DNA from: Candidatus Polarisedimenticolia bacterium
Lineage (GTDB): Bacteria; Acidobacteriota; Polarisedimenticolia; Gp22-AA2; AA152
Reading direction: 5' to 3'
DNA: 64,000 nucleotides
Assembly (NCBI GenBank): GCA_036004685.1
Contig: DASYRE010000032.1
Span: forward strand, 62,001 to 126,000
Positions 1-64,000 of this stretch are shown here, one piece after another. A program made the position numbers and the translations under genes. The first letter of the stretch is position 1. Every line of letters starts with the position of its first letter. The notes under the pieces were generated by a model, which worked only from the letters and a program-made list of their open reading frames with translations, was not told the origin of the DNA and searched no databases.

Positions 1-632
1 AACCCGAGCTCCTTTTCGTCGGTCTGGCCTGGGTACAGGTCGGCGCTGGGGTGCTTGGACAGGATGCGGGAAGGGATTCGCAGGTGCCGGGCCAGCTGGC
101 GCAGCTGTGTCTTGTAGAGGTCGCCCACCGGGTTGAGGGCGCTGGCGAGGTCGCCATGGATGGTGCCGTATCCGAGAAGAAGCTCCGTCTTGTTGCTGGT
201 TCCCAGGACCAGGGCGCGCCGATCGGCCGAAAGATCGTATAGGACGGCCATTCGCTGGCGGGCCATCATGTTCCCTCGGCGGAGACGGCCGGCGTCCGGG
301 CGGGAATCGAAGTAGGCGTCGACCAGCGGCGTGATCGCCGATTCCACCGAGGGGCAGCGGAGCCGGCGGATGAAGGCGCGAGCGTCCCTCAGGCTGGACG
401 GAGAGCTGGTCCGATAAGGGAGAAGAGCCGCCAGGACCGATCGCGGGCCGAGAGCCCTCACCGCCAGGGCGAGCACGACGGCGGAATCGATCCCGCCGGA
501 GGCGCCCACTACGGCGCGGCGGAGCCCCGTCCGAAGCGTCTCGCGGCGGATGAAGTCCACGAGGAGCGCCTCCGTGAGCTCCGGGTTGATCGAAAGACGG
601 AGCGGTTTTCTGAGGATCGACGGGCGGCTCAC
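1..632 (-). CDS. nadE: NH3-dependent NAD+ synthetase (partial, C-terminus off the window)
   Basis: Adenylates and amidates deamido-NAD to NAD, the last step of NAD synthesis, in the cytoplasm. The ATP-pyrophosphatase P-loop SGGIDS lies at about residues 45-50, and the later stretch LGTSNKTELLLGYGT is typical of NadE. The open frame gives about 210 residues before the window edge, so some tens of residues of a normal 250-280 aa enzyme are missing. I chose the GTG at 632 because the family N-terminus (helix, then the P-loop near residue 45) fits it. No nitrilase-type glutaminase domain precedes the synthetase domain; a stand-alone protein of that type is encoded at 6479-7405. A TTGACA/TAGACT promoter lies so close upstream that the mRNA may be leaderless. 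Confidence 0.9.
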   Translation of the reverse strand, partial: MSRPSILRKPLRLSINPELTEALLVDFIRRETLRTGLRRAVVGASGGIDSAVVLALAVRALGPRSVLAALLPYRTSSPSSLRDARAFIRRLRCPSVESAITPLVDAYFDSRPDAGRLRRGNMMARQRMAVLYDLSADRRALVLGTSNKTELLLGYGTIHGDLASALNPVGDLYKTQLRQLARHLRIPSRILSKHPSADLYPGQTDEKELG

Positions 633-640
633 GGGTGAAG

Positions 641-670
641 AGTCTAGGCGTCGGCCCGGCGCACTGTCAA
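641..670 (-). promoter_or_regulatory. candidate nadE promoter
   Basis: On the minus strand, TTGACA (665-670) is followed after 18 bp by TAGACT (641-646). The expected start of transcription falls only 2-4 bases before the nadE GTG at 632, leaving no room for a ribosome binding site. Seen by eye only. Confidence 0.5.
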
Positions 671-678
671 CAAACCCA

Positions 679-708
679 TTGCGCCGGAAAACCCGTCATT
701 GCTATAAT
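679..708 (+). promoter_or_regulatory. candidate efp promoter, extended -10
   Basis: A perfect TATAAT (703-708) is preceded by TG one base upstream (TGCTATAAT, extended -10). A weak -35, TTGCGC, lies 18 bp upstream. It precedes the efp start by about 44 bases. Confidence 0.6.
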
Positions 709-751
709 TGCGGCTCCTCAAACGTTCACCGAACATGGGAGGTGGGACCGG

Positions 752-1312
752 ATGATCCCCGCAACACAGCTGCGCACCGGCATGGCCATCATGCACGAGG
801 GGAACCTCTGCCGGGTCATGAAGGTGCAGCACATCACCCCGGGGAACTGGCGGGGGATGGTGCAGGTCAAGCTCCGAAACCTCAAGACCGGGAACAGTCT
901 CGAGTATCGCTTCCGCTCTGAGGATCGGGTGGAAAGAGCGAGTCTCGAGCAGCACGAGGTCGAGTTCCTCTACAAGGAGGGACGTGACTACCATTTCATG
1001 AATACCGAATCGTACGAGCAGTTCACGCTCAGTGACGAGGCCTTGGGCGACAACGTCTATTACCTGATTCCAAACATCAAGCTGAAGATGGAGTTCTACG
1101 ACGGGAATCCCGTCGGGACCGAGATGCCCCTCACGGTCGACCTGCGCGTCGTCACGACCGAGCCCGGCCTGAAGAGCGCCACCGCAACGAATTCGGGCAA
1201 GCCGGCGACGCTTGAGACGGGCCTCGTCGTTCAGGTGCCCCAGTTCATCGCCGAAGGAGAAGTCATCCGGGTGGACACCACCGAGGGGAAGTATCTCGAA
1301 CGAGCCAAGTAA
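752..1312 (+). CDS. efp: translation elongation factor P
   Basis: Ribosome-binding factor that relieves stalling at polyproline stretches. The 186-residue protein has all three EF-P domains and the C-terminal signature around GKPATLETGLVVQVPQFI. The ATG at 752 follows a good ribosome binding site (GGAGGTGG), and its product MIPATQLRTGM matches the family N-terminus; the open frame continues upstream without support. The domain I loop is TPGNWRGMVQVKLR. Aligned by length with the E. coli loop (PGKGQAFARVKLR), the tip residue that is lysine (modified by EpmA) or arginine (rhamnosylated by EarP) is Asn32 here. Known lysine or arginine modification at that site is therefore not possible. The neighbours are unrelated, as is usual for efp. 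Confidence 0.96.
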   Translation: MIPATQLRTGMAIMHEGNLCRVMKVQHITPGNWRGMVQVKLRNLKTGNSLEYRFRSEDRVERASLEQHEVEFLYKEGRDYHFMNTESYEQFTLSDEALGDNVYYLIPNIKLKMEFYDGNPVGTEMPLTVDLRVVTTEPGLKSATATNSGKPATLETGLVVQVPQFIAEGEVIRVDTTEGKYLERAK

Positions 1313-1525
1313 TTAATAATAAAGAGTCGGCGCCTCGGTTCCCACTGCGGCGTCAGCTCCTGCACCCGCCGTGAAATCTCGAAGCCTTCGGAAGACCTTG
1401 TCCTCCTCCAGCGCTCCCGCTGTTTTCGCCCGCCCCATCGAGTCCATGCCACTTCGTCCTGCGCCCGGAGGCCGGCAACCGCCGTGCACCAGCCCCGCCG
1501 CTCCGCCGATCGCCCGCGCCCCTCG

Positions 1526-1553
1526 TTGACAACCCCTCGGCGGGGCCTATATT
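1526..1553 (+). promoter_or_regulatory. candidate promoter of the DUF4388 gene
   Basis: TTGACA (1526-1531), 16 bp spacer, TATATT (1548-1553), 45 bases before the ATG at 1599. The rest of the 1313-1598 gap shows nothing I can name and no clear terminator for efp. Confidence 0.65.
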
Positions 1554-1598
1554 GGCCCCGTCGATCCGACGGCGGCCGCCCGCGCGAGCCGGAGACCC

Positions 1599-2864
1599 AT
1601 GACGACACCTCTCCAGCCTCAAGGAAGTCTTGTAGATACAAACTGTTGTGAGGTTCTGGCGTCTCTTTGCGGCGGCGCGCAGACGGGAGTTCTGACCGCC
1701 CAGGGGCCGGGCGGAGAGAAATCGGTATATCTCGAGAAGGGGAGGATCGTCTTCGCCGCCTCGAAGGATCCGGACGATCGCCTGGGAGAGCTTCTCCTCA
1801 CCCGCGGAGCCGTGACGCGGGAGCAGCTGGATGAGGCTTCGGCCAAAGTCCGTCCCGGAAAGAGACTCGGGACGATCCTGGTGGAGCTCGGGTTCCTGCC
1901 CGCCGCGGAGCTTCCCCGCTGGGTGCTCGAGCAAGTCAAGGAGATCATCTACTCCCTCTTCTCCTGGGGGGACGGAAAGTACCGTTTCGAGGCAGGCCCT
2001 TTCCCTTCCGGCGAGGTCATCGCCCTGCGGATTTCGACCGCCGAGATCTTCCTTTCTGGACTCCGGCGAGTCCAGAAATGGTCGGTCGTCAAGAAAGGCG
2101 CGGGAGAGACGCAGATCCCCTACCGTCTCTCTTCGAACTTCCGCGAGCTCCTCAAAGAGGCTCATCTGGGCAAGGAAGAGGAGTCGCTGCTCGAGCTCCT
2201 CGCCTCGGGGGAGCGGACGATGGAGGAGGCGGCACGGCAGTCCAACCTCACGACGCTGCTCGTCTATCAGCTGTTCTTCGCTTTTCGAGTTCTGGGCGTC
2301 GTCCTGCCGGGCCAGGCCCCGGCCAAGGGGCAAGAACCGCCGCCACCGAAGACCTCCTCCCTCATTTCGAACGCCACCACGCGGGAGGCCTTGTCGGCGA
2401 CGGATCCCCCCAAGGATTCGGTTGCCGGAGCCGACTTCAGGTCGCGCGTCGCGCCGGGTCCCCGCTCCGATGCCGATCCCGGCGCGAACACGGTCGTCCT
2501 GAAAATGCCCCTCATCCCGGCCGCGGCGCTCGCCCCCGACAAGAGTCCGACGCAAGCCGCGCCGGAAACGACAGCGGCTCCGCCTGCTCTCGAAGGGACG
2601 CCGATTCAAGGGTCCTTCGAAAAGACTCCGGCTGCAACGCCGCCCGAGAAGAGCCCCTCCGCCGCGCCGACTTCCCGAAAGCGGGAGTACCGGGTCGTCC
2701 GCGTGGAGGGGGACAGGCTCGACGGAAAAGGAGTTCAACAAATCGAGGAGGTTCTCGGGACCTGGAGCCGCAAGGGATACTCTCTGGCCGGCGTCGTCCA
2801 GGGCAGGGGTTCCGGCCTGTTCAATTCCACGCCCCCCTCGTTTTTCATCTTCGAACGCGACTGA
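1599..2864 (+). CDS. DUF4388 (PATAN-like) protein with a DUF4177-like tail
   Basis: 421 residues in three parts. Residues 1 to about 235 resemble DUF4388/GspE-N-type modules: an N-terminal stretch about silencing or output with SVYLEKGRIVFAAS, then RLGELLLTRGAVTREQLDEA and a helical region. Proteins with these modules are usually tied to two-component, gliding or type IV pilus regulation. Residues about 240-360 form a low-complexity linker rich in Pro, Ala and Lys. Residues about 363-421 (REYRVVRVEG to FFIFERD) look like a small DUF4177-type alpha/beta domain. No signal peptide is seen, so it is probably cytoplasmic. The ATG has a GGAG site upstream and its own promoter. No receiver or kinase domain is fused, and no pilus gene is nearby, so the pathway is unknown. 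Confidence 0.8.
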   Translation: MTTPLQPQGSLVDTNCCEVLASLCGGAQTGVLTAQGPGGEKSVYLEKGRIVFAASKDPDDRLGELLLTRGAVTREQLDEASAKVRPGKRLGTILVELGFLPAAELPRWVLEQVKEIIYSLFSWGDGKYRFEAGPFPSGEVIALRISTAEIFLSGLRRVQKWSVVKKGAGETQIPYRLSSNFRELLKEAHLGKEEESLLELLASGERTMEEAARQSNLTTLLVYQLFFAFRVLGVVLPGQAPAKGQEPPPPKTSSLISNATTREALSATDPPKDSVAGADFRSRVAPGPRSDADPGANTVVLKMPLIPAAALAPDKSPTQAAPETTAAPPALEGTPIQGSFEKTPAATPPEKSPSAAPTSRKREYRVVRVEGDRLDGKGVQQIEEVLGTWSRKGYSLAGVVQGRGSGLFNSTPPSFFIFERD

Positions 2865-2933
2865 TTTCCCATCCCGTGCCGGCGGGAACCGCTCCCCGCT
2901 GGGTTACAATCCGTCCGACGGCGGAGGTCGGGA

Positions 2934-3701
2934 GTGCGAATCGCCCGGTTCATGGTCGAGGGCAAACCGGTCTGCGGCAGGCTTGAGGGGGACTGGCTGC
3001 ATCCCTTCCCGGCCGACGCGCTGGAAGATCGTCGCGAGTTGTCACCCCCGGTCCCGGTGATCGGGACCGAGATGCTGCCGCCCTGCCGGCCCGGAAAGAT
3101 CGTGGCGGTCGGTGTGAACTATCGGGAGCACGCGCGGGAACGCGGCAAAGCGCTTCCGGCGGAGCCTCTCATCTTCCTCAAGCCCCCCTCCGCGGCGCTG
3201 GCCCCGCGAGGCCGGATCGTCCTCCCCTCCGGGGTGGGACGCGTCGATCATGAAGCCGAGATGGCCGTGGTGATCGGGCGGACCGCCCGCCATCTCGCCG
3301 AAGGCGAGTCCGGGCTTTTCATCCTCGGGTACACTTGCTTCAACGACGTGACGGCCCGTGAGCTGCAGGACCGTGACGTCCAGTTCGCCCGCGCAAAGGG
3401 ATTCGATACGTTCGCGCCCTTCGGCCCATGGATTGAAACCGACCTCGATCCGCTCGACCTGGCGATCACCGCCAGCGTGAACGGCCAGGTGCGACAATCG
3501 TCCAGGACCCGGGAGATGGTCTTCCCCCCGGCGCACCTGGTGGCGTTCATCTCCCGGGTGATGACCCTCTTCCCCGGCGACCTCATCGCCACCGGAACGC
3601 CCTCGGGAATCGGTCCCCTCCTTCCGGGCGACATCGTCGAAGTGACGATCCAGGGAATCGGCACCCTTTCGAACTCAGTCGTCGCCGCTTCCGGGGGTTG
3701 A
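2934..3701 (+). CDS. fumarylacetoacetate hydrolase family protein
   Basis: A 255-residue FAH-fold enzyme; relatives hydrolyse acylpyruvates or fumarylacetoacetate, or decarboxylate oxaloacetate, with a bound Mg2+. The fold is recognised from GVNYREHARERG and the metal ligands Glu107, Glu109 (DHEAEMAVVIG) and Asp138 (CFNDVTARE). The typical C-terminal motif FPGDLIATGTPSGIGP is also present. The start is GTG at 2934 with the strong site GGAGG seven bases upstream. A TACAAT -10-like hexamer occurs at 2905-2910. The gene stands alone, so the substrate cannot be told. Its last 27 bases overlap the convergent rluA-type gene. Confidence 0.88.
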   Translation: MRIARFMVEGKPVCGRLEGDWLHPFPADALEDRRELSPPVPVIGTEMLPPCRPGKIVAVGVNYREHARERGKALPAEPLIFLKPPSAALAPRGRIVLPSGVGRVDHEAEMAVVIGRTARHLAEGESGLFILGYTCFNDVTARELQDRDVQFARAKGFDTFAPFGPWIETDLDPLDLAITASVNGQVRQSSRTREMVFPPAHLVAFISRVMTLFPGDLIATGTPSGIGPLLPGDIVEVTIQGIGTLSNSVVAASGG

Positions 3702-4661
3702 TTCGACCCCGCCGCTCTCTTTTCGGAGAGCCCGCAGCAGCCGATCGAAATCTTCGGGCAGGGGCGCGTGAAAATGCAGCCATGCGCCGGTGAGCGGATG
3801 GGTGAATCCCAGCCGGCTCGCATGGAGCGCCTGGCGCGGGAAGCTGTCCAGCAGAGGCTCGCGCGGGAGGCGGTGGGCCGATCCGTAGACTTTGTCCCCG
3901 ACCACGGGGTGCCCCCGGTGGGACAGATGGATGCGGATCTGATGGGTTCGTCCGGTCTCGAGCGTGATGGAAAGAAGCGTGGCGCGCGCGAAGGGCTCGA
4001 CGGTCGCGTAGTGCGTCACCGCCGCCTTCCCGCCTTCCCCCGCGCCGGCCGCGCCGCGGCGAGAGCCGGCGGCCGATCGTGACAATCGATCCGAAATCGT
4101 CCCTGTCGCGGCCGCCGGCGTCCCGCGCACCAGCGCGAGGTACTCGCGCGCAATCGTGTGAGTTCGGAACTGCTCCGCGAGGATCCGGTTCGCGGATCCG
4201 CGGCGGGAAAAGAGAAGAAGTCCCGACGTCTCGCGGTCGATCCGGTGGAGCAGCCCGAGATACGGAGACCGGTCAGGATTCCGCTTTTTGAGATGCCGGG
4301 CGAGCAGATCGAGGAGCGTTCCCCGGTCTCCCTGAGAGGTGGGTTGGACGAGGATTCCTGGAGCTTTGTCGACCACGATGACGGCCGGATCCTCGTGAAC
4401 CACGCGGAAGGGGGCCATGCCCTCCGGCGCGCCCGAGCGGCGCTCCTCAGGAAGAGGGAAGACCTCCACTCGATCGCCCGCCCGGACCGGCCGCGAAGCA
4501 ACCTTCACCCGTTTCCCGTTGAGCGTCACGCCCCCCGCCGCCAGGAGGTCGCGCGCCCGGATCCTGGAAAAAACGCGGCTGCGCTCGCGGATGAAGCGAT
4601 CGAGCCGCCGACCTTCGTCTTCCGGACCCGCAAGCAGGACGATGGGACGGGCGCGGTGCAT
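3675..4661 (-). CDS. RluA-family pseudouridine synthase
   Basis: Converts uridine to pseudouridine in rRNA or tRNA. An S4-like RNA-binding domain occupies about residues 14-70. The catalytic domain carries the RluA signature HRIDRETSG with the catalytic aspartate at Asp142, and the later motif LETGRTHQIRIHLSHRGHPVVGD. At 328 residues it has the normal RluC/RluD length, but the target site (RluA, C or D type) cannot be assigned from sequence alone. It is the last gene of a three-gene minus-strand operon: its start lies 6 bases after the radical SAM gene. Its 3' end overlaps the convergent FAH gene. Confidence 0.93.
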   Translation of the reverse strand: MHRARPIVLLAGPEDEGRRLDRFIRERSRVFSRIRARDLLAAGGVTLNGKRVKVASRPVRAGDRVEVFPLPEERRSGAPEGMAPFRVVHEDPAVIVVDKAPGILVQPTSQGDRGTLLDLLARHLKKRNPDRSPYLGLLHRIDRETSGLLLFSRRGSANRILAEQFRTHTIAREYLALVRGTPAAATGTISDRLSRSAAGSRRGAAGAGEGGKAAVTHYATVEPFARATLLSITLETGRTHQIRIHLSHRGHPVVGDKVYGSAHRLPREPLLDSFPRQALHASRLGFTHPLTGAWLHFHAPLPEDFDRLLRALRKESGGVESTPGSGDD

Positions 4662-4667
4662 GGAGCC

Positions 4668-6482
4668 TCAAGGCTCGCTCGCGCGGCGGAGGGGTTGGCC
4701 ATCGGGAATGGGGTGCTGCAGGAACGCCGGCCAGTGAGGGCTTGCGGTGAGGCCGGTGCTGGGTTTTCTCCGGTAGGTCCGGATCGAAGAGGAGGGCCCG
4801 CCCCGTCGAATCAGGCCCAGGCCCCGGCGGGCGAGGCGGTCGTGCGGATAAAGCTCCAGGGCCCTCGCGTATTCCGAGCGCGCCTCGCCCGGCCGGCCCA
4901 TCTTCCGGAGCGAGGAGCCCAGCAGGGAATGCGGCAGATGGTACCGGGGGACGGCTCGCGCCGCGCTCCGGTAATGCGCGGCGGCGGCGTCGAGCTTGCC
5001 GGCGGCCTCCAGGAGGTTTCCGAGACGCAGATGCCCCCACAGGCTGCGCGGGTTGCCGGCGAGAATCTCGCAATACTCTTCCGCGGCGGCCTCTCGGTCT
5101 CCGTTTTCCTCGAGCGCTTCGCCCAGGGAAAGCAGCGGAGCGGGATACGCTCCCACCGCCTTCTTGTGCTCCCGCAGCTCCTCGAGACGGTAGGCGCTGA
5201 GGGCCGCCACTTCCCTCAGCGTCGCCTCCGCCTGCCGGTAGGCGAGGAGGCTCTCCGGATCGTCGCGCACCAGCAGGCCCTCCATGCGCGAGCGCTCCCA
5301 GATCGAATCATCGTATCCCTTGAGGCGTTTGGCCTCCTCGTAAAGGGCGGTTCCCGGATAGACGACCAGAGGGGAGACGATTCCATCGTGAGGCCGGACC
5401 CGGCGGATGAGGCGCAGCGTGGCCGCGCAATCCTCGCGCGTTTCCCCGGCGACGCCGGTGATGAGGTAGATCGAAAGTTCCATTCCAACGCGTCGCGTCA
5501 GCTCGCAGGCCTTGACGACCTGATCGAGCTGGATTCCCTTGTTCAGCTTCCGGAGGACGGCTTCCGAGCCCGACTCGACTCCGTACTGGATATGCTGGCA
5601 GCCGGCGCGCCGCATCCAGAGCAGCCGCTCCTCGTCGACGGCGTTGACGCGGGACTGGCAGTCCCAGAGCAGGTTCAACCCCGAATCGATCAGCCTCCGG
5701 CAGAGCTCCAGGGTCCGCGCCTTGTCCACCGTGAAGGTGTCGTCGCGGAAGGAGACGGTGACGTGGCCGAAGCGGTTCTGCAGAGTGCGCAGCTCGTCCA
5801 GCACGTGTTCCACGCTCCGGAACCTCAAGCGCGTTCCCCAGAACTCCGGAGTCGAGCAGAAGGTGCAGCGGGCCGGGCAGCCGCGCGAGGTGATCAGGAA
5901 CTCCAGCTGCGCGTACCGGTCCACGCCGATGCTCTCGTAAGCGCCGGCCGGATGGGGAAGGGTGTCCAGGTCCGGCACCGGCAGACGGGAAGGAGTCCGG
6001 AGAATCCCGCGTCCGCCGCGGAGGACGAGGCCGCGCACGGCGGCGGGGTCCTTCCCCGACGCGAGGGCGCGGGCCAGCTCCAGCATCGTTTCCTCCCCCT
6101 CCCCGACCGCCACCGCGTCGATCCATGCGTTCCGGAGAAGCACGCGTTCAGCGAGGTGGGTGGCATGAGGTCCGCCCGCCACGATGAACAGCGCCGGATC
6201 GATTCGCCGCGCCTCCCGGGCAAGCCGGACCGCGGCTCCCCGGTTGAAAGTGAACATCGAGATTCCCAGGACGCGGGGCCGGAACGAGCGGATTGAATCG
6301 CGGACTTCCTGCCAGCGGAAACGGCTGAAGTTGGCCAGCCTCGAGTCGAAGCCCCGGGAGCGCAGCAGCGCGTTGATGGTGCCCAGGCCTACCGGCATCT
6401 GCCGCGTGTAGAAGTCCTGGCGCCCGCCGTACTGGCACCGGTAGGCGAGCAGGATTTTGAAGCCCCGGCGGCGGCCGCTCAT
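4668..6482 (-). CDS. B12-binding-type radical SAM protein with C-terminal TPR repeats
   Basis: 604 residues. A cobalamin-binding-like Rossmann region occupies about residues 25-140 (MPVGLGTINALL, GISMFTFN, VAGGPHATH, GEGEETMLEL). The radical SAM core carries CPARCTFC with cluster ligands Cys202, Cys206 and Cys209. About three TPR units follow at residues 450-570 (for example SLGEALEENGDREAAAEEY). The family transfers methyl groups or makes other radical modifications, often on lipids, tetrapyrroles or natural products; the TPR tail suggests a protein partner. I see no DxHxxG cobalamin motif, so B12 use is uncertain. Its ATG overlaps the stop of the upstream amidase gene (ATGA), which implies translational coupling. 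Substrate unknown. Confidence 0.85.
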   Translation of the reverse strand: MSGRRRGFKILLAYRCQYGGRQDFYTRQMPVGLGTINALLRSRGFDSRLANFSRFRWQEVRDSIRSFRPRVLGISMFTFNRGAAVRLAREARRIDPALFIVAGGPHATHLAERVLLRNAWIDAVAVGEGEETMLELARALASGKDPAAVRGLVLRGGRGILRTPSRLPVPDLDTLPHPAGAYESIGVDRYAQLEFLITSRGCPARCTFCSTPEFWGTRLRFRSVEHVLDELRTLQNRFGHVTVSFRDDTFTVDKARTLELCRRLIDSGLNLLWDCQSRVNAVDEERLLWMRRAGCQHIQYGVESGSEAVLRKLNKGIQLDQVVKACELTRRVGMELSIYLITGVAGETREDCAATLRLIRRVRPHDGIVSPLVVYPGTALYEEAKRLKGYDDSIWERSRMEGLLVRDDPESLLAYRQAEATLREVAALSAYRLEELREHKKAVGAYPAPLLSLGEALEENGDREAAAEEYCEILAGNPRSLWGHLRLGNLLEAAGKLDAAAAHYRSAARAVPRYHLPHSLLGSSLRKMGRPGEARSEYARALELYPHDRLARRGLGLIRRGGPSSSIRTYRRKPSTGLTASPHWPAFLQHPIPDGQPLRRASEP

Positions 6483-7405
6483 CCCAGCCTCCGGCGCGGG
6501 CCTGCCGGGGAGGACGCGGCTTGCATGGAGGGGCGCCGGTCCCTCTCCGGAGTCTCGGACGGGTCGTCGGCGGCCAGAAGGCGGTGCAGGCCCCGCAGGG
6601 CCACTTCGGGCTTTTCGTCACGGAGAAGGGGATAGAGCGTTCGGGCGCGGCGGAGTGTCCCGCGCGGGAGCGTGAAGCAGCCGATCTTCTCCCGCAGGGC
6701 CGGAGCGCGCCCGATCAGCTCGCCGAACGGATCGACGACGAAGGAGCCGCCGCTGAAATGCAAGCCGTCCTCGACCCCGACGCGATTCACGTAGAGGACG
6801 AAAACGGTTTGGAACTTCGCCGTGACCCGGCAGAGGTCTACCCAGCTCGTGATGCTCGCGAGCTCCTTCCCGGATCCGACTCCCCGACTCGGCCCGCTCG
6901 AGAGCACCAGCAGATAGTCGGCGCCGTCCCGCGTGAGCAGATAGGAGGCCGAAGGGTGCCAGGCATCCTCGCAAATGAGGATCCCGAACCGGCCCAGGGG
7001 AGTGTCGAACGCGGCGAAGCTGTCCCCGGCCGCGAAGTCGCGCCCCTCCTCGAACATTCCGTAGGTCGGAAGATAGACCTTCCGATGGCAATGAAGGATC
7101 TTTCCTCCCGCCGCGAAGACCGCCGAATTGTAGAAACGGTGATCTTCCGCCTCCTCCACCATTCCGAACGAGACGGCGATCTTCCGGCTCATCCGGCAAA
7201 GCTCTTGCACCTCCGGCGAGTGCTTCAACGAGAGGGCGACTTCGGGGACGAGATCCTTGAGGACGTAACCGGTCAGACTCAACTCCGGGAAGACGACCAG
7301 CTCGGCGCCCCCGGCGCGGGCTTTCGCCGCCGCCTTGTGGTGCAGACCGAGGTTCGCTTCCACGTTGCCGAGGGTGGGGGCGATCTGGGCCAGGGCGATT
7401 CGCAT
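6479..7405 (-). CDS. nitrilase-family amidohydrolase, NadE-glutaminase-like
   Basis: 308 residues with the complete C-N hydrolase triad: Glu41 (FPELSLTGY), Lys109 (HRKVYLPTYGMFEEGRDF) and Cys145 (ILICEDAWHP). The context LPTYGMFEEGRDFAAG closely recalls the N-terminal glutaminase domain of glutamine-dependent NAD synthetases, which hydrolyses glutamine and channels ammonia to the synthetase. Here it is a separate protein, and the synthetase at 1-632 lacks such a domain. It could therefore be the detached glutaminase subunit (inference), or a different omega-amidase or carbamoylputrescine-type enzyme. It is the first gene of the operon with the radical SAM and RluA-type genes. A TAGTAT -10-like element may lie in the 7406-7500 region, but no convincing -35 is seen. 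Confidence 0.86.
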   Translation of the reverse strand: MRIALAQIAPTLGNVEANLGLHHKAAAKARAGGAELVVFPELSLTGYVLKDLVPEVALSLKHSPEVQELCRMSRKIAVSFGMVEEAEDHRFYNSAVFAAGGKILHCHRKVYLPTYGMFEEGRDFAAGDSFAAFDTPLGRFGILICEDAWHPSASYLLTRDGADYLLVLSSGPSRGVGSGKELASITSWVDLCRVTAKFQTVFVLYVNRVGVEDGLHFSGGSFVVDPFGELIGRAPALREKIGCFTLPRGTLRRARTLYPLLRDEKPEVALRGLHRLLAADDPSETPERDRRPSMQAASSPAGPRRRLG

Positions 7406-7502
7406 GAAACGGTGCCTCGGGACTGGATAGGTGGACCGGGAAAAGACCGGCCGATGTGTGAGAAGTCCTCATACTACCATAGGATAGCCGGTACCGGCCG
7501 TC

Positions 7503-7531
7503 CTGAATGCGGCGATCGAATGCGCTATAAT
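7503..7531 (+). promoter_or_regulatory. candidate promoter of the memo-lptD operon
   Basis: A perfect TATAAT (7526-7531) has a weak -35 (CTGAAT, 7503-7508) 17 bp upstream. It lies 46 bases before the chosen memo start. Confidence 0.5.
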
Positions 7532-7576
7532 TCCGGCGCGTCGAGAATGCAACTGGCGCGCGCCGAGGTCGACCGA

Positions 7577-8380
7577 ATGCGCACTCCCGCGGTTTCAGGC
7601 CGCTTCTATCCCGAAAATCCGGGTGAATTGCAGGACATGGTGGAGCGGTTCCTGGCTCCGCCCGCGCCGGAGGTCCGTCCGGCGGTCGCCTTGATGGCGC
7701 CTCATGCCGGCTTCATCTACTCGGGGATGGTCGCCGGCGACACGTATCGCCGTGTCGAGGTTCCGGCCCGGGTGGTCCTGATGGGTCCGAATCACACCGG
7801 TCTCGGCCCGCCGCTCTCCCTGTGGGATGCCGAGGATTGGGCGATGCCCTGGGGGGGCGTGGCGGTGGATCCCGATCTGTGCGCTTCCTTGAAGCGGCAT
7901 TGCGCGCGTCTCGTCTCCGATCGCCAGGCGCATCGGCGCGAGCATTGCCTGGAGGTTCAGCTCCCCTTCCTCTGGGCCCGCCGGCCGGGAGTCCGGATTG
8001 CGGCCATCGTCGTGGGGACGTCCGCCCTGGAGGATTTGCGCGAGCTGGGCCGCGGATTGGCCGCCGCCGTCTCCGGGTCGCCGGATCCGATCCTGATCGT
8101 CATCAGCAGCGACATGACCCACTACGAGACGGCGGACGCCGCCGCTCGCAAGGATCGAAGGGCCCTGGAGGCGATGGAGCGCCTCGATGCCGAGAACCTG
8201 CACCGCCGAGTGCGGGAGGAGCGTATCAGCATGTGCGGTTTCGCGCCGGCGGTCGCGGGCCTGGTGGCCGCCCGGGATCTCGGCGCGCGCTCGGGGAAGG
8301 TCGCCCGTTACTCTCATTCGGGGGACGTGACCGGAGATCTTCATTCGGTCGTCGGGTATGCCGGCATGGTCTTTTCGTGA
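7577..8380 (+). CDS. Memo-like protein (AmmeMemoRadiSam system protein B family)
   Basis: 267 residues of the MEMO1 family, related to nonheme-iron LigB-type dioxygenases. Seen: the N-terminus RTPAVSGRFYP, APHAGFIYSG with His43, GPNHTG with His73, HCLEVQLPF, VISSDMTHYE, and CGFAPAVAG near the C-terminus. The ATG at 7577 gives the normal family start; an in-frame ATG at 7547 is the alternative. In many bacteria and archaea Memo is encoded with AMMECR1 and radical SAM partners, but neither follows here. Instead the stop codon overlaps the lptD GTG (GTGA), so memo and lptD are probably translated from one mRNA. Biochemical role unknown. Confidence 0.9.
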   Translation: MRTPAVSGRFYPENPGELQDMVERFLAPPAPEVRPAVALMAPHAGFIYSGMVAGDTYRRVEVPARVVLMGPNHTGLGPPLSLWDAEDWAMPWGGVAVDPDLCASLKRHCARLVSDRQAHRREHCLEVQLPFLWARRPGVRIAAIVVGTSALEDLRELGRGLAAAVSGSPDPILIVISSDMTHYETADAAARKDRRALEAMERLDAENLHRRVREERISMCGFAPAVAGLVAARDLGARSGKVARYSHSGDVTGDLHSVVGYAGMVFS

Positions 8381-10923
8381 TTTCGAGCCGCGCATTCCGA
8401 TCCCGGTCCCGGGCGATCCGGGCGTGGCTCCGATGCTCGCTCCTCCTGGGAATCCTGCTGGCCGGGACCGCGGCCGCTTCGGCCGAGGACGCGGCGGCGG
8501 GCGCCGGAAGCGGGGAGCGGAAAGCCTTCAGCCTTCCCGGAGGCGAAGGGAGCAAGACGCTGGAGCTGACGGCCGGGGCGGGATCGGTCTTCGGCAAGGA
8601 CGAGCTGCTCCTCAAGGACTACGTCGACATCCGCTACGGAGAGCTGCGGCTCCAGGCCGATTCCGTCCGCTATGTCCCTGCCACCAAGGATTGCTTCGCC
8701 GAAGGTAACGTGATCCTCGACAACGGGCCGACCCGCATCACGGCGCGGCGGGTGGAGTACAACCTGGAGTCGGAAAAGGGGACGTTCTACGACGCCCGGG
8801 GCTACGCCGAGCCGTCGTTCTATTTCGAGGCGGTCCAGGTCCAGAAGACCGAATCTGATCGCTACGTGATCGTGGACGCGACGTTCACGACCTGCACGCA
8901 GCCGATCCCTTATTGGTCTTTCAAGGTCGCCCGCGGGACCATCCACCTCGACAACTACGCGTATCTGCACCACGTGTCATTCCGCGTGGAAAAGGTGCCC
9001 GCCTTCTACTCCCCGTATCTCGTCTGGCCCATCAAGGAGGACCGGGCGACCGGTCTGCTGTTCCCTGAGTTCGGCTTCTCCCGGAGCCGCGGATTCGTCC
9101 TGTCGAACGCCCTCTACTGGGTCATCCGCCGCAACATGGACGCGACATTCTTCGTCGACTATTACGCCCTGGCGGGCTTCGGAGAGGGGCTCGAGTATCG
9201 TTACGTCCCGTCGGCGCAGGGCAAAGGAGAGTTCCTCGGCGCTTTCATCCGGGATCAGGTGACGGACCGGGACCGCTACTTCTACAACCTCAACCATCGC
9301 CAGGATCTTCCGGGCGATTTTCGGCTGGTGGCGAGCCTCAATCAGGTGAGCGACTTCAACTATTTCCTCGACTTCCAAAGAGACCTCCGGCTCTCCACGA
9401 ACCCGGTCGTTCTCTCCGACGTTTACCTGACTCGAAACTGGTCTTCGTACAGCTTCAACTTTCGGGCGGAGCGCCGACGGCAGATCTTCAGCGTGACCCG
9501 GCAGTTCTTTCCCGTGGGCACCGGCGTAGCGACCTCGGCCACCGAAGAGGAGGAGCTCACCAATCTGATCGTCCCGCGGATCGAGTTTCGTGGAAACAAG
9601 CAGCGGCTGGGTCTTTCTCCCCTCTACTTCTCGTTTCAAACCTCGCTGGACAGCTTCGAGAAGGAGACCACCCTCTTTTCGACCACTTACCAGCGGTTCG
9701 ACCTTTTCCCGACCTTCTCCGCGCCGCTGCGGCTGGTTCCCTGGCTCGACGTCAACCCCTCGGCCTCGATCCGCGCGACCTACTACACGAAGCGCCTGGG
9801 AGGAACCTTTTCCGAGGATTTCAACGCCAACGGAGTGCCCGATCCCGGGGAGGACATCGGCCTGGACGGCGCCGCGGGGACAGGGGACTTCGGCGAGGGA
9901 AACGGAGTCCTCGACCGTCAGGTGGAGGTCCTGGACGACGATTTCGTGCGGAAGGTGCTGACGGGCTCCCTCGAGATCATCGGACCGAAGTTCTCCCGGA
10001 TCTTCGAGAGGCCGAAGAGCGATTTCTCCGCACTCTACAAGAACACGATCGAGCCGCGAGTCACCTATCTCTATCAATCGAAGGTGGAGGATCCCGCGCA
10101 GGTCATCCAGTTCGACGAGAAGGACGCCGTCGCGGGAAGCCAGAACGCCGTCCAGTACGCTCTCGTGACGCGCCTTTTCGCCAAGCGTCCGGGCGTCAGC
10201 CCGCGCGTCGCGCAGGTCGCCGACGGATTGACGTTCCCGCAGAGGCACACGCCCCCTCCCGAGGAGGGCCAGAACCTCACGGCGCCCGCCGAGGCCAAGA
10301 CGCCCGAGCCGGCCTCGCTCAGTCCGGTGGAGATTGCGTCCTTCCAGGTCTCCCAGATCTATTCCCTGCTCGGTCCGCTGAGCCGGCGCATGGACTGCAC
10401 CGACGTCCTGGGCGTCCCCGTCTGCTCGCAAACGCGCACCAGTCATCTTTCCGGAGTCGACGCCCAGCTTCGCATCAATCCCACTCTCAATGCGAGCCTG
10501 GATCTCAAAGCGCAATACGACATCCTTTACAACGCCTTCCGGCGCGCCAGCCTCAGCGCGAATTTTCGCAGCGCCCGCCGCGGCTTCGTGGATGTGACCT
10601 GGTTTTACAACGCCGGGCTGGATCCCTTCAGCAGCGACAGCAGCCAGATCGGCCTTCTGGGCGAGACGAATCTCATGAACCGGAAGCTTATTCTGGGCTT
10701 CCAAGGCAACTACGACATCATCGGCAAGAGCCTCCAGGACCAGCGCTACAAGATCGGCTACAACACCCAGTGCTGCGGCTTCACGATCGAGCTGCTGGAT
10801 CGGAGTTATCTGGGGGTGAGCCAGCAGGAGTTCCGTCTGGTGGTGAACCTGAAAGGAATCGGGAACGTGCTGGACGTGAACAGCGGCACGGCGGCCATCC
10901 CGACGGTTCCGCTCAACTTCTAG
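8377..10923 (+). CDS. lptD: LPS-assembly outer membrane protein LptD
   Basis: 848-residue beta-barrel that inserts LPS into the outer leaflet. A signal peptide (basic start, then LLLGILLAGTAAASA) is followed by an OstA/LptA-like jellyroll (about residues 55-200, including EGNVILDNGPTRITARRVEY) and the LptD barrel. Cysteines resembling the E. coli disulfide set are present: TTC near residue 180 and the adjacent pair QCCGF near residue 800, with two more in DCTDVLGVPVC. The start is GTG at 8377, overlapping the memo stop. One loop carries a complete EF-hand-type loop, residues 481-492 (DFNANGVPDPGE), followed by a second Gly/Asp-rich stretch. I do not expect this in LptD. Neither lptE nor lptA is adjacent. 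Confidence 0.95.
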   Translation: MISSRAFRSRSRAIRAWLRCSLLLGILLAGTAAASAEDAAAGAGSGERKAFSLPGGEGSKTLELTAGAGSVFGKDELLLKDYVDIRYGELRLQADSVRYVPATKDCFAEGNVILDNGPTRITARRVEYNLESEKGTFYDARGYAEPSFYFEAVQVQKTESDRYVIVDATFTTCTQPIPYWSFKVARGTIHLDNYAYLHHVSFRVEKVPAFYSPYLVWPIKEDRATGLLFPEFGFSRSRGFVLSNALYWVIRRNMDATFFVDYYALAGFGEGLEYRYVPSAQGKGEFLGAFIRDQVTDRDRYFYNLNHRQDLPGDFRLVASLNQVSDFNYFLDFQRDLRLSTNPVVLSDVYLTRNWSSYSFNFRAERRRQIFSVTRQFFPVGTGVATSATEEEELTNLIVPRIEFRGNKQRLGLSPLYFSFQTSLDSFEKETTLFSTTYQRFDLFPTFSAPLRLVPWLDVNPSASIRATYYTKRLGGTFSEDFNANGVPDPGEDIGLDGAAGTGDFGEGNGVLDRQVEVLDDDFVRKVLTGSLEIIGPKFSRIFERPKSDFSALYKNTIEPRVTYLYQSKVEDPAQVIQFDEKDAVAGSQNAVQYALVTRLFAKRPGVSPRVAQVADGLTFPQRHTPPPEEGQNLTAPAEAKTPEPASLSPVEIASFQVSQIYSLLGPLSRRMDCTDVLGVPVCSQTRTSHLSGVDAQLRINPTLNASLDLKAQYDILYNAFRRASLSANFRSARRGFVDVTWFYNAGLDPFSSDSSQIGLLGETNLMNRKLILGFQGNYDIIGKSLQDQRYKIGYNTQCCGFTIELLDRSYLGVSQQEFRLVVNLKGIGNVLDVNSGTAAIPTVPLNF

Positions 10924-10965
10924 GGAACCGCGGCGTCGGGCCGCGGGGGAGGGGAGGAAATCGCT

Positions 10966-11826
10966 TTGTTGATCCTCATCACGGGGGCCGGAGGGCGGGT
11001 CGGCCGGATCCTGGAGCGCCGCCTTCAGGCGAAATTCCCGGATCGAGTAGTGGCCGCCACGCGGGAAGAGATGGACCTCACCGACCCGGCCCGGGTCGTC
11101 CTCGAGCTGGAGCGCTTCGACCCTCCCCCGACGGTCGTCGTCAATTGCGCCGCGGTGACCGATCCGTATCTCGCCGACTCCTCGCCCGAGGAGGTCCTTG
11201 CGGTCAACCGGGAGGGCGTGGCCGGGCTGGCCCGGGCCTGCCGGGAAATTCCGTGCCGTCTGATTCACTTCTCCACGGTCGACGTGTTCGACGGCCGCAA
11301 GCTCGCCCCTTACGTCGAAACGGACGTTCCCGATGCCGCCAGCCAATACGGCCGCATCCGCACCCTCGGCGAGCTGGGCGTCGCGGAGGGGAACCCCGAT
11401 CACCTGATCGTGCGGCTCTCGCTCGTCTGTGGAGACGCCGAGGACGGAGATCCTCTGCGAGCGGTCGCGGTGGCGCTGCGCGAGGACGTTCCTCTCGCCT
11501 GGGAGGACCGACGAGTCTCCCCCATCTTCGCCGAGGATTTGGCCTCGGCGGCGGCGACCCTGATCAAGAGCGACTGGCGAGGCGTCCTGCATCTCGCCAA
11601 CGGCGGTTCCTGCTTTCTCTCGGAAATGGCCGCCGAGACGGCGCGGCATTTGAACGTCCTTGCCCCTCCGGAGCTGTGCGGCGGACCGGGCCCAGCCTCC
11701 TTTCGGGAGGGTGGGGGGGCCAACGCCGTCCTCGACGCGGGGCGCTTCGCCGTCTTGAGCGGGAGAAGATTGCGGGACTGGCGCGCGGCGCTCGCGGCCT
11801 CTCTGGACCGTCCGGCGGAGGATTGA
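10966..11826 (+). CDS. RmlD-like SDR (dTDP-4-dehydrorhamnose reductase fold)
   Basis: 286-residue extended short-chain dehydrogenase. The Rossmann motif TGAGGRVG is at the N-terminus, MDLTDPARV and VVNCAAVTDPYLAD match RmlD, and HFSTVDVFDG carries the conserved Ser/Thr stretch. The catalytic YxxxK reads Tyr128-G-R-I-Arg132, so the usual lysine is arginine. The enzyme may therefore have lower or altered activity, or act on a different sugar or lipid. The start is TTG at 10966, five bases after the strong site GGGGAGGAAA; the next codon is also TTG. It lies 42 bases after lptD and directly abuts the next SDR gene. Proposed role: NAD(P)-dependent step in envelope sugar or lipid chemistry; substrate unknown. 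Confidence 0.8.
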   Translation: MLILITGAGGRVGRILERRLQAKFPDRVVAATREEMDLTDPARVVLELERFDPPPTVVVNCAAVTDPYLADSSPEEVLAVNREGVAGLARACREIPCRLIHFSTVDVFDGRKLAPYVETDVPDAASQYGRIRTLGELGVAEGNPDHLIVRLSLVCGDAEDGDPLRAVAVALREDVPLAWEDRRVSPIFAEDLASAAATLIKSDWRGVLHLANGGSCFLSEMAAETARHLNVLAPPELCGGPGPASFREGGGANAVLDAGRFAVLSGRRLRDWRAALAASLDRPAED

Positions 11827-12816
11827 GTGGGAGCGATCTGCGTTACGGGGGGAACCGGTTATTTCGGAGGCAGCCTCGTGAGCGCTCTGGCCGACGCGGG
11901 GGAGGAAGTCGTGGCCATGGTGCGGGATCCCGGCGCGGCGGCGCATCTCGATCGGCGCGCGCGTCGGGTGAGGGGCGATGTCACCGACCCCGAATCGATC
12001 CGCCGCGCGATGCAGGGCTGCACGCAGGCGATCCATGCTGCGGCCCACGTCCGCGTGTGGGATCGGGATCCGGGTCGGTTCGAGAGGATCAACGTCGGCG
12101 GGCTCATGAACGTGCTGCGCGCCGCCGAGGAGGCGGCGCTGAGCCGGATCGTGTTCACCAGCTCGTTCATGGCGCTCGGTCCCTCCGGAGGAGGGACCGC
12201 CGACGAAGACTGGGACCCGCCCGGCCGCCGTTATCACAATCTCTACGAGAAGACCAAGGCCCTCGCCGATCAGGCGGCCCGGCGCGAGGCGCGGCGCGGG
12301 CTTCCTCTCGTCATCCTCTACCCGGGAGTCCTCTACGGCCCGGGACGCGTCACGCCGGGCAACCTGGTCGGGAAGACCATCACCGATTTCATGGCGCGCC
12401 GGATTCCAGGGATTCTCGGGGCGGGGGATCGCCGCATCTGCTACGCCTACGTGGCCGACGTCGTCGAGGGACACCTCGCGGCCCTGCGCGCCGACGTGGC
12501 CGGCGAGCGCTTCATCCTCGGAGGGGAGAACCGGACACTCCGGGAGCTTTTCGAAGAGCTGGAGAGGATCACCGGCGTTCCCGCTCCGCGGCGGCACATC
12601 CCTCATTCCGCGGCGAAGATCGCCGGGCGCTTTCTGCGATGGAGGGCGTCTCTCACGGGGATCGAGCCCGAAATCACCGACGAGGTCGTAGAGATCTACA
12701 GGCAGGAATGGGCCTACACGAGCCGCCGGGCCGCGGCGAGACTCGGCTACCGAATTACCCCCCTCAAGGTCGGGCTGGAGGCGACGGTGCGATCGATCCG
12801 GGAGGGAGCGGCTTGA
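11827..12816 (+). CDS. NAD-dependent epimerase/dehydratase (HpnA / 3beta-HSD-like SDR)
   Basis: 329-residue extended SDR with TGGTGYFGG at residues 7-15, TSSFMALGP, the intact catalytic pair Tyr140/Lys144 (YEKTK), and LYPGVLYGPGRVTPGN. This set is common in hopanoid-associated epimerases (HpnA), dihydroflavonol reductases and 3beta-hydroxysteroid dehydrogenases, which act on sugars or isoprenoid/steroid alcohols. The start is GTG at 11827, immediately after the upstream TGA. The next gene, an isoprenoid kinase, overlaps its stop, which supports a role in isoprenoid rather than nucleotide-sugar metabolism (inference). No squalene-hopene cyclase is present. Confidence 0.82.
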   Translation: MGAICVTGGTGYFGGSLVSALADAGEEVVAMVRDPGAAAHLDRRARRVRGDVTDPESIRRAMQGCTQAIHAAAHVRVWDRDPGRFERINVGGLMNVLRAAEEAALSRIVFTSSFMALGPSGGGTADEDWDPPGRRYHNLYEKTKALADQAARREARRGLPLVILYPGVLYGPGRVTPGNLVGKTITDFMARRIPGILGAGDRRICYAYVADVVEGHLAALRADVAGERFILGGENRTLRELFEELERITGVPAPRRHIPHSAAKIAGRFLRWRASLTGIEPEITDEVVEIYRQEWAYTSRRAAARLGYRITPLKVGLEATVRSIREGAA

Positions 12817-14177
12817 GCCCGGGGGCGCACTCGGAAACCCTTCGGAAGCTCGTCCACGTCTCCATGGCGGGATTCGCTCTTCTCCTCCGATGGATTCCCT
12901 GGCAGGCGGCGGCGGGGCTCGCCGCGGCGGCTATCGTCTTCAACATCGCCTTGATCCCCCGCCTCGGAGACCGACTGATCCGGCCGGGAGAGCGAGAACG
13001 GGTGCTGCGATCGGGAGTGGTGCTCTACGCCGTCGCCGTGCTCGTGCTGATTCTGATCTTCCGGCATCGGCTGGAGATCGCGGCAGGGGCTTGGGGAATT
13101 CTGGCCTTCGGAGACGGAGCGTCCACCCTGCTGGGCGGCACCTTGGCGGGGCCGAGGCTTCCGTGGAACCCGAAGAAGAGCTGGATCGGATCGGCGGCCT
13201 TCCTGCTCTTCGGGTCGGTGGGAGGGGCGGCGCTGATGTCCTGGGTCGGCGCGCGCTACGACGCGCCGGCTCAGGGGCTTCCGATCTGGGTCCTGGCGAG
13301 CGTCGCGGCCCTGGCGGGGGCGATCGTGGAGAGTCTTCCCCTGGCGCTCGACGACAATCTCTCGGTGCCGCTGTTCTGCGGAGCCTTGCTGCGCTCGCTC
13401 CAGCTACTGGATCCGCGGGTCTGGACCGATTCCGCGGCGTTGCTCCGCCACGACTTCTTCCTGGGTCTGGCCCTCACCGGCCTCTTCGCTCTGGCGGCGC
13501 GGGGCACGGGCTCGGTCTCCTGGTCCGGAGTGGCGGGTGGAATGCTGGTGGGAACGGTCATCGCGACGTTCGCGGGCCCTTCCGGCTTCGCCGTCCTGGC
13601 GCTTTTCTTCATCCTGGGATCGGTGGCGACGCGGCTCGGATACGCGCGGAAGGCCCGCCGGGGCATCGCCCAGGAGGACCGCGGCGCCCGCGGCTGGGTG
13701 CACGCGCTGGCGAACGGCTCCGTTCCCGCCTATCTCGCCTTTCTCGGCGCGTCAACCTCGCCGGAGCTGGCGGCGATGCTTCGAGTCGCCTTCGTGGCTT
13801 CGGTGGCCACCGCCGCCTGCGACACGCTCGGCTCGGAAGCTGGACCCCTCGGCAAGGGGGAGCCGCTGCTCATCACCCGGATGAGAAGAGTTCCCGCCGG
13901 CACTCCGGGGGCCGTCTCGCTGCTGGGGACGGGGGCAGGCGCGGCCGGCGCGCTGCTGATCGGGATGCTCGCCGCCGCCCTGGGGACGATCCCGGCCTGG
14001 ACGATCGGAGTCGTCGTCGCGGCCGCGCTCTTGGGCGCCCTGCTGGAGTCGGTGCTGGGAGCGACGCTCGAGCCGATGGGCCTGGTCGACAGCGAAACGA
14101 TCAATTTCGTGAACACGGCGGCCGGCGGTCTCGCGGCCCTGGCCTTGATGCGGTGGGCGGGAGGGGGTACCCCGTGA
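12813..14177 (+). CDS. fused phytol/polyprenol kinase (VTE5-like) and DUF92 (VTE6-like) membrane protein
   Basis: 454 residues, many hydrophobic helices. The N-terminal half (to about residue 215) has the dolichol/phytol-kinase motifs RKLVHVSM (11-18), FGDGASTLLGG (99-109) and NPKKSWIGS (119-127). The C-terminal half (from about 235) has DUF92 motifs: GGMLVGTVIA, ATRLGYARKARRG, HALANG (298-302), ACDTLGSEAG (335-344) and RVPAGTPGAVSLLGT (359-373). In plants VTE5 phosphorylates phytol and VTE6 (DUF92) phosphorylates phytyl-phosphate. One fused protein could thus turn an isoprenoid alcohol into its diphosphate (inference). The start is TTG at 12813, overlapping the previous stop (TTGA) after GGGAGGG. 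Its stop overlaps the UbiA gene start (GTGA). Confidence 0.85.
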   Translation: MSPGAHSETLRKLVHVSMAGFALLLRWIPWQAAAGLAAAAIVFNIALIPRLGDRLIRPGERERVLRSGVVLYAVAVLVLILIFRHRLEIAAGAWGILAFGDGASTLLGGTLAGPRLPWNPKKSWIGSAAFLLFGSVGGAALMSWVGARYDAPAQGLPIWVLASVAALAGAIVESLPLALDDNLSVPLFCGALLRSLQLLDPRVWTDSAALLRHDFFLGLALTGLFALAARGTGSVSWSGVAGGMLVGTVIATFAGPSGFAVLALFFILGSVATRLGYARKARRGIAQEDRGARGWVHALANGSVPAYLAFLGASTSPELAAMLRVAFVASVATAACDTLGSEAGPLGKGEPLLITRMRRVPAGTPGAVSLLGTGAGAAGALLIGMLAAALGTIPAWTIGVVVAAALLGALLESVLGATLEPMGLVDSETINFVNTAAGGLAALALMRWAGGGTP

Positions 14178-15223
14178 GGCCGTCCGACCTCCTCGGGGGT
14201 CTTCCGCATCATTCCCTGGCGAAGCTCGCCCGCTCGCTGTCGAAATGGCGCGTCTTCCTGGCATTCGCCCGGCCTTTCACCCTGCTGCCGCCTCTCCTGG
14301 GAGTCGTGTCGGGAGCGATCACGGCCTTCGGATCGGCGCACAACCCCGACCCTCAGCGCCGGCTGACCGCCAGCGTGATCGCGACCATCGCGCTCGGCTC
14401 GCTTTGTGCGGCGATGCTCAACGCCGCCTCCAACGGAATCAACCAGATCTACGATCTCGAGATCGATCGCCGGAACAAGCCGGGAAGACCGCTGGTGACG
14501 GGCGCCCTGTCTCTCGCGGAGGGATGGTGGTTCTCGGCGGTTCTGTACGTGCTGGCGCTCCTTCCCACCTGGCTGGTGGTCGTCTATCCCTACAACTCGG
14601 CGGCTGAGAAGCTCGCGGCCCCCCTGGCGCGTCACGAGTGTTTCTTCATCTATCTCGCGGGGATGGTCCTCACCGTCGTGTATTCCGTCCCGGCGTTCGG
14701 CCGGACGAAGCGCAGTGGATTCTGGGCGAATCTCACGATCGCCGTCCCGCGCGGCGGGCTTCTCAAGGTGGCCGGCTGGTCGATGGTCGCGAGCGTCATG
14801 CATCCCGAGCCCTGGTTCATCGGCCTGATCTTCTTTCTGTTCCTGCTCGGCGCCAGCTCGACCAAGGACTTTTCCGACATGGAAGGGGACCGCGCTCATG
14901 GGTGCTCGACGCTGCCGATTCGCTATGGAGTGCGGACGGCGGCCCGGATGATCGCGCCCTTCTTCGTTTTTCCATGGCTGCTGATGCCGCTGGGCGCTCA
15001 CGTGGCGGATCCGTGGAACCCTACCCGTCGCCTCCTATCGGGCAACGCCGCGATCTTGACGGGGGTCGGAGCGGCGCTGACCCTCTGGGGGCTCTGGACC
15101 TCGTACCTGATCACCAAGGATCCCGAGGATCTGGCGACGACCGAGAACCACCCGTCATGGACCCACATGTACATGATGATGATGTTCGCGCAAGTCGGAT
15201 TCGCAGTTGCCTACCTCGTGTGA
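14174..15223 (+). CDS. UbiA-family prenyltransferase (chlorophyll-synthase-like motifs)
   Basis: 349 residues, polytopic membrane enzyme that transfers a prenyl group from a prenyl diphosphate. Both Mg-diphosphate motifs are intact: NQIYDLEID (Asn90, Asp94, Asp98) and KDFSDMEGDRAHG (Asp232, Asp235, Asp239). The second, followed by STLPIRYG, resembles ChlG/BchG and homogentisate prenyltransferases more than UbiA or MenA. No chlorophyll or tocopherol gene is nearby, so the acceptor is unknown: a quinone, a glycerol lipid or something new. The start is GTG at 14174, sharing bases with the upstream stop. The upstream fused kinase could supply its prenyl diphosphate. Confidence 0.88.
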   Translation: MRPSDLLGGLPHHSLAKLARSLSKWRVFLAFARPFTLLPPLLGVVSGAITAFGSAHNPDPQRRLTASVIATIALGSLCAAMLNAASNGINQIYDLEIDRRNKPGRPLVTGALSLAEGWWFSAVLYVLALLPTWLVVVYPYNSAAEKLAAPLARHECFFIYLAGMVLTVVYSVPAFGRTKRSGFWANLTIAVPRGGLLKVAGWSMVASVMHPEPWFIGLIFFLFLLGASSTKDFSDMEGDRAHGCSTLPIRYGVRTAARMIAPFFVFPWLLMPLGAHVADPWNPTRRLLSGNAAILTGVGAALTLWGLWTSYLITKDPEDLATTENHPSWTHMYMMMMFAQVGFAVAYLV

Positions 15224-16541
15224 AGCAAAATCCTTCCTTGCCCGCCGCGGCCTTTCGCCCGCGTGGCGGCGCCTCGGGGCGGCGATCGGGATCCTCGCGA
15301 TCGGGCTCGTCGCCGCGACGGCCCGGCCGGGCGAGGCGCCGCCTCCGAGCCTGGTCATCCTTTCTCTGGATGGACTGCGCCACGATGACCCCCAGCGCGT
15401 CGCCGGAGGGGCGTTCTCGAGGCTGGCTCGGGAGGGAGCCAGCGCGGTGCGGATGGAGCCGCCCTTTCCGGCCTCCACGTTTCCCGCTCACGCGACGCTC
15501 GCGACGGGATGTTATCCGGAGCGTCATGGAATCCTCAACAGCCGCTTTCGCGACGCCCGGCGCGGCGAATTCGATCGATCGAACGATCCCGAGTGGATCG
15601 CGTGCGAGCCTCTCTGGGTGACGGCGGAGAAGCAGGGGGTGAGAGCCGGGGTCCTCAATTGGGTCGGCTCGTTCGGACGCTGGCGCGGACGGGCGGCAAG
15701 CTATCACGATCCCGCTTTCACACCCCGCACCGATCGGGTGACGATCGAGGGGGTGGTCCGATGGCTCGGGCTGCCCGCGCCGCTCCGGCCGCGGTTGATT
15801 CTGGCCTATCTCGAAGGCGTGGATCACACGGCGCACCGCGACGGTCCGGATTCGGCGCGCGCCCGACAAAGGGTGGTTGTAGAAGATCGGCTCCTCGCAT
15901 CCTTCATCGCTCGCATCGGATCGCTGCCCGGCGGCGCGGGAGTGAATCTGATCGTCGTCAGCGATCATGGGATGGCGGTCAGGAATTCGGCGCTCGATCC
16001 CGGGACGGCCCTTGCCCGGGCGGGGATTCCCGGACGCACGTGGAGCTCCGGCGGATCCGCGAACGTCTACCTTCGCAGAAAGGAGGATCTCCCCCGCGCG
16101 GCGCGAGTCCTGGCGGGACTGCCCGGGTTGGAAGTGTATCGGAGCGGCGCGATTCCCGGAGATCTGCACTACGATTTCCCCGGCCGGACCGGAGATCTCG
16201 TCCTGATCGCGCCGGTCGGGGCGGAGCTGGGGAGTGATTCCTTTCCCGAGAAGCTCGGCGGGATCCACGGATATCGCGGCACGGAGCCGTCGATGGGAGC
16301 CGTGTTCTTCGGTTGGGGTCCGGCGTTCGGGCCGGGGAATCGCGTGGAGGGGATTCGCGCCGTCGACGTCTATTCCCTGGCGTGCCGGATCCTGGGGATC
16401 GCCCCTTCGGGCTCCGAACAAGGCGGAGTGCCGCCGGGAATCCTCAGGACGCCCGGGAAGCCTCGGGCTCGCGGGGATCAGACGGGGACTTGCGGGCGAT
16501 GCGGACGTGAGCCGGCCGGAGGGTCTGGCCGCGCAGGGTGA
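15207..16541 (+). CDS. alkaline-phosphatase-superfamily phosphodiesterase / nucleotide pyrophosphatase
   Basis: 444 residues. An N-terminal membrane or signal segment (AAIGILAIGLVAATA, about residues 25-39) sends the enzyme to the periplasm. The two-metal site of the type I phosphodiesterase/nucleotide pyrophosphatase family is visible: LSLDGLRHD (Asp55), PASTFPAH with the nucleophile Thr91, LEGVDHTAHRDGPDS, VVSDHGM and the closing GIHGYRGTEPSMGAVFFGWG. Relatives cleave phosphodiester or pyrophosphate bonds in nucleotides or lipids. The start is probably TTG at 15207, inside the UbiA gene end (17-base overlap). The last 98 bases run into the convergent grpE gene, so the final 30 or so residues are unusual in composition. 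In this operon it could act on a prenyl- or glycosyl-phosphate product (inference). Confidence 0.84.
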   Translation: MPTSCEAKSFLARRGLSPAWRRLGAAIGILAIGLVAATARPGEAPPPSLVILSLDGLRHDDPQRVAGGAFSRLAREGASAVRMEPPFPASTFPAHATLATGCYPERHGILNSRFRDARRGEFDRSNDPEWIACEPLWVTAEKQGVRAGVLNWVGSFGRWRGRAASYHDPAFTPRTDRVTIEGVVRWLGLPAPLRPRLILAYLEGVDHTAHRDGPDSARARQRVVVEDRLLASFIARIGSLPGGAGVNLIVVSDHGMAVRNSALDPGTALARAGIPGRTWSSGGSANVYLRRKEDLPRAARVLAGLPGLEVYRSGAIPGDLHYDFPGRTGDLVLIAPVGAELGSDSFPEKLGGIHGYRGTEPSMGAVFFGWGPAFGPGNRVEGIRAVDVYSLACRILGIAPSGSEQGGVPPGILRTPGKPRARGDQTGTCGRCGREPAGGSGRAG

Positions 16542-17100
16542 AGCCCCGGCGAATCTCGTCGAGAACGATTCCATCCTGGCTTTCATCGTCCACGGAGGCG
16601 ACCGCCACCGCCTCCGCGAGATGCGGATCGTAGGCGGTACCCACCAGGCTCATCGGCGCGATCCCCTGCCTTGCGAGGACCGACAGGAACTGGTCACGGA
16701 CCTGGACGAGCCCCAGGCGCAGCGAGGCAGGATTACTGTCCGTCTCTGCGGAAGCGACGCCTCGGTCGAGGCTGTCCACGACCTCGAGGATCTCCCGCAG
16801 GTACTTCTCCACCTCTACCTGGGCTCTCTTCTCCATCTCGCGCCGCAGGCGTGCGCGGAATTCGTCCGCCTCCGTTTCCTTCCGCCGCAGCAGATCGAGC
16901 GCCTCGGAGAGCTTCCCTTCCGCGGCGCGGGCGCGCTCTTCCAGCCCGGCCACCACGGTGGGGTAGCGAGGGGAAGGGGACGAGGTCTTCGAGGCGGAGT
17001 CATCGCCGGGTTCCGCGTCGAAGCGTGGCCTGCGATCGTGGACTTGAATGGGAACGGCTGTCGGCGCCCGGTTTTCCTGCTCTCTTTCCGGGTCTCGCAT
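16444..17100 (-). CDS. grpE: GrpE nucleotide exchange factor
   Basis: 218 residues. Releases ADP from DnaK. A charged, disordered N-terminus leads into the long coiled-coil (about 48-110, LEERARAAEGKLSEALDLLRR) and the GrpE head, with LEVVDSLDRGVAS, GIAPMSLVGTAYDPHLAEAV and the terminal VRIARKSPSD. It closes a minus-strand operon behind hsp20 and htpX (10-base gap from htpX). No dnaK or dnaJ lies in the window, so grpE is separated from its partners here. The ATG at 17100 follows AGGAAGGG. The 3' end overlaps the convergent phosphodiesterase gene by 98 bases. Confidence 0.92.
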   Translation of the reverse strand: MRDPEREQENRAPTAVPIQVHDRRPRFDAEPGDDSASKTSSPSPRYPTVVAGLEERARAAEGKLSEALDLLRRKETEADEFRARLRREMEKRAQVEVEKYLREILEVVDSLDRGVASAETDSNPASLRLGLVQVRDQFLSVLARQGIAPMSLVGTAYDPHLAEAVAVASVDDESQDGIVLDEIRRGFTLRGQTLRPAHVRIARKSPSDPREPEASRAS

Positions 17101-17110
17101 GGCGCCCTTC

Positions 17111-17962
17111 CTAACGGCCCAACAGCCGCCGGATCCGCTCGGGAATCGGCGGATGAGTGCTGAACAAGCTGGTCAGTGCCCCGCCGGAAAAGGGCTTGAC
17201 GATGAAGAGATGGCTGGTGGCGGGACCGCCGGCGGCCGCCATGGGGATGCGCTTCGAGTATTGCTCGAGTTTCTCGAGCGCCCGCGCCAGGCCGTAGGGA
17301 TGGCCGGCAAGATGCGCGCCCGAGGCGTCCGCCTGGTATTCGCGGGCCCGGGAAACGGCCATCTGGATGAGCATCGCCGCGAGGGGAGCGACGATGGCGG
17401 CCACCAGAAGGCCAAGCACTCCGCCTCCGCGTTCGCTGTCCCGGCGGTCCCCGTATCCTCCGAAGAAGGCGGCCCAGCGCGCCATATGGGCGAGGAACAT
17501 CACGGCGCCGGCCAGCGTGGCCGCGACGGAACTGATCAAGATGTCCCGGTTCTTCACGTGGGCCAGCTCGTGGGCGAGTACGCCCTCCAGCTCCTCGTCG
17601 TCCAGGAGCTCGAGGATTCCCTGGGTCACCGCCACGGCGGCATGTTGCGGATTCCGTCCGGTCGCGAAAGCGTTGGGAGCCGCCTCGGGAAGGAGGTAGA
17701 GGCGGGGAAACGGAAGGCCCGATTTCCCGCAGAGGCGCTCCACGATGGAATACAGACGGGGCGATTCCTGGCGCGACACGGGGCGGGCGCGCGTGGCCGC
17801 GAGGACGATCCGGTCGGAGAACCAATAGGAAAAGAAGTTCATCACCGCGGCCAGGACCAGGGCGACCACGGCGCCTCCGCGGCCGCCGAAATATCCGCCG
17901 ATGCCGACGATCAGGGCGGTCAGGATTCCCAGGAGGAGTGCGGTCTTGAGGGCGTTGGTCAT
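17111..17962 (-). CDS. htpX: HtpX-type membrane zinc metalloprotease
   Basis: 283 residues. Degrades damaged membrane proteins at the cytoplasmic membrane. Two N-terminal transmembrane helices (about 7-27 and 30-50) precede the M48 site HELAH (His131, Glu132, His135), with the third zinc ligand at Glu208 (AREYQAD). Two more hydrophobic segments lie between them (about 140-160 and 182-202). The closing [16 protein letters not shown] is a family hallmark. Placed between hsp20 and grpE, it is probably heat-induced with them. Confidence 0.95.
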
Positions 17963-17998
17963 TGCTTCTCCATCATCAGCGGGCGCGGCGCCGCGACG

Positions 17999-18442
17999 CT
18001 AGCGGATCGGGACTTGAATCTGTTTCGGCTTGCTCTCGGTCTTCTTCGGCAGCGTCACTTCCAGGATGCCATTCTTCAACTCGGCCTGGATTGCCGTCTG
18101 ATTGACGTTTCGCGGCAGCATGAAGGAGCGGTAGAACGACCCAAAGGACCGCTCGATACGGTGATAGTCTTCCCGGCGGGATCCCGCGGGGAAAGGGCGG
18201 TCTCCTTTCAGGGTGAGATGGTCGTCCGCGACCTTCAGCTCGATTTTCTCCAGCGAAACGCCTGGCAGATCGGCGCGCAGCACGATCCGCTCCGGAGTTT
18301 CTTCGATGTCCACCGCCGGAGCCCAGCCGGCGCCCGGATCCTCCTGGGCCGACCCTCCCGGGTGGAGAGCTTGCTCGAAGAGGCGGTTCATCCGCTCCTG
18401 GAGATTCATGAGATCGTGGATCGAGCCGCGCGTGACGCTCAC
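17999..18442 (-). CDS. Hsp20/alpha-crystallin small heat shock protein
   Basis: 147 residues; an ATP-independent holdase. The alpha-crystallin domain spans about residues 44-138 (PAVDIEETPERIVLRADLPG, LKVADDHLTLKGDRPF, FMLPRNVNQTAIQAELKNGILEVTLPK). A C-terminal IQVPI serves as the oligomer-forming I-x-I/V motif. The start is GTG at 18442, eight bases after GGGAGG. It is the first gene of the hsp20-htpX-grpE operon and has its own strong promoter downstream of clpB. Confidence 0.95.
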   Translation of the reverse strand: MSVTRGSIHDLMNLQERMNRLFEQALHPGGSAQEDPGAGWAPAVDIEETPERIVLRADLPGVSLEKIELKVADDHLTLKGDRPFPAGSRREDYHRIERSFGSFYRSFMLPRNVNQTAIQAELKNGILEVTLPKKTESKPKQIQVPIR

Positions 18443-18510
18443 GAAAAGGTCCTCCCGGTGCGACGCCCCCGCGCTTCGACGGAGCAGGCCGTCCGATGGT
18501 TGTGGCCGAC

Positions 18511-18540
18511 ATTATAGAAGCCCGGCTTACGAAGGGTCAA
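18511..18540 (-). promoter_or_regulatory. promoter of hsp20-htpX-grpE
   Basis: On the minus strand, TTGACC (18535-18540), 18 bp, perfect TATAAT (18511-18516). It lies between the end of clpB and hsp20. No CIRCE repeat and no obvious sigma-32 motif are seen. Confidence 0.7.
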
Positions 18541-18557
18541 ACCTTCCTCCCGGCCGG

Positions 18558-21143
<2,586 letters not shown>

Positions 21144-21179
21144 GCGTCACACCCTGGAGTTAGTATTTAGTGCAATAGT

Positions 21180-21208
21180 ATAATATTAATTTAGTCAATC
21201 ATTGTCAA
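21180..21208 (-). promoter_or_regulatory. strong clpB promoter in an AT-rich patch
   Basis: On the minus strand, TTGACA (21203-21208), exactly 17 bp, TATTAT (21180-21185). The surrounding 60 bases are very AT-rich, unlike the rest of the window. No CIRCE repeat is seen. Confidence 0.75.
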
Positions 21209-21272
21209 TATTATGGTTCGACGCCGTATTTTATCGCAAAGGAGTCTTGGATACCGGCTCCGTGGATTCACA

Positions 21273-21302
21273 TTGATCGATCCGCCGGGGTTGGGTTACG
21301 AT
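21273..21302 (+). promoter_or_regulatory. candidate glyA promoter
   Basis: TTGATC (21273-21278), 18 bp, TACGAT (21297-21302), about 67 bases before the glyA GTG. Confidence 0.4.
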
Positions 21303-21368
21303 CTTGGGTCAACTTTCCGCATTCAGCATGACTGCGCTCGCTGTCCCCCGGCGGGGGAAAGGAGAACC

Positions 21369-22658
21369 GTGAGTTCCCGACTTTTCGAGACCGATCCGGA
21401 GGTGGCCAGCGCCATCGAGTCGGAAGTGGCCCGTCAGGCGGGGAACATCAATCTCATCGCTTCGGAGAACCTTGTCAGTGAGGCGGTTCTCGAGGCCATG
21501 GGATCCGTCTTCACCAACAAATATGCCGAGGGATACCCGGGAAAGCGCTACTACGGCGGATGTCAGCACACCGACACGGTGGAGTCCCTGGCGATCGAGA
21601 GAGCCAAGAGGCTCTTCGGCGCCGAGCACGCCAACGTCCAGCCCCACTCGGGAGCCCAGGCCAACATGGCCGTCTACTTCGCGGTGCTCAAGCCGGGCGA
21701 CGTCATCCTGGGGATGAGCCTTCCTCACGGAGGGCACCTGACCCACGGCCATCCGCTGAATTTCTCCGGCGCCTATTTCAAGGTAGTTCCTTACGGAGTG
21801 GACCGGGCCACGGAGTTGTTGGACTACGACGCGATCCAGAAACTCGCCCTTGAGCACCGCCCCAAGCTGATCGTCGTCGGGGCCAGCGCCTATTCGCGGA
21901 TCATCGACTTTCCGCGGATTCGGGCCATTGCCGACGCCTGTGGCGCGATGGTGATGGCCGATGTGGCTCACTACGCGGGTCTCATCGCCGCCGGCGAATA
22001 CCCGAACCCGGTGCCCTTCTCGGAGTTCGTGACCCTCACGACTCACAAGACGTTGCGAGGCCCGCGCGGGGGTCTCATCCTTTGCCGGCAGCGCTTCGCG
22101 AAAGAAGTCGACCGAGCGCTCTTTCCGGGCATACAGGGAGGGCCGCTCGTCCACATGATCGCCGCCAAGGCGGTCGCCTTTCAGGAGGCCTTCTCGAAGG
22201 GCTTCAAGGAGGATCAGGCCGCGACGCGCCGCAATGCCCGCGTCCTCGCGGAGGCTCTGGCGGGCCGCGGGTACCGGGTCATCTCCGGCGGAACCGACTG
22301 CCATCTCTTCATGATGGACGTCTTCCAAAAAGGGATGACCGGGCAGCAGGCCGAGAATGTCCTGGGTGAGGTCGGCGTCGCCGTCAACAAAAACGCCATC
22401 CCTTTCGACACCAACCCGCCCATGAAGGCCAGCGGCCTGCGGATTGGAACCCCTTCGGTGTCCACGCGCGGCATGCGCGAGGCCGAGATGAAGGAGATTG
22501 GAGCCCTGGTGGCCGACGTTCTGGAGGGCGGTTCCAGAGCCGAGGTCCTGGCCGGAGCGCGCGCCAAGGTCCAGGCGCTCTGCGCGAGATTTCCGTTCTA
22601 TGAGGGGCTCTCGGGCCGCTACGCGGGGAAATCCTCCGGTGCCGGGGCTCGTGGCTGA
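21369..22658 (+). CDS. glyA: serine hydroxymethyltransferase
   Basis: 429 residues. PLP enzyme interconverting serine and glycine while charging tetrahydrofolate with one carbon. Seen: [34 protein letters not shown], and the PLP lysine in [14 protein letters not shown] (Lys227). [15 protein letters not shown] lies near the C-terminus. The start is GTG at 21369, three bases after GGAGAA, because [12 protein letters not shown] matches the family N-terminus; the upstream open frame does not. The polA start overlaps its 3' end. Confidence 0.97.
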
Positions 22659-25344
22659 AAGCGCCTCCTCCAAGAAGCTCTACCTCCTGGACGGTACTTC
22701 CCACATCTATCGCGCCTTCTACGCCATCCGCCGGCTGACGGGCCCCGCGCGGCAACCGACGAACGCGACGTACGGATTCACCCAGATGGTGCGAAAGCTC
22801 CTGCAGGACCAGAAGCCGGAGCACCTCGCCATCGTATTCGATCGGCCGGAGCCGACCCACCGCCACGAGATTTTCCCCAAGTACAAGGCCAACCGCCTCG
22901 TTCCGCCGGAAGATCTGGTCAGCCAGATTCCCGACGTCAAGCGCGTCTGTCGCGCGCTGGGAATCCCGATCGTGGAGCTGGCCGGGTTCGAGGCGGACGA
23001 TCTCATCGGAACGCTGGCGCGAAAGGCCTCGGGCGAGGGGTTTCAGGTGGTCATCGTCTCGAGCGACAAGGACATGCTCCAGCTCGTCGACGAGACGACC
23101 TCGATCCTGCATCCGGTGCGCGGCGAGCTTCTGGACGCGGCGGGGGTGATGAGGAGCTTCGGCGTGATGCCGGCGCAGGTCGTGGAAGTGCTCGCGCTGC
23201 TCGGGGATTCCAGTGACAACGTGCCGGGCGTTCCCGGCATCGGCGAGAAGGGCGCGCGGGAGCTGATCGCCCGCTACGGCAGCCTGGAGGGATGCCTGGA
23301 GCACGCCTCCGAAATCCCCCGGAAGAGCTACCGGGAGAGTCTCCTCGAGAACCAGGAGCAAGCCCGGATCAGCCGGGATCTGGTCCGCATCAGCTTCGAC
23401 GTCCCGGTGGACTGGAGCGCCGATTCCTTTCGTCTCGGCGGCACGTCTCGGGTGGAGGCGCGCCGGCTGTTCGCGGAGCTGGGATTCACGAGGCTGCTCG
23501 AGGAGCTCGCGGCGTCCGCTCCGGCGGAGATCGACGCTCCCGAGACTGCGGCGGCCGTCCCGCGGCCCGAGGTCGCCCTGGAGGAGCTGCAAAGCGAGGA
23601 GGACGTCCGCAGGGCAATCGCGTCGCTGGCCGGGTGCGGGCGCCTGGCACTGACTCCCTTCTTCTCGACCGCCGAGCCGATGCGGGCCGAGCTCGCAGGC
23701 CTCGGGTTTTCGGCCTCTCCGGAACAGGCGTTCTTTGTCTCCTTTCGGCCGGACGACCTCGCCGCCTCGGGACGCCCGGCCGAGGCTGAGGTTCTGAACC
23801 GTCTGGCCCCCTTCCTGGCCGACCCTAATGTGAGGATCGTCTCGCAGGACATCAAGCAGCTGCAGGTCTATCTCGCGCGACAAGGAATCCCCATCGTCGG
23901 GGAGTTCCTCGATACGACGCTGGCGGGATACCTGCTCGATCCGGAGCGCCGGGACTACTCCCTGGCGGTGCTGGAGAGCGCTTATCTAGGGGGGCAAGAG
24001 GCGACCGCCGGCTCGCGGGACAGGCAGCCTGCGGACCCGGCCCGTGAGGCGGCCCGCTCGGGATCCACGCTTCTGGAGCTCGAGGGACGGCTTTGCCGCC
24101 GCCTGGAGGAAGAGCGGCTCTTGAATCTGTACCGGGACGTGGAAATGCCTCTCGTCTCGGTGCTCGCGGCGATGGAGCACGCGGGGGTTCTGATCGACGC
24201 CGATCTTCTGCATCGCATCGCGCGGCAATGGATGCGGGATCTGGAGACGATCGAGGAAAAGGTCTACGGCCTCGCGGGGGATCGTTTCAACATCAATTCT
24301 CCCCAGCAGCTCAGGGAAGTCCTTTTTCAGAAGCTTGGGCTGACTCCCGGCCGAAAGACCGAGAAAGGCAAGCTCCACTCCACGGGAATGGACGTGTTGG
24401 AGGACCTGGCGGGAACCCATCCGCTTCCCGCCGCCATCCTCGACTATCGCAGCCTCTCCAAGCTATTGTCCACTTACGTCGAGGCGTTGCCCCGGATGGT
24501 GAATCTTGAAACCGGACGCGTGCATGCCTCCTTCAATCAGGCCATGGCGGCCACTGGCCGCCTGTCGAGCAGCAATCCGAATCTCCAGAACATTCCGATT
24601 CGAAGCGACCGGGGGCGCCAGATCCGGAAAGCGTTCGTCGCCGAGCCGGGATGGCGGATCCTCGCGGCCGACTATTCGCAAATCGAGCTGCGAGTGCTCG
24701 CGCACCTTTCGGGCGATCCGGAGCTCGTCCGCGCCTTCCGGGAAGGCGAGGACATTCATGCCCGGACCGCCGCGGGGGTTTTTGGAGTGGCCTCGGAGCT
24801 CGTGACGGGCGATCTGCGGCGTCAAGCGAAGGCGATCAATTTTGGGATCATTTATGGGATGGGGGCGTTTCGTCTGGCGAAGGAGCTGGTCGTCTCCAAC
24901 GCCGTGGCTCAGCGCTTCATCGACGATTACTTTCTGCGGTTCGCAGGGGTCAGGAAGTACGTCGACGGCGTCGTGGAGAGGGCCGAGAGGGAAGGGAAGG
25001 TGTTTACGCTTCTGGGCCGCATGAGGCCGGTCCCGGAGATACGAAGCCGTAACGCCAACTTGCGCAGGCAGGGAATTCGCGTGGCCGTCAACACCACGGT
25101 CCAGGGGACGGCGGCGGATCTCATGAAGATGGCGATGATCCACCTCCATTCCGATCTCAAGCAAGGGAATCTCCGAAGCCGGTTGCTGATCCAGGTGCAT
25201 GACGAGCTGCTCCTGGAAGTGCCCGAGGAAGAGCTGAAGGAAGTCAGCCTTCTGGTGAAGAACGCCATGGAAAGTGTCCACCCGCTGGACGTTCCCCTCC
25301 TGGCGGAGATTCGAAGCGGGCCAAACTGGCTCGAGACGCGTTGA
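22639..25344 (+). CDS. polA: DNA polymerase I
   Basis: About 901 residues. Fills gaps and removes RNA primers. The N-terminal 5'-nuclease (to about 290; [41 protein letters not shown]) and the C-terminal polymerase are intact, the latter with [32 protein letters not shown] and [10 protein letters not shown]. The middle 3'-5' exonuclease-like region (about 300-470) lacks the DxE motif (here [10 protein letters not shown]) and other catalytic acids, so proofreading is probably lost, as in Taq Pol I. The start is GTG at 22639 (after GGGGAA) or GTG at 22651; both overlap the glyA end. Confidence 0.95.
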
Positions 25345-25380
25345 GTTTCCGCCTTCCGCCCGGCGATTCGCCGCCGGCGA

Positions 25381-25408
25381 TTGACTCTCCGACACCGAGA
25401 TCTAGATT
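25381..25408 (+). promoter_or_regulatory. candidate promoter of the HD-GYP regulator
   Basis: TTGACT (25381-25386), 16 bp, TAGATT (25403-25408), about 40 bases before the TTG start. Confidence 0.55.
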
Positions 25409-25448
25409 ATGAGCAGGATCTGCTCGGACGGCGCATAGGAGAGTCGGT

Positions 25449-26606
25449 TTGCCCCAGGCCACTGACAAAAAGGGTCATTCCTCGCCTCGTGTTGTTCCGG
25501 GGCCTTGGAATACCCCCCCTGGGATCCTCGTCGTGGATGACGAGCCCGCGATTCGCGATATCCTCCGTGAAGGACTGACGGATTCCGGGTACGTCTGCAC
25601 TCTCGCCTCCAACGGACACGAGGCATTGGAGCGGCTGAAGGACTTCGAGTACTCCCTCGTTCTCAGCGATATCGACATGCCCAAGATGGACGGCGTCCAG
25701 CTTCTCCAGGCGGTGAAGGATCGGAATCCGGACATCGAAGTCGTGATGATCACGGGCGTCGTCGACGTCGAGATGGCGTTGCGCGCCATTCGTCTGGGAG
25801 CGAACGACTATCTCACCAAGCCCTTCAACCTCGAGGAAGTGCGATTCACCATCGAAAAGGCGCTGGAGAAGAGGCGCCTGATTCTCGAGAACCGGCAATA
25901 TCAGCGAAACCTGGAGGAGAAGGTCGCGGAAAGGACGGCCCAGCTGGTGCTCAAGCACCGTGAGATCCAGGGCCTCTTCGAGAAGCTGCAGACGTCCTAC
26001 GAGACGACGCTGGAAGCGCTCGCGGCCGCCCTCGACACGCGGGACACGGAGACCCAGGGGCATTCCGTCCGGGTCAGCGAGTACACGGTCGTCATCGCCG
26101 GTCGAATGGGAGTCAAGGAGCCCGAGCTGACGGACATCCGGCGCGGCGCCTTGCTGCACGACGTCGGGAAGATCGGGATTCCGGACGCCGTCCTCCGCAA
26201 GCCAGGGAAGCTGACCGTCGAAGAATGGGCCGAGATGAAGAAACATCCCGAAATCGGACACCGGATTCTTTCGGGAATCAATTTCCTCGAGAAGTCGCTC
26301 CCTCTCGTCATCTCGCATCAGGAGAGGTTCGACGGCTCGGGGTACCCGCACGGACTCCGGGAGGAGGCGATTCCCCTGGGGGCGCGGATCTTCGCGGTCG
26401 TGGATACGCTCGACGCGATGACCTCGGATCGGCCCTACCGGAAAGCGCTATCCTACGAGGTCGCGCGCGCGGAAATCGTCCGGAATTCGGGCATTCAATT
26501 CGATCCGCGGGTCGTCGAGGTGTTCCTGACGATCTCCCCGGAGGAATGGAAAGCCATCCACCGCCGGATTTCCGCCAGCCTCCTTCGTCCGGCCGCGGTG
26601 TCCTAG
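25449..26606 (+). CDS. response regulator with HD-GYP (c-di-GMP phosphodiesterase) output domain
   Basis: 385 residues. A receiver domain (about 25-145) carries the acidic pair Asp30/31 and the phosphoacceptor Asp74 (VLSDIDMPKMDG). A coiled linker (about 145-185) joins it to an HD-GYP domain with HDVGKIGIPD (His237, Asp238) and HQERFDGSGYP (296-300). HD-GYP enzymes hydrolyse cyclic di-GMP, and the full metal-site set appears present. The start is TTG at 25449 after AGGAGAG. No histidine kinase is adjacent, so it is an orphan regulator. Its last four bases overlap the convergent permease gene. Confidence 0.92.
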   Translation: MPQATDKKGHSSPRVVPGPWNTPPGILVVDDEPAIRDILREGLTDSGYVCTLASNGHEALERLKDFEYSLVLSDIDMPKMDGVQLLQAVKDRNPDIEVVMITGVVDVEMALRAIRLGANDYLTKPFNLEEVRFTIEKALEKRRLILENRQYQRNLEEKVAERTAQLVLKHREIQGLFEKLQTSYETTLEALAAALDTRDTETQGHSVRVSEYTVVIAGRMGVKEPELTDIRRGALLHDVGKIGIPDAVLRKPGKLTVEEWAEMKKHPEIGHRILSGINFLEKSLPLVISHQERFDGSGYPHGLREEAIPLGARIFAVVDTLDAMTSDRPYRKALSYEVARAEIVRNSGIQFDPRVVEVFLTISPEEWKAIHRRISASLLRPAAVS

Positions 26607-27490
26607 AGTCTTCCCCGGATCCCCAGCCGGGTCCGGGGATCGAGCCAGTCCCTCAGGAAGTCTCCGACGAAATTGAAGCTCAGCACGACGAGCATGATGG
26701 CGAGCCCCGGATAGAGGACAAGGTGGGGCGCGTCGAGCAGATGCTGGCTGCCGCTGCGTAGCATGCTCCCCCAGCTGGGGCTGGGAGGAGGCAGGCCCAG
26801 GCCCAGAAAGCTGAGGCCCGCTTCGGAAAGGATGACCCCGGCCATCCCCACGGTCGCTTGGATGATCAACGGCCCGGCGATGTTGGGCAGGAGATGAAGC
26901 CATAGAATCCTGCCCTTCCTGGCCCCCGAGGCCCGGGCCGCCAGGACGAATTGCATCTCACGCGTCTTGAGGACCTGGGCTCGGGTCAGCCGGGCGTAGC
27001 CGACCCACCCGATCAGGCAGAGCGCGAGGGCGAGGTTCCCCAGGCCGGGCCCGAGGACCGCCACCAGCGATATGGCCAGAAGGATGCTAGGAAACGACAG
27101 GAGGATGTCGATGACGCGCATGACCAGATCGTCCACCCATCCTCCGGAGAGACCGGCCAACGATCCGATCAGGGTCCCGAAGCCGGCGGAGATCAGGACC
27201 ACAGCCAGGCTCAATATCAGGGAGATTCGCGCCCCCAACACCAGCCTCGAGAGCGTGTCCCGGCCCAGCTCGTCGAGACCGAGAGGATGGTGCGGTGTAG
27301 GGGGAGAGAAGCGAAGGGCGAGATCCTGCGTCCCCGAGGAGTAGGGCGCCAGAAAGGGCGCCGACAGCGCGACGAGCGTCAAGACCGCGAGAATGCCGGC
27401 GCCGGCGAGGGCCATCGGATCGCGCCGGAGATTGCCCCAGAAGGAGCCCGCGGAGGCGGCGCCGGGGAATCCGCTATCACGCCTCGCCAT
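26603..27490 (-). CDS. ABC peptide/nickel transporter permease, DppC/OppC type
   Basis: 295 residues. Inner-membrane channel subunit of a peptide or nickel importer. The OppC N-terminal signature (HPLGLDELGRDTLSRLVLGARISL) and the EAA loop (RASGARKGRILWLHLLPN) are clear, as is SEAGLSFLGLGLPPPSPSWG. I chose the ATG at 27490 (MARRDSGFPG), which gives a 14-base overlap with the upstream permease gene; the frame is open to 27508. The two permeases end here: no substrate-binding protein or ATPase genes accompany them. Confidence 0.92.
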   Translation of the reverse strand: MARRDSGFPGAASAGSFWGNLRRDPMALAGAGILAVLTLVALSAPFLAPYSSGTQDLALRFSPPTPHHPLGLDELGRDTLSRLVLGARISLILSLAVVLISAGFGTLIGSLAGLSGGWVDDLVMRVIDILLSFPSILLAISLVAVLGPGLGNLALALCLIGWVGYARLTRAQVLKTREMQFVLAARASGARKGRILWLHLLPNIAGPLIIQATVGMAGVILSEAGLSFLGLGLPPPSPSWGSMLRSGSQHLLDAPHLVLYPGLAIMLVVLSFNFVGDFLRDWLDPRTRLGIRGRL

Positions 27491-28403
27491 AGCGGATCCT
27501 CGGATCAAGCAGGACGTACGCGATGTCGGTCAGGAGATTGACCGCCACATAGGTCAGCGAAATCGCCAGGATGCAGCCCTGCACGAGCGGGTAATCCCGC
27601 GTCTCGATCGCCTGAATCGTCAGCCTGCCGAGGCCGGGCCATCCGAAGACCGTCTCGGTGATGATTGCTCCCGTCAGCAGGACCCCGAGCTGCATTCCAA
27701 AAACCGTGAGGACAGGATTCAGGGCGTTTTTAAACGCATGAAGCAGCACGATCTTCCATTCTCCGAGTCCGCGCGCGCGCGCCGCCGACGAGTAGGGCTC
27801 GGCCATTTCCTCGAGGAGACTGGATCGGATCATCCTCATGAGAATCGCCGCCAGGGCCGAGCCCATGGTGACGGCGGGCAAGACGATGGAGAGCGGACTC
27901 TCCATTCCCGATACGGGGAACCAGTCCAGCCTCACCGAGAAGAGGAAGATCAGCATGGGCCCGACCCAGAAGTTGGGCAAAGACAGCCCGACGAGCGCCA
28001 GGAGGCTCGCGGCCCGGTCGAGCGGCCGTCCGCGATGGGTTGCCGCGATGATCCCCGCCGGGAAGGAGATCAGGACCGCCAGGAGCATGCTCGCTCCCGC
28101 CAGCGCGAGCGTCGCCGGATAACGGTCCAGCACGAGCCGCGAGACCGGCTCCCGGTAGCGGATCGAATCACCGAGGCTGCCGCGCATGAGTCCCAGGAGG
28201 AAGTCGGCGTATTGGACGAGGAGCGGCTTGTCCAGTCCGAGGCGCGCTCGCAAGTCGGTGACGTCGACGGCCCGGGCTCCCTCTCCGAGCATGACCTGGA
28301 CCGGATCGCCCGGGATGAAATGAATCAGTGAGAAGACGAGCGTGCAGACACCAAGAAGCACCGGGAGGAACAGCAGGCAGCGGCGAAAGAGGTAGGATCT
28401 CAA
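27477..28403 (-). CDS. ABC peptide/nickel transporter permease, DppB/OppB type
   Basis: About 308 residues, partner of the DppC-type permease. It begins with the classic YLFRRCLLFLPVLLGVCTLVF helix. It carries HFIPGDPV, RARLGLDKPLLVQYADFL and the EAA loop (ARARGLGEWKIVLLHAFKNAL), and ends DPRIRYGEA. I chose the TTG at 28403 because MRSYLFRR matches the family start. The frame stays open to a TTG at 28505, but that stretch is a Pro-rich tail that looks non-coding. The dppC-type gene starts inside its 3' end. Confidence 0.9.
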   Translation of the reverse strand: MRSYLFRRCLLFLPVLLGVCTLVFSLIHFIPGDPVQVMLGEGARAVDVTDLRARLGLDKPLLVQYADFLLGLMRGSLGDSIRYREPVSRLVLDRYPATLALAGASMLLAVLISFPAGIIAATHRGRPLDRAASLLALVGLSLPNFWVGPMLIFLFSVRLDWFPVSGMESPLSIVLPAVTMGSALAAILMRMIRSSLLEEMAEPYSSAARARGLGEWKIVLLHAFKNALNPVLTVFGMQLGVLLTGAIITETVFGWPGLGRLTIQAIETRDYPLVQGCILAISLTYVAVNLLTDIAYVLLDPRIRYGEA

Positions 28404-28578
28404 GGAGGATCTGTCCCCCGGCTCGGGAGGCAATTCCCGCGGGGCGGGGCCCGGCGGAGGGCCGTTTTTTCGGACGGTCAAAGCCCCGGACGAAGCCCAG
28501 GTCAAGGCTTGACAAGGCCGCGCGACGGGCCGGAATCATAACACAAGTGGACCGCCGGAAGGACGACGGATCGATTTC

Positions 28579-28607
28579 TTGACTGGACCGATGCAATTCT
28601 ATATATT
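28579..28607 (+). promoter_or_regulatory. lolA promoter
   Basis: TTGACT (28579-28584), 17 bp, TATATT (28602-28607), 65 bases before the lolA ATG. Confidence 0.65.
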
Positions 28608-28672
28608 GCTGGCAGGCAGGGGTTTACGACCTTCGAATCGGCAAATCGGAGACCGGGGAAACCGGTCGTCTC

Positions 28673-29416
28673 ATGAGGCCATCATTGAAGATTTCATCCC
28701 ACAGAGTTGCTGCCCTTGGCATGCTCTTTCTGCTCTTCCTGAACTCCCAGTCGTCGTCGGCGGCCGCGCGGCCGGGGGCTTCTTCCTCGACCCCGTTGAA
28801 GGAGGTTCTGGTTCGATTCAATCAGGTCCAGGACGACACCCGCAGCCTGACCGCAAGCTTCACCGAACGGAAAAACCTTGGGCTTCTGGCCAAGCCGCTC
28901 GTCTCGAACGGCACCTTCCTGTACTCCAAACCGACCCGTATCAAGTGGGAGTATTCCGATCCCGAGCCGCGCGTCTTCCTGATCACGGAAGACCATTTCG
29001 TGGCCTATTATCCGGCTCAAAAGAAGGCCGAAGAGGTTCCGCTGAGCAAGCTGGCGGGCCGTCGCGTGTTCAGGGTCTTCGGGATCGGCCAAACGGCCGA
29101 GGATCTCGAGAAGTTCTTCGACATCTCCCTCGGCGATCCGGGATCCGAGAAGGGGACTTTCCTGCTCGTGCTGACCCCCAAGCGCCGCCGGGTGAAAGAC
29201 CGGCTGCAGATCGTTCGTTTTTGGGTGGACTCGAAGAGCTACCTGCCCCGGCAGCTTGAGTACGTCGAAGCGGACGGCGATTCGACGATTCTGACGTTCA
29301 GCAACATCCGGGTCAATCCGGCCATCACCGAAACGCGCTTCAACGTGGAGATCCCCAAGGACGTCCGCATCAGCAATTCATTTTCGGGCTTTACGGGCAC
29401 TTCGATGAGCCATTGA
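28673..29416 (+). CDS. lolA: LolA-type periplasmic lipoprotein carrier
   Basis: 247 residues. Carries lipoproteins across the periplasm from LolCDE to the outer membrane. A signal peptide (basic start, then VAALGMLFLLFLNSQSSSAAA) precedes the LolA half-barrel, recognised by SLTASFTERKNL, NGTFLYSKPTRIKWEYSDPEP and the closing pattern DSTILTFSNIRVNPAITETRFNVEIP. It could also be one of the LolA-like paralogues used in glycolipid systems, but its size and motifs fit LolA. It is monocistronic with its own promoter and faces groEL convergently. Confidence 0.86.
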   Translation: MRPSLKISSHRVAALGMLFLLFLNSQSSSAAARPGASSSTPLKEVLVRFNQVQDDTRSLTASFTERKNLGLLAKPLVSNGTFLYSKPTRIKWEYSDPEPRVFLITEDHFVAYYPAQKKAEEVPLSKLAGRRVFRVFGIGQTAEDLEKFFDISLGDPGSEKGTFLLVLTPKRRRVKDRLQIVRFWVDSKSYLPRQLEYVEADGDSTILTFSNIRVNPAITETRFNVEIPKDVRISNSFSGFTGTSMSH

Positions 29417-29471
29417 GCCCGGGCCGGCCTCTGCGGTTCCCCCGTCCCTCTCGCCCCGTGTCCTTTCAAAC

Positions 29472-29512
29472 AAAAAACCCCGCCGGACGCCTTTCGCGAG
29501 CGTCCGGCGGGG
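29472..29512 (-). terminator. rho-independent terminator of groESL
   Basis: A perfect 13-bp GC-rich stem (29500-29512 pairs with 29478-29490) with a 9-base loop. On the minus strand it is followed by six T residues (29472-29477). It sits 20 bases past the groEL stop. There is no T-run on the plus strand, so it serves groEL, not lolA. Confidence 0.92.
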
Positions 29513-29531
29513 CCTGAATCCTGCCTCGAAA

Positions 29532-31530
<1,999 letters not shown>

Positions 31531-31582
31531 CGCATCTCCTCCAATAACTCGTTCATTTACCATAGTTAACAGGTTGATATTG

Positions 31583-31609
31583 TTAGCGCTCAAGGCTAGA
31601 GAGTGCCAA
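31583..31609 (-). promoter_or_regulatory. CIRCE operator (HrcA site) of groESL
   Basis: On the minus strand TTGGCACTC, 9-base spacer, GAGCGCTAA: the CIRCE repeat (TTAGCACTC-N9-GAGTGCTAA) with one mismatch in each arm. It overlaps the -10 and transcription start of the groES promoter, where HrcA represses. hrcA is not in the window. Confidence 0.93.
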
Positions 31610-31637
31610 TATACCGGAGACTCACCTCCGATGTCAA
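31608..31637 (-). promoter_or_regulatory. groESL promoter
   Basis: On the minus strand, TTGACA (31632-31637), 18 bp, TATATT (31608-31613), running directly into the CIRCE repeat. Confidence 0.8.
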
Positions 31638-31750
31638 GCCTCCAGCGGCAGGCCGGAATCGCCAGGCATAAAGGATGCATTAACCCGGGGATGTTTTCGG
31701 AGGAGGCGGGCGACCCGGGGGAAAAAGAAAGGATGTCGATGAGCCCTAAC

Positions 31751-31778
31751 TTGAAGATTGCCGAAGTGATTCTATATT
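31751..31778 (+). promoter_or_regulatory. candidate promoter of the AAA+ pair
   Basis: TTGAAG (31751-31756), 16 bp, TATATT (31773-31778), 29 bases before the ATG at 31807, with the GAGGAG site between. Confidence 0.6.
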
Positions 31779-31806
31779 TTCCTCGAGGCCGGCTTGAGGA
31801 GTGGAG

Positions 31807-33639
31807 ATGACCGGAGCGACGGGTCCCACCATCGAAGATGTCAGCCAGGAGCGGCTTGAAGCCCGTATCCGGGAGGTTGCGAAGCGCCTCTTCTCGGATC
31901 AGACGTTCGACGATCTCGAGACGTGGCATCTGGCTCAGGTCATCGAGCACTGCTCGAAGGCCATCTCGGATATTTATCGGACGGTGAATCTGGAGCAGAT
32001 TCTCCGGGGGGAGGCCCTCAAGCCGACGAGCCTCGAGGATCTCCAGAAAGTCATTTCCCCGGGCTCCCGAAAGCCTCTGCGCCGGGTGACGCGCGTGCCG
32101 GGGGAGCTCAAGGGAATCGGCGACCGCTGTCTCTATGACATCGGCATGGCCGGCGTCCGCGACTATCGTGGATTAAGTCTCGCCACCCTGGGGGTCCGGT
32201 CCTACCGGATGGCCGCCGAGATCCTCTCTTTCCTCGCGGACGAGAGGGATCTCCGCGAGCTGTTCCAGAGAAACCGTCTGAGGACCCTTCCGATCGAGGA
32301 GGAGATCGCGTTTCTCAAGCAATGTGCGGCGAGGTTCGGTCTGCACGCCGATCTTCTCAGCAATCTCCGGGAGGAGTCGGTCGGCAGCTCGGCGTTCGTT
32401 TCCGTCCAGCCTCCGGGCTTGCGGCACCCGGAAGGCAACTTCGGGAAGGAGCTCCCGCCGCTCGATGAGGATCTTCCCGGGGCCGCCTCTCTTCAGAACG
32501 CGGCGCCGAAAGGACTGCGCGAGCCAAGGGAACGGCTCTTGTCGCGGTATGAGCGCATCCTGCTCTTTGCCCAGACGAACATCGAGGAGGTGCGGCGCGA
32601 CCTCAAGCGGCGCGTCATCGACCAGGAGGCCGCTGTCGACGCCCTCTGTGACGATTTTCTCATCAACGCGACCGGGACCCAGCTTCGCCGAATCCCCCAA
32701 TCCTACTTTCTGGTGGGCCCGACGGGCGTCGGCAAGAACTACCTCATGGAGTCGCTCGCCAAAGTCCTCGAGGAGATGTGGGGGGTCGAGATCCCATTCC
32801 TGATCATCGAGGGGCCTCAATACACCTATCCCTCGGACATCAATGAGTTGAAGGGAGCGACCCGGGGCTTCATTCGAAGCGACGAGCCGGGATTGCTCAC
32901 GGAATTTCACGAGCGGGCCTCCCGTGCTCCGCTTTCGATCCTGATCGTCGATGAGGTGGAGAAGGCGCATTCCCAGCTTCAGAAGTTCTTCCTTCCCATC
33001 ATGGATCGTGGAACCACCCACGACAATCGAGGCCAGGAGCTGAGTTTCGAGGGGTGCATCGTCGCCTTCACCTCGAACCTCAGGCATTCGCCTCAAGACT
33101 CCCTGGAACCCATCGGTTACCGGGGACGGGGCTCCGACAGGACCCGCCGCGGAGACGAGCGGATAGAGCGGGCTTTGAGAAAGGATCTTTCTCCCGAGTT
33201 CGTCGCGCGCCTTCGCGTCATCCGCTTTTCCCCTCTCTCCCGAGCTTCCATGGAGTCGATCCTGGACTTGGAGCTGGAGGAGATATTCGAGCGCTTTCGT
33301 TCTCTGCACGGCCTGCAGCTGCGGGTCACCCGGGCGGCGCGCCGGCACCTGATCGAGATCGGCTTCAGCGAGAGCCAGGGGGCCAGGCAGCTGGCCGCGG
33401 CGGTCCGCCGCTATTGCAACATCGAGGTGAGCCGCAAGATCAAGCAGGACGAAATCCCCGGAAGCGCCGGTCGCGACGAGACGATCCAATACCTTCGCGA
33501 AGTCCGCAGCGGCGATCGCGCCTTCGAGTCGGAGGCGGTGGAAAGGAAAGTGCTCCGCCAGGCGAGAGTCCGGCTTCCCTACCGCCGGCTGATCATCGAC
33601 GAATCGGGGGGAGAATTCCGTTACCGCGGCGAGGATTGA
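31807..33639 (+). CDS. ClpB-D2-like AAA+ ATPase with a novel N-terminal region
   Basis: 610 residues. About the first 280 are helical and not recognised. From about 290 a single HSP100 D2-type AAA+ module follows: Walker A GPTGVGKN (about 304-311), Walker B ILIVDEVEKAH (about 378-388), sensor 1 FTSN (about 421) and SPEFVARLRVIRF, matching the ClpB arginine-finger segment [13 protein letters not shown] matches sensor 2. A pore-loop equivalent GATRGFIRSDEPG has Phe where ClpB has Tyr. Walker A ends in Asn rather than Thr/Ser, so Mg-ATP handling may be altered. The ATG at 31807 follows GAGGAG at a good distance. It overlaps nothing upstream and is followed after 2 bases by the gene at 33642. Predicted single-ring protein remodeller or sensor; substrate unknown. 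Confidence 0.8.
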   Translation: MTGATGPTIEDVSQERLEARIREVAKRLFSDQTFDDLETWHLAQVIEHCSKAISDIYRTVNLEQILRGEALKPTSLEDLQKVISPGSRKPLRRVTRVPGELKGIGDRCLYDIGMAGVRDYRGLSLATLGVRSYRMAAEILSFLADERDLRELFQRNRLRTLPIEEEIAFLKQCAARFGLHADLLSNLREESVGSSAFVSVQPPGLRHPEGNFGKELPPLDEDLPGAASLQNAAPKGLREPRERLLSRYERILLFAQTNIEEVRRDLKRRVIDQEAAVDALCDDFLINATGTQLRRIPQSYFLVGPTGVGKNYLMESLAKVLEEMWGVEIPFLIIEGPQYTYPSDINELKGATRGFIRSDEPGLLTEFHERASRAPLSILIVDEVEKAHSQLQKFFLPIMDRGTTHDNRGQELSFEGCIVAFTSNLRHSPQDSLEPIGYRGRGSDRTRRGDERIERALRKDLSPEFVARLRVIRFSPLSRASMESILDLELEEIFERFRSLHGLQLRVTRAARRHLIEIGFSESQGARQLAAAVRRYCNIEVSRKIKQDEIPGSAGRDETIQYLREVRSGDRAFESEAVERKVLRQARVRLPYRRLIIDESGGEFRYRGED

Positions 33640-33641
33640 TC

Positions 33642-34355
33642 GTGGCCCTTGGAACCTCTCTCCTCGCGCGACTCCAACGGCTCATCGAGCGAAGCTACGA
33701 CTGGAACACCGGAATCGAGGACGTAGGACCTTTCGTGCTGGGCGACGCGCAATATCGGAGACTGTTTCAGGAAAAGGAATTCTTCGAGGAGCTGCCCGAA
33801 AGCGATCCCGGACCGAGAACCCTGATGACCTGGCAGGGCCCGAGGATTCGCCTCAGCGTCTATTACCCGGATGCTTTGATCGCCGGGCTCGAAAGGAAGA
33901 ACCCCTTACGGCGGCTGGATGAGGAGAACGTCGGCCCTCTGTCGGTGCTGGTGGAGGAGCTGGATCATCTCCTGATGCTCGCATGGTGCGCCCGGCATCG
34001 TCGCCGCGTCGGTCTGATGGAGCTCGAGTTCCACGCGAACCTCACCAAGTTCATGGTCGTCGCGCATCTGGTCTCCCGACTGAGCCGCCGCCCGCGCCTG
34101 ACCCGGGGGCAGCGCCTGTGGGTGATGCACCACCTGTTCCACGGGGCGGGCGACGGACTGCCGGCGCCATTTCGCCAGCGCTATCACACCGCCGCGCGGC
34201 TCGCGGTCCGATTTCTCGCGCACCTCGAACTCATGCCCGGCTCCGACAGGCTGCGCGCCCTCCGCCGCGTGGCGAGAAAACCCTGGGAACTCCAGAGAGC
34301 CTGTCTGGAGTCGCCGGAGCCTCAAGGCAGGCTAGGGCTTTTGCTGGGAATCTGA
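33642..34355 (+). CDS. unrecognised helical protein coupled to the AAA+ gene
   Basis: 237 residues, no family recognised. It starts at GTG 33642, two bases after the AAA+ stop, so the two are surely co-transcribed. No signal peptide or membrane segment is seen. The sequence is Arg-rich and mostly helical, with acid/His pairs EELDH (105-109) and ELEFH (127-131), then HHLFHG (163-168) and RYH (180-182). The spacing loosely recalls a helical-bundle metal site, but that is speculation. The region 95-170 is the most protein-like and probably the core. Likely an adaptor, substrate or regulator of the AAA+ protein. Its last 24 bases overlap the convergent ctp gene. Confidence 0.72.
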   Translation: MALGTSLLARLQRLIERSYDWNTGIEDVGPFVLGDAQYRRLFQEKEFFEELPESDPGPRTLMTWQGPRIRLSVYYPDALIAGLERKNPLRRLDEENVGPLSVLVEELDHLLMLAWCARHRRRVGLMELEFHANLTKFMVVAHLVSRLSRRPRLTRGQRLWVMHHLFHGAGDGLPAPFRQRYHTAARLAVRFLAHLELMPGSDRLRALRRVARKPWELQRACLESPEPQGRLGLLLGI

Positions 34356-35918
34356 AGAGGCGGAATTCTGGCTGGCCAGACGCGCCAGTTGCTGGGCCTG
34401 GGGAAAGCTTTCCAGCGCCTTCTGGATCTGCGGATCGATTTCTGCGAAGACGCGGAAGCCCTCTTCGCCGCCCCACCGGGCCGCGGCGATCTCCTTCCGG
34501 ATAGCGGTGCGGATGTACTCCCCGTTCTCCCGAAGATCCGCCTCGGTGAAGACGATCTTCCGCTGCTCCAGGTATTTCCTGAAGTCGTCCATGGCCCTCT
34601 CATCGAGGGCGAAGCCGCGCGGAATGTCCTTGTGCGAGACGTTGTACTGGACCGCGAAACCGAAGAAGACCTGTTCGTTCTCGAGCGTCCGGAGGAACTT
34701 TTCCAGCTTGTAGCTGTCCACCAGGATGTCCGGAGCGATGCCGCCCCCGCCATAGACGACCCGGCCGGAGTCGGTCTTGCGCGGGTCCTTGGCCGGCTGT
34801 CCGTCATCCTGCTCGTCCCGCGACAGGTAGTAGTAATCCTCCAGGGAGTCGTAGTCCCTCTGGATGAGGCGGCCGCTCGGCGTGTAGTAGTGCGCCGTGG
34901 TCAAGGCTAGCGCCGATCGGTGGCTCAACGGGTAGACCGTCTGCACCAGTCCCTTTCCCCACGTCGTCTTGCCCACGATGAGACCGCGGTCGTGGTCCTG
35001 GATGGCGCCGGCCACGATCTCCGAGGCGCTGGCGCTGTATTTGTTCACGAGAATGATGAGCGGGAAGTCGATGTGAGTGCCCATCCCCGTGGCGAGGTAT
35101 TCCTGATCCGAGCCTCGGGTCCTTCCCCGGGTGAAGACGATCTTCTGGCCCTTGGCCAGGAACTTGTCCGCCACCCGGACGGCCTGCTCGAGGAGCCCGC
35201 CTGGATTGCCGCGCAGATCCAGGATGAGACGGTTCATGCCGGCGTTTTTAAGGATTCGGAGCTTCTCTTCGAGCTCCCGATCGGTCGTCTGGGTGAAATT
35301 CGTCACCCGCACGAAGCCGATCTCGGGCCGGATCATGAAAGCGTACTGGACGCTGCGCGTCGGGATGTCGTCGCGGGTGATGGTGAAATGGAGCGGCGCC
35401 TCTTCACCGGGACGGACGACGGTGATGTTGACCTGGGTTCCCTTGGCGCCTCTCAGGCGCTTCAGCGCCTGGTCCACCGTCATGTCGAGAGTGTCGACGC
35501 CCTCGATCTGCGAGATGACGTCTCCCGGACGGATGCCGGCGCGAAACGCAGGGGTGCCTTCGATGGGGGAGATGACGGTGAGAGGCCGATCGACGGAGGG
35601 CTTGGAGATGACGATCCCCAGTCCGCTGAAGCTGCCGTGCTGCTCCTCCATCATGTCCTGATAGTCGGTGGAGTTGAGGAAATTAGTATGGGGATCGAGG
35701 GTCTTGAGCATGCCGCGAATCGCGCCTTCGATGGCTACTTCCGGGACCACCTCGTCGATGTAGCGCTCCTGGACGATTCCGAGGATTTGACTGAAAGTCT
35801 TGAGACGATCGTTCGAGGTTTCGGCGGCCGCGTTCAGCCGCGGGGCGAGCAAACCTCCCGTCAGCGAGCCCGCCAGGAGAATCGCCGCCGCCATCAACCA
35901 TTGCCGCCGCTTCAGCAT
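34332..35918 (-). CDS. S41 carboxy-terminal processing protease (CtpA/Prc family)
   Basis: 528 residues, periplasmic serine protease that trims or degrades envelope proteins. A signal or anchor segment (about 8-28) is followed by a helical region, a PDZ domain (about 95-185; GSFSGLGIVI, AGIRPGDVISQIEG) and the S41 core. The Ser/Lys dyad is Ser297 (YSASASEIVAGA) and Lys322 (TTWGKGLVQ), 25 residues apart as in E. coli Prc. The C-terminal 150 residues are a variable extension ending in a Ser/Gln tail. Monocistronic with its own promoter. Confidence 0.94.
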   Translation of the reverse strand: MLKRRQWLMAAAILLAGSLTGGLLAPRLNAAAETSNDRLKTFSQILGIVQERYIDEVVPEVAIEGAIRGMLKTLDPHTNFLNSTDYQDMMEEQHGSFSGLGIVISKPSVDRPLTVISPIEGTPAFRAGIRPGDVISQIEGVDTLDMTVDQALKRLRGAKGTQVNITVVRPGEEAPLHFTITRDDIPTRSVQYAFMIRPEIGFVRVTNFTQTTDRELEEKLRILKNAGMNRLILDLRGNPGGLLEQAVRVADKFLAKGQKIVFTRGRTRGSDQEYLATGMGTHIDFPLIILVNKYSASASEIVAGAIQDHDRGLIVGKTTWGKGLVQTVYPLSHRSALALTTAHYYTPSGRLIQRDYDSLEDYYYLSRDEQDDGQPAKDPRKTDSGRVVYGGGGIAPDILVDSYKLEKFLRTLENEQVFFGFAVQYNVSHKDIPRGFALDERAMDDFRKYLEQRKIVFTEADLRENGEYIRTAIRKEIAAARWGGEEGFRVFAEIDPQIQKALESFPQAQQLARLASQNSASSDSQQKP

Positions 35919-35942
35919 CAGAACCCCAAAATTTTCCAGGCA

Positions 35943-35971
35943 ATTATAGTGTCGGCATCCATCGAAGTAAA
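35943..35971 (-). promoter_or_regulatory. ctp promoter
   Basis: On the minus strand, TTTACT (35966-35971), 17 bp, perfect TATAAT (35943-35948). Confidence 0.6.
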
Positions 35972-36051
35972 GGAAGTGCCGGTTTCCCGGCGGCGATTCC
36001 TGGACTTCTCTTGGCGCCCGTCACGGCCCTCCATGGGGCCGCGCGCCATCG

Positions 36052-36080
36052 TTGACTTGCAGGCCGCGACAAACTAGCAT
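36052..36080 (+). promoter_or_regulatory. tat operon promoter
   Basis: TTGACT (36052-36057), 17 bp, TAGCAT (36075-36080), 77 bases before the tatA ATG. Confidence 0.6.
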
Positions 36081-36156
36081 CTCCGAAGAAGATGTACGCG
36101 TCGTTGGGCCGCCGGTTTCATCGGAAAGATCGCACCGCCTGAGGACTTGTAAAGAG

Positions 36157-36438
36157 ATGTTCGGCTCCATCGGCGCTCCCGAGCTGATCCTGATCTTCGT
36201 CATCGCCTTGCTCATCTTCGGTCCGCGAAAGTTACCGGAGCTGGGACGGGCGCTGGGGCGAGGGATCGGCGAGTTCCGGAAAGCGACCGCCGACTTGAAA
36301 ACCACCCTCGAACGCGAGATCGCCGAGGAAGGCGTCTCTCCGGCCCCACCGGCGCGGCCGTGCGATACGACCGCCCACTCCGACCCGGACCCGCCTTCAA
36401 CCGTCACCCAAGAAGATGGCGCAGACCGCTCCGCCTGA
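36157..36438 (+). CDS. tatA: Sec-independent translocase TatA/TatB subunit
   Basis: 93 residues. Pore-forming or docking subunit of the twin-arginine translocase. One N-terminal transmembrane helix ([21 protein letters not shown]) is followed by the hinge [22 protein letters not shown], an amphipathic helix and a Pro-rich tail. The Glu in APEL and the long helix leave TatA and TatB both possible; with no second copy here it may serve both roles. The ATG at 36157 fits the family start, preceded by GAGGA at 10 bases. tatC overlaps its end by 23 bases. Confidence 0.92.
36416..36434 (+). promoter_or_regulatory. tatC start within the tatA end
   Basis: The tatC ATG at 36416 lies inside the last codons of tatA, so translation of tatC is probably coupled to tatA. 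GAAG lies just upstream as a weak ribosome binding site. Confidence 0.4.
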
Positions 36439-37156
36439 AGGGGGGCGGATGTCTTTCCTGGAGCATCTCGGCGAGCTCCGGGTCAGGATTTTCCGCGCGC
36501 TCCTGTCGATCATGCTTTTCTTCCTCGTCGGTTGGTATTACTCGCGGCCGATTCTGGGTTTCTTCCTGAAACCGGTCCTGCCTTTTCTTCAAGGACGCAA
36601 ACCGGTGTTCCTCGAAATCACCGAACCCTTCATCCTCTATATGAAAGTCGCCCTGGTGGCGGGCCTTTTCGCCGCCTCGCCGATGGTCCTTTATCAGGTA
36701 TGGGCTTTCATCGCCCCGGGTCTCTATCCGAGCGAGCGCCGGTACGCCGCGCCCTTCATCATTTTCTCGTCCCTGTTCTTCATCGCCGGGGGCCTTTTCG
36801 GGTATTACGTCGCCTTTCCTTATGCGGCCAGGTTCCTTCTTTCCGTGGCAGGGGACTTCGAGCCAGCCCTGACCATCCGCAGCCTTTTCCAGTTCGAAAG
36901 CAGGCTGATCCTTTGGATGGGGCTTATTTTTGAGATGCCCGTCGTGATCTTCCTGCTGGCCAAGGTGGGCGTCGTCACTCCGACCTTCCTGCTTCGCAAC
37001 TTCAAGTACGCGGTCCTGGCGATTTTCGTCATCGCGGCGATCGTCACGCCGACCCCGGACGTGGTCACTCAGTGCGTCTTCGCGCTGCCCATGGTCGGTC
37101 TCTACCTGCTCGGGTTGGCCACGTCGTACCTGGTGCGGCCGCGTTCCGGGCCCTAG
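36416..37156 (+). CDS. tatC: Sec-independent translocase TatC
   Basis: 246 residues, six predicted transmembrane helices. Receptor for twin-arginine signal peptides. Family marks: [45 protein letters not shown] (the conserved FxAP-like region) and [18 protein letters not shown], and PTPDVVTQ. Overlaps tatA. Confidence 0.96.
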
Positions 37157-37171
37157 ACTCGGGAGCCGTCC

Positions 37172-38005
37172 TTGAGCGCCGGACTGGAACGGTTTCGAAT
37201 CACCCGGGGACCGGCGGGAAGGCGGTGGATTCTGCGTGAGGGCGCTCCTCTCCGCCCGGACGCCGACCCGTGGGACAGCTGGTTGAGCGGCCGGGGAGGC
37301 GCCGTCCTCACCACGGAAGGCGGACGGTCCGCCGCACGGGTCCTATCACTGGGGCCGAATGAAGAGGTGGTGCTGCGCGTCTACCGGCACGGAGGGTTCT
37401 TGGCGGGGGTCTCCAGGGGACTGTTCTTCGGGATGGGTAGGCCTCTCCGGGAGCTGCAGGTCTCGGAATTCATCCGCCGGGCCGGGCTGCCGACTCCCGA
37501 AATCGTCGCGGTTTATTCCAAGAGAGTCCTTCCGGGCCTGTTTCGATCGTGCGTTCTCACTCGGAGGATCCCGGAGAGTCAAAACTTGCGACAGTGGCTG
37601 AGGGAAGAGGGAGGGAACCCGGCGAGCTGGGGGCCCATGATCCATCGGGTCGCCCGGGCGCTCTCCGCTCTCCATGGCGCCGGCTGCCGCCACCGGGACC
37701 TGAACCTCGGCAACCTGCTCAGCGCGCCCACGGGGATTTGGATTATCGATTTGGACGGTGCCCGGTTGAAGCCCCGGCTGAGAATCGCTGAAAGAGGGGC
37801 CAATCTGATGAGGCTTTTTCGGTCCCTCTGCAAGGAGTCGGGCCGGGCGGAGCCGCTCTCCTCCCGCCTGCGCGTCCGCTTCCTCAGGCATTACGCCGGG
37901 CGGGACCGGCGTCTCCTGAGTGAGCTTTCCGTCTGGCTTAGGCGACGCTGGAGGGTGGAATCGGTCAGGAGGAAGTTCTCTCGGAAAAGAAGGCGTCGGA
38001 TCTGA
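37172..38005 (+). CDS. LPS-core (Kdo/WaaP-family) kinase
   Basis: 277 residues of the 3-deoxy-D-manno-octulosonate kinase/WaaP family, which phosphorylates inner-core sugars on the cytoplasmic face. The kinase-like motifs are clear: VVLRVYRHGG (ATP lysine region replaced by VLRVY), ELQVSEFIRRAGLPTPEI, the catalytic loop HRDLNLGNLL and the metal site IIDLDGARL. The start is TTG at 37172 after GGGAG, 15 bases behind tatC. The C-terminus is very Arg-rich (FSRKRRRRI). The 3' end overlaps the convergent heptosyltransferase gene by 41 bases. Confidence 0.86.
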   Translation: MSAGLERFRITRGPAGRRWILREGAPLRPDADPWDSWLSGRGGAVLTTEGGRSAARVLSLGPNEEVVLRVYRHGGFLAGVSRGLFFGMGRPLRELQVSEFIRRAGLPTPEIVAVYSKRVLPGLFRSCVLTRRIPESQNLRQWLREEGGNPASWGPMIHRVARALSALHGAGCRHRDLNLGNLLSAPTGIWIIDLDGARLKPRLRIAERGANLMRLFRSLCKESGRAEPLSSRLRVRFLRHYAGRDRRLLSELSVWLRRRWRVESVRRKFSRKRRRRI

Positions 38006-39077
38006 CACCCTCCGCCCCGGCCCACGCCAACATCTCCTCGCACGCCCGCTCGACGGTCTCCTCGGAAATGTCCTCCAGGCAGAAAGGCTTGCCGGACGAG
38101 GCCGGGATGCACTCCTCGAAGAACTTCTGGCGGCAAGGAGAGCAAGGATAGTTCTCGTAGAGCACCCGGAAGCTCCGATCGTCGGTGTAGGGGCCGGTCC
38201 TCGACGGATGCCCGGGACCGAACACGGCGACGACAGGAATTCGTAACGCCACCGCGACGTGCATCGGGCCGCTGTCGTTGCAGACGAGAAGGTGGCAGCG
38301 TTCCAGGACCGCGGCCATCTCCTTGATCGTCTGGCCTTGGGGAGGAAGGATCGCATGGGAGCCGACCCTTCTCGACATCGAGTCGAGCGTGGGGCGATCT
38401 CCGTCCCCTCCGAGAAGAAACACTTTCGCGCCGTGACGTCGGGCCATTTTCGCGGCGACGGCGGCGAAGCGCTCGGCATGCCACGCTCGGGGAGGCTTCG
38501 AGGCGCCCGGATGAAACGCAACGCGCAGGACTGGACCGTGGCTGCCGGTGGCGCGCAGGAACCGGCTTGCCGCGTCCCGCGAGGTCTGATCGAGGTGGAA
38601 GCTCAGCCGCCGGTCGGACGTGTCGCACCCCAAAGCGCCGGCGATGCGAAGAAAATGCTCGACGTGATGCCCTTCGTCCGGCTCGTCGAGCGGGTCGGTG
38701 AGGAGCCATCCACGCCGGTCCGTCCGGAACCCGATCCGGCGAGGAATGCCGGCGACACGGGCAAACAGCGCGGCCTCGAACGCCTTCTGGAAGAGGACGG
38801 CCAAATCGAACCGCTCCCGTTTGAGCTCCCGGATCAGGTGCAGGCGTCCCCGCAGGCCGCCGTGAGATCCCGGCCGGGAGTATTCCAGCAGCCGGTCGCA
38901 ATAGGGACTTCCCTTGAGGGCATCCAGGACCCAGGGCTTGGCGAGCAGGGTGATTTCGGCGTCCGGAAAGCGCTTCCGGAGAGCGCGCATCGAGGGCGTG
39001 ATCATCACGACGTCACCGATCCAGTTGTTGACCCGGACCAGAATCTTGCGGATCGACACGACGGGGGGCGGAGTCAT
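37965..39077 (-). CDS. ADP-heptose:LPS heptosyltransferase II-like (GT9)
   Basis: 370 residues, GT-B glycosyltransferase adding heptose to the LPS inner core. Seen: RVNNWIGDVVMITPSMRALRKRFP, FHPGASKPPRAW and VCNDSGPMHVAVALRIPVVAVFG. A cysteine cluster CSPCRQKFFEEC lies near residues 320-331, as in WaaF. Its start overlaps the end of the second GT9 gene by 4 bases, so both are co-transcribed. Confidence 0.9.
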   Translation of the reverse strand: MTPPPVVSIRKILVRVNNWIGDVVMITPSMRALRKRFPDAEITLLAKPWVLDALKGSPYCDRLLEYSRPGSHGGLRGRLHLIRELKRERFDLAVLFQKAFEAALFARVAGIPRRIGFRTDRRGWLLTDPLDEPDEGHHVEHFLRIAGALGCDTSDRRLSFHLDQTSRDAASRFLRATGSHGPVLRVAFHPGASKPPRAWHAERFAAVAAKMARRHGAKVFLLGGDGDRPTLDSMSRRVGSHAILPPQGQTIKEMAAVLERCHLLVCNDSGPMHVAVALRIPVVAVFGPGHPSRTGPYTDDRSFRVLYENYPCSPCRQKFFEECIPASSGKPFCLEDISEETVERACEEMLAWAGAEGVRSDAFFSERTSS

Positions 39078-40165
39078 CTTCCCGGAATCTCGTGGGACGA
39101 AACGAAGCGGCGGGACAGAGCTTCGACGATGGCCGACCGAACGCGGTCAACCGAGATGCGCTGCACGGCCGACGCGTCTCCGCGGCTTGGAAAGGACGTG
39201 GAGGAAATCTCCCAGGCAGGTGCGAGGACCTGATGCCCCTCTCCCAGAGGCCCGTTGATCGAGGGATCCGTCGATCCGAAAAGTGCCACGACCGGGACTC
39301 CCTGGCTCCATGCCAGGTGCATCGGGCCGGTGTCGCCTCCCACGAAGAGCCGGCATCGGGCGATGACCTGACGCATCTCGTCGACGTCCAGGGAAGGCGT
39401 CGGAACGGCCGACGCCCGGGACCGGCTCTGGACGATCTCGATGAGATCCTCCTCCCCGGGGCCCCAAGTCAGGATGGGGAGGCACCCCTCGTGTGCGAGC
39501 GAGGCCGCGATCTGCCCATAGCGCTCCGCCGGCCACTGCTTGTGTCTCTGCCGTCGGCTGGTTCCTGGATGGACCGCGACGAGGGTTCTTCCCGAGAGCG
39601 GGCGAAGGAACTTTTCGACACGCTCCGAAGGGCCGCCGTCCCGATAGGGAAACCTCAAACCGGCCGTCTCGGCGGCCAGAAGCGAGATGAGCTCGAGGTT
39701 CTTGTGGACGCGGTTGAGGCGGGGGGAGGAGGGTTTCACCCGCAAATTGCTGAGGAGAAAGCTCCCTTCCCGCGAGCCGCTTCGATCAAAGCCCAGTCTC
39801 TCCGGAGCCCCCGCGAGGAGCGCGATGGCGGAGCTCTTGGCGGTCCCTTGGAAGTCGACGGAAATACGGGCGCGGAAGGCTCGCAGGCCGGCCCGGAAAT
39901 CTTGAAGTGCGGTGAGGGCTCGCCCAGGGTTTCGGACGATGTCGGCCGGTTTGAGCCGATCCCGAGGAAATACGAAGACCTGATCGAGCCAGGGGCGCAC
40001 GGGCAGAAGAGGCGAGGAAGGGGGCTCGACCACCCACGCGATGCGAGCCCGCGGAGCCGCCTCGCGCAACCGAGCCAGGCAGGGGAGGGTTCGTACGACG
40101 TCGCCCACGGCCCCGAGACGGACCATGAGGATCCCGTCTCCCTCGCGCAGGTTGATTGAATTCAT
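39074..40165 (-). CDS. heptosyltransferase I-like (GT9)
   Basis: 363 residues, first heptosyltransferase-type enzyme of the pair. Seen: MVRLGAVGDVVRTLPCLARLRE, SVDFQGTAKSSAIALLAGAPERLGF, VAVHPGTSRRQRHKQWP and VGGDTGPMHLAWSQGVPVVALFG. I chose the ATG at 40165 because of the strong site GGGAGGAGGAACAGG directly upstream; the frame is open to 40195. A promoter with an extended -10 lies just upstream. Confidence 0.9.
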   Translation of the reverse strand: MNSINLREGDGILMVRLGAVGDVVRTLPCLARLREAAPRARIAWVVEPPSSPLLPVRPWLDQVFVFPRDRLKPADIVRNPGRALTALQDFRAGLRAFRARISVDFQGTAKSSAIALLAGAPERLGFDRSGSREGSFLLSNLRVKPSSPRLNRVHKNLELISLLAAETAGLRFPYRDGGPSERVEKFLRPLSGRTLVAVHPGTSRRQRHKQWPAERYGQIAASLAHEGCLPILTWGPGEEDLIEIVQSRSRASAVPTPSLDVDEMRQVIARCRLFVGGDTGPMHLAWSQGVPVVALFGSTDPSINGPLGEGHQVLAPAWEISSTSFPSRGDASAVQRISVDRVRSAIVEALSRRFVSSHEIPGR

Positions 40166-40193
40166 CCTGTTCCTCCTCCCGGCACCCGAAGTC

Positions 40194-40202
40194 ATTATAG
40201 CA
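40194..40202 (-). promoter_or_regulatory. extended -10 promoter of the heptosyltransferase operon
   Basis: On the minus strand TGCTATAAT, an extended -10, 28 bases before the ATG at 40165. No good -35 hexamer at the normal spacing. Confidence 0.5.
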
Positions 40203-40238
40203 ACCGTGCCAGGCGGGCCGGAGCCCGGAACGCTCTCG

Positions 40239-40267
40239 TTGACACTGGATCATCGCTGTGCTAAAAA
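40239..40267 (+). promoter_or_regulatory. promoter of trm112-like and heptose kinase genes
   Basis: TTGACA (40239-40244), 17 bp, TAAAAA (40262-40267). The ATG at 40274 begins seven bases after the -10, so the transcript is probably leaderless. Confidence 0.6.
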
Positions 40268-40273
40268 CCCTGC

Positions 40274-40462
40274 ATGTCCTTGGATCCGAAGCTTCTGGAG
40301 ATATTGGCCTGTCCCATATGCCACGTCTCCGTCCGGCCGGTGAATGACGGGTCCGGGCTTCTCTGTGAGCAGTGCCGCCGAGTGTACCCCGTTGTGGACG
40401 ACATTCCCGTGATGCTTGTGGAAGAAGCGCGGAACGAGGAATCATCCCGGAAAACCGATTGA
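40274..40462 (+). CDS. Trm112/YcaR-family zinc-ribbon protein
   Basis: 62 residues. Begins LDPKLLEILACPICHVSV and has a second pair CEQC, together a four-Cys zinc ribbon, then YPVVDDIPVMLVEEA, typical of the UPF0434/YcaR group. Bacterial members are often found next to LPS genes and may help methyltransferases, as eukaryotic Trm112 does. The start gives no ribosome binding site because the promoter lies only seven bases upstream. The next gene begins inside its stop (TTGA). Confidence 0.88.
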   Translation: MSLDPKLLEILACPICHVSVRPVNDGSGLLCEQCRRVYPVVDDIPVMLVEEARNEESSRKTD

Positions 40463-41448
40463 CCCCGCCACTGTCGCAAACTCGCCTTCAAGAGCTTTTT
40501 CGCCGGATGCACGACTCCCGGGTCGTGGTCGTGGGGGACTTAATGGTGGACCGCTTTCTCTGGGGCAGCGTGTCGAGAATCTCCCCCGAAGCGCCCGTCC
40601 CGGTCGTGAGGCTTCAATCGGAGAGCGCCAGTCTCGGGGGGGCGGGTAACGTGGCCCGGAACCTGCGCTCTCTCGGCGGCCGGGTCGACTTGATCGGCGT
40701 TCTCGGCCCTGACGCGGCAGGAGCTCAGTTTCGCGATGGCTTGCGCCGCGAAGAGCTTTCGGACAAGGCAATCGTGGATGTTCCGAACCGCGCCAGCACG
40801 GTCAAGACGCGAGTCATCGCGCACCATCAACAGGTGGTCCGGATCGACCGGGAAGCGACGGCGGCCGTTCCCGAGGAGGTGGAGGACCGTTTGACCGAGC
40901 TGGTCCTGAATCGACTTCCGGACGCCCGGGCGCTGCTGATCTCCGATTACGACAAAGGCGCGGTCACTCCGCGGATTCTGGGGCGCATCCTGCCGGCGGC
41001 GACCGGCGGCGGCCTCGTCGTGGCCATCGATCCCAAGCCGGCGAACTACGAGCACTATCGGCCCGCGACCGTCATCACCCCCAACGCTCAAGAAGCGGGA
41101 GTCATGGCGGCCCTCCGGGATCGGGAGGATGCGGGGCTCGAAAAGGCGGGAGAAGCGATACGCAGGCATCTGGACTGCAAAGCGGTTCTGGTCACGCGCG
41201 GAGAAGCAGGGATGACCCTGATTCAGGCGGGCGCCCTCCCTTTGAGGATTCCGGCAAGCGCTCGAGAGGTTTTCGATGTCACCGGAGCCGGCGACACCGT
41301 CATCTCCGCCCTGACTCTGGCCCTGGTCGCCGGAGCCTCTCTCGAAGAGGCTGCTGCTCTCGCGAACGCCGCCGCCGGCTGCGCCGTCGGGAAGCTGGGT
41401 ACCGCAGTCGTTCAGCCCGAGGAAATCCTGCGAGCGTTTCAAGTCTGA
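40459..41448 (+). CDS. D-glycero-beta-D-manno-heptose-7-phosphate kinase (HldE N-domain type)
   Basis: 329 residues, PfkB-family kinase for ADP-heptose synthesis. Seen: VVVGDLMVDRFLWGSVSRISPEAPVPVV, SLGGAGNVARNLRSLGG and the C-terminal signature DVTGAGDTVISALTLAL. No cytidylyltransferase domain follows, so this is the kinase part alone (HldA-like) and the adenylyltransferase must be encoded elsewhere. The start is TTG at 40459, overlapping the trm112-like stop. It supplies the heptose used by the two GT9 enzymes next door. Confidence 0.92.
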   Translation: MTPPLSQTRLQELFRRMHDSRVVVVGDLMVDRFLWGSVSRISPEAPVPVVRLQSESASLGGAGNVARNLRSLGGRVDLIGVLGPDAAGAQFRDGLRREELSDKAIVDVPNRASTVKTRVIAHHQQVVRIDREATAAVPEEVEDRLTELVLNRLPDARALLISDYDKGAVTPRILGRILPAATGGGLVVAIDPKPANYEHYRPATVITPNAQEAGVMAALRDREDAGLEKAGEAIRRHLDCKAVLVTRGEAGMTLIQAGALPLRIPASAREVFDVTGAGDTVISALTLALVAGASLEEAAALANAAAGCAVGKLGTAVVQPEEILRAFQV

Positions 41449-41529
41449 ACCGAGTTTCAGAAGACACTTCGCCCCGCTCCAACTCGCCACCGTGAAGCTA
41501 ACCAATTTAAATACAGCAAAATGTGGTAT

Positions 41530-41575
41530 AGTTGAAGGTGCTGCACGAACGCAGCATCCAAAAAAACTTTCAACT
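41530..41575 (+). repeat. nested inverted repeats upstream of the XRE-TPR gene
   Basis: Outer arms AGTTGAA (41530-41536) and TTCAACT (41569-41575); inner arms TGCTGC (41539-41544) and GCAGCA (41551-41556) with a 6-base loop. They touch the -35 of the XRE-TPR promoter, an ideal position for an autoregulatory operator. The AT-rich bases between are unlike the surroundings. Not a terminator: the following run is A, not T. Confidence 0.55.
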
Positions 41576-41603
41576 TGACGCCCTCGTCCCAGAGTGGTAG
41601 CTT
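41575..41603 (+). promoter_or_regulatory. XRE-TPR gene promoter
   Basis: TTGACG (41575-41580), 17 bp, TAGCTT (41598-41603), 86 bases before the ATG. Confidence 0.55.
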
Positions 41604-41688
41604 CCTTATCAAGAAAGAGTAATTGTTCTCTATCGTTCGATTTTTGAGAGATTTATCCGAAGAAATCTTCCATCTGCAGGAGTCGGGC

Positions 41689-42882
41689 ATGGAAGAACAA
41701 CGAGGCAGCGCCAGGCTCGGGACCTACCTGAAGCGACTCCGAACCGGCTACGGTTTCTCTCTGCGGCGCGTCGAGATCCGCGCGCGGGCCGAAGGGGGCG
41801 AGATCGACAATTCGCAACTTTCCCGCTACGAGAGAGGCCGCTGCTACCCGTCCTTTGACAAGCTCTGCATCCTCGCGAACATCTTCAACGTGTCGGTCCA
41901 GAACTTCTCCGACGTTTTGGAGATGGAGAAGTACGATGCCTACAAGCCCTCCTCCGGCATCAGCTATGAGGACTTGCAGGCGAAAGGGAACACCGAGCTC
42001 GAGGCAGGCAATTTCGGGCGTGCCTACGTCGCGTTCGAGACGGCGCTGCAGAAGGCCGAGTCGACTCTCGGACCCGATCGCGACGACCTTCGCGCCCGGG
42101 CCCGCTATAAGATGGCGTTTTCCCTCTTTCGGCTCGGGAAGATCAACCTCGCCGAAAGCGAGTTGCGCCTGATTCTGCGTGATCATCAGAAGATCTCCCC
42201 GCGGACCCGGTTCCTTTCCCTTCTCATGCTGGCGAACGTGCACGACGAGCGCGGCGACCGTTACATCTCGATGCTCGAAGCGGAGCGTTGCCTCGACCTC
42301 GCGAAGCTCTCGGGTGACAAGGCCGACCAAGCCTATGCGCTTCACGCCATTGGCCGAACTTGCTTCGAGGAGGCCCAGTACGAGCGAGCCGCCGAATTCC
42401 ATTCCCAGGCTCTCGAGATGGCGCGCGAAACGGCGAGCTCCCAGGAAATCGTCCTGCTCCAGGCCAACCTCGGCTACTGCCACGTGATGCTCAATCGCAA
42501 CGAAAAGGGTCTCAAGGAGATTCGCGAGGCGCTGGCGCTGAGCCGGAAGAATGAGCTGCGCCGCGGGACGGCGTACTGCCTGCGGATCCTCGGTCAGGTC
42601 TATTTCAAGGATGCGAAGCTCGGGCGCGCCCGCGAGTATTTCGAAGAGGCCGAGACGGTGGCGCACAGCGGCGACAGCCCCTACACGGACATTCTCTTCC
42701 AGGCCGCCTTCTATCTCTGGGAAATCGCCAAGCAGGAAGGCAATGCCGTCCAGGAAAAAGTCTACTTCGGCCGCCTCAGGCACCTGCGATCTTCGCTGGA
42801 GCGGCACTTTGACGAGGTCGCGCAATTCGACGCCTATATCGACAAGGGAGGGCGCAATGAGCCGCATGCGGCCCGTTCTTAG
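41689..42882 (+). CDS. XRE-family HTH regulator with TPR repeats
   Basis: 397 residues. An N-terminal HTH_XRE domain (about 8-75: LGTYLKRLRTGYGFSLRRVE, SQLSRYERGRCYPSFDKLCI) is followed by about eight TPR-like helix pairs (about 100-390). This is the RRNPP-like layout (PlcR, Rgg, NprR), in which the TPR region binds a peptide or partner and controls DNA binding. The ATG at 41689 has AGGAG six bases upstream; the frame is open to 41623. Its end overlaps the next gene by 26 bases, so they are coupled. A nested inverted repeat at its promoter suggests autoregulation. Confidence 0.85.
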   Translation: MEEQRGSARLGTYLKRLRTGYGFSLRRVEIRARAEGGEIDNSQLSRYERGRCYPSFDKLCILANIFNVSVQNFSDVLEMEKYDAYKPSSGISYEDLQAKGNTELEAGNFGRAYVAFETALQKAESTLGPDRDDLRARARYKMAFSLFRLGKINLAESELRLILRDHQKISPRTRFLSLLMLANVHDERGDRYISMLEAERCLDLAKLSGDKADQAYALHAIGRTCFEEAQYERAAEFHSQALEMARETASSQEIVLLQANLGYCHVMLNRNEKGLKEIREALALSRKNELRRGTAYCLRILGQVYFKDAKLGRAREYFEEAETVAHSGDSPYTDILFQAAFYLWEIAKQEGNAVQEKVYFGRLRHLRSSLERHFDEVAQFDAYIDKGGRNEPHAARS

Positions 42883-43651
42883 CTCCCTCTCCTCGCGGGC
42901 GCTCGGCGCCGCGCTGGCCTTTGTCTTCGGGGCCCTCGCCGCGCCGGCCCTTTTTGCCGAGGTCTCGGTCGTGACCGATGCTCGCGGCAGGTACGTGCGC
43001 ACGGTGGTCGTCAGCGAAATGCAGGGTCCCCGTCGGATGGTATGGAGTCCGATCAGCCCGGATGCTGACCCGTCAAAAATCTTGAATCCCGACGGCGACA
43101 GAATGGGCGACTCGGCTCCGGTGGTCGCGCAGAGGCGGGGAAGCGGTCAGCCCTGGGTCGTCTGGTCCGCCAGCGACGGAGCCGACCAGGAAATCGCCTT
43201 CGCCACCTGGTATCGCGGTCGGTGGCATGGGCCCCTGCTCCTCGATCGAGCCGACAATTCCTTCGACGATCGGGATCCGCAGCTCGCTTTCGATGCGGCC
43301 GGACGTCCGGTGGCCGTTTGGTGGAGAAACGAGCCGATCCCGCAGGTCTATCTGAGCGTTTTCACGAACGGCTCCTGGACGAAACCGCTGGCGGTTTCCG
43401 ACCCGGCGACTTCCAGCCGTTTCCCGTCCCTCCGCATTTCCGGCAGCCAGGCGGTCATCTCCTTCTACACGCATGCGGGCCAATCGGTCATTTTCCAGAG
43501 CCTGACCGCCCTGACGTTGAGCCCCGACGGCAGCGGACCGCTCGACGGTCCGGTTCCTCCGCCCGATTTCCAATATTCTCAATCGGACAACCCTCCGCCC
43601 ACCCCGGGGACCCTTCCCGAGCCGAAGTTCCTGAACCGTACCCAGTACTGA
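42857..43651 (+). CDS. secreted beta-propeller-like protein coupled to the XRE-TPR regulator
   Basis: 264 residues. A signal peptide (SRALGAALAFVFGALAAPALFA) is followed by beta-rich repeats with aromatic, Asp and Gly residues: WVVWSASDGADQEIAFATWY and PVAVWWRNEPIPQVYLSVF, each ending G.W..P. They look like sialidase- or propeller-type blades. The C-terminus is Pro-rich (PVPPPDFQYSQSDNPPPTPG). The ATG at 42857 has GGGAGGG upstream and lies inside the XRE-TPR gene. No catalytic motif recognised; may be a ligand-sensing or surface protein under control of the regulator. It faces the kds operon convergently. Confidence 0.75.
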   Translation: MSRMRPVLSSLSSRALGAALAFVFGALAAPALFAEVSVVTDARGRYVRTVVVSEMQGPRRMVWSPISPDADPSKILNPDGDRMGDSAPVVAQRRGSGQPWVVWSASDGADQEIAFATWYRGRWHGPLLLDRADNSFDDRDPQLAFDAAGRPVAVWWRNEPIPQVYLSVFTNGSWTKPLAVSDPATSSRFPSLRISGSQAVISFYTHAGQSVIFQSLTALTLSPDGSGPLDGPVPPPDFQYSQSDNPPPTPGTLPEPKFLNRTQY

Positions 43652-43667
43652 AGACCCGCCGCCGGAC

Positions 43668-44000
43668 TCAAGAAAACGATGAGTCGGAAGAAGGGGCGGC
43701 CTCTGTCCCCGCCTCCGGCGGCTCCGGAGCGTGACGCAAGGCCTCCATCTCATCCTCGAGCCGGGCTAGGCGCCTCCGGAGCTGGCGATTCTGGATGCGA
43801 ATCCGCACGCCGTCCATGATGCTGATGAGGGACGTGAAAAGAATCCCGGTGAGCAGCGAGAAAACCATGACCACGGCGACCGGGACCTGGGGATAGGCGC
43901 GGAAGAAGAGATTGACGTCGACCGTCCCCGGATTGAGGATGACGAGGAGCAGTACGGCGCCGAAAAACAGGATGCAAAGGAGGGCGATGACGAGGTTCAA
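43668..44000 (-). CDS. LapA-domain (DUF1049) inner-membrane protein
   Basis: 110 residues. Two transmembrane helices (about 4-24 and 39-63), with the LapA-type sequence NPGTVDVNLFF between them, and a coiled cytoplasmic tail (RIQNRQLRRRLARLEDEM). E. coli LapA works with LapB in LPS assembly and LpxC control. Last gene of the kds operon; its start overlaps kdsC by 4 bases, which fits an LPS role. Confidence 0.85.
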   Translation of the reverse strand: MNLVIALLCILFFGAVLLLVILNPGTVDVNLFFRAYPQVPVAVVMVFSLLTGILFTSLISIMDGVRIRIQNRQLRRRLARLEDEMEALRHAPEPPEAGTEAAPSSDSSFS

Positions 44001-44569
44001 GCCCGATTCCCCTCCGGCCGCCCAAGGCTCTTCCGGGTTCCTCTCTGGACCTCCAGGATGAGATCGGCGATCTCGCGCACGGCGCCCTTGCCTCCGGGGG
44101 CGCGGGTGATCAGTTGGGCCTCGCGGAGGACCGCCGGATGCGCGTCGGCCGGCGCGGCCGAAAGTCCGACCCGGCGCATCACAGGCAGATCCACGACGTC
44201 GTCCCCCAGGTAGCAGACCGTCTCGTCTTCGAGACCTCTTCTCCTCAGGATGTCTTCGTAGGCGGCCAGCTTGTCCCGGACTTTAAGGTGAACTTCGTTC
44301 ATACGAAGCTCCCTCGCCCGGCGCCGGACCGCCGGAGAACTCCGCCCGGAGATGACGCCGGTCGAGAGGCCGGCCTCGCGCAGCAGATGAAGGCCGACGC
44401 CGTCCTTGGCGTCGAACGTCCGGCCTTCGCTTCCGCCGTCGACGAACAGAATCCCGCCATCCGTCAGGACGCCGTCCACGTCCATCAGGACCAGACGAAT
44501 CCGCTCCGCCCTCGTCCGGAGGCGGGCGGGAAGTGTTCCGCGGCGGAAAACCGATCGCGAGGAAGGCAT
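43997..44569 (-). CDS. kdsC: Kdo-8-phosphate phosphatase (KdsC, HAD family)
   Basis: 190 residues. Removes phosphate from Kdo-8-P. HAD motif I LMDVDGVLTDG, AKDGVGLHLL and the third-motif acidic region YLGDDVVDLPVM match KdsC, as does ISGRSSPAVRRRARELRM. The N-terminal 25 residues are extra. Four bases after kdsD; overlaps the lapA-like gene. Confidence 0.93.
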   Translation of the reverse strand: MPSSRSVFRRGTLPARLRTRAERIRLVLMDVDGVLTDGGILFVDGGSEGRTFDAKDGVGLHLLREAGLSTGVISGRSSPAVRRRARELRMNEVHLKVRDKLAAYEDILRRRGLEDETVCYLGDDVVDLPVMRRVGLSAAPADAHPAVLREAQLITRAPGGKGAVREIADLILEVQRGTRKSLGRPEGNRA

Positions 44570-44573
44570 CGCG

Positions 44574-45530
44574 TCAAAAAAGCTGGGTGCGCCAGAGATC
44601 GTGGATGTGAATGACCCCCTCCACCTTCTTTTCGGAGTCGACGACCACCAGAGAGGTGATCTTGCGGCTTTCCATCACCTGGAGCGCCTTCGCCGCCGGC
44701 TCGTTCGAGGTGATCGTCATCGGGTTCGGCGTCATGCAATCCGAGGCCTTCCAGGAGAGCAGGTCGGTCCCCTTTTGCAGGAGCCGACGGAGGTCTCCGT
44801 CCGTCACGATTCCGGCCAGGAGCGAGGAGGCGCTCACGACGCAGGTCATCCCCAGGCCCTTTCCGGACATCTCCCGAACGGCTTCGGACATCGGAGCGTC
44901 GGCGGCCACCGCGGGAACCGCCGGGCCGGTGTGCATCAGGTGGCCGACCAGAAGGAGCTCCTTGCCAAGACTTCCTCCCGGATGGAAGGCCCCGAAATCA
45001 CGCGCGGTGAACCCTTTCTTCTCGAGCAGGGCCACGGCGAGCGCGTCCCCCATCGCCAGCGCCGCCGCGGTGCTGCAGGTGGGCACCAATCCCATCGCCC
45101 CCGCTTCGCGGGAGACGCTCACATCCAGGGCGACGACGCTGTGACGGGCCAGCGTGGAGTCCAATCTTCCGGTCAGGGAAAGCAGCGGGACTCCGATTCT
45201 CTTGAGAATCTCGAGAAGACGCACCATTTCCTCGGTTTCTCCGCTCGCCGAGATTCCCAGGACCAGATCCCCGCCCACGACCATTCCGATGTCGCCATGA
45301 ATCGCCTCGGCGGGATGAAGGAACAACGACGGCGTGCCCGTGCTCGCGAGCGTCGCCGATATCTTGGCCCCGATGAGGCCCGACTTGCCCATCCCGCTGA
45401 CGACGATCCGGCCGGTGCATGCCGCCATGGCTTCGACGGCGGCATCGAAGGAGGGACCCAGCCGGGGGATGAGATCCCGGATCGCCTGGGCCTCCGCCTC
45501 CAGGACCCGCCTTCCGGCGTCGCGAATCAT
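44574..45530 (-). CDS. kdsD: arabinose-5-phosphate isomerase (KdsD/KpsF)
   Basis: 318 residues. Interconverts ribulose-5-P and arabinose-5-P, the first Kdo precursor. An SIS domain (about 25-175: GRIVVSGMGKSGLIGAKISA, HPAEAIHGDIGMV, GISASGETEEMV) is followed by two CBS domains (about 195-318). The ATG at 45530 follows GGAGG at 5 bases and overlaps the kdsA stop. Confidence 0.95.
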   Translation of the reverse strand: MIRDAGRRVLEAEAQAIRDLIPRLGPSFDAAVEAMAACTGRIVVSGMGKSGLIGAKISATLASTGTPSLFLHPAEAIHGDIGMVVGGDLVLGISASGETEEMVRLLEILKRIGVPLLSLTGRLDSTLARHSVVALDVSVSREAGAMGLVPTCSTAAALAMGDALAVALLEKKGFTARDFGAFHPGGSLGKELLLVGHLMHTGPAVPAVAADAPMSEAVREMSGKGLGMTCVVSASSLLAGIVTDGDLRRLLQKGTDLLSWKASDCMTPNPMTITSNEPAAKALQVMESRKITSLVVVDSEKKVEGVIHIHDLWRTQLF

Positions 45531-46354
45531 CGAGTCCTCCCAAGCGATTCTCCGATTCTCCGGACCTCGTCCAGAAGGCTCTCGAACTCCCCGAGCGGCA
45601 GCGAGTTCGATCCGTCGGAGAGGGCCTGATCGGGCCGGTCGTGGACCTCCACGAAAAGGGCATCCGCCCCGGAGGCGACCCCGGCCCGGGCCAGGGTCGA
45701 GATGAACGCTCGATCTCCACCCGAGGAGTCGCCCTTCAGTCCGGGCCGCTGGACCGAGTGCGTGGCATCGAACACGACGGGACAGTCGAACGATTTCATG
45801 ATCGGGATGGATCGGAAATCGACCACGAGATTCTGATAGCCGAAAGTCGTGCCGCGCTCGGTGAGAAGAATCTTTCCATTCCCCGACGCCCGGAGTTTCT
45901 CGACGATGTTCGCGGTCTCCCAAGGGGAGAGGAACTGCCCCTTCTTGACGTTGACGGGAAGTCCGGTGGCGGCGGCCGCCAGCAGGAGATCGGTCTGACG
46001 GCACAGGAGAGCCGGGATCTGCAGCACGTCGAGGACGCGGGAAGCCGGCGCCGCCTGCGAGGCTTCATGGATGTCGGAGAGGATGGCGAGTCCCGTCTCC
46101 GTCTTGATCCGGCCCAGGATGCGAAGTCCTTCCGCGAGCCCCGGTCCCCGGTAAGACCGGAGGGACGATCGGTTCGCCTTGTCGAAGGAAGCCTTGAAGA
46201 CGAGCGGAAGTCCCGCCTTCTCCGACGACTCCTTCAAAGCCCCGGCCATGGCGAGGCAGTGCCGCTCGCTCTCGATGACGCAAGGTCCGGCGATAACGGC
46301 GATCCGGCGATTGCCGCCGATGACCACCTGCCCTCCGATTTCAACCTCCGGCAA
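45527..46354 (-). CDS. kdsA: Kdo-8-phosphate synthase
   Basis: 275 residues. Condenses arabinose-5-P with phosphoenolpyruvate. IAGPCVIESERHCL, KASFDKANRSSLRSYRGPGL and NVKKGQFLSPW are diagnostic, as is FDATHSVQRPG. The start is TTG at 46354 with GAGGAG five bases upstream; the open frame into pyrG is not real. 17 bases after pyrG, overlapping kdsD by 4. Confidence 0.96.
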   Translation of the reverse strand: MPEVEIGGQVVIGGNRRIAVIAGPCVIESERHCLAMAGALKESSEKAGLPLVFKASFDKANRSSLRSYRGPGLAEGLRILGRIKTETGLAILSDIHEASQAAPASRVLDVLQIPALLCRQTDLLLAAAATGLPVNVKKGQFLSPWETANIVEKLRASGNGKILLTERGTTFGYQNLVVDFRSIPIMKSFDCPVVFDATHSVQRPGLKGDSSGGDRAFISTLARAGVASGADALFVEVHDRPDQALSDGSNSLPLGEFESLLDEVRRIGESLGRTR

Positions 46355-46371
46355 GGGAGCTCCTCTTCCGA

Positions 46372-48739
<2,368 letters not shown>

Positions 48740-48799
48740 CTGGTCTTCTTTCAGGTCTTCTACCGGGCCTTTTGCGGGGAATCTCGAAACTTTGTGACG

Positions 48800-48815
48800 G
48801 GATATCATGATATCC
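48800..48815. promoter_or_regulatory. 16-bp perfect palindrome over the kds operon -10
   Basis: GGATATCATGATATCC is its own reverse complement. It covers the -10 hexamer of the kdsB promoter (48807-48812), so a dimeric regulator bound here would block transcription. Confidence 0.6.
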
Positions 48816-48836
48816 GAAGAATTCGAGCAGTGTCAA
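48807..48836 (-). promoter_or_regulatory. kdsB-pyrG-kdsA operon promoter
   Basis: On the minus strand, TTGACA (48831-48836), 18 bp, TATCAT (48807-48812). Transcript leader would be about 60 bases. Confidence 0.7.
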
Positions 48837-48867
48837 AGCAATTTCGAGCGCCCGGCCGCGCCGGCGT

Positions 48868-48896
48868 TTGACACCTCCGGACCTTGCCGATAGCCT
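48868..48896 (+). promoter_or_regulatory. ABC exporter operon promoter
   Basis: TTGACA (48868-48873), 17 bp, TAGCCT (48891-48896), 48 bases before the ATG at 48944. Confidence 0.65.
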
Positions 48897-48943
48897 TGGA
48901 GGGGACGTGCCGGCACCGCGAGAGAATCCAGGCAGCCTCAAGC

Positions 48944-49930
48944 ATGCTCTCACCCATCGAAATCACTTCCCTGAGCAAGGTGTTCCGGAGCAAGAAGTCG
49001 CTCCGCCAGATCCTGGGCGGTCCGGCGGCGAAGCCGCAGGAGACCTGGGCGTTGAAGGACGTCTCCCTGCAGGTGCCCGAGCGCGCCATCTACGGACTGC
49101 TGGGCCCGAACGGCGCCGGCAAGACGACGCTCCTCAAGATCCTCTCGTGCCTTGTTCTGCCGACGTCCGGGCAGGTCCGGGTGGGGGGGTTCGACACCCG
49201 GAAGTCGGAGATGGAGGTGAAACGCACCCTGGGATTCGTCACTTCCGACGAGCGCAGCTTCTACTGGCGCCTGACGGGAAGGGAAAATCTCCAGTTCTTC
49301 GGAAACCTCCATCAGCTGCACGGCGGGGCGCTCGCCCGGCGGATCGATTTTCTCCTGGAGCACCTCGATCTCTCGGACCAGGCCGACAAGCCGTTCCGCG
49401 AATACTCCTCCGGCATGAAACAGCGGCTTGCCGTCGCCCGCGGACTCCTTCACGATCCCCCCGTCGTCCTGCTGGACGAGCCGACGCGCAGCCTGGATCC
49501 GATTTCCGCAAAGCATCTCCGGCGGTTCCTTTCCGAGGAGCTCAACGGCAGGCAGGGCAAGACGCTTCTCCTCGCGACCCACAATCTTCAGGAAGCGGAG
49601 CAGCTGTGCCAGAACGTGGCGGTGCTCTCGCGGGGACGGATTCTCGGCGCGGGCCGGGTCGAAGAGCTGACGGTTTGGGGGCTCGGCAAGGACGCCTACG
49701 TCCTGGTCCTGTCAGGGATGTCGAAGCTGCCGGAATCCTGCGCGGGACTCTCGGTCACATCGTTGCACGACGGGCTGCTCCGGGTGGCGGGCGATTTTTC
49801 ACGCGATGGCAAGGCGCTTTCCTCGCTTCTCGGTGAGGTCCTCCAGGTCGGGGGCCGCGTGATGTCCTGCACGAGAGTCGAGCCGACCCTCCAGGAGGTA
49901 TTCGACCGCATCGAGGAGGGAAGAGAGTGA
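48944..49930 (+). CDS. ABC-2-type exporter ATPase
   Basis: 328 residues. Walker A LLGPNGAGKTTLLKIL (about residues 50-65), the signature YSSGMKQRLAVARGLL, Walker B PVVLLDEPTRSLDP and ATHNLQEAE. The C-terminal 90 residues are an extra domain as in DrrA/CcmA-like exporters. The ATG at 48944 fits the family; upstream in-frame codons are not supported. Its stop overlaps the permease start (GTGA). Export substrate unknown; the N-terminal FRSKKSLRQILGG insertion resembles ATPases of polysaccharide or lipid exporters. Confidence 0.92.
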   Translation: MLSPIEITSLSKVFRSKKSLRQILGGPAAKPQETWALKDVSLQVPERAIYGLLGPNGAGKTTLLKILSCLVLPTSGQVRVGGFDTRKSEMEVKRTLGFVTSDERSFYWRLTGRENLQFFGNLHQLHGGALARRIDFLLEHLDLSDQADKPFREYSSGMKQRLAVARGLLHDPPVVLLDEPTRSLDPISAKHLRRFLSEELNGRQGKTLLLATHNLQEAEQLCQNVAVLSRGRILGAGRVEELTVWGLGKDAYVLVLSGMSKLPESCAGLSVTSLHDGLLRVAGDFSRDGKALSSLLGEVLQVGGRVMSCTRVEPTLQEVFDRIEEGRE

Positions 49931-50736
49931 AGCTCTTGCGGCTGATCGCGGCCTTTCTGCGGAAAGACCTTCTCGAAGAATCGAGCTACCGCACCGCCTT
50001 CCTGATGCAATTCGGCGGGATTTTCATTTCGGTCACCCTGTGGTTCCTGATCGCGCGTTATCTTCGTCCGGCCGAATCGGCCCTTCCCGGCCTTCCGGGT
50101 GTTGCCTATTTCGACTACCTCCTGATCGGCATCGCCTTCTATCACTACTTGGCCTCCGCGCTCGGCAGCTTCGCATCCAAGCTGCGCAACGAGCAGCTCA
50201 CCGGAACGCTCGAGGCGATGCTCATCACGCCGACGCCCATTCCCGTCATCATCCTCTCCTCCGCCCTGTGGGATTTCCTGATGACTTCCCTGCGCGTGAT
50301 GGTCTATCTCGGGCTGGGGCTCTTCTTCGGCCTCCAGCTGCGTTACGACAGCCTCCTGGCGTTCTTCCTGATTCTCTTCCTCACGATCCTCGCGTTTTCG
50401 GGGATCGGGATTCTCTCCGCCGCTTTCATCCTCTACCTCAAGCGCGGCGATCCCCTCAACTTCCTCATCTCGAGCGTCTCCGGATTGTTCGGCGGCGTCT
50501 TTTTCCCCACCCAGACGATGCCATACGGGCTCGGAGCGCTCGGGAAGTTCCTGCCGATCACCTATGCATTGGACGGGATCCGGAAATCGCTGCTCGTGGG
50601 GACGCGGTTGGGCGATCTTCTCCCCGAGATCGCAGCGCTGCTCCTGTTCGTCGTCATCCTGCTTCCCCTGGGGCTCGCCGGATTTTCCCTGGCGGTCCGG
50701 AGAGCCCGCGAGGAGGGGACCCTCGCTCAGTACTGA
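49927..50736 (+). CDS. ABC-2-type transporter permease
   Basis: 269 residues, six hydrophobic helices. The ABC-2 signature lies in the last third (FGGVFFPTQTMPYGLGALGKFLPITYALDGIRKS, read as the ABC2 membrane motif). GTG start overlapping the ATPase stop, so the two form one exporter. Substrate not known. Confidence 0.9.
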   Translation: MKLLRLIAAFLRKDLLEESSYRTAFLMQFGGIFISVTLWFLIARYLRPAESALPGLPGVAYFDYLLIGIAFYHYLASALGSFASKLRNEQLTGTLEAMLITPTPIPVIILSSALWDFLMTSLRVMVYLGLGLFFGLQLRYDSLLAFFLILFLTILAFSGIGILSAAFILYLKRGDPLNFLISSVSGLFGGVFFPTQTMPYGLGALGKFLPITYALDGIRKSLLVGTRLGDLLPEIAALLLFVVILLPLGLAGFSLAVRRAREEGTLAQY

Positions 50737-50782
50737 GGGAGTCCCGAAACGTCCCGCGCTTCGCGCGCCGCCGTCCGTTGGG

Positions 50783-50811
50783 TTGAACCGGAAAGGGCGG
50801 TGTGCTAGATT
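50783..50811 (+). promoter_or_regulatory. icd-mdh promoter
   Basis: TTGAAC (50783-50788), 17 bp, TAGATT (50806-50811), 93 bases before the icd TTG. Confidence 0.55.
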
Positions 50812-50903
50812 TCGTCGCCAATCGACATCCTACCCCAGGCTTGATCGAAGCGAGGCGGAAGGCCGGGTCCCGGCCTGGGCGAATCTCCGGAGGAAAGCCA
50901 AAT

Positions 50904-53110
<2,207 letters not shown>

Positions 53111-53113
53111 TCC

Positions 53114-54631
53114 TCAGGGTTCCGATCCGGCCGCGCCTCCCGACTCCGCGATTCCGCCGCTGCGGACGGAGCTCTCCACGAGCGTGGAGCAGACGCGATC
53201 CATCAGGCGCTTGATGGTCTCGGTGCCGCAGCGATAGTCGTTGATCAGGATCGCGAACGCGAACGTCTCGCCGGCCTCGTTGACCGCGTAACCGGAAAGC
53301 GTGGCGACGCCCGCGATCTTCCCGGTCTTCGCGCGGACCTTCCTCATCAGATCCTCCTGACGGAACCGGCGTTGCAGCGTTCCGTCGATTCCCGCCACCG
53401 GAAGCGAGGAGAGGAACTCCGGCCAGAGCTCGAAATCGTCGTTCATGGCGCGCAGCGTGTGCACCAGCGCCCGGGCGGTGACCCGGTTGGTGTGGGCCAG
53501 CCCGGAGCCGTCCGCCAAGGTCATCCCCGGCGTCGAGACGCCGATCTTCTCGAGATACCCGCTCAAGACCTCGATCCCCTTTCGGGTCGTCCCCGGCGGC
53601 TGCTGGAACTCCGCGCCGAGGGTCTTCAGGAGGACCTCGGCCATGAAATTGTTACTGTGCTTGTTCATGTCCCGCACGATGGCCGCCAGCGGCTTCGACT
53701 CGAACCGGAAGATCTCCCGGAAACCCTCCGGAATCGTTCCGCGTCTCGCCGAGCCCCGCACGACGATCCCCTGGCGGGACGCCAGCTCCTGGAAGGCTGC
53801 CAGGGCATAGAGGGTGGGGTTCTCCACCCCCTTCGTCACCTCGATGGGACCGCTCCCCAGCCGGATGGAGCCCGACACCGTGATGGTGTTGGCGCCCTGG
53901 CGGAAACCGCGATCGACGAACAGCCGGCTCTGGCCCGAGCTCGTGACGGCGCGGTTCGTCACCTTGAAATATCCCCCCAGGGGGATCAATTCCACCTGCG
54001 GGGGCCTGCCGGCCGCCGGCCCGGGCCGGACGCGGATCGTCACCACGTCGTAGTTGAATGAGAGCGCTCCGACGGGGGCGTTGACCCACGAGTCGTCGGG
54101 AACGGTCGAAGGCCAGACCTCCGGCCGGGTCTCGTAATCAAAATAGGTATCGTCCCCCACCAGGTCGCCGCGCACTTCGCGAAGACCCTGCCGGTGAAGC
54201 TCCTGCACCATCAGCCACCAGAACTCCCCGACGAGGTCGGGAGCGCCGAATCCCTTGATGTAGAGGTCTCCGTCGATCACGCCGTTGCGGGGGCTCTCCT
54301 TGGCGTAGAAGAGCGTCGGGAAAACGTAGTCCGGCTTCAGCAGCGCCAGCGCGGCCGCGGAGGTCAGGAGCTTCTGGTTCGACGCCGGCTTCAGCGGCAG
54401 ATCCGCGTTCCGGGAGAACACCTCCGCGCCGTCTTTCAGGGAGACGACCTCGATGCCGACGCCGCCGGGATTGAGGCATTTCGAAGCGAGGACGGTTCGG
54501 ATTCGATCGTTCAGGTCGCGGCTGGACATGATCGCGGGGGGAACGGCGCGGGAAGGGGCGGACGCGGTGACGAGAAAAAGAAGCGCGATGACGGCCGATC
54601 CAGCGATGCGACGATTCAAGCGGAACTCCAT
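53114..54631 (-). CDS. dacB: D-Ala-D-Ala carboxypeptidase/endopeptidase (PBP4, DacB)
   Basis: 505 residues, periplasmic S13 peptidase acting on peptidoglycan cross-links. A signal peptide (GSAVIALLFLVTASAPSRA) leads to the three active-site motifs: SNQK (PASNQKLLTSAAAL), SNN (KHSNNFMAEVLLKT) and KTG (RAKTGKIAGVATLSGY). The large inserted domain between them is typical of class C PBPs. Own promoter upstream. Confidence 0.94.
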   Translation of the reverse strand: MEFRLNRRIAGSAVIALLFLVTASAPSRAVPPAIMSSRDLNDRIRTVLASKCLNPGGVGIEVVSLKDGAEVFSRNADLPLKPASNQKLLTSAAALALLKPDYVFPTLFYAKESPRNGVIDGDLYIKGFGAPDLVGEFWWLMVQELHRQGLREVRGDLVGDDTYFDYETRPEVWPSTVPDDSWVNAPVGALSFNYDVVTIRVRPGPAAGRPPQVELIPLGGYFKVTNRAVTSSGQSRLFVDRGFRQGANTITVSGSIRLGSGPIEVTKGVENPTLYALAAFQELASRQGIVVRGSARRGTIPEGFREIFRFESKPLAAIVRDMNKHSNNFMAEVLLKTLGAEFQQPPGTTRKGIEVLSGYLEKIGVSTPGMTLADGSGLAHTNRVTARALVHTLRAMNDDFELWPEFLSSLPVAGIDGTLQRRFRQEDLMRKVRAKTGKIAGVATLSGYAVNEAGETFAFAILINDYRCGTETIKRLMDRVCSTLVESSVRSGGIAESGGAAGSEP

Positions 54632-54637
54632 CCCCGC

Positions 54638-54666
54638 AGGCTAACAGACCTCATCCATCGAGTCAA
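54638..54666 (-). promoter_or_regulatory. dacB promoter
   Basis: On the minus strand, TTGACT (54661-54666), 17 bp, TAGCCT (54638-54643), immediately upstream of the dacB ATG at 54631, so the leader is very short. Confidence 0.55.
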
Positions 54667-54832
54667 AGCGGGAGAGTTCGTGCTTGGCGCATCGCCGCCT
54701 CGAAGATCGGCCGCGGGATCCCGGGTGCCGGCGCTGCCCGGCCCCGGCCGGTTCAGAGGATTTCGCAAAGGCGCCGAGGGATGCTGGCCCGAATGCCCCG
54801 AATCCTCCCGCGTTCCGGCGCATCGATTGGCG

Positions 54833-54861
54833 TTGGCCGGCGGCCGAAGCTGTGATAGATT
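54833..54861 (+). promoter_or_regulatory. candidate promoter of the GT39-type gene
   Basis: TTGGCC (54833-54838), 17 bp, TAGATT (54856-54861). The rest of the 303-base gap 54632-54934 holds the dacB promoter and nothing else recognised. Confidence 0.35.
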
Positions 54862-54934
54862 AACGCCCCCTCAGGTCGCCTGGAGCGGGCCGTGAGGACA
54901 CTCTCTCTCGAAAGCACACTGCAAGAGATCCAGA

Positions 54935-56383
54935 ATGTACGCTAGGTTGAAGTCGGCGCTGGCCAGGCTGAACGATCGGCTGAATCGACTCTCCGCCGCG
55001 CGGTTCTACGCCCTGCTGGCCGGAATGGCACTGCTCATCGAGGCGCTGTGGGTGCTCGGGGCGATCTTCGTCGCACACCTCCCCGACGCGTGGCTCGGCA
55101 GCGAGAGCTATGGCATCATCGGCCGGAATCTCCTCGAGCACGGACGCTACTCGCTCGACGGAGCCCGCCTCACCGCCTACCGGCCGCCGCTTTACCCGCT
55201 GTTCCTCGCCGCCATGATCGAGATCTTCGGCAAGAGCTGGATCACCGGAACGATCCTTACCCAGGCCGCGCTGATGCTCGTGGCGACCGCCCTGCTGGCG
55301 TTGAGCCTCCAGCGGCTTTTTGCGGATCGACTGGCCGTTCTGCTGGGCGTGCTCTTGCTGGTTACGGACATCACCCTGGTCAAGGGTTCCTTGGTTGAGC
55401 TCGAAACCACCGTCTTGGTCGCGGTTCTGATGGCCTTTTTTTACCTCCTGATCCGCGGCCGCTGGTCCATCGCAAGCCTCGCCGGCCTGTCGGCGCTGGC
55501 CGCGCTCGCCCACCTGACTCGTCCGACCGGCCTGCTGGTGCTGCCGTCGCTCCTGCTCGTCTTCATCTCCATCTGGCGTTCGGGCGCAAGTTCCGCGGTT
55601 CTGCTTCGCAGCGCCGCCGCCCTGGCGCTCCCTTTTATGATCCTTGTCGCGCCGTGGCAGTATTTCATGTACCGTGAGATCAAGACCCTCACCATCCTGT
55701 CGTCCACCGCAGGCGGCTACAATCTCTACAAAGGCAACAATCCCGACATTCTGACGATATGCCCCTACGTCTTGTGGGACGATTACGAACCCTGGATGCA
55801 GCGGGCCCTCAGCGAGAGCGGCGTTTCGGAAGCGGACGAAGTGGCCACCGATAAATTCTTCAGAGCGAAAGCGGTGCAGTTCATCAAGGCGAACCCCGGT
55901 ACGGCTATCAAGGCCGCCTTCGTCAAGCTGGCCGGGCTCTATTCGCCCTACCCCACGCCGCTCGGCTATGGAGACTTGGTCGACGTCAATGGGCGCGTCG
56001 CCATTAGGAATTACCGCTGGCGCTCCACCGTCTGGAACTGGTTGGAGTGCCTCCAAATGAGCCTCGTGCTGCTCGGTGCCTTGCTGTTCACCCTGAATGC
56101 CATGCGCCGCCGCGGGCCGCGCCAGCCGGGGCTTGTCCACGTCTGGATGTTCCTGGCACTCTCGAGCGTGATGCAAGCCGTCACCGTCGGGAGCACCCTC
56201 TACCGCCTGCCGCTGGATCCCCTCCTGATTCTCCTGGCGGCCGGCTTCTACGCCGGCTGGGCGCGGGGGCTTGGCCATCGCGCTGGTGCCGAAGGGACGC
56301 TTCCCGTCCCGGCCTCGGAAGAGGCCCTTCCGCCGGGTGCCCGTAGGCCTGGCGCATTCCTCGTGCCGTCATCAGCGCCCTGA
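54935..56383 (+). CDS. GT39/PMT_2-type membrane glycosyltransferase
   Basis: 482 residues, about ten transmembrane helices. It begins like ArnT-type enzymes with an acidic periplasmic loop (LGSESYGIIGRNLLEHGRYS) and the conserved YRPPLYPLFLA. These enzymes move sugars from polyprenyl phosphate to a lipid or protein acceptor at the outer face of the inner membrane. A long periplasmic segment around 260-335 (NLYKGNNPDIL) is typical. The C-terminus is Pro/Ala-rich. Stands alone; acceptor unknown. Confidence 0.82.
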   Translation: MYARLKSALARLNDRLNRLSAARFYALLAGMALLIEALWVLGAIFVAHLPDAWLGSESYGIIGRNLLEHGRYSLDGARLTAYRPPLYPLFLAAMIEIFGKSWITGTILTQAALMLVATALLALSLQRLFADRLAVLLGVLLLVTDITLVKGSLVELETTVLVAVLMAFFYLLIRGRWSIASLAGLSALAALAHLTRPTGLLVLPSLLLVFISIWRSGASSAVLLRSAAALALPFMILVAPWQYFMYREIKTLTILSSTAGGYNLYKGNNPDILTICPYVLWDDYEPWMQRALSESGVSEADEVATDKFFRAKAVQFIKANPGTAIKAAFVKLAGLYSPYPTPLGYGDLVDVNGRVAIRNYRWRSTVWNWLECLQMSLVLLGALLFTLNAMRRRGPRQPGLVHVWMFLALSSVMQAVTVGSTLYRLPLDPLLILLAAGFYAGWARGLGHRAGAEGTLPVPASEEALPPGARRPGAFLVPSSAP

Positions 56384-56439
56384 CTTTCCCGTCGCTTGGC
56401 CTGCGGGCCCCTGGAGCCTTGAAAGCGGACCGGCGTGGA

Positions 56440-56468
56440 TTGACATCCCCGGATCGCTATGCTAAAAA
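56440..56468 (+). promoter_or_regulatory. sucCD-ndk operon promoter
   Basis: TTGACA (56440-56445), 17 bp, TAAAAA (56463-56468), the same -10 context (GCTAAAAACCC) as at 40262. 64 bases before the sucC GTG. Confidence 0.65.
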
Positions 56469-56532
56469 CCCGCGACAATCCTAGTATCGGTGGACTCTTC
56501 CCGGGTCCCGCGCTTCCCGCCGAGGCCGGCGA

Positions 56533-57699
56533 GTGAAAATTCACGAATATCAGGCGAAGAATCTCCTCAGGAAATTCGGCATCGCCGTGCCCGAGGGAGA
56601 AGTCTGCTTCAGTCCGCAGGAAGCGGTGAAGGCGGCCCTGCGTCTCGGGGAGCCCCCCTACGTCCTGAAGGCGCAGGTCCACGCCGGCGGCAGAGGGAAA
56701 GGGGGCGGCATCAAGGTCGCCCGCTCGGCCCAGGAGGTCGAGCGCCTGGCGCGCGACATGATCGGGATGTCCCTCGTGACGCCTCAGACCGGCCCCGAAG
56801 GCAAGAGAGTGCGCCGTCTGCTGGTGGAGGAGGGCCTGGAGATTGCCCGTGAGATCTATCTCGGAGTGGTCGTGGATCGCGCCACCTCGATGCCCGTGGT
56901 GATGGCCTCCGCCGAGGGAGGCGTCGAAATCGAGGAAGTGGCGCGCCGGTCGCCGGAGAAGATCCTGCGCGCGCCCGTTCGGTCTGGCGCCGGGTTCCGG
57001 CCGTATCAGGCCCGTGATCTCGCTTTCGGGCTCGGGCTCGGCGCGGTGAGCGAGCGAGGCGCCGCCCTGATGCTGGCCCTCGTCCGCGCCTTCGAGGATC
57101 TGGACGCGTCGCTCGCCGAGATCAACCCTCTCGTCGTCACGAAGAGCGGCCAAGTGGTGGCTCTCGACGCCAAGATCAACTTCGACGACAACGCTCTCTT
57201 CCGGCACCCCGAGGTCCGCGAGCTTCGGGACGTTGAGGAGGAAGAGCCTCTGGAAGTGGAGGCTTCGCGCCATGGCCTGAACTACATCAAGCTTCACGGC
57301 AACGTCGGATGCATGGTGAACGGGGCCGGCTTGGCCATGGCTACCATGGATCTGATTCAGCTCTCGGGGGGCGCGCCCGCGAATTTTCTGGACGTCGGCG
57401 GCGGGGCCAGCGCGGAGCAGGTCACCGGGGCCTTCCGGATCCTTCTCTCCGACGCGAACGTCCGGGCCGTCCTGATCAACATCTTCGGCGGGATTATGCG
57501 CTGCGACATCGTCGCCGAGGGTGTCGTGGCCGCGGCGAAGCAGATGGGAGTGAAGGCGCCGATGGTGGTGCGCCTGGAAGGAACGAACGTCGAAGAGGGG
57601 CGGCGCATCCTGCGGGAGTCCGGTCTCAACTTCACCGTCGCCGACGGGATGGCCGACGCCGCCCAAAAGGTCGTCGTGCTCGCGAGATCGACCTCATGA
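56533..57699 (+). CDS. sucC: succinyl-CoA ligase beta subunit
   Basis: 388 residues, ATP-grasp subunit. Makes ATP/GTP from succinyl-CoA. [41 protein letters not shown] and [10 protein letters not shown] are conserved. GTG start. Overlaps sucD by 4 bases (ATGA). Confidence 0.97.
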
Positions 57700-58592
57700 G
57701 CATCCTGGTCGGCCGCGAAACCCGGCTTCTCGTGCAGGGGATCACCGGACGGGAGGGAACGTTCCACACGCGGCAGGCGGTCGCCTACGGGACCCGCGTG
57801 GTGGCGGGCGTCACCCCGGGCAAGGGAGGCACGGCGCTCGACGGGATTCCCGTCTTTGACACCGTGCGGGAGGCCGTCTCGAAAACGGGCGCGAACGCCT
57901 CGGTAATCTTCGTGCCTCCTTCGTTCGCCGCCGACGCCATCATGGAGGCCGCCGACGCGGAGCTTCCGGTGGTCGCCTGCATCACCGAAGGGATTCCGAC
58001 GCTCGACATGGTCCGGGTCAAGGCCTTCCTGGCGGGGCGGAAGACGCGGCTCGTGGGCCCGAACTGCCCCGGCATCATCACCCCCGGCGAATGCAAGATC
58101 GGGATCATGCCCGGCGCGATCCACGCCCCGGGGGCTGTGGGGGTCATCTCGCGCAGCGGCACGCTCACCTACGAGGCCGTGTCCCAGCTGACCGGGCTTG
58201 GCATCGGACAGAGCACTTGTCTCGGGATCGGCGGCGATCCGATCATTGGGACGCAGTTCGTCGACGCCCTGGCGCTATTCCGCGAGGACGCCACCACGAA
58301 GGGGATCGTGCTGATCGGGGAGATTGGCGGCACGGCGGAAGAAGAGGCGGCCCTCTACATCCGGAAACACGTGAGCGTGCCGGTGGTCGCCTTCATCGCG
58401 GGGCGCACCGCGCCTCCTGGAAAGAGGATGGGTCACGCCGGGGCGATCATCTCGGGAGGGCGCGGCACGGCGGCGGAGAAAGTGGAGGCGCTGCGCTCCG
58501 CCGGGATCCGCGTCGTGGACAGCCCCGCCGGAATCGGACAAGCCATGGCCGAGGCCCTTGCCGCGCGTCCGAGGCCGTCCACTTCCTCTTAG
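57696..58592 (+). CDS. sucD: succinyl-CoA ligase alpha subunit
   Basis: 298 residues. CoA-binding and phosphohistidine subunit: [49 protein letters not shown] and the active-site region [14 protein letters not shown] at 57696 overlapping the sucC stop. Confidence 0.97.
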
Positions 58593-58600
58593 GAGAATCC

Positions 58601-59020
58601 ATGGAGCGCACCCTCACCATCATCAAGCCCGACGGCGTCGCCGCGAATCTCGTGGGCGAGGTGATCCGGCGGCTGGAGGCGAAGGGCCTCCGCCCCGCCG
58701 CCATGAAGTTGCTGCGCCTGAGCCCGGATCAGGCCGCGGGCTTCTACCACGTCCACCGCGAACGCGGATTCTTCGATAGCCTGGTCGGATTCATGACCTC
58801 GGGGCCGGTGGTCGTCATGGTCCTGGAAGGGGACGGAGCGATCGCGAGGCTTCGCGAGCTCATGGGAGCGACCGACCCCGCCAAAGCGGCGGCGGGGACG
58901 ATCCGGAAGGACTTCGCCTCCTCCATCGAGAAGAACATCATCCACGGCTCCGACTCCGCCGAGTCTGCCGAATTCGAAATCGGCTACTTCTTCAACCGCC
59001 TCGAGATCTGCCGGCGCTGA
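58601..59020 (+). CDS. ndk: nucleoside diphosphate kinase
   Basis: 139 residues. Transfers phosphate among nucleoside di- and triphosphates. [48 protein letters not shown], and the phosphohistidine motif [11 protein letters not shown] with AGGAGAA upstream, eight bases after sucD. Confidence 0.97.
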
Positions 59021-59031
59021 GCCGGGCGGAC

Positions 59032-60891
59032 ATGAAGGATCTGTTCCGCCTCCTGCGCTACGCCCGCCCCTACCTGGGCAAGCTGCTCATCGCCCTGGCC
59101 TGCGCGGCCCTCTCCTCGCTCGTCATCCTGGCGCTCGTCAGTCTGGTCCTCCCTCTGGTCAATGAGGTCTTCCCGGAAGCGGGCGGCATCCTGCCGCACC
59201 ACGGGAGCGCGAAGTTCAACGCCCTGGAATACTCCGACAAGGTCCTGGGAGAGGGCTGGATCACCCGCTACTCGTCGTTCGGGAAGAGGCTCGTCGAAAA
59301 GGGGAGGGACACCACGTTCCTCTCGATCGCCGTCCTCATCCTGTTTCTCTACCTGGTCAAGGGCGTCCTGACCTATTTCAGCGCTTACTACGTCCGGTAC
59401 GTCGGGCTCCAGACGATCCTCGATCTGCGCCGGGACCTCTACGCGCGGATACACCGCCAGGGGCTCGCCTTCTTCTCGTCTCATCCCACCGGGCTGCTGA
59501 TCTCCCGGATGACCTCCGACATCGCCCGGATGCAGCGGACGGTCTCCGGGGATCTCGCTGACATCTTCCGGCTGGGCTTCATCATCATCGGCCAGGTGAT
59601 CTGGGTCTTCTATCTGTACTGGAAGCTCTCGGCCGTCTGCCTCGTAATCCTGCCGCTCGTCGTGTATCCGATCGTGCGCTTCGGACGCCGGCTGAAGGTC
59701 ACCAGCCGCTTCAGTCAGGAGAAGATGGCGGAAGTCACGAACATCCTCAAGGAGACGATCGCCGGGAACCGAATCGTGAAGGGCTTCGGGATGGAGGACT
59801 ACGAAGTCCGGCGCTTCGCGGAGGCGCTGCGGAAAGTCCAGCGGCAGGAGCTGCGGGGCGCCCGGATGGTCTCGCTCTCGCCTCCGATCATGGAGATGGT
59901 GGGGGCGCTCGCCGCCGCCCTGCTCATCGGATACGGGGGATACCAGATCGCCCGCGGCGCGGTGAACCCGGGCGAGTTCAGCAGCTTCCTCATCTCCCTG
60001 ATCTGGCTGTACGCCTCCGTGAAGAACCTGGCCAAGATCAACAACGACTTCCAGCAGTCGATGGCCGCGACCCGGCGGGTCTTCGAGATGATCGACGCGG
60101 ACCTGGAGATCCGCGAGAAGCCGGGAGCCGTCGAGATGCCTCCCTTCCGGTCGGCGATCCGGTTTCAGGACGTGTCGTTCACCTATGGGAGCAAGCCGGT
60201 CCTGGAAGGGGTGAACCTGGAGGTCGGCGCCGGAAAGGTCGTGGCGATCGTCGGCAGCAGCGGCGCCGGGAAAACGACGCTGGTGAACCTCCTGCCCCGC
60301 TTCTACGATGTGACCGGCGGCGCGATCCTGATCGACGGCCGGGACGTCCGCGACGTCACGCTCGCCTCGCTGCGGCGGCAGATCGGCATCGTCACCCAGG
60401 AGGTTCTCCTCTTCGACGACACGGTGAGGAACAACATCGCCTACGGCCGCCAGGACGTTTCGCTCGCCGACGTCGAAGCGGCCGCGCGGGCCGCCTACGC
60501 GCATGACTTCATCCTGCGGCTGCCCCTCGGCTACGACATGCGCCTCGGTGAGGCGGGTCACCTTCTCTCCGTCGGGGAGCGCCAGCGGATTTCGATCGCC
60601 AGGGCGCTGCTCAAGGACTCTCCGATCCTGATCCTGGATGAAGCCACCTCCGCGCTCGACACCGAATCGGAGGCGATGGTCCAGAAGGCCCTCAACAACC
60701 TGATGCAAGGACGGACGGTCTTCGTCATCGCCCACCGCCTCTCCACCGTGAGAAACGCCGACGTCATCACCGTCCTGGAGCAGGGGCGGATCGTGGAGCA
60801 AGGGAGCCACGACGCGCTCCTTGCCCGTCGCGGGGCGTACGCGCGGCTGTACGAGCTCCAATTCCGTGAGGGCGCGGCTTCGACGTCATGA
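59032..60891 (+). CDS. MsbA-like lipid A / glycolipid ABC exporter
   Basis: 619 residues, fused transmembrane and ATPase parts. Six transmembrane helices (1-330), then Walker A VGSSGAGKTTLVNLLPRF, the Q-loop TQEVLLFDDTVRNNIAYG, a variant signature LSVGERQRISIARALL (usual LSGGQ) and LILDEATSALDTES. MsbA-type enzymes flip lipid A-core across the inner membrane, fitting the many LPS genes here; other lipid exporters remain possible. The ATG is 11 bases after ndk; the GT39-type gene overlaps its end (ATGA). Confidence 0.9.
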   Translation: MKDLFRLLRYARPYLGKLLIALACAALSSLVILALVSLVLPLVNEVFPEAGGILPHHGSAKFNALEYSDKVLGEGWITRYSSFGKRLVEKGRDTTFLSIAVLILFLYLVKGVLTYFSAYYVRYVGLQTILDLRRDLYARIHRQGLAFFSSHPTGLLISRMTSDIARMQRTVSGDLADIFRLGFIIIGQVIWVFYLYWKLSAVCLVILPLVVYPIVRFGRRLKVTSRFSQEKMAEVTNILKETIAGNRIVKGFGMEDYEVRRFAEALRKVQRQELRGARMVSLSPPIMEMVGALAAALLIGYGGYQIARGAVNPGEFSSFLISLIWLYASVKNLAKINNDFQQSMAATRRVFEMIDADLEIREKPGAVEMPPFRSAIRFQDVSFTYGSKPVLEGVNLEVGAGKVVAIVGSSGAGKTTLVNLLPRFYDVTGGAILIDGRDVRDVTLASLRRQIGIVTQEVLLFDDTVRNNIAYGRQDVSLADVEAAARAAYAHDFILRLPLGYDMRLGEAGHLLSVGERQRISIARALLKDSPILILDEATSALDTESEAMVQKALNNLMQGRTVFVIAHRLSTVRNADVITVLEQGRIVEQGSHDALLARRGAYARLYELQFREGAASTS

Positions 60892-62519
60892 CCTGGGACG
60901 CGCGCTACCGCCTGATCCTCCTCAGCGCCTGCCTCGCCCTGTTCACCGCCAATTTGGGGGGCCGCGATTTCTGGGAGCCCGACGAGCCGCGCTACGCCGG
61001 GATCGCGCGCGGCATCGTCGAGTCCGGGAATTATCTGAGCCTGACAGAGAACGGCCGCCCCTACACTCACAAGCCGCCTCTCTACTTCTGGCTGCTCGCG
61101 GCCGTGGGGAGCCTCGGGCCGGGTGTGACGCCGCTGAGCGCCCGAATACCGAACAGCCTTCTGGCGCTCGCTGCCGTCTTCCTCCTGTACCGGCTGGGCA
61201 GGGATCATTTCTCCCCCCTCGCCGGCCTGTTCGGCGCGCTGGTCCTGGCCACGACGCAGCGCTTCTTCCTCGAGGCGCGGTGGGTTCATCTCGACATGCT
61301 CCTGACTCTTTGCGTGCTCTGGGCGCTCGACGAGTCGTTCCGGGCGCTGGAGCGGCAGGAGCGCTGGCGGTGGGCCCTGGTCTACCTGGCGGCCGGCCTC
61401 GGTTGCTTGACGAAGGGGCCGGTGGCGCTCGCCATCCCGGGGGCGGTCCTGATCACGTTCCTCGCCTCCACCCGCGAGCTCTCCCGGTTGAAGGAAACGG
61501 GATGGTGGTGGGGAATTCCGGCCGCGCTCCTGCCGGCGGGCCTTTGGCTCTGGGTCTTCTCTCGAAGCGCGGGATTCGATCCCGGCGGAGTGGTGCGGAT
61601 CCACGTCTTCCGGCGACTCTGGGAAGGGGTCCATCACCCGCGCCCCTTGTATTACTACTTCCTGTCTCTTCCGCTGGAATTCCTTCCCTGGACCCCGTTT
61701 CTCGCCGGGGCCGTCGTCTCGACCTTTCCGCGCTTGGGCGGCGCCAAGAGCCGTCCGACCCTGTTCCTCTACGCTTGGATCGTGGGCGGACTCGCTCTGT
61801 TCAGCCTGGCGGCGGAGAAGCGCCCTTCCTACCTCCTGCCGATCCTCCCGCCCCTGGCCCTGCTGATCGGCCTGCTGTTCGAGAATTACCTGATCCGGTG
61901 GGATGCCGCCCCGATCCGCAAGTGGATCGGCGCGCCTTTGCTCGCCTACAGCGCCGTCTGCCTGGGAGGAGTGCTTTGGATCCCTTTCGGCGCGAAGGCG
62001 CACTCCGGCCTGGCGGAGCGTCTTTTGCCGGTCGGGATCCTTTACATCGTGGCCTTCGCCGCGGCGCTCACGGCGCTGCGCCTCGGCCGGCGCGGCGCGA
62101 CCCTCGTTCTGCTTCTGGCGGGGTTCTGGGGAGGGTATCTCTGGATCGCCGGATCGCTCTTGCCGTGGCTGAATGGCTACAAGTCGGCCCGGCCCTTCAG
62201 CGAGCGAATCCTCTCGCGGATCGGTCCGGCCCCCCTCGGCATCTTCAAGGATTACAACGCCGGTTTTGGGTTCTATACGCGGCGACGGATGCAAGTGATC
62301 CGCAGGAGCGCCGATCTCGAAGGATTCCTTTCCCAGCCGGGCGTCGCTTTCTGCCTGGTCCCGTCAGGCGACTACGACCATCTCCGCCGCCAGATCCCGC
62401 TGCGCGAATGGGATCGGGAAGCGGTCGGTCACCGCGTATTCGTTCTGGTCTCACGCGCGGAAGCGGCCTCGCCCCCCCCCATAATCCTCAAGTCGCCCTC
62501 CCCGAGACGAATGCCTTGA
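60888..62519 (+). CDS. GT39/ArnT-like membrane glycosyltransferase
   Basis: 543 residues, about twelve transmembrane helices. N-terminal acidic periplasmic loop FWEPDEPRYAGIARGIVESG and YTHKPPLYFWLLAAVGS mark the GT39/ArnT family (polyprenyl-phosphate sugar donors). LTKGPVALAIPGAVL and AEKRPSYLLPILPPLALL are also family-like. Coupled to the MsbA-like exporter gene, so probably modifies an exported lipid such as lipid A. The last 30 residues are Pro/Ser-rich. Confidence 0.86.
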   Translation: MTWDARYRLILLSACLALFTANLGGRDFWEPDEPRYAGIARGIVESGNYLSLTENGRPYTHKPPLYFWLLAAVGSLGPGVTPLSARIPNSLLALAAVFLLYRLGRDHFSPLAGLFGALVLATTQRFFLEARWVHLDMLLTLCVLWALDESFRALERQERWRWALVYLAAGLGCLTKGPVALAIPGAVLITFLASTRELSRLKETGWWWGIPAALLPAGLWLWVFSRSAGFDPGGVVRIHVFRRLWEGVHHPRPLYYYFLSLPLEFLPWTPFLAGAVVSTFPRLGGAKSRPTLFLYAWIVGGLALFSLAAEKRPSYLLPILPPLALLIGLLFENYLIRWDAAPIRKWIGAPLLAYSAVCLGGVLWIPFGAKAHSGLAERLLPVGILYIVAFAAALTALRLGRRGATLVLLLAGFWGGYLWIAGSLLPWLNGYKSARPFSERILSRIGPAPLGIFKDYNAGFGFYTRRRMQVIRRSADLEGFLSQPGVAFCLVPSGDYDHLRRQIPLREWDREAVGHRVFVLVSRAEAASPPPIILKSPSPRRMP

Positions 62520-62641
62520 CCCAAGGTCTTCGGCGGCGAGGCTCCGCCGGCGCGCGGCGCGCCAAGCGTTTCCGCCAGGGGGATGCAACGCCGCAGGTCG
62601 GGGTGGATCGAGGCCGAGCAGGAGATTTCAGGGGCGCGATC

Positions 62642-63799
62642 CTATCCTCGGTAGACTTCGAGAATCCGTTCCACGAGGACGTTCCAGTCGAAATGATCCA
62701 GGGCGTATCGCCGGCCCGCCGCTCCGATCCGCTCCGCTTCCGCGGGGTCGAGCAGCAGGCGCAGGATCGCCCCGGCGAGACGCGCGGCCGCGCCGGAGGA
62801 AAGCAGCGCCGGAGCGTCGTAGGTCGACTCCCCCGATTCCATCAGCTCCACCAGGACTCCTCGGTCGCCCTCTCCGAGCAGCTCCTCCAGGCCGCCGAGC
62901 CGGCTCGCCACCACCGGCCGGCCCATGGCCATCGCTTCCAGGCAGGCGTGGCTCGTCGATTCCATCGTCGAAGGAAAGACGACCACCTGCGCGGCCGCAA
63001 GATAACCGGCGACCGCCGAGTTCGGAATCGCCCCCACGAAGTCGACGCGCTCCTCCAGCCCCCGATCGCGCGTCAGGCGCCGGAGCTCGGGCTCCTGGGA
63101 TCCCCATCCCCCGATGACGAACCGAGCTTCGGGACAGCGGGAGAGAATCAGCGGCGCCGCTTGGATCAGATACTGAATTCCGTTCTTCGGGACCAGGCGG
63201 CGCATCGCGAGGACGACAGGATGTCCCTCGTACCGGCGGCGCAACGATTCGGGAGGCGGGGTTCCCGCCCTGAATTCGTCGGTGTCGACTCCGTTGGGGA
63301 TCACCTGAATCCGCGCCGGATCGGCGTAACGGGCGGCGAGCCGGGCGAATTCGGAGCTGGTCGCGATCACCGCGTCCGCCCCGGAGAGCGACAGGCGCCG
63401 GTATCGCCGGTGGCTCCACTTCTTGAGGGCCGAATCGGCCGGGTTATCCAGGAGGCCGAGGCCGTGGAGGGAGACGACGAAGCGGCGTCCGATCCGGCGC
63501 GCAATCGGAGCGGAGAGGGCGGCGAGGCGATAGCAATACCGCGAGTGGACGACGTCCGCGTCGCGGAACAGAGCGGCGAGCAGCCCGCCGAGCCGGCGTC
63601 GGTGCACCGGATCGAAGCGGTGCGGCGCCCGGATCACCTCCAGGCCCCCCGCCTCCGGGCCTTCCTGCGCGTGCTTCTCGGTCGTGACCAGCGTCACCGA
63701 CTGGCCCGTCTTGCGCAGGTATTTCGCCAGGCGGAAGGCGCCCATCTCCTGGCCCCCCAGCCGCGGGAGGTAAGAATCGGCCGTGATGACGACTTTCAT
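62642..63799 (-). CDS. GT4-family glycosyltransferase
   Basis: 385 residues, GT-B fold. N-terminal [21 protein letters not shown]; donor site VIPNGVDTDEF, AMRRLVPKNGIQYLI, and the GT4 motif FPSTMESTSHACLEAMAMGRPVVAS with the two acidic residues. Builds a surface or lipid-linked glycan, sugar unknown. Its ATG overlaps the stop of the partial gene upstream. The 122-base gap to the GT39-type gene shows no clear terminator. Confidence 0.92.
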   Translation of the reverse strand: MKVVITADSYLPRLGGQEMGAFRLAKYLRKTGQSVTLVTTEKHAQEGPEAGGLEVIRAPHRFDPVHRRRLGGLLAALFRDADVVHSRYCYRLAALSAPIARRIGRRFVVSLHGLGLLDNPADSALKKWSHRRYRRLSLSGADAVIATSSEFARLAARYADPARIQVIPNGVDTDEFRAGTPPPESLRRRYEGHPVVLAMRRLVPKNGIQYLIQAAPLILSRCPEARFVIGGWGSQEPELRRLTRDRGLEERVDFVGAIPNSAVAGYLAAAQVVVFPSTMESTSHACLEAMAMGRPVVASRLGGLEELLGEGDRGVLVELMESGESTYDAPALLSSGAAARLAGAILRLLLDPAEAERIGAAGRRYALDHFDWNVLVERILEVYRG

Positions 63800-64000
63800 G
63801 CGGAAGTTCGATCTCCGGCGGGAATGACGACGCGCATGTCGGTCTTCTCGGATCCGTCCTTCTCGTAGCGGCGCTTGCGCAAGTCGACGACGGCGCCCGG
63901 AAACGCGCTGAAGGAGGACTCGTCGAGCGACGCCAGGTGCTTCCGGTTGAGCCGCCCCCGATAGGGGACCGTGACGATCACCCCCCGCCCGGCGGCGGCC
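63796..64000 (-). CDS. probable class I SAM methyltransferase, C-terminal fragment
   Basis: The open frame runs off the window edge; only the last 68 codons are seen. GRGVIVTVPYRGRLNRKH resembles the strand-and-loop after the SAM-binding core of glycan-cluster methyltransferases, but the fragment is too short to be sure. Its stop overlaps the GT4 start, so the two are in one operon. Confidence 0.5.
   Translation of the reverse strand, partial: AAAGRGVIVTVPYRGRLNRKHLASLDESSFSAFPGAVVDLRKRRYEKDGSEKTDMRVVIPAGDRTSA

What the first reader, a model, noticed from the sequence alone, without database searches (positions are those of the whole stretch)
10966..16541. Isoprenoid-alcohol kinase fusion with a UbiA prenyltransferase in the lptD operon
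Five genes with zero to overlapping junctions follow lptD: RmlD-like SDR, HpnA-like SDR, a VTE5-like kinase fused to a VTE6-like DUF92 kinase, a ChlG-like UbiA and a periplasmic phosphodiesterase. Plant VTE5 and VTE6 turn phytol into phytyl diphosphate in two steps; the fusion could do both. With the adjacent UbiA this could be a complete path from a free prenyl alcohol to a prenylated product, in an organism with no photosynthesis gene in view. The product is not known to me.
Basis: partly seen in the sequence, partly recalled or inferred. Interest (0 to 1): 0.68.

Follow-up and report, generated by a model that had tools for sequence, protein, structure and literature searches.

The report
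Fused prenol kinase paired with UbiA
Many non-photosynthetic Acidobacteriota carry a two-in-one membrane kinase, probably able to turn a free isoprenoid alcohol into an activated diphosphate, and a distinct UbiA prenyltransferase occurs only in genomes that have it, which points to an undescribed prenylated product.

Summary
The genes are as described. A 454-aa two-domain membrane protein (12813-14177; N-half with VTE5/prenol-kinase motifs, C-half DUF92/VTE6) overlaps a UbiA gene (14174-15223) by 4 nt, downstream of lptD and two SDRs. The genome belongs to Acidobacteriota.

Survey: in 159 near-complete Acidobacteriota genomes, 49 of 49 with this UbiA have the full fusion. The UbiA is in 49 of 57 genomes with the fusion and 0 of 102 without it, including those with only one half. 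In 14 genomes the two genes lie on different contigs. Catalytic-type residues are invariant in both halves and in UbiA.

Corrections: UbiA is its own subfamily, nearest in sequence and model to DGGGP synthase and below every ChlG/HPT cut-off. The RmlD-like gene belongs to a dTDP-sugar module. The phosphodiesterase is local, though similar enzymes recur. Fused Sec59-DUF92 proteins were already reported in Methanosarcina. Archaeal lipids, tocopherol and bacteriochlorophyll are excluded as routes.

Most likely: a bifunctional prenol/prenyl-phosphate kinase supplying C15-C20 prenyl diphosphate to a dedicated UbiA. Acceptor and product are unknown, and no activity is shown.

The parts
12813..14177 (+). 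Fused two-domain membrane kinase: residues about 1-205 VTE5/prenol-kinase-like (COG0170 type), residues 222-424 DUF92/VTE6-like
   Evidence: ORF with overlapping start; PF01940 7.6e-49; invariant R11, H15, G100, D101, K122, E173, D181 and D337, T338, E342, G363, S369, N431 in 58 sequences; AlphaFold pLDDT 93, pTM 0.91; C-half matches CarS/CdsA fold, Z 8.8/7.6
14174..15223 (+). UbiA-superfamily prenyltransferase, distinct subfamily, DGGGP-synthase-like, with NQxxDxxxD and KDFSDMEGD motifs
   Evidence: PF01040 9.9e-33; invariant motif residues; best PDB profile hit DGGGPS 2.4e-21; model Z 27.1 to 6m31
11827..12816 (+). HpnA-like SDR, the gene most often directly 5' of the kinase; beside the UbiA in the Planctomycetota locus
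   Evidence: TIGR03466 3.1e-67 but below its cut-off; HpnA-like SDR within 300 nt 5' of the kinase in 53 of 101 testable loci; next to UbiA in L148
10966..11826 (+). RmlD-like SDR; probably part of an lptD-side dTDP-sugar module, not of the prenyl route
   Evidence: PF04321 3.5e-45; in relatives neighbours RmlA and RmlB genes that pass their cut-offs
15207..16541 (+). Secreted or membrane-anchored type I phosphodiesterase (alkaline-phosphatase superfamily); present here and in close relatives, with larger PF01663 proteins in other layouts beside the kinase/UbiA in other lineages
   Evidence: PF01663 2.1e-54; PDE orthologues in family and order; PF01663 proteins in L066, L104, L148
8413..10923 (+). 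lptD, head of the conserved neighbourhood
   Evidence: LptD homologue within 8 kb upstream, same strand, in 54 of 67 testable kinase loci

Best explanation
The fused protein is a bifunctional isoprenoid-alcohol activator. The N-half (VTE5/FOLK/PolK type, CTP-dependent by homology) phosphorylates a short prenol (C15-C20, for example geranylgeraniol or phytol). The C-half (VTE6/DUF92) adds the second phosphate, giving a prenyl diphosphate. The neighbouring DGGGPS-like UbiA transfers that chain to an acceptor, probably a hydroxyl or other small polar head group, giving a prenylated lipid that is neither an archaeal diether, a tocochromanol nor a chlorophyll. Shown: gene order, family membership, invariant catalytic-type residues, co-conservation. 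Inferred: kinase chemistry, chain length, direction of flow, acceptor and product.
For: Strict co-occurrence: 49/49 genomes with the UbiA have the full fusion, 0/102 genomes without the fusion have the UbiA, Fisher p 5e-33 not corrected for shared ancestry; 14 pairs are on different contigs. Co-absence inside families that otherwise have both (G013 and G029 in f4, G021 in f6). Four-base overlaps in the window. In Planctomycetota L148 the order is phosphodiesterase, short-chain prenyl diphosphate synthase, VTE5-like ORF, VTE6-like ORF, UbiA, HpnA-like SDR; in L160 an FPP-synthase-type gene lies 87 nt before the UbiA although the kinase is elsewhere. N-half RKxxH matches the CTP/phosphate clamp modelled for the assayed prenol kinase PfPolK (PMC10849223). 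C-half model matches CTP-using CarS and CdsA. VTE6 is reported as a phytyl-phosphate kinase (PMC9782597).
Against: Eight near-complete genomes have the full fusion but no such UbiA, and so do Gemmatimonadota genomes and several Thermoanaerobaculia, so the kinase can serve something else. The genome has three trans-prenyl synthases of its own, so de novo prenyl diphosphate should be available without salvage. The N-half has no Pfam or PDB sequence hit and was not aligned to real VTE5. Half-to-half homology was not detected with these small alignments. CarS and CdsA are cytidylyltransferases, not kinases. No acceptor-making gene is consistently linked.
Confidence: 0.58

Rival explanations
1. Carrier-lipid recycling: the fusion rephosphorylates a long polyprenol (undecaprenol/dolichol type) for envelope glycan export, in line with the lptD and dTDP-sugar neighbours, and the UbiA acts on a polyprenyl phosphate.
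For: lptD and RmlA/RmlB/RmlD-type genes are the usual upstream neighbours; the N-half belongs to the dolichol-kinase kind; archaeal DUF92 genes sit beside uppS (PMC5898192).
Against: Two of this genome's other UbiAs resemble decaprenyl-phosphate phosphoribosyltransferase, one above its cut-off, while this UbiA is far from that family (8j8j 0.0016 against DGGGPS 2.4e-21). Short-chain prenyl synthases, not UppS, are the linked synthases. Two phosphorylations are not needed to make a carrier phosphate.
Confidence: 0.15
2. General prenol salvage (phytol or geranylgeraniol from soil) that feeds the common prenyl diphosphate pool for menaquinone and other products; the UbiA is only one of several consumers.
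For: Fusion without UbiA in 8 of 57 genomes and in Gemmatimonadota; an MqnP-like menaquinone prenyltransferase is present in this genome.
Against: It does not explain why the UbiA never occurs without the fusion (0/102) although ordinary prenyl synthases should supply the same donor.
Confidence: 0.17
3. Not kinases: one or both halves are cytidylyltransferases that make a CDP-activated lipid used with the UbiA product.
For: C-half structural matches are CarS (CDP-archaeol synthase, Z 8.8) and CdsA (Z 7.5-7.6).
Against: Shared fold shows no function; Z below 9 is modest. DUF92 members tested (plant VTE6) are phytyl-phosphate kinases (PMC9782597), and COG0170 members tested (VTE5, FOLK, PfPolK) are alcohol kinases.
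Confidence: 0.08

Closest known systems
Sec59(COG0170)-DUF92(COG1836) fusion in Methanosarcina barkeri, Mbar_A3310 (PMC5898192)
   Same: Same two-domain order; catalytic aspartates kept in both halves; predicted isoprenoid kinase
   Different: Archaeal; its only reported conserved context is uppS, not UbiA, HpnA or lptD; no activity shown there either
Plant and cyanobacterial VTE5 + VTE6 phytol salvage
   Same: Same two enzyme families, here joined in one protein; activates a prenol in two steps if the function is kept
   Different: Separate genes in plants and cyanobacteria; coupled there to tocopherol, phylloquinone and chlorophyll; here no tocopherol cyclase and no BchH-domain gene in this genome
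Archaeal DGGGP synthase (PDB 6m31/7bpu)
   Same: Nearest solved structure by profile and by model (Z 27.1); nearly the same second motif (KDFEDMEGD vs KDFSDMEGD)
   Different: First motif NQ instead of ND; about 65 residues longer, with a conserved C-terminal ENHPSWTHMY; no GGGP synthase in 60 of 60 genomes
Chlorophyll synthase ChlG/BchG
   Same: Same UbiA branch; profile E 5e-21 to 9sau/9sas
   Different: Scores 98, 86 and 69 against cut-offs 313, 212 and 436; no bacteriochlorophyll pathway
Homogentisate phytyltransferase (VTE2)
   Same: NQxxDxxxD first motif (recalled, not aligned here)
   Different: 82 bits against a cut-off of 226

Membership tests
UbiA prenyltransferase superfamily | PF01040 above cut-off and two Asp-rich motifs | tested here: met
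   113.9 bits against 34.2; N87, N90, Q91, D94, D98 and K231, D232, D235, G238, D239 invariant in 38 sequences
Chlorophyll synthase ChlG/BchG | Above the curated NCBIfam cut-offs | tested here: not met
   98.5/313, 86.2/212.3, 69.1/436.45; PF11965 absent in this genome
Homogentisate phytyltransferase | Above NF009525 cut-off; tocopherol pathway partner | tested here: not met
   82.4 against 226; PF14249 absent from every UbiA-bearing genome of 60
DGGGP synthase | Above NF009521/NF009522 cut-offs and GGGP synthase partner | tested here: not met
   70.8/296 and 57.4/353; PF01884 in 0 of 60 genomes. The fold and second motif do match
DUF92/VTE6 family (PF01940) | Pfam cut-off and conserved D-T, E, G-T-x-G-x-x-S residues | tested here: met
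   166.8 against 27.5; D337, T338, E342, G363, G366, S369, N431 invariant in 58
TIGR00297 equivalog | Above cut-off 205.85 | tested here: not met
   153.9 bits
VTE5/FOLK/PolK prenol kinase (COG0170) | Charged clamp R-K-x-x-H | tested here: met
   R11-K12-x-x-H15, R and H invariant in 58; clamp defined in PMC10849223
VTE5/FOLK/PolK prenol kinase (COG0170) | Direct alignment to assayed VTE5 or FOLK residues | not testable with these tools
   No reference VTE5 sequence could be fetched; no Pfam match for the N-half, no PDB match
VTE5/VTE6 pathway | Kinase activity on prenol and prenyl phosphate | not testable with these tools
   Needs an enzyme assay
HpnA hopanoid-associated epimerase | Above TIGR03466 cut-off | tested here: not met
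   226.8 against 367.65; hopanoid genes not tested
RmlD dTDP-4-dehydrorhamnose reductase | Above TIGR01214 cut-off | tested here: not met
   144.8 against 224.05; RmlA and RmlB neighbours in relatives pass theirs
Type I phosphodiesterase (PF01663) | Pfam cut-off and nucleophile/metal motifs | tested here: met
   185.8 against 23; ASTFPAHATLATG, VDHTAHRDGP, SDHGM, HGY in the sequence

The most novel reading that the evidence does not exclude
A dedicated prenol-to-prenylated-lipid pathway in non-phototrophic Acidobacteriota makes a prenyl compound of a class not yet described. The fused kinase regenerates the donor from a recycled or scavenged alcohol, and a DGGGPS-like UbiA with an NQ motif uses an acceptor other than glycerol-1-phosphate lipid, quinone ring or chlorin.
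Probability: 0.35. Interest if true: 0.75.

Novelty: new variant of a known kind. Interest (0 to 1): 0.52.

Why it matters
Outside plants, algae, cyanobacteria and malaria parasites almost no prenol-salvage kinase has been identified (PMC9782597, PMC10849223). A single gene that could do both steps, always present where one UbiA subfamily is present, gives a compact, testable bacterial system. It could be a one-enzyme biocatalyst for prenyl diphosphates, and it predicts a prenylated lipid across many Acidobacteriota that lipidomics could look for.

Tried and rejected
Archaeal ether-lipid route: rejected, GGGP synthase PF01884 in 0 of 60 genomes. Tocopherol: rejected, cyclase only in G048, which lacks both genes. 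Bacteriochlorophyll: BchH domain only in G048. This UbiA as the menaquinone prenyltransferase: unlikely, an MqnP-like UbiA is present. Geranylgeranyl reductase profile (TIGR02032): uninformative, the superfamily is everywhere. Half-to-half hhalign: no detection, alignments too shallow. Foldseek of the whole kinase model against PDB: no E below 0.001; only the second look gave CarS and CdsA. The N-half was not folded alone (prediction cap), so its MATE/MurJ-like rows at Z 5-6 are treated as generic. ChlG structures 9sas/9sau did not appear in the structure comparison, so ChlG was compared by sequence only. First genome-contig scan with the single sequence found nothing. Tree distances of kinase and UbiA correlate (Mantel r 0.78), but shared species history explains that too. 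Plasmid search for UbiA references gave only one ChlG. Two papers that I looked up as likely sources on VTE6 are not held.

Full report
Observation. All five ORFs are present with the junctions described. The kinase starts at a TTG that overlaps the stop of the HpnA-like SDR (TTGA), the UbiA starts at a GTG overlapping the kinase stop (GTGA), and both have purine-rich stretches upstream that could serve as ribosome-binding sites. Family scans give RmlD_sub_bind, Epimerase/HpnA-like, DUF92 (only on residues 222-424), UbiA and type I phosphodiesterase. The N-half of the fusion has no Pfam hit, so its assignment rests on motifs: R11-K12-x-x-H15, G100-D101, PWNPKKS with K122, E173, and D181-D-N (numbering from the alignment). 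R11, H15, G100, D101, K122, E173 and D181 are invariant in 58 homologues from Acidobacteriota, Gemmatimonadota and Omnitrophota. The RKxxH element is the same as the clamp (Arg29, Lys30, His33) modelled to hold CTP phosphates in the assayed malaria prenol kinase (PMC10849223). The C-half keeps D337-T338, E342, G363, G366, S369 and N431 in all 58.

Organism.

Structure. The fusion model is confident (pLDDT 93.2, pTM 0.91). In the second-look alignment the C-half gives CarS (5guf, Z 8.8, rmsd 4.1 over 120 residues) and CdsA (Z 7.6) as the top rows; this is modest but agrees with the published HHpred link between DUF92 and the cytidylyltransferase family (PMC5898192). The UbiA model (pLDDT 90, pTM 0.86) matches DGGGP synthase 6m31 at Z 27.1, above other UbiAs at 24 and below. 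The UbiA profile also finds DGGGP synthase first (2.4e-21) with chlorophyll synthase close behind (5e-21). It misses the cut-offs of every ChlG, HPT and DGGGPS model by a wide margin, so it is a separate subfamily.

Co-conservation. In 60 relatives, 42 have the UbiA and all 42 have the kinase; 11 lack both, including members of families that otherwise have both, which suggests joint loss. In an even draw of 159 Acidobacteriota genomes, each at least 90% complete, 57 have the full fusion, 17 only a stand-alone DUF92 region and one only an N-half. The UbiA is in 49 of the 57 and in none of the 102 others (Fisher p 5e-33, which ignores shared ancestry). The pair is within 400 nt in 32 of the 49, further apart on the same contig in 3, and on different contigs in 14. 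The dependence is one-way: the UbiA never occurs without the fusion, the fusion occurs without the UbiA in 8 genomes here and in Gemmatimonadota.

Neighbourhood. Around the kinase, lptD lies upstream on the same strand in 54 of 67 testable loci, an HpnA-like SDR lies within 300 nt upstream in 53 of 101, and a UbiA lies within 4 kb downstream in 59 of 90. Between lptD and the HpnA-like gene many relatives carry RmlA (468 bits against a cut-off of 320), RmlB (422 against 365) and further 4,6-dehydratase-like SDRs. The RmlD-like gene of the window is therefore best read as part of a dTDP-sugar module attached to lptD. In other lineages the pieces are rearranged: Planctomycetota L148 has phosphodiesterase, prenyl diphosphate synthase, VTE5-like ORF, VTE6-like ORF, UbiA, HpnA-like SDR (the two kinase ORFs overlap by 34 nt, so a frameshift in the draft cannot be excluded, and its UbiA groups near Acidobacteriota L136, so transfer is possible). 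Omnitrophota L104 has the kinase, a Sir2-like gene (by eye), a phosphodiesterase and the UbiA. In Acidobacteriota L160 an FPP-synthase-type gene sits 87 nt before a UbiA whose kinase is elsewhere.

Mechanism. The best reading is prenol to prenyl phosphate (N-half) to prenyl diphosphate (C-half) to prenylated acceptor (UbiA). The linked short-chain synthases favour C15-C20 chains. Possible acceptors are narrowed: no GGGP synthase in any of 60 genomes, no tocopherol cyclase and no BchH domain except in one genome that lacks both genes, and an MqnP-like UbiA is available for menaquinone. The DGGGPS resemblance suggests, but does not show, O-prenylation of a hydroxyl. Why a cell with three trans-prenyl synthases needs an alcohol kinase is open: scavenged alcohol, or recycling of alcohol released from its own lipids.

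Novelty. The two-domain fusion was already described in Methanosarcina with conserved aspartates (PMC5898192), and VTE6 was first proposed from bacterial comparisons (PMC3223725, PMC9782597). What I did not find in the papers searched is the bacterial fusion as the constant partner of a distinct UbiA subfamily in non-phototrophs. The library is partial, so this is not proof of novelty. I rate it a new variant of a known kind.

Noticed in passing
window 16444-16541: The phosphodiesterase and the convergent grpE-like gene overlap tail to tail by 98 nt; overlaps of about 44 to 119 nt recur in relatives L037-L039 and L042.
   Followed up: no
L175:6460-8337 (minus), beside UbiA at 8355-9353; also L174:4450-6504: In two Acidobacteriota loci the unlinked UbiA is within about 20 nt of a large membrane protein; the L175 copy has WDADSYYHLAVARLY, which recalls STT3/AglB oligosaccharyltransferases, and had no Pfam hit.
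   Followed up: partly
L092 and L084, downstream of the kinase: Where the UbiA is missing beside the kinase, the next genes are an S4/FtsJ (TlyA-like) methyltransferase and NAD kinase, from memory the usual companions of ispA-dxs clusters.
   Followed up: partly
G048 (Acidobacteriota relative): The one relative with a BchH-type domain also has a weak tocopherol-cyclase match (6e-7) and lacks both the fusion and the UbiA.
   Followed up: no
family f18 genomes (G046, G083, G093, G103, G138 and others): A stand-alone DUF92 gene without VTE5-like half and without this UbiA is the rule in one Acidobacteriota family.
   Followed up: no
window 7600-8380: A MEMO/AmmeMemoRadiSam-type gene (frame read as MRTPAVSGRFYPENPGELQDMVERFLAPPAP, named by eye) lies directly upstream of lptD; a conserved gene (cluster c13) also sits before lptD in relatives.
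   Followed up: no
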